A stretch of 26,626 nt of DNA. Source: a virus. Position 1 is the stretch's first letter. Each line of letters starts with the position of its first letter. Positions 1 through 26,626 of the stretch are shown piece by piece. Below the pieces are notes generated by a model. That model saw only the letters and a list, made by a program, of their open reading frames with translations. It had not been told where the DNA came from and searched no databases. The stretch spans positions 1-26,626 of the IMG/VR virus record IMGVR_UViG_3300027747_000974; one strand, written 5' to 3'. A program made the translations under genes and the position numbers.

Positions 1-49
1 AAATGGTAGCTTATTTAACATTTTGCTTTAGTTACTGGGGAGCATTAGC

Positions 50-451
50 ATGTTTGGCATAGATGACATCATTGGCGTTGGGATGAAGATACTGGATAAA
101 GTTATTCCCGACCCAGCCGCAAAAGCCGAAGCACAAGCCAAATTGGTAGAGCTACAGCAACAAGGAAGGTTAGCAGAGTTAGCAGCAGATACGGCAGAAG
201 CTCAAGAATTGACCAAGCGAGCAGAAGCAGATATGAGCTCAGATAGTTGGCTATCGAAAAACATTCGTCCCATGACATTGATTGCTATCCTTGTAGGTTA
301 TTTTGTGTTTGCGATGATGTCTGCATTTGACCTAGATACTAACAAAACTTACGTAGAATTGCTGGGTCAATGGGGTATGTTAATTATGTCTTTCTACTTT
401 GGTGGTCGCACTCTTGAGAAGATTATGGATATGAAAGCTAAGAAAGAATGA
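50..451 (+). CDS. Holin, GTA-type (3TM holin family)
   Basis: Likely a holin: an inner-membrane protein that permeabilises the membrane so the endolysin encoded next can reach the peptidoglycan. The 133-residue protein has a charged, Ala/Glu/Gln-rich N-terminal half, then WLSKNIRPMTLIAI and hydrophobic stretches at about residues 73-93 and 105-118, ending in FGGRTLEKIMDMKAKKE. This is the pattern I know from the 'holin of 3TMs, gene-transfer release' family, although only two hydrophobic segments are obvious. GGGGAG lies eight bases before the ATG. The stop overlaps the next start (ATGA), so the pair is translationally coupled, as lysis cassettes usually are. Family from memory; function is inference supported by the neighbour. 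Confidence 0.82.
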   Translation: MFGIDDIIGVGMKILDKVIPDPAAKAEAQAKLVELQQQGRLAELAADTAEAQELTKRAEADMSSDSWLSKNIRPMTLIAILVGYFVFAMMSAFDLDTNKTYVELLGQWGMLIMSFYFGGRTLEKIMDMKAKKE

Positions 452-1035
452 CGTATGACCAGCTAGACAAACTGGGTATTGACCATCAGTGGCTTGCCCC
501 GCTAGAAGAGACTTTTGTCAAATATGATATTTCTACGCCACAGCGTCAAGCTTGTTTCATTGGTCAATGTGCCCATGAGTCTGGTAACTTTAAGACTTTG
601 CAAGAGAACTTGAACTATAGCGCTGAGGGTCTAATGAAGACTTGGCCCAGCAGATTTGCAACCAAAGAGATTGCTGACCAGTACGCCCGCCAACCAGCTA
701 AGATTGCTGGCAAGGTCTATAACGGCAGACTAGGCAACACTAGTGAGGAAGAAGCTTCTAAGTATTTGGGAAGAGGTCTAATTCAGTTAACTGGCAAGGA
801 AAACTATGCGAATTGCGGAACTGCTCTTGGTGTTGATTTTGTTGGAAATCCTACTCTTTTAATTGAACCTAAATATGCAGCTTTGTCTGCGGGCTGGTTC
901 TTTAATAAGAAAGGTTTAAACGCCTTGGCAGATGCTTCAGATATTGAGACAATGACTAAACGTATTAACGGTGGTTTGATTGGTCTAGATGACCGCAAAG
1001 CCAAAATTGCCAAAGCTTTATCGGTGTTAGGGTAA
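448..1035 (+). CDS. Endolysin, glycoside hydrolase family 19
   Basis: A 195-residue GH19 (chitinase-class) domain used by many phages of Gram-negative bacteria as a peptidoglycan-cleaving endolysin. Visible family marks: FIGQCAHESGNF with the probable catalytic acid Glu44, a second candidate Glu53 in LQENLNYSAEGL, and the substrate-groove motif YLGRGLIQLTGKENY at about residues 106-120, followed by the RINGG segment near the C-terminus. There is no signal peptide or cell-wall-binding domain, so export would depend on the holin just upstream, whose stop codon overlaps this start. The length fits a single catalytic domain. The next gene starts seven bases after the stop. Confidence 0.93.
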   Translation: MTYDQLDKLGIDHQWLAPLEETFVKYDISTPQRQACFIGQCAHESGNFKTLQENLNYSAEGLMKTWPSRFATKEIADQYARQPAKIAGKVYNGRLGNTSEEEASKYLGRGLIQLTGKENYANCGTALGVDFVGNPTLLIEPKYAALSAGWFFNKKGLNALADASDIETMTKRINGGLIGLDDRKAKIAKALSVLG

Positions 1036-1041
1036 ACCCTT

Positions 1042-2904
1042 ATGACAATGCAAAAGTTACAATTTAAGCCAGGGGTCAACAGAGACCAGAGTAACTACAC
1101 CAATGAAGGTGGTTGGTTTGCTGGGGATAAAATACGCTTTCGCTCAGGGCAACCACAAAAAATAGGTGGTTGGTTACGTTATGGCATCTTTACTTTGCTG
1201 GGTATTTGCCGTCAGATGTTTACTTGGGTTACGACTGGTGATGATAACATCATGGCTATTGGTACCAACAAAAAACTTTATGTAGACTCTGGTGCCAATC
1301 TTTACGATATAACTCCATTAAGAGCAACTTACACGCATTCAACTTCTCCAAGCACAGATAATTGTTTTGCTACATCCATTGGTTCAAATAAAATTACTGT
1401 AACCATTACTGGGTTTGGCTCTTCCACTGGTGATTATGTTACTTTTTCTGGTTCTACCGCAGTAGGCGGCATACCCGCATCCGAGATTAATGCCAACCAG
1501 TTAATTACAAAAACAGGTGTTAATACTTTTACTATTACAGTAACAACTGCCGCTACATCTACCGTAGCTGCTGGTGGCGGAGTTGCTATTACCGCTAAGT
1601 TTGATATTTCAGTTGGACCAGCTATTAACGTAATTGGTTATGGTTGGGGTGCTGGTACTTGGGGTCGTGGAGCATGGGGTTCTGGTTCAGTAACCCCTGT
1701 AGTTGTTAAGCAACGGGATTGGTTTTTTGATAATTTTGATAGTGATTTAGTAGCTAACATCCGTGGCGGAGCACCTTATTATTGGACATTAGATGCAACA
1801 TACGCTACTAGGGCCGTTCCACTTTCATCTATTGCTGGTGCGGCATCTGTGCCAACCGAAGTTACACAACTATTAGTCTCTCAGGGTGATAAACATTTAT
1901 TGGCTTTTGGCGCCTCTGCATACGGAAGCGGTACATTTGACCCATTATTAATTCGTTGGTCTAACCAAGATGAACCAGCTAACTTTGCACCATCACCCAC
2001 TAATTCTGCCGGATTTATTAGAGTTTCACGAGGCAGCAGTATTGTGAGGGCTATTCCAACTCGCCAAGAAATATTAGTTTATACAAACGCAACTCTTAAT
2101 TCTTTGCAGTTTTTAGGAACTACAGACGTATTTGGTATTCAAGAATTGTCAGATAACATCTCTATTGCTGGGCCAAGAGCAGTTACAACTGTTAGCAGCC
2201 AAGCGTTTTGGATGGGTACAGATAAATTTTATACTTACTCAGGTCGTGTAGACACCCTTCCATGTACCTTGCGTAATCACGTGTTTGAAAACATAAATTA
2301 TGACCAAATGGCTCAAGTAGTTTGTGGAACTAATGAACAATGGAATGAGGTATGGTGGTTCTATCCAACAGCTAATAGCCTAACTAATGATGCCTATGTC
2401 ATTTACAATTACTTTGACAAAATTTGGTATTACGGCACTATTAATCGTACTGCTTGGAACGATAGCCCATTACGTGCCAATCCACAGGCAGCTGGTGGGG
2501 TTGAAGATTCCCAGAGAGTTTATAACCACGAGCTAGGGGTGGATGACGATAACCTACCTATGGCTTCGTATATTCAATCTTCTGACTTTGATATTGTGGA
2601 TGGCGAACAATTCTTATTAATTAAGAGGGTTATTCCTGACGTAGAGTTTGGTGGTTCCAATATGGTTACTAATCCAAATCCGTCCATACTTATTACAATG
2701 AAGCCTAGAAACTTTCCGGGTGCAGCATATTCAACTTCTCCTGCCAAGAACGTCATAGAAACTGCAGTAGACATATATACAAATCAAATTTTCTTGCGAG
2801 CTAGGGCACGGCAAATGGGTTTTAAAATATCGTCAGCTGATATAGGTGTTCAATGGCAGCTGGGCAGCCCTCGTTTAGATGGTAGACCGGATGGAAAACG
2901 CTAA
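1042..2904 (+). CDS. Virion structural protein, probable tail/tail-stabilisation protein
   Basis: A 620-residue protein opening with KLQFKPGVNRDQSNYTNEGG and FAGDKIRFRSGQPQKIGGW. This opening is typical of a family of podovirus-like structural proteins often annotated as tail or P22 gp10-like stabilisation proteins. A Thr/Ser/Gly-rich, beta-rich insert lies at about residues 100-185. The rest is beta-strand-like with many aromatic residues (for example FLGTTDVFGIQELSDNISIAG and NEVWWFYP), suggesting a beta-propeller-like or stacked-sheet body. No enzyme motif is visible. Its place between the lysis genes and small structural genes, with stop and next start sharing a base (TAATG), supports a virion role. 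The exact tail position is inference. Confidence 0.7.
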   Translation: MTMQKLQFKPGVNRDQSNYTNEGGWFAGDKIRFRSGQPQKIGGWLRYGIFTLLGICRQMFTWVTTGDDNIMAIGTNKKLYVDSGANLYDITPLRATYTHSTSPSTDNCFATSIGSNKITVTITGFGSSTGDYVTFSGSTAVGGIPASEINANQLITKTGVNTFTITVTTAATSTVAAGGGVAITAKFDISVGPAINVIGYGWGAGTWGRGAWGSGSVTPVVVKQRDWFFDNFDSDLVANIRGGAPYYWTLDATYATRAVPLSSIAGAASVPTEVTQLLVSQGDKHLLAFGASAYGSGTFDPLLIRWSNQDEPANFAPSPTNSAGFIRVSRGSSIVRAIPTRQEILVYTNATLNSLQFLGTTDVFGIQELSDNISIAGPRAVTTVSSQAFWMGTDKFYTYSGRVDTLPCTLRNHVFENINYDQMAQVVCGTNEQWNEVWWFYPTANSLTNDAYVIYNYFDKIWYYGTINRTAWNDSPLRANPQAAGGVEDSQRVYNHELGVDDDNLPMASYIQSSDFDIVDGEQFLLIKRVIPDVEFGGSNMVTNPNPSILITMKPRNFPGAAYSTSPAKNVIETAVDIYTNQIFLRARARQMGFKISSADIGVQWQLGSPRLDGRPDGKR

Positions 2905-3086
2905 TGCCACTATATAACATTCGTTCTCCTGCTCTGCCACTTCAGCCTGAGGAATATAACCGCAGTCAAATTGACCAATTTCAAAACGTTTTGCGTCTTT
3001 ACTTTAACCGTTTAGACCAGTACAACATTCAGTCATCTAATGAAACAAACTCTAATAACGTACTTATTTGGATGGGTATAGTGTAA
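2904..3086 (+). CDS. Small hypothetical protein, structural operon
   Basis: A 60-residue protein (MPLYNIRSPALPLQPEEYNR...) that I do not assign to a named family. It is rich in Asn, Gln and Tyr, with an amphipathic middle (SQIDQFQNVLRLYFNRLDQY) that probably forms one helix, and has no membrane segment. It shares one base with the gene before (TAATG) and one with the gene after (TAATG), so it is locked into the structural operon and is a real gene despite its size. A small virion or assembly component is likely from position only. Confidence 0.72.
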   Translation: MPLYNIRSPALPLQPEEYNRSQIDQFQNVLRLYFNRLDQYNIQSSNETNSNNVLIWMGIV

Positions 3087-3421
3087 TGGCATATCAAAAT
3101 ATTACCCCAGCACAACTAGGTCAGGCGGCAATTACTGGGTCCATTGCGACTATATATACCGTACCAGCGGGCTTCCGTACATTCGTAAAAGACCTTAATA
3201 TCTGTAATACTGGCGCAACTCCAGTCACTGTAAACGTGCATTTAGTTCCAAAAAGCGGAACAGCAGGCACAGATAACGCTATTTTGTATGGATATTCCAT
3301 TACAGGAAATACAACCTATCGTTGGACAGGGGTGCAAATTATGAATGAAAGCGGATTTATCCAGGTAAAAGGCTCCACTACAGGGTTAACCATTACTGCT
3401 AGTGGCGCTGAGGCTATTTAA
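3086..3421 (+). CDS. Small beta-rich virion protein
   Basis: A 111-residue protein, MAYQNITPAQLGQAAITG..., dominated by alternating hydrophobic/Thr/Gly strands (IYTVPAGFRTFVKDLNICNT, then GFIQVKGSTTGLTITASG). It looks like one beta-sandwich, as in small phage tail or decoration proteins. I chose the ATG at 3086 because it overlaps the preceding stop as TAATG. A longer frame from TTG at 3068 would add only six residues and overlap the upstream gene further. No catalytic motif. Short intergenic spacing follows (38 bases), with a weak TGAGG before the next gene. Structural role is inference. Confidence 0.7.
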   Translation: MAYQNITPAQLGQAAITGSIATIYTVPAGFRTFVKDLNICNTGATPVTVNVHLVPKSGTAGTDNAILYGYSITGNTTYRWTGVQIMNESGFIQVKGSTTGLTITASGAEAI

Positions 3422-3459
3422 CATGGTAAAATCAACCAAAATAACTCTATGAGGTTTTT

Positions 3460-3867
3460 ATGAATTATTACGCCGATGGCGGTATGACAGCTCAAGAAAT
3501 GCCCGCATCTCAAATTATAATGAATGATGTCCACTCTAAAGCAGCTGGCGCAGAAAACGTTGTTATGGGTATTAATGAACTTGTTCAATCAGGTAAAGGC
3601 GTTTTAATACAGAAAAATAATTCAATAATCTTGCTTATTTCAATTGGTGATGGCGAGGTAGAGATACATCTATACACAGTAGACCCGCCTCAGCGCCTTG
3701 CATCAGCAATGAAATACTTTCATGACGAGCTTGTTAGGTCTGGTATTCATACGGTTTATGGAAGAGAAATGCCGGATAAGCAATTAATAAAACTTATGCT
3801 TGCAGTGGGCATTCCTGTAGATAAGTCAGATAAACCCGATTACTATTGGATGGCAAATGTAAGATGA
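3460..3867 (+). CDS. Hypothetical protein with N-terminal YADGG motif
   Basis: A 135-residue protein of unknown function. It begins MNYYADGGMTAQEMPASQ; the YxADGG stretch recurs in the two large proteins encoded further along (see findings). The rest looks like a mixed alpha/beta domain with a hydrophobic strand pair (GVLIQKNNSIILLISIGDGEV and a following EIHLYTV) and a helix (QRLASAMKYFHDELVRSG), possibly a small acyltransferase-like or assembly-factor fold, but no family motif lets me choose. Start is ATG with a TGAGG-type Shine-Dalgarno eight bases ahead. The stop overlaps the next ATG (ATGA). Confidence 0.68.
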   Translation: MNYYADGGMTAQEMPASQIIMNDVHSKAAGAENVVMGINELVQSGKGVLIQKNNSIILLISIGDGEVEIHLYTVDPPQRLASAMKYFHDELVRSGIHTVYGREMPDKQLIKLMLAVGIPVDKSDKPDYYWMANVR

Positions 3868-5567
3868 GATACCACTTAGAATCCACTCTCCCGATTAATG
3901 CGTTTTCCCCTCGTGGGGGACGTAGCCCTTTTGCCCGTGGGATGACTCTCGAGGGGGGCGATACATTTAAACCTATTACAAACGCAATTAGTAGCGTAGC
4001 CAAAGGCGTAACTGATGTAGTTAAAGGCGTAGTCCAGCCTGTATACAATGCCACGTTAAAAAATATTCCCGGCGTTGACAATGCGCTAGTTAACCTAGAT
4101 AAATCTGTAGGTAAGGCTATTCCTGGTGGTTGGGGGACTGTTGCTTCAGTAGCCGCATCTTTTATTCCTGGCGCTCAATTAGCCGCTTTAGGCATGACTC
4201 AAGCTGGCTTGGCTACAGGTCTTGGTGCTTTAACAGGCTCTGGCGTAATGCGTAAAGGACATAATTTTAATTTGCAAGGCGCTATTATGGGCGGTGCAAT
4301 GGCTTATGGTGCTTCTCAATTGGCTCAGGGATTGCAAAATGCAGCTGACCCTGCCACTAACGCCACTACAAAAGCAATTGAAGAAGCCGCAAAAACAGAA
4401 ACAGGTCAGATTGCAGCAAACTTAGGTGTTGAGAACGCTAGCACTGGAATTGGCTCTCAAGCACGTATGTTAGCCGAACAAAATGCTGGATTTGGTTCTG
4501 CTGGTTTAGAGAGCATTAAATCTGGAGCAAATCAAGCTATTCAATCTAATTTAATAAACACTGCTAGCAATACAGGGCTATCTAATCTTGCGGCAAATCC
4601 AGATGTCTTTTCTGGCCTTGCTGGAACGCAACAAGCTATTGCCCAGCCCACAGGATTGCAAACATTAGGAACAAACTTAACTGAAATTGGCAAAGGCACG
4701 CTATCAAATATTGCTGATGCTGGTCAAGGCATTAAAAATTTAACAGGGTTTGGACCAGAAGGAATGTCTGGTATTTCTAAAGCTGCAACCGCATTTGCAG
4801 AGCCTATTACTAAAACAGGTTTAGCGGCTGGTGTTATAGGCTATTCTGGTATGGCTGCACTTGAGGAACAACAAAAACAACTAGACCAACAACTAGCTTC
4901 TGGCTCTATTGGTCAAGCTGCATATGATGCAGCAAAAGCTAAAATTGACGAACAAGTGGAAGCTGCAAAAGCTACTGTAGCTGCTAACCCATTACAAACA
5001 AGTGCAGACACAAGTAATGTTACTGAAGGTCCATCGCTATATACTAAAAAATCTACAGGTTTTGATACTTTGTATGATAAAAAACCTACTGGTGGCACTA
5101 CGTTATACGAACAATCCCCAGTAAAAGTTGCTGGCGGCGGCATTATTAATTACTATGCAATGGGTGGAAATGTTCAAATGAACCCCCCCGATGACCAAAC
5201 AGGAATGATAAATCACACTCCCATGACTAATTTTGACCAGTCTAATACCCAAACTGGAATTATGTCTATGATTGGAAATGCTGCGCCAAGGCAAGCATTT
5301 GCTGCTGGCGGTATGCCAAGATTCTTATCTGGTGGTGGCGATGGTATGAGTGATTCTATTAAGGCAAGTATTAATGGCACCCAAGAAGCCCGCCTTGCAG
5401 ACGGAGAATTTGTGATACCCGCAGATGTGGTTTCCCACATTGGTAATGGTTCTTCTAAAGCCGGTGCAAACCAGTTATATTCAATGATGGATAGAGTGCG
5501 GCAAGCAAGAGTAGGCACAAAAAAACAAGGCAAACAAATTAACCCACGCAAATATTTAGCTGCGTAA
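3864..5567 (+). CDS. Large Gly/Ala/Gln-rich virion protein, probable internal/ejection protein
   Basis: A 567-residue protein, probably inside the virion. I start it at ATG 3864, which overlaps the preceding stop as ATGA; a TTG at 3846 would add six residues. The N-terminus has SPRGGRSPFARGMTLEGGD. Residues of about 90-170 are hydrophobic Gly/Ala-rich helices (FIPGAQLAALGMTQAGLATG), and the middle is low-complexity Ala/Gln/Asn. Near residue 422 is VAGGGIINYYAMGG and near 480 FAAGGMPRFLSGGG. The last 70 residues, with RLADGEFVIPADVVSHIGNG and YSMMDRVRQARVG, form a conserved-looking C-terminal module I recall from uncultured phage proteins. Ejection-protein role is inference from composition and position. 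Confidence 0.72.
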   Translation: MRYHLESTLPINAFSPRGGRSPFARGMTLEGGDTFKPITNAISSVAKGVTDVVKGVVQPVYNATLKNIPGVDNALVNLDKSVGKAIPGGWGTVASVAASFIPGAQLAALGMTQAGLATGLGALTGSGVMRKGHNFNLQGAIMGGAMAYGASQLAQGLQNAADPATNATTKAIEEAAKTETGQIAANLGVENASTGIGSQARMLAEQNAGFGSAGLESIKSGANQAIQSNLINTASNTGLSNLAANPDVFSGLAGTQQAIAQPTGLQTLGTNLTEIGKGTLSNIADAGQGIKNLTGFGPEGMSGISKAATAFAEPITKTGLAAGVIGYSGMAALEEQQKQLDQQLASGSIGQAAYDAAKAKIDEQVEAAKATVAANPLQTSADTSNVTEGPSLYTKKSTGFDTLYDKKPTGGTTLYEQSPVKVAGGGIINYYAMGGNVQMNPPDDQTGMINHTPMTNFDQSNTQTGIMSMIGNAAPRQAFAAGGMPRFLSGGGDGMSDSIKASINGTQEARLADGEFVIPADVVSHIGNGSSKAGANQLYSMMDRVRQARVGTKKQGKQINPRKYLAA

Positions 5568-5577
5568 AGGATAAAAA

Positions 5578-6474
5578 ATGGCAACTACAACTTCGGTCTC
5601 GTCAGCCTTAACAGACGTACCAGATATATTAAAACCCTATATTACTGGAGCTGGTGGAGTACTTCCAACTGCTCAAACCATTATGGGTCAAAGTTATGAC
5701 CAGATGTATGGTAATGCTTTAAAACAAGCTGGTTTAGCAGGGTCTGGACGGGTTGCCTCGTTATCTCCAATGCAAACGCAAATTGGAAATACATTATCTG
5801 GAATGCAGGTACCAGGTCAATTTGGTGCTGGTACAAGCGCAGTGCAATCTGGTATTGGCACCCTACAAGGGCTGACTGACCCTAGCAAAACTCAAGCATT
5901 TATGTCTCCTTACATCCAAAACGTAATGGATGTAAATAAGGCTGAAGCAATGCGTGATGCACAAAAACAATTAGTTGGCGCCAACCTTGCTTCGGCTCGC
6001 CAAGGTACATATGGTGGTGCTCGTAATGCTTTAATGCAATCTGAGGCAGACCGCAATCTACAAACTAAACTTGGTAATATCCAAGCTACTGGTATGCAAA
6101 ATGCATTTGATGCAGCTCAAAAAGCTCAATTAGCTCAAGCACAAGGATACGGACAATTAGGTTCTACTATGGGTGCATTAGGCACATCTCAGCTAGCCGG
6201 ACAGATGGACATTACAAAAGCCCAAGGTGCTTACGGAGATTTACAACGTGCTGTTCAACAACAACAGCTAGACGCTCAATATAAAGATTTAATGGATAAA
6301 CTAAATCAACCATTGTATAACGTAGAAACAATGAGTAATTTGGCAAGAGGTGTTCCATTAACTAAAGTTGGTGAAACAGGCGCTCAGACAACTCCACCAC
6401 CAAGCTTTGCCAGTCAGTTGGCTGGTATGGGCTTGACAGGTTTGTCTCTCTACAATATGTTCCCAGGCAGATAA
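5578..6474 (+). CDS. Helical Ala/Gln/Gly-rich virion protein, possible ejection protein
   Basis: A 298-residue protein with low-complexity, almost wholly helical composition (Ala, Gln, Gly, Met, Leu). Sequence such as QTIMGQSYDQMYGNALKQAG, LASARQGTYGGARNALMQSE and AQKAQLAQAQGYGQLGSTMG predicts long amphipathic helices. There is no signal peptide; a short hydrophobic tail (GMGLTGLSLYNMFPG) ends the protein. AAAGGA lies just before the ATG. It sits between two other large virion-type genes; the next ATG begins two bases after its stop. I recognise the type, not a named family. An internal-core or pore-forming ejected protein is the best guess. Confidence 0.66.
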   Translation: MATTTSVSSALTDVPDILKPYITGAGGVLPTAQTIMGQSYDQMYGNALKQAGLAGSGRVASLSPMQTQIGNTLSGMQVPGQFGAGTSAVQSGIGTLQGLTDPSKTQAFMSPYIQNVMDVNKAEAMRDAQKQLVGANLASARQGTYGGARNALMQSEADRNLQTKLGNIQATGMQNAFDAAQKAQLAQAQGYGQLGSTMGALGTSQLAGQMDITKAQGAYGDLQRAVQQQQLDAQYKDLMDKLNQPLYNVETMSNLARGVPLTKVGETGAQTTPPPSFASQLAGMGLTGLSLYNMFPGR

Positions 6475-6475
6475 T

Positions 6476-8224
6476 ATGAGCATACTTAGCGCACTAAAAC
6501 AGCAAAACAGTTCCATTGATGATTTGGCTGCGTTGCCGCAAGCCATGATTATGCAGATGGCTCAGAAGAAACAGATTGACGAAACTATGTTGGCTCCAAT
6601 TCTTGCTCGTAAAGCGGAAATGGCAGACGCAGTAGCTCGCACAAGAGCACTTCAGTCACCAGGACAGGCACAGCCAACCGTTATGGAACAGTTAATGGCT
6701 ACTAATGCTCAGGCAGAGCAGCCTCAAATGCCAGAAATGGCTCCTCAAATGCCTCAACAGATGCCACAGGGAATGCCCCAGGATGCGGGCGTAAGTCAGT
6801 TACCTATTCCAGAAAGGCAATATGCCGGTGGTGGAATTATTGCTTTTGCAGACGGCGGTATGTCAGAAGAAGACTATGAAGATTACGAAGATAAAGTTCG
6901 TAAGTCTAAGCGTGAAAGCGTATTTAATGAAATGATGTTTGGATTAAAAAACCTTCCATCAAGAGCATCAGACATGATTAGCGGTATGCCAAGGTCTTAT
7001 GAAGCCTCTAGACAACAGCCTAGCATGAATGAAGTAAGTGATATAGACCAAGCTAGAAAATTTAATGTTGGTAACTTACGTCCATCAGGATTTTCATATC
7101 CCGGTCAAGTTGGAATAAGTAAAGGTGGATTTGCTATGTTTGACAGCCCCGAGGCTGGTATTAAAGCATTGCAACAAGATATTTCAATTAAATTAAATCG
7201 TGGTTTAGACACTCCACATAAGTTTATTTCAGTCTATGCTCCAGAATCAGACAAGAACGATGTTAAGACTTATTCTAGAAATGTAGCTAATATGCTTGGG
7301 ATAGGTTCAAACGACAAAATCCCAAATACTCCAGAGGCTCGTCAACTATTAGCCCAAGCAATCACTCGCCAAGAAGGCGCTCATAAAGCTACTGCGGCTT
7401 TTGCACAAGGTGGCGAAATCCGTCACTTTGATGATGGCGGATATACTGAGTTAGGCATTCCAATGGTGACATCGCCAGACATGGGAAGCTATAATACGAT
7501 TGTTCCCGGAACCCCTGAGAATTTATTAAATAATAAACAAATTACCCCAGAAGAATACGAGAAGATGAAGAAAAAGCAGGCTCCTAAGAAGCAAGAAACG
7601 CCTACAGCAAATAATCAGCCTGCTACAAACGACTATCCTTATTTACAAAGGGCTCCTATAGCTACAACTCCAGAGCAAGATTATCTTGCTGAGATTAGAG
7701 CTGAAAACAAAGCGGCTCGTGCTGAATTAAAGAAAAGTGCTGCAGAAGATAAGAATCTTGCTTTAATGGCAGCTGGTTTGAGGATGATTGGCGGTAGCTC
7801 TCCATATGCGTCCGTCAATATTGGTAATGCTGGCGCTGCTGGTGTTGAACAGTATGGCGCATCTAAAGCTCGTCGTGCAGCTGAATTAGCGGCTCTTAAC
7901 AAATCTGATATTGGCGCATTTGAGGCTGGAGAACTTGGTAAGTATAGACAGTCCGTAATGTCTTCAAATGAACGTGCTCGTTTAAGTGACGACTATAGAT
8001 TGGCTGAAAAGAATATTACTGATAGAGCTAATAACTTTTTAGTTAAGAATAATCCTCGCTTTAACATGTTGCCGGATGACCAAAAGTCTGCATTGTTACA
8101 ACAAGAGATTAATAGGATTAAACAGCAAGACCCTTATTTCCAAGGATTAAGTCAACAACTTGGCATTCAACCTATGCCAGCAATGCAACAAAATCGTACA
8201 ATAAACTTTTCAAATATTAAGTAA
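6476..8224 (+). CDS. Virion protein with lysozyme-like domain
   Basis: A 582-residue protein. Residues 1-110 are helical and Met/Gln/Pro-rich (QMPEMAPQMPQQMPQGMPQD). At about 113-128 is YAGGGIIAFADGGM. At about 193-300 is a globular segment, NVGNLRPSGFSYPGQVG ... GGFAMFDSPEAGIKAL ... ISVYAPESDKNDVKTYSRNV, matching the 'NxGNxRxxG ... GFAxFxSxxxGxxA ... YAPxxDxNxxxxY' pattern of phage virion lysozyme/transglycosylase-like domains. It may open peptidoglycan locally during DNA entry. A second AFAQGGEIRHFDDGG motif follows at about 308-322, then a charged helical region. The domain call is from the motif pattern; I cannot point to the catalytic residue with certainty. Confidence 0.7.
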   Translation: MSILSALKQQNSSIDDLAALPQAMIMQMAQKKQIDETMLAPILARKAEMADAVARTRALQSPGQAQPTVMEQLMATNAQAEQPQMPEMAPQMPQQMPQGMPQDAGVSQLPIPERQYAGGGIIAFADGGMSEEDYEDYEDKVRKSKRESVFNEMMFGLKNLPSRASDMISGMPRSYEASRQQPSMNEVSDIDQARKFNVGNLRPSGFSYPGQVGISKGGFAMFDSPEAGIKALQQDISIKLNRGLDTPHKFISVYAPESDKNDVKTYSRNVANMLGIGSNDKIPNTPEARQLLAQAITRQEGAHKATAAFAQGGEIRHFDDGGYTELGIPMVTSPDMGSYNTIVPGTPENLLNNKQITPEEYEKMKKKQAPKKQETPTANNQPATNDYPYLQRAPIATTPEQDYLAEIRAENKAARAELKKSAAEDKNLALMAAGLRMIGGSSPYASVNIGNAGAAGVEQYGASKARRAAELAALNKSDIGAFEAGELGKYRQSVMSSNERARLSDDYRLAEKNITDRANNFLVKNNPRFNMLPDDQKSALLQQEINRIKQQDPYFQGLSQQLGIQPMPAMQQNRTINFSNIK

Positions 8225-8232
8225 GGGAAAGA

Positions 8233-11200
8233 ATGCCTTACAACATTCAGTTACCTGACGGGACGTTGGTAGAGAACATTCCGGATGATTTAGACCCGTC
8301 TGCTGCTAAAGCAAAGATACTAAATGCATATCCAGAACTAGCTCTAAATGAAAAGCGTACTTTTGGTCAAGCGGCAACTGATATTGCTGCAGAGGTTGGG
8401 AAAAGTGTAGCTGGTCTAGCCCAATTGCCGGGTCAAATCGGCGAACTTATGGGCGTGTTTACCCCAGAAGAAAGAGACTTAGGGCTTCAAGGTGCAGCAC
8501 GTCAATTTGAAAAGTTTGCAGAAGAATCTAAATCTCCAATAATCAAGGCTAAAGAAGCATTACGCACTCAAAAAATTAATCAAGCAGAAGGTTTTTGGGA
8601 AGAAGCCGGCACTGCAATTAAGAGCACCTTTACAGACCCAGCCTTATTAAGTTCATTTGTATTTGGGCAAATTCCAAATTTAATTGGAACTATGGGCGGA
8701 GGCTTAGCAACTAAGCAGGGCGTTAAGATGCTCATGAAAAACGCTACCGAAGAAGCCTTGGCTAAATCGGGCACTCGTGGAGCTATCGGTACCGGCGCAA
8801 TCATGCAGGGCGCAGACATTGGTTCTGACACCTATGAGAAGGTCTATGACGAGTTAATTAATCAAGGCTATAACAAGGACTCAGCTGTTAAGGAAGCGCT
8901 CTCTAAAGCCCGTATAGCGGCTATCGAGGCAGCAGCATTGACTGTTGCAACGTCCTTTGGGGCAGGCTCAACAATTGAAAAAGCATTAACCCGTGGCATG
9001 GCTGGAGCACCCAAAAAAGGTATTATCCGTGGAACATTAGGGGAAACCCTAAGTGAAGGCGTAGAAGAAGCTGGTGGTCAATTAGCGTCTAACCTTGCCC
9101 TACAAGAAGTCAAGCCAGAAACAGACATATTTAAAGGTGTTGGAGCAGCAGCAGGTCTAGGAGCTCTTGGTGGCTTAGCCTTTGGTCTGCCGTCTAGCTT
9201 TGTAAACTTGGCAAATGCTAATGAATTAGAGAATGCTAAGAAACTATTTGATGAAGCTCAGGCTAGAGCCAAGGAAAGTAATGAGCCACAGCCCTTACAA
9301 CTTCCACGTCCAGCAGCAGCCCAGACAAAAGAGCAATTAGCAGCGTTGCCATATAACCCTAATGCGCCGATTTCTAGCGGTTCTGAGACGTTTTATGTGT
9401 TTCCTGATGGCAGAGTAGCAACTAGCGAAAGCTCTGCCTTTAAAGAGCGTTTTGGCATGAATCCGCCCCCACAAACAGGGACTAATGAAGCTTTTGCTAA
9501 TCCAGAAGACCAAGCCGCTATTATGAAAGCCCGTTGGGATGAGGCAAGAGCCAACTCTCCTACGATGCAGCAGTTCTTTGCACATAAAGAAAATGTTACT
9601 AAAGAACAAAAAGCAAAGCGTAAAGATGTGGAAGCGGCATTTAAGGATGCTACCCCAGAGAACGGGCTTTATTTTGCTCCACCTCCTCCAATGCCAATAG
9701 AACCTAATGTATCTCCAATGCAGACGGTTGCCGTATTTGACCCAGTAGAAGGCGTTAAGTTCTTTGAGGGCGTTCCAAATAGAACAAAGAGCGGCGTTAA
9801 CCTTTTAGATGCTAATGGCAAGGTTTTAGAGACCTTTAAAGATAGCAAAAAAGTTTTAATTAACCCAACAGAACAAGACATATACAACTTTGAAACCAAG
9901 GGTTACGAGCAAAAAGTCAAGGCTATGGCTAAGGACTTGGATGCTGCCCGTGCACAGGTTACAAAAGCAAATAATGCGTTTAAAGAGTTTTTAAAAGCCC
10001 GTCCATTAAAAGCCAATTACTATTCTGAATTTATTAATCCACGGCACCCGCCCAACAAGTTGTTAACGGAATCACAGCAAAAAGGTTTTTTTATTAATGA
10101 CCGTCCTAAAGGTCAAGACCTAGACGACTTAGCGGCAATTGCTCATGACGTAGGTTATTTATCTGACGAAGAGTTCTTTAACCCGAGTGACAATGGCGGC
10201 GTTAATGCATTAGCGGACAAGATTAAAGCGTTATACGATGGGGATGTTGTGTCAACTCCCGGATTAGAACAAGCAGATGCTCAATATAAAGCTATCTATA
10301 ACGAGTATGAGAAGTTGGACGATGAAGTTCAAAGACGCAAAGAGCTGTTAAAAAACATTCCTACTGAAGAGCAAGCGGCGGCAAACTTATCAGAAAAGTT
10401 TGTAGCTCCGGAAAAAGTTGTTGAAGACTTAACGCCTATTGAGGAAGCTGAACCAGTAACGCCATCTACTAATATTGGCGAAGAGGGGGACATTATGTTC
10501 TCCAAGGAAGAGCCATCCAAGATAAAAGAAGAAGACCAGCGTATTGAAAAAGAGTTAACCGGCAAATCAATGTTGGAATTGTCTGATTGGTCTATTAAGA
10601 ATGCTCCTAATCACTTTGCTAAAGTTATTGCCAATATGGTCAATAAACGCATCAAGGAGATGGAGAAGCGTGGCATTAAATTAGATTTTAATATTGAGAC
10701 TGGAGACACTAGACGCTCTGGAATGTTTAATGCAAAAGGTGAAGTTCAGTTTAAGTTTGGCAAAACTGGAGAGCAAACATCTGCTAGATTAACTTTAAAC
10801 GGCGCTGCTGTATTAGAAAATCAATTGGGTTATCCTCCCGGCACTAATTATGTCACTGTGCTGCATGAGTTATTACACGTTGCAACCAGAGGACAATTAA
10901 AGTTACGCTCTAAGAATGACCCATTAGTTGTAGAGTTGCACGAACTTAGAAATAGCGTGATTGATTATTACAATCAAAAAGTTAAAGAAAAAGACATGAC
11001 TCCATTTATGGAGCGTATGTACAAACGGGAAATTAACGCATTATGGGATATTGATGAGTTAGTGTCTTGGGGTTTAACCGACAAAAATATGCAGGAATTC
11101 TTGAGTGAAATTAAAGTTGGCGAGAAGACAGCATTTACTAAGTTAGTTGAGCTTGTAAGACAAATGCTTGGAATCGCTAAAAATTATGAGACGGCATTAG

Positions 11201-14200
11201 ACCGATTGGTCAAGACATCTGAAGCTATTCTTAGCGAAGATATTGAAGTTATTGCAGGAAGACTAGAGTCCCAAGGCTATAGCTTTGGAACGCTTAAAGC
11301 AAAACCATTTACCGGAACACAAGAATCTTTATTTAATAAAGAACAGAATAAAGTATCCGATGCTGAAATGGATAAAGTACATAACGCACAACGTGATGGC
11401 ATTGGTTTAGATGTTGTTCCTGAAGATATGATGCACTGGAAAAAAAATCATGGCATTAATCATAGTGGTAGATTTCAATATGCAGCAGAACATATTGGTG
11501 ATTTAGTGCACAGATTGTCCTCTACAAAAGATAATCAAGGCGGCGGTCATACTTATGGAATTAGCGCTGCTTTAGACAAATCTTTAAGAGCATATGGCTT
11601 TAAAGACATGCTTGCACAGGTTCGCAGAAATGCTGAAGATGCCGTAAAAAATGGTGAAATAGAGTCTGTAAAAAAATATGAAGAAGAATTTAGGGATGCA
11701 GCATACCGCTATGCTAATGCTTATGAAAAAGTTCCTGTATACACAAAATTTCAAGAGTTAGGTAGGGACGCCGCTATTGCTTTGGGTGAATTAAACTTTC
11801 CCAAGGTTCAAAGAATTCTTAACGAATTAAGCAGAGACCTTCAAAAACCTGATGTTGAAGAGAGGTATTTTGAAAAACTACAAGAGCCATCAGGCGGTGT
11901 GGATATTCTTCAAAGCCGCTCTGCAATGCAGGCAGATTTCTCTAATGTAGACCCTAACTATGCTGAAAAGATACGCAAACAGTTTACTCAAGAGAAGGCT
12001 ACTGTTAAAGAGAAGTTTGATAATCTAAAGACTAACTTCTTTGACCGCATGGTTACTGGTGTATTTGATGAGTTCCGTGCCATTAAAACCTATTCCGATG
12101 AAGCATATATGCAAGCCCGCTTGTCTAAGTCTATTGACGGCGGCCTTCAAGGGTTATTGGAGTACGGTCAAGTATTCTTAGATAACGGGGCGCTAAACAT
12201 TAAGCCTGGCACCAAAGGTTTATTGGAGATTCTTGCTCCGTTAGGTTCTGAAGTAGACCAATACCAGATATGGAAAGCATTAAACCGTGATGCTCAGGTA
12301 GCTGAGAAATATGCTAAATGGAAGCAAATTCCTGCTAAAAACAGAAAAGAGTTAAAAGAACCGGCACGTCCGTCTTTCCCAGCAGATGTTATTGCAGGAC
12401 GCAATGAACTCACCAAAGGTCAATTAGACGGCAAATCCCGTTTATCTGTTTATCAGACTGCCTTGAATGAAGAGAACGCTTTAAATCGTTCCGTATTGAA
12501 CGTAGCAAGAGAAGCTGGCATTATTGATGCAGAAGGTTATCAAAACTTCTCTAATGACATTTACTACATTCCATTTTATAAAGCCATGGAAGACGGCGAT
12601 GTTCAATCTGTTAGCTCCTCCTCTAAGTTAACCAGTCAATACTTTAGCAAAGCATTAAAAGGCGGCGAAAAGAAGACTAATGATTTGATGGAAAACGTGC
12701 TGCTCAACTGGTCACATATCCTGTCAGCGTCCGTTAAAAACGTTGCAGCACAAAACACTATTAAAGCTGCAGAGATGATGGATGTAGCAGAGAAGTCTAA
12801 GCCGATGGATGGCAAGTATCCTGCTAATACCGTTAAGATTATGCAAGAAGGTAAGACAGCTCACTATACGCTGTCAGACCCAGACTTAGTGGATGCTATC
12901 TCTACCATCTCTTATCTTGGACCAAAATCAGCATTTTTGGATATTGCCAAAGGATTTACTAACGCATTACGTTATGGTGTCACTTTAAGCCCAGCTTATA
13001 AGGTGCGTAACTTAATCCGTGATTCTTTATCCTCTATTGCCATTTCCGACTTATCACCTAATCTTGCTAAAAATATTTATGATGGACTGGCATTATCCAA
13101 AAAAGGTAATCCAACATTCGTAGCAGCATTAGCTGGCGGCGGCATATTTGAAATGGGCACAGCTCACGAAGGCAACCAAGCTAAGTTGATTAAGCGACTG
13201 ATTGACAAAGGCGTATCTACCGGAACAATTTTGGATACACCGGAAAAGGTTAAAGCTAATTTACAGAAAGCATTGGATTGGTATAACGAACAAGGCAATA
13301 AGTTTGAGAATGCTAACCGTTTAGTGCTTTATAAAAAGTTAATTGATAGCGGTAAGTCTCATTTAGAGGCATCTTATGCAGCCCGTGACCTCATGGACTT
13401 CTCTATGCAAGGTCAGTTCCGTGCAATTAAAGTTATTGGTTCTGTAGTTCCATTCTTTAATGCTCGATTACAGGGTTTATACAAGTTAGGTAGAGACGGA
13501 ATTTCTCCGACTTCCCGTGTTATCTACAACATGGCTACGGGTAAACCATTAGATATTGATGATAAGAAAAAGGCAGCACGCTTTACGGCGGTCTCTAGTG
13601 CAATTATGTTGGCATCTATAGTCCTTTACAGCGCATACAAAGACGATGAAGACTTCCAACGCCGTGAGGATTGGGATAGAGATAACTTCTGGTGGTTTAA
13701 AGTCGGAGACACACAATTCCGCATTCCTAAGCCATTTGAAATTGGCGCCCTTGGAACGATTGCAGAGCGCACGTTAGAGCAGATTACAGATGAGAACGTA
13801 GAAGGCAAAGTCTTTGGTAATCGTTTGAATTCTATCTTGATGGATACATTCTCTCTTAATCCAATGCCACAAATGATTAAGCCGATGATTGATTTGTATT
13901 CTAATAAAGACAGCTTTACTGGTGCTCCAATTGAATCTGCTGGTATGGAGCGATTATCTAAACAAGAACGGGCTACTGAGAAGACAAGCGGTATTGCTAA
14001 GGCATTAGGCGGCGTATCTGAAGCAGCAGCTAAAGTATTAACGTTTAATCCAGACGCACAAGGGTTCTCTCCAGTACAAATGGATTACGCTATTAAGGCT
14101 TACTTAGGCTGGATGGGTGCTACTGCCGTATCGACTGCAGATAGAGCTGTAGAGCCATTCCAAGAGGGTGCAAAGGTTCATCCGCCAATCATTGATACAT

Positions 14201-14556
14201 TGGCTATGGGCTTTATTAAAACCATGCCGGAGACTCAATCTAAGTACATGACACAGTTCTATCAGAATAATGAAAGAATCCAGTCAGCCTTAGCAGATAT
14301 GCGTCATTACGCAGAAATTGGCGACTCTGAGAAGCTCCAGAAAATCATGGAAGAAAAGGGCGATGATATTGCTCTTGCCAAAATGTATGACCAGACCACT
14401 AAACAATTGGCGCAGCTGCGTAAACAAGCTCGTATGGTAGAGGCTAATAAAGCAATTGACCCAGCAGACCGCAGAGATGAGATGGCACGCATAAAAATCA
14501 TGATGTCAGATATGGCAAGACAAGTCGAGGAAATGAGAAAGTCGCTAAAGAAATAG
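8233..14556 (+). CDS. Giant polyvalent-type internal virion protein with HELLH metallopeptidase motif
   Basis: A 2107-residue multidomain protein, probably packaged and ejected with the DNA. In order: an N-terminal module (MPYNIQLPDGTLVENIPDD); hydrophobic Gly/Ala helices at about 137-160, 225-250 and 300-322, around the segment ETLSEGVEEAGGQLASN; a Pro/charged linker; a zinc-peptidase-like motif H878-E-L-L-H882 with a possible third ligand in DIDELVSWGLTDKNMQEFL; long helical regions; and near 1740-1870 the segment FFNARLQGLYKLGRDG, then a membrane-like helix (TAVSSAIMLASIVLYSAY, about 1784-1801) and FRIPKPFEIGALGTI. The latter resembles LPD38 of large polyvalent proteins (Iyer/Aravind classification, from memory). 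Unusually long for one phage gene. Peptidase activity is inference. Confidence 0.8.
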   Translation: MPYNIQLPDGTLVENIPDDLDPSAAKAKILNAYPELALNEKRTFGQAATDIAAEVGKSVAGLAQLPGQIGELMGVFTPEERDLGLQGAARQFEKFAEESKSPIIKAKEALRTQKINQAEGFWEEAGTAIKSTFTDPALLSSFVFGQIPNLIGTMGGGLATKQGVKMLMKNATEEALAKSGTRGAIGTGAIMQGADIGSDTYEKVYDELINQGYNKDSAVKEALSKARIAAIEAAALTVATSFGAGSTIEKALTRGMAGAPKKGIIRGTLGETLSEGVEEAGGQLASNLALQEVKPETDIFKGVGAAAGLGALGGLAFGLPSSFVNLANANELENAKKLFDEAQARAKESNEPQPLQLPRPAAAQTKEQLAALPYNPNAPISSGSETFYVFPDGRVATSESSAFKERFGMNPPPQTGTNEAFANPEDQAAIMKARWDEARANSPTMQQFFAHKENVTKEQKAKRKDVEAAFKDATPENGLYFAPPPPMPIEPNVSPMQTVAVFDPVEGVKFFEGVPNRTKSGVNLLDANGKVLETFKDSKKVLINPTEQDIYNFETKGYEQKVKAMAKDLDAARAQVTKANNAFKEFLKARPLKANYYSEFINPRHPPNKLLTESQQKGFFINDRPKGQDLDDLAAIAHDVGYLSDEEFFNPSDNGGVNALADKIKALYDGDVVSTPGLEQADAQYKAIYNEYEKLDDEVQRRKELLKNIPTEEQAAANLSEKFVAPEKVVEDLTPIEEAEPVTPSTNIGEEGDIMFSKEEPSKIKEEDQRIEKELTGKSMLELSDWSIKNAPNHFAKVIANMVNKRIKEMEKRGIKLDFNIETGDTRRSGMFNAKGEVQFKFGKTGEQTSARLTLNGAAVLENQLGYPPGTNYVTVLHELLHVATRGQLKLRSKNDPLVVELHELRNSVIDYYNQKVKEKDMTPFMERMYKREINALWDIDELVSWGLTDKNMQEFLSEIKVGEKTAFTKLVELVRQMLGIAKNYETALDRLVKTSEAILSEDIEVIAGRLESQGYSFGTLKAKPFTGTQESLFNKEQNKVSDAEMDKVHNAQRDGIGLDVVPEDMMHWKKNHGINHSGRFQYAAEHIGDLVHRLSSTKDNQGGGHTYGISAALDKSLRAYGFKDMLAQVRRNAEDAVKNGEIESVKKYEEEFRDAAYRYANAYEKVPVYTKFQELGRDAAIALGELNFPKVQRILNELSRDLQKPDVEERYFEKLQEPSGGVDILQSRSAMQADFSNVDPNYAEKIRKQFTQEKATVKEKFDNLKTNFFDRMVTGVFDEFRAIKTYSDEAYMQARLSKSIDGGLQGLLEYGQVFLDNGALNIKPGTKGLLEILAPLGSEVDQYQIWKALNRDAQVAEKYAKWKQIPAKNRKELKEPARPSFPADVIAGRNELTKGQLDGKSRLSVYQTALNEENALNRSVLNVAREAGIIDAEGYQNFSNDIYYIPFYKAMEDGDVQSVSSSSKLTSQYFSKALKGGEKKTNDLMENVLLNWSHILSASVKNVAAQNTIKAAEMMDVAEKSKPMDGKYPANTVKIMQEGKTAHYTLSDPDLVDAISTISYLGPKSAFLDIAKGFTNALRYGVTLSPAYKVRNLIRDSLSSIAISDLSPNLAKNIYDGLALSKKGNPTFVAALAGGGIFEMGTAHEGNQAKLIKRLIDKGVSTGTILDTPEKVKANLQKALDWYNEQGNKFENANRLVLYKKLIDSGKSHLEASYAARDLMDFSMQGQFRAIKVIGSVVPFFNARLQGLYKLGRDGISPTSRVIYNMATGKPLDIDDKKKAARFTAVSSAIMLASIVLYSAYKDDEDFQRREDWDRDNFWWFKVGDTQFRIPKPFEIGALGTIAERTLEQITDENVEGKVFGNRLNSILMDTFSLNPMPQMIKPMIDLYSNKDSFTGAPIESAGMERLSKQERATEKTSGIAKALGGVSEAAAKVLTFNPDAQGFSPVQMDYAIKAYLGWMGATAVSTADRAVEPFQEGAKVHPPIIDTLAMGFIKTMPETQSKYMTQFYQNNERIQSALADMRHYAEIGDSEKLQKIMEEKGDDIALAKMYDQTTKQLAQLRKQARMVEANKAIDPADRRDEMARIKIMMSDMARQVEEMRKSLKK

Positions 14557-14635
14557 GGACATACCCTAATTTCACACAAATGTCTTATAAATCAAGGTAT
14601 TATCTGGTTAGCGTTGACTAACAGAGGGAAATAAC

Positions 14636-15598
14636 GTGGCTAAATATTTTTTAACGGATGACCAATTTATAGAGTCTTGGAAAAAAATTGGCAGTCCGCA
14701 TAAGTTTGCTAAAGAACACGGATTAGACGTTAGGTCGGTATATAACCGCAGACGCTCCATAGAAAGCCGTTTGAATATTAAACTTCCTACTTTAGAAGAC
14801 CAAAGATATAGCCCCCTAAAAAAGCTAGAACAAGTCATTGGAAATGCCCGCAGGGGTATTGAGATGGAAAAAGGTAGGGTTGTAGTGTTCTCAGATGCCC
14901 ATTTCTGGCCTGACGAATATACAACGGCTTATAAAGCACTCTTAATGATAATCAAGGAGTTCCGCCCTAAAGTCGTGATTGCAAATGGAGACGTATTTGA
15001 CGGCTCTCAGAATAGTCGACACCCTAGGATTGGCTGGACACATAGCCCAACTGTCAAGGAAGAATTGGAAGCCTGTCAAGACTTCATGGGTAACATTCAA
15101 AAAGAAGCTATAGGAGCTCAATTGATTTGGACGATGGGAAACCACGATGCCCGCTTTGAAACGTTCTTAGCAGCTCAAGCACCCCAGTATGAGGGAGTAT
15201 CAGGGTTTACCCTTAAAGACCATTTCCCGCATTGGCAGCCTTGTTGGTCATATTGGGTTAATGAGGATACCTGCATTAAGCACCGCTGGAAAGGTGGTTT
15301 TGGGGCAGGAAGAGCAAATGCCCTTAATTCGGGCGTAAACATGGTTACAGGGCACACACACAATTTGGCAGTGCAACCTATTACCGACTACAACGGAACC
15401 CGCTATGGAGTCCAAACAGGCACTCTAGCGGACATTTATGGCGAACAGTTCACCCACTACACGGAAGACGGATGCAAAGACTGGCGCTCAGGGTTTGCCC
15501 TACTGTCTTTTGAACGTGGTAGACTGATGTTGCCAGAGCTCATTCAGGTCTGCGGGGAAAATGAAGTGGAATTTAGGGGCTGTATCAACCAAGTATGA
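14636..15598 (+). CDS. Calcineurin-like metallophosphoesterase with N-terminal HTH-like segment
   Basis: A 320-residue two-metal phosphoesterase. All core motifs are present in order: D87-A-H89 (VVVFSDAHFW), GDVFDG, MGNHDARFE and TGHTHNL, then GTLADIYGEQF. Phage members of this superfamily include nucleases and phosphatases acting on nucleic acids; the substrate here cannot be read from sequence. Residues 1-60 (FIESWKKIGSPHKFAKEHGL, then DVRSVYNRRRSIESR) look like a small helix-turn-helix, suggesting DNA contact. The start is GTG with GAGGGA nine bases ahead. A 79-base gap precedes it, with a small inverted repeat (GTTAG...CTAAC). Stop and next start overlap (ATGA). Confidence 0.88.
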   Translation: MAKYFLTDDQFIESWKKIGSPHKFAKEHGLDVRSVYNRRRSIESRLNIKLPTLEDQRYSPLKKLEQVIGNARRGIEMEKGRVVVFSDAHFWPDEYTTAYKALLMIIKEFRPKVVIANGDVFDGSQNSRHPRIGWTHSPTVKEELEACQDFMGNIQKEAIGAQLIWTMGNHDARFETFLAAQAPQYEGVSGFTLKDHFPHWQPCWSYWVNEDTCIKHRWKGGFGAGRANALNSGVNMVTGHTHNLAVQPITDYNGTRYGVQTGTLADIYGEQFTHYTEDGCKDWRSGFALLSFERGRLMLPELIQVCGENEVEFRGCINQV

Positions 15599-15942
15599 AG
15601 CTTACCCCATCTATTCTACGCAATCTATACAGTGCAATCTACTGTATGAAGCCGTTTCAACGGTGGCCTATGCCGTTGCCAGAACAGATTAAGTTTATTG
15701 TAGATTCAGACCCAGAGACTATGGGCACCTATCTTTATGATGACGGAGAGCAGTACGAGCACGTCATTACTATTTCAGACAAAAAATGCGGACATTTATC
15801 AACAGTTATCCGTGTATTAATCCATGAATGCGTCCATATGAGTCGCTGGAAGACTCCAAAATGGAGCCATCACGATGCCGAATTTAGACGGCGCACCAAG
15901 GTTATATCAGACGAATTAGGGTTTGACCCACTCGAACTATAG
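15595..15942 (+). CDS. SprT-like zinc metallopeptidase-type protein
   Basis: A 115-residue protein with a clear zincin motif, H77-E-C-V-H81 inside VIRVLIHECVHMSRW, and a downstream WSHHDAEF that supplies a likely third histidine, as in SprT-like proteins (HExxH...H-x3-F). It is much shorter than full SprT/Spartan proteins, so it is a minimal catalytic core with no DNA-binding tail. Role in the phage is unknown; peptidase action on DNA-bound or virion proteins would be a guess. It overlaps the phosphoesterase gene by ATGA, and its TAG stop lies in the arm of a hairpin shared with the converging gene. Confidence 0.72.
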   Translation: MKLTPSILRNLYSAIYCMKPFQRWPMPLPEQIKFIVDSDPETMGTYLYDDGEQYEHVITISDKKCGHLSTVIRVLIHECVHMSRWKTPKWSHHDAEFRRRTKVISDELGFDPLEL

Positions 15943-15987
15943 GGGGTAGCGGCGTTCCTCTGCGTCCAGACCTTCGGTCGCCCCCTA
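15940..15987. terminator. Shared hairpin between converging operons
   Basis: TAGGGGG (15940-15946) pairs perfectly with CCCCCTA (15981-15987). Inside is a second hairpin, GACC-TTC-GGTC (15969-15979). The TAG stops of the plus-strand SprT-like gene and the minus-strand HNH gene are the outer bases of the two arms. No clear U-run follows on either strand, so it may act as a weak bidirectional terminator or a transcript-end stabiliser rather than a textbook intrinsic terminator. Confidence 0.6.
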
Positions 15988-16272
15988 CCTTACTTTTAGG
16001 TGTTCTGTTTCAAAAAGCCAGCCAATAGTTTTGCGGTGTGCCTCTTCCCATATTTCAACACGTTCAGCCTTGGAGAGCGATTTGCCTTGGTCGAGCTCCA
16101 TGTGGCACGAGTAGCACAATGCCGCTGTTCTGAAATCATCTGCTTTAATTCCTCTGCCCTTACCGTCTCGAAGCTGATTGGAATGTGCAGCCACAACTGT
16201 GCCGTCTTCTCTACCACACGCTTGGCATGGGGATTTTCTAAGTATTTCAAGTAATTTCTTATTCCTATACAT
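15985..16272 (-). CDS. HNH-type nuclease-like protein, YbcO/DUF1364 family
   Basis: A 95-residue zinc-binding protein: C16-x2-C19, then TVVAAHSNQLRDGKGRGIKA with H30, then LCYSCHMELDQGKSLSKAER with C53, C56 and H57. This is the arrangement I know from the YbcO (DUF1364) putative nucleases of lambdoid prophages, often found beside recombination genes, as here. The ATG at 16272 overlaps the end of the upstream gene by eight bases; a TTG one codon earlier is possible. It is the last gene of the leftward operon. Nuclease activity is a family prediction. Confidence 0.85.
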   Translation of the reverse strand: MYRNKKLLEILRKSPCQACGREDGTVVAAHSNQLRDGKGRGIKADDFRTAALCYSCHMELDQGKSLSKAERVEIWEEAHRKTIGWLFETEHLKVR

Positions 16273-16516
16273 CAATCATTTTCCGTACGCACATCCCAAC
16301 AAGGTCTATGGGCGTCTCTAATAGGGGCTGCGCTGTCATTATGTAGTTCTCTGATACCTGCCATCCACCGGACTGTGTTTTCACAACTAAACCTTTATCT
16401 TGGAGGTTTCTAAGATGAATTCCTAGGGATGAGTTATTAATCCCTAAGTCTATATCAGGACTCTTTATCCCCGGATTCTTGGAGAGGTACTGGAGTATTG
16501 CGGTCTTTTTGTCCAT
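16265..16516 (-). CDS. Winged-helix DNA-binding protein
   Basis: About 83 residues from MDKKTAILQYLSKNPGIKSP: helix 1, then DIDLGINNSSLGIHLRNLQD as helix-turn-helix and KGLVVKTQSGGWQVS as the wing. This is a MarR/ArsR-like winged-helix outline and complete from this start. Earlier in-frame starts (ATG 16552 or further out) would add up to 17 residues and increase the overlap with the upstream gene; none has a strong Shine-Dalgarno, so the start is uncertain. A local transcription regulator is likely; target unknown. Confidence 0.62.
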   Translation of the reverse strand: MDKKTAILQYLSKNPGIKSPDIDLGINNSSLGIHLRNLQDKGLVVKTQSGGWQVSENYIMTAQPLLETPIDLVGMCVRKMIDV

Positions 16517-16655
16517 AAAAAAGGTGTGTGCTTCCGTCAGGTAATATTTCATAATCTGGGGCAGCAAATCCAGCAGCCTTAAGCGCTAGTATAACCTCTT
16601 CCAAGTCTATATCTTTCTGTGCCAAAATGCGGTCTTCTGAAGTAAAGGTAGTCAT
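16455..16655 (-). CDS. Small hypothetical protein
   Basis: A 66-residue protein, MTTFTSEDRILAQKDIDLEE..., acidic, with a likely helix (DLEEVILALKAAGF) and a Gly/Pro-containing end (YEILPDGSTHLFYGQKD). No family recognised. The start overlaps the upstream stop as ATGA. Its 3' end overlaps the winged-helix gene by about 60 bases in another frame. The tight coupling supports it being translated. Confidence 0.6.
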   Translation of the reverse strand: MTTFTSEDRILAQKDIDLEEVILALKAAGFAAPDYEILPDGSTHLFYGQKDRNTPVPLQESGDKES

Positions 16656-16861
16656 AAGTGCTTCTCCCAGTGTTTATCTGATTCCTGCGTTTTCATAGCT
16701 TTTTCAAACATCTGTTTCCAATACTCTATTTCGTTTGCTTGGTTTTTTATAACCCAAGATGCGGTAGCTACATTCTCAGAGCCAGCAATTGCCTTGTCTT
16801 GCATATTGTTAAATAGCTTGTCAAGGTCTTTTATAAATAATTCTATGTCAAAGTTTTTCAT
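16652..16861 (-). CDS. Small helical hypothetical protein
   Basis: A 69-residue protein from MKNFDIELFIKDLDKLFNNM, predicted all-helical with a charged C-terminus (KTQESDKHWEKHL). A longer frame from 17047 exists, but the sequence before residue Met-Lys-Asn-Phe belongs to another small gene in a different frame. I start it at 16861 because this ATG overlaps that gene's stop (ATGA) and directly follows the recurring 19-base junction element. Function unknown. Confidence 0.62.
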   Translation of the reverse strand: MKNFDIELFIKDLDKLFNNMQDKAIAGSENVATASWVIKNQANEIEYWKQMFEKAMKTQESDKHWEKHL

Positions 16862-17001
16862 TTTTCTTGTGCCTTTGTTATTAATAACATTACAGTTTCG
16901 TACCCATTTATTACGCCAACATGAAACAAAGCTGATATACCACCTAACAAATTTGCTATAAAAAGTATTGGTGCCATCAAAATTACAATTAAATATTTCA
17001 T
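16858..17001 (-). CDS. Small single-span membrane protein
   Basis: A 47-residue protein, MKYLIVILMAPILFIANLLG then GISALFHVGV..., ending ITKAQEK. The first 30 residues are a strongly hydrophobic segment, so it is probably a small inner-membrane protein. Both ends overlap neighbours by ATGA, and both junctions carry the recurring AAAGGCACAAG-type element, which encodes the KAQEK tail. It is easy to miss because a longer antisense-free frame covers it. Function unknown. Confidence 0.62.
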   Translation of the reverse strand: MKYLIVILMAPILFIANLLGGISALFHVGVINGYETVMLLITKAQEK

Positions 17002-17267
17002 TTTTCTTGTTCCTTTCCAAGCTCATAGTTTTCAGTAAGACCGCCACAAGTAGGGTCGCCTTTCCACCAATCTCCTGATGGTTTATTTGGTTGTCCTTCT
17101 CTAATAATCATTAAATCTAATAACTTTAAACATTTATCTTTCAACGTTTCTATTTCAGCTTGTTGCTGGCGTAGCATGGTTGCTGCTTGGTCAATGTACG
17201 GTTGCTCTGACATAATCATGGCTTCCACGCTGTTGTCCAAGTAATCTGCTAATTCATTTGCGTTCAT
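16998..17267 (-). CDS. MNANEL-family small coiled-coil protein
   Basis: An 89-residue protein, MNANELADYLDNSVEAM..., with AATMLRQQQAEIETLKDKCL as a short coiled coil and a Gly/Trp-rich end (SGDWWKGDPTCGG), finishing GKEQEK. It is paralogous to the next gene upstream (MNASELANALE) and to the plus-strand gene at 25366 (MNANELADHME...MLRQQQAEIEALK). I start at ATG 17267, preceded by AGGAGATTGAAA; a TTG two codons earlier is less likely. The family is common in uncultured freshwater phages as I recall it; function unknown. Confidence 0.72.
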   Translation of the reverse strand: MNANELADYLDNSVEAMIMSEQPYIDQAATMLRQQQAEIETLKDKCLKLLDLMIIREGQPNKPSGDWWKGDPTCGGLTENYELGKEQEK

Positions 17268-17532
17268 TTTCAATCTCCTGTGTTGATGCGGCTAGCCCCC
17301 ACAATGCTTTCTCTTGTTTCATTCCTAGCTGACGACCAGCCTCAAATCCTGCAGCGTGTTCCATTGCCTCATAGTGGCTTTGCTTTTCAAGCATGCGTTC
17401 AATCCGGTCATTTAATATCTGTATTAACTTTTCCTGTTTGCGCAACATAATTGCCGATTGATTTAAAGTTAAATCATCAAACCAGCCGGTAGTCATGCTT
17501 TCTAGTGCATTAGCTAATTCACTTGCATTCAT
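17254..17532 (-). CDS. MNANEL-family small coiled-coil protein
   Basis: A 92-residue protein, MNASELANALESMTTGW..., with SAIMLRKQEKLIQILNDRIE as a coiled coil and a helical tail with GFEAGRQLGMKQEKA. The N-terminal 40 residues align with the neighbouring downstream gene and with the gene at 25366, so these are diverged copies of one module with different C-terminal parts. It overlaps its neighbours by 14 bases downstream and by ATGA upstream. Function unknown. Confidence 0.68.
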   Translation of the reverse strand: MNASELANALESMTTGWFDDLTLNQSAIMLRKQEKLIQILNDRIERMLEKQSHYEAMEHAAGFEAGRQLGMKQEKALWGLAASTQEIENERK

Positions 17533-17810
17533 ATTTTGGTATCCCTTTTAAAGTTTACCCAAGGGTATTCCCTAATATCTCCATCAGACCACTTTACGTA
17601 CACATTCTCTTTGTCTGATACCCAGCATCCTAAAATATGTTTCCCATTACGATGATTAGAGTAAGCAATATTGGCACCAACAACAGTTTTACAACCAATA
17701 TCTGTAAGTGCAATGGTACCGCCGCCCTCATTCTCAAGTTCAGCTATTATTCCGGCTGCGTTTACGTTTAGGGACAACAGCAGCAATCCCATTATCAATA
17801 TTTTTTTCAC
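17529..17810 (-). CDS. Exported (periplasmic) small protein
   Basis: A 93-residue protein with a textbook signal peptide: MKKILIMGLLLLSLNVNAAG, probable cleavage after VNA at about residue 18. The mature part has GGGTIALTDIGC, two cysteines (about 39 and 62) that could form a disulfide, and WSDGDIREYPW. Start is GTG at 17810 with GGAGGAG nine bases ahead. A host-envelope function such as exclusion of other phages is possible but only a guess. The stop overlaps the next start (ATGA). Confidence 0.72.
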   Translation of the reverse strand: MKKILIMGLLLLSLNVNAAGIIAELENEGGGTIALTDIGCKTVVGANIAYSNHRNGKHILGCWVSDKENVYVKWSDGDIREYPWVNFKRDTKI

Positions 17811-17919
17811 CGTATAACTCCTCCATGAGTTCGTCTGCTAGTTGTACCGCTTTCTTAGGCTCTGCTATCGTTAAGGCGAAACACGCCGCCAAGAATCGCA
17901 TATGCTTTTTATCATCCAT
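17740..17919 (-). CDS. Small hypothetical protein overlapping the exported-protein gene
   Basis: A 59-residue reading frame, MDDKKHMRFLAACFALTIAE then PKKAVQLADELMEELYGEKN, ending in a basic tail (PKRKRSRNNS). It fills what would otherwise be a 100-base gap, begins eight bases inside the preceding gene, and contains the Shine-Dalgarno of the exported protein. Its last 71 bases overlap that gene in another frame. The helical first 40 residues look genuine; the basic tail may simply be the overlap. No family recognised. Confidence 0.5.
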   Translation of the reverse strand: MDDKKHMRFLAACFALTIAEPKKAVQLADELMEELYGEKNIDNGIAAVVPKRKRSRNNS

Positions 17920-18190
17920 TTTTAGCTAACATTTTAAGTTGGTCGACAAGCATAGTATTCATAGGTTTCCCCTTATAAGACAAGAATTTAAGGTGCTCAT
18001 TTTCAGCAACCACTTTGCAGGCATCTCGCAGTCCTTTGTTATACCCACTGTTAAATTCTTTGCCGTTTTCTAAAGCCATAATTAAGGCGTCCCGAATAAA
18101 TGCGGAAGCCTTTCTTTGTTTAGCCATTCCCTTGAGCTTATTGATATGCTCTTGGGGAAGGTATAAGCTGTACGGGATTAGTTTTTCCAC
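17912..18190 (-). CDS. Ribbon-helix-helix DNA-binding protein
   Basis: A 92-residue protein starting MEKLIPYSLYLPQEHINKLK, where the alternating IPYSLYLP strand followed by two helices (EHINKLKGMAK, ASAFIRDALIMALENG) is the RHH/CopG outline. The rest is a helical extension. Start is GTG at 18190, overlapping the upstream stop by 13 bases. RHH proteins bind DNA as dimers, often at palindromes such as those in the control region around 23700 or 24160. That link is speculation. Confidence 0.68.
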   Translation of the reverse strand: MEKLIPYSLYLPQEHINKLKGMAKQRKASAFIRDALIMALENGKEFNSGYNKGLRDACKVVAENEHLKFLSYKGKPMNTMLVDQLKMLAKNG

Positions 18191-18591
18191 TCTTTGTACT
18201 CCGTGTATAGTTCTTTTAGTTCGTCTTGAGCTAACCTGTTCATTTTAATATCAGCCCGAGAGTTAATTTTTAAGTAACCGGTTAACCATTCCACACAAGC
18301 CGGCTCAGTCATTTCAAATAACTGACCGCTCTCATGTAGGTATTCCCAAAACTCTTTTTCCCTGCATAACATTCCTGCTAGCTTAACCATCTGAGCACCA
18401 GCAAACTCTTCACGATTTAATGGTTCTTCATTGTCTGCAAGGCGCACCATCACAACCATATAACGAGCCCCAACAAAATCTTTTACGATTTCGTCGGGTA
18501 TTTCGTCTGGATGGATAGCTAAATTCATAACATATCCATCCTTGGTCTGTTTAAGAGCGACTTTTTTAGCCTCAAACTGACTCGTCTGCAT
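18178..18591 (-). CDS. Conserved phage protein of recombination module, unknown function
   Basis: A 137-residue protein, MQTSQFEAKKVALKQTKDG..., with a strand-rich N-terminus (YVMNLAIHPDEIPDEIVKDF, GARYMVVMVRLADNEEPLNR) and a helical C-terminus (AGMLCREKEFWEYLHE, LTGYLKINSRADIKMNRLAQ). I recall near-identical openings in other phages next to single-strand annealing genes, but not a named activity. It overlaps both neighbours by 13-20 bases. An accessory role in recombination is inferred from position. Confidence 0.68.
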   Translation of the reverse strand: MQTSQFEAKKVALKQTKDGYVMNLAIHPDEIPDEIVKDFVGARYMVVMVRLADNEEPLNREEFAGAQMVKLAGMLCREKEFWEYLHESGQLFEMTEPACVEWLTGYLKINSRADIKMNRLAQDELKELYTEYKEWKN

Positions 18592-18754
18592 CCTCTAATC
18601 CTTTGTAGATTCCCAACTTAGATTCAAGATAATTGATAATTAACATTAAGTCTTTAATCACGGTATCCTTTTCCATGTTGTCTTTGATAGTGTCTTTAAG
18701 AGCGTCTTTTAGGTCGTCTAAAATCTTCTCTGTCGCTATTTTTTTCACTCCCAT
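18572..18754 (-). CDS. Small coiled-coil protein
   Basis: A 60-residue protein, MGVKKIATEKILDDLKDALK then DTIKDNMEKDTVIKDLMLII, with heptad-like Leu/Ile spacing through most of its length. The ATG at 18754 overlaps the end of the upstream gene by ten bases; a GTG two codons later is possible. No family recognised; perhaps a scaffold or partner of neighbouring recombination proteins. Confidence 0.55.
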   Translation of the reverse strand: MGVKKIATEKILDDLKDALKDTIKDNMEKDTVIKDLMLIINYLESKLGIYKGLEDADESV

Positions 18755-19014
18755 GGGTCTTTCTCCGTAGATTTAGGTGCTGCGTCTTTAACATAGGTAT
18801 CTACTGCAAGTGATAGAAATTTGTTTCCGGTCTTGGATTCCCGTTTCCACGCCGACAACTTAACAGAAATGGTTTCGTCATCAGATTGCTCCAATAAGAG
18901 CTTGGCATATTCTCTGTCAATGGCAATGGTTCCAAAGAAATCGGGAGACTTCTCGGTACGCTTTTGTGAAGATATGTGTAGTGAGCCGGTGTTTGGTCTT
19001 ACTTCGTATTCCAT
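18745..19014 (-). CDS. Small strand-rich protein beside the annealing protein
   Basis: An 89-residue protein, MEYEVRPNTGSLHISSQKRT..., with alternating strands (FFGTIAIDREYAKLLLEQ, ISVKLSAWKRESKTGNKFLS, LAVDTYVKD), compatible with an OB-like or DUF736-like beta-barrel, and a charged C-terminus. A single-strand DNA-binding accessory is plausible because it follows the Sak3-like gene by two bases, but no diagnostic motif is visible. AAGGAA precedes the ATG. Confidence 0.6.
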   Translation of the reverse strand: MEYEVRPNTGSLHISSQKRTEKSPDFFGTIAIDREYAKLLLEQSDDETISVKLSAWKRESKTGNKFLSLAVDTYVKDAAPKSTEKDPWE

Positions 19015-19016
19015 AA

Positions 19017-19712
19017 TTATTCCTTAGTTAATGATTTTTTTGTTGCTGAAAAACTTACCATAATCTGTGCATATGCTTTGTCGTCTAATTCTTTTGCTTT
19101 ATCAAACACAACACGATTATTCTTAAAGATATTGGCTACATCGTCTGGATGTACTGCTAGTGCCAGTAAGGTCTCTACGCCGGCTTTTAATGACTCCATC
19201 CATGCGTTAACGTCTTCTGTCTCCATAACAGTAAGCTGCCAATCTCCGGGTTTACCCGCAGTCTTCCCAGTCTTTGTGGCTGCAGCTTTTTCGACCGCTG
19301 CCTTTGGTGCTGGAATATTTGGCACTTCTGGCATTGGCTTAGTGTCTCCAGTATCCGGTGGGATGTCTTCGCCGTTGTATATGTATAGCCCAATACCATG
19401 TAATGCGATTGCCTTAGCTAAGCAACGCTGCATAGCAGTATTGACGGCAAAAGAATCTGGCTCAGAGATTGGCTTATTCCGATAGTCCATTACTGGAAGC
19501 TGTGCTGTACGAGCAATATCATTGGCAATAACAGTACAAAATACCATTACAGAACCACCGCCCCAGCGTTGATACTCCGGATAAAACCAATGTGCTTTAG
19601 GGTCAGCTAATAATAACTGGTCTACAGCCCATGCCCAAGATAGATACGTGAGATTATTTTTCTTCTCGGTATATTTAGAGACATCTATCTGTCTCAGTTC
19701 TTTGTATTCCAT
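19017..19712 (-). CDS. Single-strand annealing protein, DUF1071/Sak3 type
   Basis: A 231-residue recombinase of the Rad52-like/Sak3 (DUF1071) group, which coats single-stranded DNA and anneals complementary strands. Family marks: LTYLSWAWAVDQLLLADPKA, VFCTVIANDIARTAQLPVMD, NKPISEPDSFAVNTAMQRC and LAKAIALHGIGLYIYNGEDIP at about residues 20-118. The C-terminal 110 residues are a Pro/Ala/Lys linker followed by a helical domain, as is usual in these proteins. A Cas4-like nuclease lies two genes upstream, so an exonuclease/annealing pair is likely. Family call is confident; activity is inferred. Confidence 0.85.
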   Translation of the reverse strand: MEYKELRQIDVSKYTEKKNNLTYLSWAWAVDQLLLADPKAHWFYPEYQRWGGGSVMVFCTVIANDIARTAQLPVMDYRNKPISEPDSFAVNTAMQRCLAKAIALHGIGLYIYNGEDIPPDTGDTKPMPEVPNIPAPKAAVEKAAATKTGKTAGKPGDWQLTVMETEDVNAWMESLKAGVETLLALAVHPDDVANIFKNNRVVFDKAKELDDKAYAQIMVSFSATKKSLTKE

Positions 19713-19714
19713 GG

Positions 19715-19909
19715 TTATAGGTTCTCCAAATACGCATCAGCTAAACATGCAGCTTCTTGATATATAGAATTACACAGAATTTCTTCAAAATCATCTGGCG
19801 GTTCTTTGCGAGCCGAATCATAATACTTCAACATGTCTTTAGACTTGTCAGTTGTTGTTGGTGCTAATGCCAACATAAAGTCGTAAATCATTTCTTGCCT
19901 CGTCTTCAT
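19715..19909 (-). CDS. Small helical hypothetical protein
   Basis: A 64-residue acidic helical protein, MKTRQEMIYDFMLALAPTTT..., ending YQEAACLADAYLENL. I take ATG 19909, overlapping the previous stop as TGATG with GAGGAG ahead; a GTG directly before it would add one residue. It sits between the DUF3310 gene and the annealing-protein gene. No family recognised. Confidence 0.6.
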   Translation of the reverse strand: MKTRQEMIYDFMLALAPTTTDKSKDMLKYYDSARKEPPDDFEEILCNSIYQEAACLADAYLENL

Positions 19910-20124
19910 CACTTCTCCTCGTTAAGTACTACTTCAATTAACTTTTCTAAATAGTGCTGGGCTTTACGCAAGTCCTCAACATTATTCTTAAACCGGTAAC
20001 GGGAAACGTATTTCACAATATTTCCCTCAAGATAGCCAAGGTCATTGGCAACTATATAATCCCATGGCTGGATTGCATTCTTTGAGTAATGCGTACCGCC
20101 TACCTGCATACCATTTGCACTCAT
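19909..20124 (-). CDS. DUF3310 family protein
   Basis: A 71-residue protein with the full DUF3310 signature: MQVGGTHYSKNAIQPWDYIV, LGYLEGNIVKYVSRYRFKNN and VEDLRKAQHYLEKLIEVV. Such proteins are widespread in phages; some entries are labelled nucleotide-kinase-like, but the activity is not established to my knowledge. Both ends overlap neighbours (ATGA upstream, TGATG downstream). Family identification is strong. Confidence 0.88.
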   Translation of the reverse strand: MSANGMQVGGTHYSKNAIQPWDYIVANDLGYLEGNIVKYVSRYRFKNNVEDLRKAQHYLEKLIEVVLNEEK

Positions 20125-20996
20125 TGGTTTTCCTCTAAATACGCTTTATATTGGTCACAATAGGGGGCTACTTGGCAATACTCTTCGCAGCGCACTCTCC
20201 TACCTTTGCGTGTTTCAAGCACATATCCTTTGCCCAATTTATTTACTTCTTCCTCTGCATCTTCTAATACATCGTGTAAAGACTTTGCTCTTTGATTGCC
20301 ATCTTTCTTGACGGCATAGACTGTTGGTCTTTCCCACATCTCCTCTGCTGTACAGTATTGTAACACTTCTGTTGCATCTGTTGCAAATTTAGCCTCGGAA
20401 TGAATATGAATTTTGCTACGGATAAATAGTTCCCGCTGCTCCATTGTCCATAGCTTAATTGGTATGACGACAGCACGAGCCTCTGGATAACCCTCTTTAG
20501 TCTGAGCATCCCGCTTGTTCCAGTCTCTAACAATAGCAATAATAGCGAGCTTATGAACGGGAGCTTTTTTTACATACTCTACTAGCCAAGCATAACAGTT
20601 AAGCTGCTCTTCCCATTCTTTCTTCTCATTCATCACCGCCCAAGCACCAACGTTTTTATAGTCGTTGATTTCAATGCCTTTGTCGGACTCAATCTGAAGG
20701 TCAATAGCTCCTGAGACACTCCAGCCATCTAGCTCAGCAAAGAGACGCTCTTCTACAATATGACCTGGCACCTTACCTTGTTCTAGGATGTAGTGCATTG
20801 CCGTGCCCCATAAAGAGGGAATGAGCTCTGTAACATCCTGCTCTATCAAGTGGTCGTATTTCTCTCTCAGCTGGACAATCCTTGGACTAGTGAGTAGGCC
20901 AGTGACCGACATATGCGAAGCACCTTTGGAATAGGTAGGCCGCTTTACCGCTTGGACTATCGTTTCTGGTAATCCGTATTTATTAGTTATCTTCAA
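20121..20996 (-). CDS. PD-(D/E)XK exonuclease, Cas4/RecB-like, with four cysteines
   Basis: A 291-residue nuclease. Core: H68 in GTAMHYILEQ, D99 in GAIDLQ, D112-Y-K114 in EINDYKN, and Q131-x3-Y135 in QLNCYAWL. C215 with C270, C274 and C280 near the C-terminus (CEEYCQVAPYC) fits the spacing of an iron-sulfur cluster in Cas4/AddB-type nucleases. It probably resects DNA to make substrate for the annealing protein two genes on. I start at TTG 20996, which overlaps the preceding stop as TTGA, because the N-terminus it adds (KITNKYGLPETIVQAV) looks conserved in this family. Confidence 0.85.
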   Translation of the reverse strand: MKITNKYGLPETIVQAVKRPTYSKGASHMSVTGLLTSPRIVQLREKYDHLIEQDVTELIPSLWGTAMHYILEQGKVPGHIVEERLFAELDGWSVSGAIDLQIESDKGIEINDYKNVGAWAVMNEKKEWEEQLNCYAWLVEYVKKAPVHKLAIIAIVRDWNKRDAQTKEGYPEARAVVIPIKLWTMEQRELFIRSKIHIHSEAKFATDATEVLQYCTAEEMWERPTVYAVKKDGNQRAKSLHDVLEDAEEEVNKLGKGYVLETRKGRRVRCEEYCQVAPYCDQYKAYLEENQ

Positions 20997-21148
20997 TTGT
21001 TTTTAATCCATGCAGCCAACATTTCAGCACTTGCTGCGACCGCTAATAGCATTCCTACGGCAGCCTTCTTGTCTCCAGCTAGCAAAGAATCATGAACCTG
21101 CTTTAAAGACTTGTTGATACTTAACATTGTTTCACTGTAATCTACCAT
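20993..21148 (-). CDS. Small helical hypothetical protein
   Basis: A 51-residue protein, MVDYSETMLSINKSLKQVHD then SLLAGDKKAAVGMLLAVAAS, ending MLAAWIKNN. The second half is hydrophobic and helical but with many Ala, so either an amphipathic helix or a weak membrane segment. AGGAGTAGG precedes the ATG, which overlaps the upstream stop (TGATG); the stop overlaps the nuclease start (TTGA). Function unknown. Confidence 0.62.
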   Translation of the reverse strand: MVDYSETMLSINKSLKQVHDSLLAGDKKAAVGMLLAVAASAEMLAAWIKNN

Positions 21149-21507
21149 CACCTACTCCTATATCCATGGCGTCTGCCATCGTTGTCAAAATAATTTACTG
21201 TTCCACTAGGTGCTATCTTCTCATAGCCAATACGATTGCCGCTATTATCGTAAACCCCATTATTAGCGTTGTAGTTGTATTGACTATTGTTCCAGTTCTG
21301 TGGACTGTTTTCCCACTTAGTGCTGCTGTTGTCGTAGTTGTATTGACTGTTCTGCCAGTTGTATGGGCTTGTCTCCCAGCTCTGTTGTGCACATGCCGGC
21401 TTAGAAACCATTACCCCAATAAAGACCACGCAAGCAATCACAATCCCTGTTGTAACAGCTCCTGTGGCATATCCAATGTTAAATGCTAGTTGTTCGTTCT
21501 TATCCAT
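21148..21507 (-). CDS. Membrane-anchored protein with WENSP/NSQYNY repeats
   Basis: A 119-residue protein. A hydrophobic segment at about residues 14-34 (ATGAVTTGIVIACVVFIGVM) precedes an Ala-Cys-Ala-Gln site. The exported part contains two imperfect copies of W-E-x-S-P-x-N-W-x-N-S-Q-Y-N-Y (about 44-58 and 65-79), then GVYDNSGNRIGYEKIAPSG and NYFDNDGRRHGY. Asn/Tyr-rich repeats of this kind occur in small phage and proteobacterial envelope proteins, as I recall. TAGGAA precedes the ATG. A surface or periplasmic role is likely; function unknown. Confidence 0.7.
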   Translation of the reverse strand: MDKNEQLAFNIGYATGAVTTGIVIACVVFIGVMVSKPACAQQSWETSPYNWQNSQYNYDNSSTKWENSPQNWNNSQYNYNANNGVYDNSGNRIGYEKIAPSGTVNYFDNDGRRHGYRSR

Positions 21508-21515
21508 TTTTATTC

Positions 21516-21662
21516 CTATTTAGTTGCCATCATATAAAGACCCACATTGCCAAGAGCATAGCCAGCGTAGCAAATAGCCATGCCCACGTTACCTTTGAAA
21601 TACTGCTCTCCGGATATATACGCATAGATTATTCCAGTAAGAATGATTAACCAGCTACTCAC
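21516..21662 (-). CDS. Small two-span membrane protein
   Basis: A 48-residue protein, MSSWLIILTGIIYAYISGEQ then YFKGNVGMAICYAGYALGNV, ending GLYMMATK. Two hydrophobic segments separated by a short polar turn (EQYFKGN) suggest a helical hairpin in the inner membrane. I recall similar small proteins in freshwater phages, with no known function. Start is GTG at 21662, overlapping the upstream stop as GTGA. Confidence 0.62.
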   Translation of the reverse strand: MSSWLIILTGIIYAYISGEQYFKGNVGMAICYAGYALGNVGLYMMATK

Positions 21663-21829
21663 AAAACTTCCTTGCTTGTTGGATTATCAAGTATGTAAAG
21701 CGGCACATCAGGCGGAGTTAATTTTTTACTTTTATCTTTTGTATAAATTTCCGGCTTATCCTTCAAATTACAAAGATGCGTTTTCATATCTTTTAAATCT
21801 TCTTGTGATACCCATGCAACTATTTTCAT
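21659..21829 (-). CDS. Small hypothetical protein
   Basis: A 56-residue protein, MKIVAWVSQEDLKDMKTHLC then NLKDKPEIYTKDKSKKLTPP, ending DVPLYILDNPTSKEVL. Soluble, charged, with a conserved-looking P-x-D-V-P-L-Y segment near the end. It overlaps the RelB-like gene upstream by ATGA and the membrane-protein gene downstream by GTGA. Its position right after an antitoxin-like gene raises the question of a partner, but it does not resemble RelE-type toxins. Confidence 0.6.
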   Translation of the reverse strand: MKIVAWVSQEDLKDMKTHLCNLKDKPEIYTKDKSKKLTPPDVPLYILDNPTSKEVL

Positions 21830-21969
21830 AATTTAAACTCTTTTTCTCTAGCTATTTTAGTTAAAAGCATCCGAATGGCAACGGATAAACAAAGTCCGTG
21901 AGCCTTTAAAATTTCTTCAGCTTGTTGTTTAACATCACTATTTACTCGTGCTCTTACAATGTCGTTCAT
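21826..21969 (-). CDS. RelB/DinJ-like ribbon-helix-helix protein
   Basis: A 47-residue protein, MNDIVRARVNSDVKQQAEEI then LKAHGLCLSVAIRMLLTKIA. Strand-helix-helix with R-A-R-V-x-S-D-V-K and G-L-x-L-S-x-A-I-R-M-L-L matches the N-terminal DNA-binding half of RelB/DinJ antitoxins. It lacks the longer toxin-binding C-terminus, and no RelE/YafQ-like toxin gene is next to it. It may be a stand-alone regulator or an anti-toxin-system antitoxin mimic. It shares a base with the preceding stop (TAATG). Confidence 0.66.
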   Translation of the reverse strand: MNDIVRARVNSDVKQQAEEILKAHGLCLSVAIRMLLTKIAREKEFKL

Positions 21970-22283
21970 TAGCAGCGCCCATCTATGTCTATTTCTTTTT
22001 TCTTCTTTTTCTTTTTCTTTAAAATCTTGCCCATAAGCTCTTCTCGGCGGGCTTTTACTTCCGGAGTTGCGTACTCGTTAAGCTGGTGGACTTGTTTGTA
22101 AGTATCGTCTAACCAATAGCAGCGCATCTCATGGAGGGTGTAGATTCCAAGAAGGGCATTCATTACCTCATCCTCAGTCATAGGCCAAGAGCGGTCGCCG
22201 TAAGTTTTAAACAGCATTTCAATATCTTTGCCGGTCTGCTCTACGGAAAATATCTCGTCCTCTAAATCAAATCGTGTTTTCAT
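21969..22283 (-). CDS. Hypothetical protein with C-terminal lysine tract
   Basis: A 104-residue protein, MKTRFDLEDEIFSVEQTGKD..., with a helical body (TEDEVMNALLGIYTLHEMRC, YWLDDTYKQVHQLNEY) and a tail ILKKKKKKKKEIDIDGRC containing eight consecutive lysines. I start at ATG 22283, which overlaps the preceding stop (ATGA); upstream in-frame sequence is antisense-like. The body resembles small phage early proteins that I cannot name. The poly-lysine tract could bind nucleic acid and is a slippage-prone A-rich run. Confidence 0.65.
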   Translation of the reverse strand: MKTRFDLEDEIFSVEQTGKDIEMLFKTYGDRSWPMTEDEVMNALLGIYTLHEMRCYWLDDTYKQVHQLNEYATPEVKARREELMGKILKKKKKKKKEIDIDGRC

Positions 22284-22576
22284 CTTGTTATCCAGTAAAT
22301 AAATCCTACAGCCATCCCACCTAAAAATGCCGACATTACAAAATCTGTCGTGGTCTTGTAAAAACGCCGCACCATCCAAGCCCAATCATCATCAAACTTA
22401 TGGATAGCATATGCATATTCTGCATCCCTAAAAGCCTCTGAAACACTACGAGAAGTGCGCCCTACTATTTGATGCAAATCAAAGTTGTAGTTTCTTTGCT
22501 CTCGCTCTAACGCCTCTTGAACTGACGGGTTTATTAGGTTTTCTATCCGCTTTGCTTTTGACAGTCTTCTTGCCAT
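22280..22576 (-). CDS. Hypothetical protein with C-terminal membrane segment
   Basis: A 98-residue protein from MARRLSKAKRIENLINPSVQ, basic at the N-terminus, helical in the middle (SRSVSEAFRDAEYAYAIHKF), ending in a hydrophobic segment DFVMSAFLGGMAVGFIYWIT. Probably tail-anchored in the inner membrane. CAGGAAACCC directly precedes the ATG at 22576, so I prefer it to longer starts. It overlaps the upstream gene by 98 bases in another frame, which is large but both frames look protein-like. Confidence 0.6.
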   Translation of the reverse strand: MARRLSKAKRIENLINPSVQEALEREQRNYNFDLHQIVGRTSRSVSEAFRDAEYAYAIHKFDDDWAWMVRRFYKTTTDFVMSAFLGGMAVGFIYWITR

Positions 22577-22721
22577 GGGTTTCCTGTTGTTTAATGTACT
22601 GCCATAGGATTGCGACAATCCCTTCTTGAACCAAGAAAGCCAATCCTTCTTTGTCAAAATGAACCATTGCATCTGCTGAGCCATCTTCATTCTCTCTGGT
22701 GATTTCTAACTTTATTTCCAT
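22479..22721 (-). CDS. Small hypothetical protein with basic tail
   Basis: An 80-residue protein, MEIKLEITRENEDGSADAMV then HFDKEGLAFLVQEGIVAILW. The strand-rich first part and helical middle look like a small compact domain; residues 50-80 are very basic (KKTVKSKADRKPNKPVSSRG) and coincide with the overlap with the next gene. AAGGAAAT lies six bases ahead of the ATG at 22721. The first half resembles small early phage proteins of unknown function. Confidence 0.62.
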   Translation of the reverse strand: MEIKLEITRENEDGSADAMVHFDKEGLAFLVQEGIVAILWQYIKQQETHGKKTVKSKADRKPNKPVSSRGVRARAKKLQL

Positions 22722-22866
22722 AACATTTCCTTTGAACATCAATCGGGTCGTCCTCTGTTACCTCGGAACAGGCATACACAATCTTAGGGTTGTGCGTTAC
22801 ATGTAACACATGGGCGCAAAGAACAATTGAAAAACAAATTACAAAATATTTTATAGCCAAGACCAT
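22687..22866 (-). CDS. Small exported protein
   Basis: A 59-residue protein from MVLAIKYFVICFSIVLCAHV, a signal-peptide-like hydrophobic N-terminus, followed by YACSEVTEDDPIDVQRKCYG with two cysteines 14 apart. The A-C-S-E-V-T-x-x-D-P-x-D-V-Q-x-K-C pattern recurs in small phage proteins as I remember them. The ATG at 22866 lacks a strong Shine-Dalgarno; an alternative start at 22890 would precede the hydrophobic segment. It overlaps small genes on both sides. Confidence 0.58.
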   Translation of the reverse strand: MVLAIKYFVICFSIVLCAHVLHVTHNPKIVYACSEVTEDDPIDVQRKCYGNKVRNHQRE

Positions 22867-22958
22867 ACACGGTTGCCTATGAGCACACAAAGAAAAAACA
22901 CAATCGTAAGGATTACAATAATAGATGTAGCTGCAATGCTCATTAAATTATCATTCAT
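22851..22958 (-). CDS. Small single-span membrane peptide
   Basis: A 35-residue reading frame, MNDNLMSIAATSIIVILTIV then FFLCVLIGNRVWSWL, almost entirely one membrane helix. GGAGGAAAATTA precedes the ATG; the start overlaps the upstream stop (ATGAATGA) and the end overlaps the exported-protein gene by 16 bases. It fills an otherwise empty gap between two genes, so I think it is translated. Function unknown. Confidence 0.52.
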   Translation of the reverse strand: MNDNLMSIAATSIIVILTIVFFLCVLIGNRVWSWL

Positions 22959-23187
22959 TAATTTTCCTCCACCATTTACGAAACTCAATAGGTTCATACC
23001 AGTGCTTTAATCCCGCTTTATATACCGGTTTTGGACCATTCATAGAGCCCATCTTGCCTCTCATTGTTGCTTGATTAACATTTAACTCAGAACACATTTC
23101 CGCAAAAGACCGCAATGGTTTACGTGGAACACCATTTCTATTACGGTAATCTGTCCATGCTTGACCTTCTGTTAAATATTTAGGCAT
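22951..23187 (-). CDS. Small putative HTH protein, first gene of the leftward operon
   Basis: A 78-residue protein, MPKYLTEGQAWTDYRNRNGV..., whose middle (RSFAEMCSELNVNQATMRGK) looks like a helix-turn-helix; the C-terminus is aromatic and basic (HWYEPIEFRKWWRKINE). I start at ATG 23187, with GAGGAAAAC ahead and the operon promoter only about ten bases further upstream; an ORF running upstream would cross that promoter. As the first gene made it may regulate the operon or the divergent RusA gene. Confidence 0.64.
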   Translation of the reverse strand: MPKYLTEGQAWTDYRNRNGVPRKPLRSFAEMCSELNVNQATMRGKMGSMNGPKPVYKAGLKHWYEPIEFRKWWRKINE

Positions 23188-23203
23188 GTTTTCCTCTAAA
23201 TCA

Positions 23204-23232
23204 AATATAATGCTTATGCTATGACAAGTCAA
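23204..23232 (-). promoter_or_regulatory. Sigma70-type promoter of the leftward operon
   Basis: Reading the minus strand: TTGACT (-35, at 23232-23227), a 17-base spacer, TATATT (-10, at 23209-23204). Each box matches the consensus at five of six positions. The predicted start lies about ten bases before the first ATG, leaving only the Shine-Dalgarno GAGGA in the leader. A plus-strand TATAAT (23206-23211) overlaps the -10 and could serve the divergent RusA gene, although it lacks a good -35. Confidence 0.75.
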
Positions 23233-23267
23233 TACATCGTACCCACTTTCTCTCATGTGTTGTATCA

Positions 23268-23612
23268 GTGCTTACCCTAACGTTTCCCTATCCTTGTAGC
23301 GTCAACGCTTATTGGCTGGCTAGCGGTCATCGCCGGTATATTTCCAAACGTGGAATGGAATTTAAAAAAGCCGTTCAAGAAATATGTAGGAACGTTGCTA
23401 CATTTGGTGATAAGCCGGTGGAGGTATCCATCATCCTTTATCCAAGAGACAAGCGGCTGCTGGATATAGATAACATTTGCAAGTGCGTCCTAGACTCCAT
23501 GAATGGAATAATTTATGACGACGACCAGCAGGTCTGGAAGTTAACAGTAGAACGGGGCGAGAAAATTAAGGGTGGCGGCTGCCAAGTCACTATTAAAGAG
23601 TACTTAATGTAA
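23268..23612 (+). CDS. rusA: RusA-family Holliday junction resolvase
   Basis: A 114-residue RusA-type endonuclease that cuts four-way DNA junctions, resolving recombination intermediates before packaging. Marks: FPYPCSVNAYW at the N-terminus, then RDKRLLDIDNICKCVLDSMN with D66, D68, N69 and D76, and GIIYDDDQQV with the acidic trio 84-86, ending in a strand G-G-G-C-Q-V-T-I. Length is typical of the family. The start is GTG at 23268 with no visible Shine-Dalgarno, so leaderless or weak initiation is possible. Divergent from the recombination operon and functionally linked to its annealing protein and nuclease. Confidence 0.9.
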   Translation: MLTLTFPYPCSVNAYWLASGHRRYISKRGMEFKKAVQEICRNVATFGDKPVEVSIILYPRDKRLLDIDNICKCVLDSMNGIIYDDDQQVWKLTVERGEKIKGGGCQVTIKEYLM

Positions 23613-23617
23613 AGTTA

Positions 23618-23647
23618 TTGACAGAGGATTGTAAAGTAACATATATG
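23618..23647 (+). promoter_or_regulatory. Candidate plus-strand promoter next to direct repeats
   Basis: TTGACA (23618-23623) is a perfect -35 box. With 18 bases spacing the -10 would be TATATG (23642-23647), with 17 ATATAT. The first 15-bp direct repeat begins inside this -10, so a repeat-binding protein would block it. No plus-strand gene follows for 1.2 kb, so the transcript would be a leader, an RNA, or antisense to the small gene at 23964-24092. Confidence 0.45.
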
Positions 23648-23689
23648 AGTCATTAACCCACTTAAGGACTCGTTTATGAGTCATTAACC
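23644..23689. repeat. Two 15-bp direct repeats
   Basis: TATGAGTCATTAACC occurs at 23644-23658 and again at 23675-23689, starts 31 bases apart (about three helical turns). They overlap and follow the TTGACA promoter. Operator or iteron use is inferred from arrangement only. Confidence 0.75.
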
Positions 23690-23705
23690 TTTTCTTACAA
23701 AATTG

Positions 23706-23766
23706 CCCGTTCGGGAATATTTTCCTATTTTTGCCTACTTTTTCATCAATTCTTCCCGTTCGGGAA
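23706..23766. promoter_or_regulatory. Paired palindromic sites CCCGTTCGGGAA
   Basis: CCCGTTCGGGAA is present at 23706-23717 and 23755-23766, 49 bases apart. The second copy is fully symmetric, TTCCCGTTCGGGAA (arms of six around TT); the first has symmetric arms of four. Sites of this form are typical of dimeric repressors. They lie in an A+T-rich gap (23613-23921) with no convincing gene. Candidate operators or origin-associated sites. Confidence 0.65.
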
Positions 23767-23921
23767 ACTTTTTGCTATGCCTGTCAATGTCCTATGTTTG
23801 CATGATTTTTTATTGAAATTTCATGCACTTGCAGCGTTTTTTCTGGGAGGTGTTGTCCGATGTATATCTATTTCGGTGTATACAGGTGTATATATCGGTA
23901 GTTTTGTACACTTTGAGAAAC

Positions 23922-23945
23922 AAAAAAGGGAGCAGAGCCCCCTTT
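23922..23945 (-). terminator. Intrinsic terminator of the phasin-like gene
   Basis: On the minus strand AAAGGGGGC-TCT-GCTCCCTTT forms a nine-pair stem (including one G.U pair that exists only on this strand) followed by a T-run, six Ts in all counting those in the stem. It lies 18 bases beyond the stop of the small gene at 23964-24092. Confidence 0.75.
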
Positions 23946-23963
23946 CTGTAGAAAGAATCTAGC

Positions 23964-24092
23964 TTATTTCTTTCTAGGCTTGAAGAAATCTTCTACTGTA
24001 GAAGCGACCGCTTTGACCCAAAACTCATAGGCTTGCTTGGTGCGCTCGTTTAATTCTTCAAACTTTTTGTACTGCTCTTCAAATGAAAACAT
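23964..24092 (-). CDS. Phasin-like small protein, moron-type gene
   Basis: A 42-residue amphipathic helical protein, MFSFEEQYKKFEELNERTKQ then AYEFWVKAVASTVEDFFKPR. The F-x-E-Q-Y-K-K-F-x-E-L-N-x-x pattern resembles the N-terminal helix of phasins, which coat polyhydroxyalkanoate granules, but the protein is far shorter than a phasin (usually over 100 residues), so the likeness may be convergent. GGAG lies six bases before the ATG at 24092. It has its own promoter, operators and terminator and is isolated from other genes, the hallmark of a moron. Function unknown. Confidence 0.62.
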   Translation of the reverse strand: MFSFEEQYKKFEELNERTKQAYEFWVKAVASTVEDFFKPRKK

Positions 24093-24120
24093 GGTTTTCT
24101 CCATAGGTTAGTTGTTGATT

Positions 24121-24170
24121 TGTGTAGTATATTACACAATATGGTGCGGTGCAATGTAGGGTAAACCCTA
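24121..24170 (-). promoter_or_regulatory. Promoter and operators of the phasin-like gene
   Basis: Minus strand: TTGCAC (-35, 24154-24149), 17 bases, TATACT (-10, 24131-24126). An inverted repeat TGTGTA...TACACA (24121-24138) covers the -10, and TAGGGTAAACCCTA (24157-24170), symmetric apart from its central AA, lies just upstream of the -35. On the plus strand a TATAAT (24194-24199) stands on the other side of that palindrome, so the operator may control divergent promoters: the small gene and the structured RNA region. Confidence 0.65.
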
Positions 24171-24200
24171 ATACTGTACAAAACGACCGGTATTATAATA

Positions 24201-24838
24201 AAAGTCCATCTCGTGAGGATGTTTCGGAGTGCCAAAGGTGCTTAAATGTCTGCCTTATATTTGCGACAGCTCCACTTTTTTTAAATACTGTGATACACTT
24301 CATTTGCGTAAACGGACTTTGGTCGGTTCTTTTATGTTAAACTTTCCGCTGTAAGCCTCATATTGTATGGGGTCTGACATGTTTTTTTATGTTTAGGTGG
24401 CGGGAAGTAAACATAAGAGAATGACCAATCAGACTTCATACCTTATGGGGTTTTTCCTTTTCCGCCGTAGAGCGACGATACAGACGGTTCATCCAGCTAC
24501 CTTACATGGATATATCTAATGACCGAGATATTAAAGACAGGTTGCGCTTATATCGAAAGATTTGACAGGACGGCGCAGTGGGACTTGACTGGGTATCCAC
24601 ACGAACAGAGCATGATGGGTGATGTAGGGGAGTATGGCCGACTCTAGTTGATAGGCGCTCTGGAAGACGAACAGTACCTCAGGGAGCAGTGGACGCAAGT
24701 CGGCTGAAGATGCGGTGAATACACATATTTATCCTATGTGCTTATCACCCTCTCGTCCTGTCCTATGAGAGAAGACGGATTGGTAGTGGAAAACACCTAT
24801 AGGAATACTAAAAAAACGGGCATACAGTAAAAGACTGA
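24201..24838 (+). ncRNA. Candidate large structured non-coding RNA
   Basis: No reading frame of note on either strand for 750 bases in a genome otherwise packed with genes. The plus strand folds strongly: AAAGTCC 24201-24207 with 24314-24320; 24353-24362 with 24444-24453 (10 pairs); 24365-24377 with 24429-24441 (13 pairs); hairpin 24388-24395/24408-24415 (8 pairs) whose loop can pair with 24342-24350; 24512-24517/24526-24531; 24541-24547/24573-24579 with an inner GAAA tetraloop; 24637-24643/24698-24704; and a two-part hairpin at 24714-24749. Several pairs are G.U, which would be A.C on the other strand. Size and phage setting recall the GOLLD and ROOL classes, but I cannot confirm membership. 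Ends are uncertain. Confidence 0.6.
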
Positions 24839-24857
24839 GCAAACGAAAGGACAACGT

Positions 24858-25022
24858 ATGAATCAAAAAGACTATTACCATATGACGCAGCAAGAAGTAG
24901 CAGACAAACTAGGGTTAAGTCGCCCAAACGTTAATCATTATGAGAAGCAGGCGTTAGAGAAACTAAGGGCAGCCCTTGAAAAGCGTGGCATCAAGGCGAG
25001 TGACGTATTGGATGTGAAATGA
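24858..25022 (+). CDS. Small sigma-70 region 4-like HTH protein
   Basis: A 54-residue protein. MTQQEVADKLGLSRPNVNHY then EKQALEKLRAALEKRG is the helix-turn-helix of sigma-70 region 4, which normally contacts the -35 box. Nothing of region 2 is present, so it cannot be a complete sigma factor; it could be a repressor, an anti-host-transcription factor or a regulator of phage promoters. GAAAGGA lies six bases before the ATG. It is the first gene after the structured RNA and overlaps the next gene by ATGA. Confidence 0.75.
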   Translation: MNQKDYYHMTQQEVADKLGLSRPNVNHYEKQALEKLRAALEKRGIKASDVLDVK

Positions 25023-25369
25023 ACAATGAACCAGTAGCGCATTTTTATCCTGAAGGTGAAGGATGCACAGTCTATGATATTCAGTTTGCTTGGAAAGTTA
25101 CAGGAACAACAGAGCCTATTCCACTCTACACCCATCCAGCAAAGTATTGCCCATCAGAAAACAATGCTGCCTATGAAAAAGGATTTATTGATGGCATGGC
25201 AAAGATGACTGAATCTGCGGTTCATCGTGCTGTTGAAGGTATGTCAGTAAAGACACTAACAGATGAGGAAATAACAGAAATCTTTGATACAACTTTTGAA
25301 GTTCGTGATTATCAAGATTCGTTTATTAAGTTTGCTAGAGCAATTCTAAAAAAGGCAGAAGAGAAATGA
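25019..25369 (+). CDS. Conserved phage hypothetical protein (EPVA...LYTHP type)
   Basis: A 116-residue protein. The opening NNEPVAHFYPEGEGCTVYD and the motif EPIPLYTHPAK are of a type I recall in many small phage proteins; the middle is a helix (AAYEKGFIDGMAKMTESAVH), and the end, LTDEEITEIFDTTFEV then FIKFARAILKKAEEK, is another recurrent module. It thus looks modular. The C-terminal KKAEEK is encoded by a copy of the recurring junction element. Function unknown. Overlaps both neighbours by ATGA. Confidence 0.7.
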   Translation: MNNEPVAHFYPEGEGCTVYDIQFAWKVTGTTEPIPLYTHPAKYCPSENNAAYEKGFIDGMAKMTESAVHRAVEGMSVKTLTDEEITEIFDTTFEVRDYQDSFIKFARAILKKAEEK

Positions 25370-25533
25370 ACGCAAATGAACTAGCTGACCATATGGAAAA
25401 ATACTTTGATTCTGAGCCGTATTGTGATGAAGTAGTTGCTATGCTACGTCAGCAACAAGCTGAAATAGAGGCGTTGAAAACTGAGTTAAGGCTAATTGAT
25501 GAATTAGTAACTGGAAAGGCACAAGAGAAATGA
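25366..25533 (+). CDS. MNANEL-family small coiled-coil protein
   Basis: A 55-residue protein, MNANELADHMEKYFDSEPYC then DEVVAMLRQQQAEIEALKTE, ending VTGKAQEK. It is paralogous to the minus-strand genes at 16998 and 17254 (shared MNA-EL and MLRQQQAEIE). The KAQEK tail comes from a junction-element copy. Start and stop both overlap neighbours by ATGA. Function unknown. Confidence 0.68.
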   Translation: MNANELADHMEKYFDSEPYCDEVVAMLRQQQAEIEALKTELRLIDELVTGKAQEK

Positions 25534-25625
25534 ATGAATTAATAGATTATGTTTTACCTATTTGCATTGTTGCCCTGACAATTTGTATGTGTCTAGGGTT
25601 GCTTAGGTCTGCTGGATTTATTTAA
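25530..25625 (+). CDS. Single-span membrane peptide
   Basis: A 31-residue reading frame, MNELIDYVLPICIVALTICM then CLGLLRSAGFI, nearly all one membrane helix. It starts inside the preceding stop (ATGA), right after a junction-element copy. It resembles in type, not in sequence, the small membrane proteins of the minus-strand operon. Function unknown. Confidence 0.55.
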   Translation: MNELIDYVLPICIVALTICMCLGLLRSAGFI

Positions 25626-25641
25626 GAAAGGCACAAGAGAA

Positions 25642-25782
25642 ATGAATATAAAACAAGAGTTAAAGAAAAACATTAGATGGATTGCTCTTAAATCAGGCAA
25701 AACTAACAAACAAGTTATGGATGACATTAAAAGGTTTGACAAAATTCTTTTTGGGGATAATAAAAAGGCACAAAAGAAATGA
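25642..25782 (+). CDS. Small basic protein
   Basis: A 46-residue lysine-rich helical protein, MNIKQELKKNIRWIALKSGK then TNKQVMDDIKRFDKILFGDN, ending KKAQKK. It starts 16 bases after the previous stop, directly behind an untranslated copy of the junction element, and ends in another. A nucleic-acid-binding role would fit the charge, but no motif is present. Confidence 0.58.
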   Translation: MNIKQELKKNIRWIALKSGKTNKQVMDDIKRFDKILFGDNKKAQKK

Positions 25783-25958
25783 ATGACATTAGAAAACAAA
25801 TACAAGAACAAATGAGTAAAATTCCGGACGCCGTACAAAACGGCTCAGTCCAGCAAGTTATCCGTTGGAAAGAACGCTGTAATGAAGCACAAAGAATTGT
25901 TAATAACAGTAAAGCAACACAACATCAGCTGGAGCAGGCTCTCAGAAGTTTGAAATGA
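25779..25958 (+). CDS. Small coiled-coil protein
   Basis: A 59-residue protein, MNDIRKQIQEQMSKIPDAVQ then NGSVQQVIRWKERCNEAQRI, ending QLEQALRSLK. Gln/Lys-rich, probably two helices. ATGA overlaps at both ends. No family recognised. Confidence 0.6.
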   Translation: MNDIRKQIQEQMSKIPDAVQNGSVQQVIRWKERCNEAQRIVNNSKATQHQLEQALRSLK

Positions 25959-26158
25959 ATGAGAAGACAATACTTGAACTTGAGAAAGAAATACTCGGTG
26001 AGGAATGGGATGCTGAAGCTGTCATTGAGGAACTTCAAAACAAGATTGCGGCTCAAGCTGCGGAGATTAAAGCATTGCAAGCCTCCCGTGATTTCTATCA
26101 GACCAAGAATGCTCAATCGGTCGGTCAAATAAACTATTGGAAGAGTAAAGCAAAGTGA
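25955..26158 (+). CDS. Small coiled-coil protein
   Basis: A 67-residue protein, MNEKTILELEKEILGEEWDA then EAVIEELQNKIAAQAAEIKA, with clear heptads through LQNKIAAQAAEIKALQASRD. The AAEIKALQ stretch is like the AEIEALK of the MNANEL family, so it may be a distant member with a different N-terminus. Overlaps ATGA upstream and GTGA downstream. Confidence 0.65.
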   Translation: MNEKTILELEKEILGEEWDAEAVIEELQNKIAAQAAEIKALQASRDFYQTKNAQSVGQINYWKSKAK

Positions 26159-26547
26159 TAAAAGACCAGCACGGCTTTCACCAAAAATGCGTATTCGAGA
26201 ATCTGCGGTTTGATACTAAATACCCTACTGACATTGATGCCTTTATGGAAGTCAATGACAAATACTTTATTTTTATTGAAGCCAAGCGTGGTAATAAAGA
26301 AATGGATTTAGGACAAAGACTTGCTTTAGAGCGGCTTTGTGATGTGGTTGGATATGCTCGTGAGTCCTTACTTATCGTATGCTGGCATGACTCTGATGAG
26401 GACATAGATTTGGGTAATTGTCTAGTTAAAAAGTATAGGTATAAACACGAATGGTATGTTCAGCTAGATAAGATTACAGTAAGACAAAAGGTTCAATCAT
26501 TTATATATCGGGGGGACTTACAAAGTCGGCTCGGCGACTTAAAATAA
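26155..26547 (+). CDS. PD-(D/E)XK nuclease-like protein
   Basis: A 130-residue protein with a compact PD-(D/E)XK outline: D26-I-D28 in KYPTDIDAFMEVND, then a strand and E42-A-K44 in YFIFIEAKRGNKEMDLG, and Q54 in GQRLALERL as a possible motif IV. The order acidic, E-x-K, Gln matches small phage endonucleases and VRR/resolvase-like proteins, but the family is too diverse to name the substrate. Start is GTG at 26155, coupled as GTGA. This is the second PD-(D/E)XK protein of the window. Confidence 0.62.
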   Translation: MIKDQHGFHQKCVFENLRFDTKYPTDIDAFMEVNDKYFIFIEAKRGNKEMDLGQRLALERLCDVVGYARESLLIVCWHDSDEDIDLGNCLVKKYRYKHEWYVQLDKITVRQKVQSFIYRGDLQSRLGDLK

Positions 26548-26608
26548 CCTGTACAACGCTTCACATAAACCGTATTTTCCCCCGATGCCAAGCGGTTTCT
26601 TGGTAGTT

Positions 26609-26622
26609 AGGAGTTATTAGTG
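26609..26622 (+). promoter_or_regulatory. Possible ribosome binding site and GTG start of next gene
   Basis: AGGAG at 26609-26613 stands six bases before GTG 26620-26622 at the very end of the window. A gene may begin here, but only two codons are visible. Bases 26548-26608 hold nothing I can identify. Confidence 0.3.
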
Positions 26623-26626
26623 TTAG

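Follow-up and report, generated by a model that had tools for sequence, protein, structure and literature searches.

Small genes of unrelated phages are joined by one short conserved DNA element, the 23-nt sequence TAAGAAAGGCACAAGAGAAATGA, which terminates one gene and starts the next; gene turnover is located exactly at this element. The element is likely a stop-Shine-Dalgarno-start linker that is spread and reused through homologous recombination. Its anatomy, its conservation as DNA, the turnover of genes at it and its occurrence in unrelated phages were shown, while the recombination pathway, the translational coupling and the cause of the uniformity of the linker are inferred; no recombination event was observed.

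The window, i.e., the whole stretch of 26,626 nucleotides that was analyzed (IMG/VR virus record IMGVR_UViG_3300027747_000974, positions 1 to 26,626), contains in total six copies with zero to two mismatches to the 19-nt core AAAGGCACAAGAGAAATGA (Table 1), with a chance expectation of 0.02 and no shuffle giving six. An earlier note, made from the sequence alone, had listed these six copies, had described two of them as identical and had assigned to most of them a KAQEK tail, a stop and an overlapping ATGA start. All three claims held: the 19-mers at 25515 and 25627 are identical, and a KAQEK-like tail followed by TGA and an overlapping ATG is found in five of the six copies. Its statement that the copy at 25627 lies outside any upstream gene was corrected, as the 31-aa gene preceding this copy closes at the TAA at 25623-25625, immediately 5' of the 19-mer, with the first bases of the joint stopping the upstream gene in another frame. 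The sequence is absent from all other gene starts of the window. The four plus-strand copies lie in a small-gene array after a sigma-region-4-like helix-turn-helix gene (24858-25022), and the two minus-strand copies are located on the same strand as, and downstream of, the genes of the Sak annealing protein and the PD-(D/E)XK nuclease. Situated at the head of the plus-strand array, this 54-aa protein (sigma-70 region 4-like) possibly controls the array genes. The two MNANELAD genes, encoded on opposite strands, have in common a 63-nt stretch (79%) and a 37-nt 5' stretch (81%). No Pfam or PHROG match was obtained for the scaffold gene that adjoins the first copy.

Table 1. Copies of the joint in the window and genes in their surroundings.
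Feature	Position	Strand	Remarks
Joint, copy 1	25351-25369	+	1 mismatch; KAEEK and TGA of 25019-25369; ATG of 25366-25533
Joint, copy 2	25515-25533	+	exact; KAQEK and TGA of 25366-25533; ATG of 25530-25625
Joint, copy 3	25623-25645	+	exact 23-mer; TAA ends 25530-25625 in other frame; ATG at 25642
Joint, copy 4	25764-25782	+	1 mismatch; KAQKK and TGA of 25642-25782; ATG of 25779-25958
Joint, copy 5	16858-16876	-	1 mismatch; KAQEK end of 16858-17001; ATG of 16652-16861
Joint, copy 6	16998-17016	-	2 mismatches; KEQEK end of 16998-17267; ATG of 16858-17001
MNNEPVA scaffold micro-gene, 116 aa	25019-25369	+	3' end has FARAIL box
Cassette gene, MNANELAD family, 55 aa	25366-25533	+	relative of 16998-17267
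Cassette gene, 31-aa hydrophobic peptide	25530-25625	+	stop is the element's TAA
Cassette gene MNIKQELKK, 46 aa	25642-25782	+	between copies 3 and 4
Gene MNDIRKQ, 59 aa	25779-25958	+	downstream of copy 4
Cassette gene MKNFDIELF	16652-16861	-	downstream of copy 5
Cassette gene, 47 aa, hydrophobic	16858-17001	-	between copies 6 and 5
Cassette gene, MNANELAD family	16998-17267	-	upstream of copy 6
Sak single-strand annealing protein	19017-19712	-	PF06378, E 1.7e-40; candidate recombinase, role inferred
PD-(D/E)XK nuclease	20121-20996	-	PF12705; likely partner exonuclease (inferred)
RusA-like Holliday junction resolvase	23268-23612	+	phrog_34, E 1.9e-32

An alignment of 240 non-redundant contexts revealed a conserved block from TAAG through ATGA. 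As the bases TAAG at positions -4 to -1 are each present in 83-86% of the 240 copies, the TAA was assigned to the element, resulting in a conserved unit of 23 nt. From 5' to 3' the joint is composed of the stop TAA, a Shine-Dalgarno-like AGAAAGG, the stop TGA in another frame and the overlapping ATGA. Conservation is at background level directly 3' of the ATGA and decays gradually across ~20 nt on the 5' side. The conservation of the core is in part due to the selection of hits, since the IMG/VR pattern scan preset most of the 19 core positions; TAAG and the element-independent sets treated below are exempt from this. For 136 cassettes lying between successive copies it was found that the upstream gene ends inside the joint in 131, using TGA in 114 and TAA in 17 of them, while the third frame, which would read through into the next gene, is essentially unused. 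A downstream start at the element's ATG, or at a GTG or TTG variant of it, was a condition of counting. The AGAAAGG is located 10 nt 5' of the ATG and is complementary to the common 3' tail of 16S rRNA. A generic sequence of this tail was used for the pairing energies. The Shine-Dalgarno pairing is ordinary, with -3.7 to -10.2 kcal/mol for the window copies and a mean of -5.7 for other starts. No RNA structure, hairpin or dyad was predicted in the 23-mer (0 kcal/mol), and the z-score of the 39-nt box that ends scaffold genes (TTTGCTAGAGCAATACTAAGAAAGGCACAAGAGAAATGA) was 0.64. Further classes of repeated junctions were seen in contigs L016, L065, L066, L206 and others, namely AGCGAGTGAGAAATGA (KASEK, 8 contexts), the 3-nt shorter AAAGGCACAAGAATGA (7 contexts) and AGGAAAAAAGAAATGA (7 contexts).

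The conserved entity is the DNA and not the peptide. At the FARAILRKAxEK ends of 56 scaffold genes, the synonymous choices agree with a single DNA sequence in 602 of 630 cases, whereas 236 are expected from codon use, and in sets assembled independently of the element 112 of 122 synonymous codons match compared to 46 expected. Within the box, even rare choices are nearly fixed, an example being CTA for leucine, a codon with a share of 14.5% in the background. The pairwise identity of the 39-nt box is 92%, that of the adjoining 24 nt 37%. The earlier note had suggested that DNA or RNA rather than peptide is conserved, which held for DNA, and had named chance from the KAQEK codons alone as a possible refutation; this failed, because synonymous sites are fixed and copies occur outside the KAQEK frame.

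The genes on both sides of the element turn over. Upstream of 183 distinct junctions with GGCACAAGAGAAATGA there are 168 distinct sequences, and downstream of them 163; the 293 downstream genes were grouped by single linkage into about 122 families. Homology breaks at the element in 97% of the informative comparisons; the corresponding share is 80% for the other ATGA junctions located within 2 kb, and 57% when the ATGA junctions of all loci are taken. The element is common to both sides, since upstream homology stops at its 3' edge (in 76% at positions 15-22), and homology on the downstream side begins at or before its 5' edge (58% vs. 11% in controls). Where upstream genes are at least 80% identical, a related gene is found across the element in only 4 of 62 pairs, whereas the figure for ordinary ATGA junctions nearby (within 2 kb) is 34 of 54 pairs (p = 3e-11); with downstream genes of at least 80% identity as anchor, the neighbor is related in 10 of 52 pairs at the element and in 30 of 49 local controls. 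As gene pairs are not independent, Fisher values overstate the certainty. In a bootstrap over loci the ranges for the upstream anchor are separate (0-0.20 vs. 0.31-0.87), and those for the downstream anchor overlap narrowly (0.02-0.38 vs. 0.33-0.84).

Individual cases show the same pattern. In five contigs, one and the same scaffold gene has a different gene behind it each time. A four-gene block shared by contigs L080 and L169 (674 bp, 98.4%) has its ends at distances of 0 and 2 nt from the joint edges, with other genes beyond, and shorter element-bounded blocks are shared by L043 and L120 (129 bp, 96.9%) and by L056 and L110 (135 bp, 95.6%). From the window, the block 25623-25781 matches L038 with 92.5%; the match stops at joint positions on both sides and the upstream gene of L038 differs. 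Blocks with elements at both ends numbered 23, compared to 0-9 after sliding the element positions, although this is a modest test. With these data the proposal of the earlier note, a recombination joint for the swapping of small genes that keeps translation coupled, is supported as to the joint, while homologous recombination at the element and the coupling remain inferred. Flanking genes vary while the element stays, and synteny breakpoints are much more frequent at the element than at nearby ordinary ATGA junctions. A restriction to vertically inherited paralogues, which would have refuted the proposal, failed as the joined genes are mostly unrelated.

Reassortment is also seen inside a gene. 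The gene that often adjoins the joint on its 5' side, termed the scaffold gene, contains more DNA-invariant boxes at its start and middle, so that the order is AACAATGAACCAGTAGCGTGG at the 5' end, CCACTCTACACCCATCCAGCAAAG and AAGACACTAACAGATGAGGAAATA in the middle and TTTGCTAGAGCAATACTA plus the joint at the 3' end. Carriers of the MNNEPVAW scaffold are the window (25019-25369) and contigs L194, L080, L131, L139, L142, L143, L206, L046 and L056. After removal of exact duplicates, a comparison of 41 scaffold genes gave 18 pairs that share one variable segment (at least 80%) without the other and none that share both, showing that the segments between the boxes assort independently. The scaffold gene of the window is itself a mosaic, since its front corresponds to L136 (92.8%), its middle to L132 (89.7%) and its rear to L142 (98.9%). 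A bolder reading is that unrelated environmental phages draw on a common pool of micro-gene cassettes with a universal set of DNA connectors, whereby genes and gene segments are reassorted population-wide by general homologous recombination without a dedicated recombinase. For this reading the balance could tip either way.

As the contigs are metagenome assemblies, a repeated 39-mer could give false joins that resemble swaps. Several junctions recur in other datasets (L080/L169 98.4%, L178/L185 98.2%, L144/L146 98.0%, L034/L109 97.1% and L029/L092 91.3%), and these recurrences do not represent the same molecules because the sequences diverge (91-98% identity). A spanning match was found for 71 of 341 junctions, several of these being the same contig fetched twice.

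The joint is not tied to a single phage lineage or recombinase, since the terminases are unrelated and the annealing proteins vary. The IMG/VR pattern scan yielded at least 120 further stretches, with up to nine copies within 2 kb. A relaxed scan of these stretches and the window, allowing up to three mismatches, found 251 copies, compared to 0-2 for scrambled motifs. Among loci of Sak relatives, chosen without reference to the element, 24 of 79 carry 56 copies, with 0.7 expected by chance. The element was present in 27 of 30 long contigs, its copies almost always forming a single array with the same strand throughout. Terminase matches were obtained in eleven contigs, ten of which gave a long open frame, and many pairs are less than 35% identical or not alignable. 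In the group of 20 contigs that was chosen by the pattern, ERF was found in eight and Sak in one. Neither was seen in about half of the contigs selected this way, all of which may be fragments, and RecT was found in none of the 26 contigs tested. Hence, RecT was rejected as common recombinase, and Sak or ERF were rejected as sole cause as about half of the contigs chosen by the pattern showed neither. A gene MTTFTTEDRVA..QQGT.EWHQ lies as a cassette behind the element in L021, L026, L073 and L079 and resembles, judged by eye only, a YqaJ-type exonuclease.

Among 84,980 genomes the 23-mer occurs in just four contigs, all from MAGs of scattered phyla, and a bacterial origin was rejected on this ground. 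These contigs (L127-L130) are labelled Bacteroidetes, cyanobacterium, beta proteobacterium and Nitrosotalea and are probably mis-binned phage contigs. The 39-nt box was located in a single annotated phage record, L239 (MW202753.1, 31883-31921; 92.3%). This record belongs to an uncultured phage of Manatee Spring, and its box region also includes an exonuclease and an antirestriction gene. A protein search of phage records with the scaffold gene gave no match, and nothing relevant to KAQEK or to such junctions was found in the papers searched, which constitute a partial library.

A mechanism can be proposed, in which the same 23-39 nt at many boundaries in many phages offer sites at which unrelated small genes can be joined by homologous recombination with neither being broken. 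A gene entering the joint in two of the three frames would be closed properly by TAA or TGA, and translation would be expected for any gene starting at the ATG of the joint. Exchange between co-infecting phages would swap cassettes and keep the linker uniform. Either phage annealing proteins (type Sak or ERF) or the RecA of the host would be the most plausible agents. Sak belongs, together with Erf and Red-beta, to the Rad52-like recombinases of phages; Red-beta tolerates short or diverged homology, and its minimal pairing segment was reported to be 23-27 bp, that of RecA 31-34 bp (PMC3945230). These minima are about the lengths of the 23-nt core and the 39-nt box, a correspondence that is no more than suggestive.

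Among the rival explanations, the one that survives best, although it is unlikely, is that the element is a strong ribosome-binding and coupling signal kept by translational selection, with neighbors turning over for other reasons. It is supported by the complementarity of AGAAAGG to the 16S tail, by position, orientation and ATGA overlap, which all fit translation, and by energies in the normal range. Against it, other junctions of the same phages have unrelated sequences and the mismatch counts are bimodal, peaking at 0-2 and rising again at 8-12, a distribution for which a generic ribosome-site consensus was rejected. Moreover, the non-pairing spacer CACAAGAG is conserved equally (the scan preset most of its positions), conservation at synonymous sites continues for another ~20 nt of coding sequence, and homology breaks are commoner at the element than at other ATGA junctions. 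It is very unlikely that a dedicated site-specific recombinase or integrase acts on the element, in the manner of gene-cassette systems: the arrays are cassette-like with one shared site per gene, but an attC-like inverted-repeat structure was not found, the core being without hairpin or dyad (0 kcal/mol), although integrase genes were not among the families sought. Hardly tenable and already contradicted is the reading that a C-terminal KAQEK peptide, acting as tag or binding tail, is conserved and the DNA follows. The KAQEK frame is indeed read in 114 of 136 cassettes, and variants such as KASEK and KANEK occur, but it is unused in 17 of the 136 and in the window copy at 25627; this reading was rejected as exact copies are out of frame and synonymous sites fixed. 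Recent tandem duplication of one vertically inherited gene family is practically ruled out and already contradicted. In its favor, the MNNEPVAW/MNANELAD group accounts for 100 of the 293 downstream genes and the window has two MNANELAD genes, but about 121 other families begin at the element and one upstream gene precedes five different genes in five contigs.

The preferred reading, a linker reused by homologous recombination, places the joint in a kind of element known in principle from lambdoid boundary sequences, T4 PeSLs and mycobacteriophage SAS. Lambdoid boundary sequences were proposed as homologous-recombination sites joining modules (Susskind and Botstein, 1978; Clark et al., 2001, for HK620; PMC3029335). 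Like these, the joint is a short conserved sequence at boundaries of different genes where homology ends; it differs in its sequence, in its up to nine copies per array, in genes of ~30-200 aa, in the unrelated terminases of its carriers, and in its stop-Shine-Dalgarno-start anatomy and intragenic boxes. PeSLs of T4-like phages are small mobile intergenic regulatory sequences through which modules are shuffled (Arbiol, 2010; Comeau, 2014; PMC4503421). A PeSL comprises a promoter and a stem-loop, whereas the joint has no stem-loop, overlaps coding sequence and has translation signals; an identity as RNA hairpin or PeSL was rejected as no structure is predicted. The SAS/ESAS of Cluster K mycobacteriophages (GGGATAGGAGCCC, 13 bp, often with 17-bp inverted repeats), for which a role in translation was proposed (PMC3203893), are likewise repeated directly 5' of starts in different gene families, have a Shine-Dalgarno core and sometimes an upstream stop. 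The joint does not match the SAS consensus, the sequences differing by inspection, and the sections of PMC3203893 that bear on SAS describe no swapping. The lambda ninR region is reportedly a chain of interlinked genes (Kroeger and Hobom, 1982) and resembles the arrays in having small genes joined by ATGA overlaps in an early operon. The sequence of the joint, its stop-Shine-Dalgarno-start design, its copy number and its spread across phages were not found described in the partial literature searched.

The finding bears on an old argument, i.e., if phage mosaicism arises via homologous recombination at short boundary sequences or via illegitimate joining. Boundary sequences were reported to be missing from most mosaic boundaries (PMC3029335). 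The joints constitute a large natural set, with hundreds of copies in which the boundary sequence can be seen and comes close to the pairing minima in length, and in which it is tolerated for a clear reason, as it ends one gene and begins another. The question of mosaicism thereby becomes testable, because the boundary sequence is visible, tolerated and near the pairing-minimum length, and the joints offer a route to accessory phage genes in viromes.
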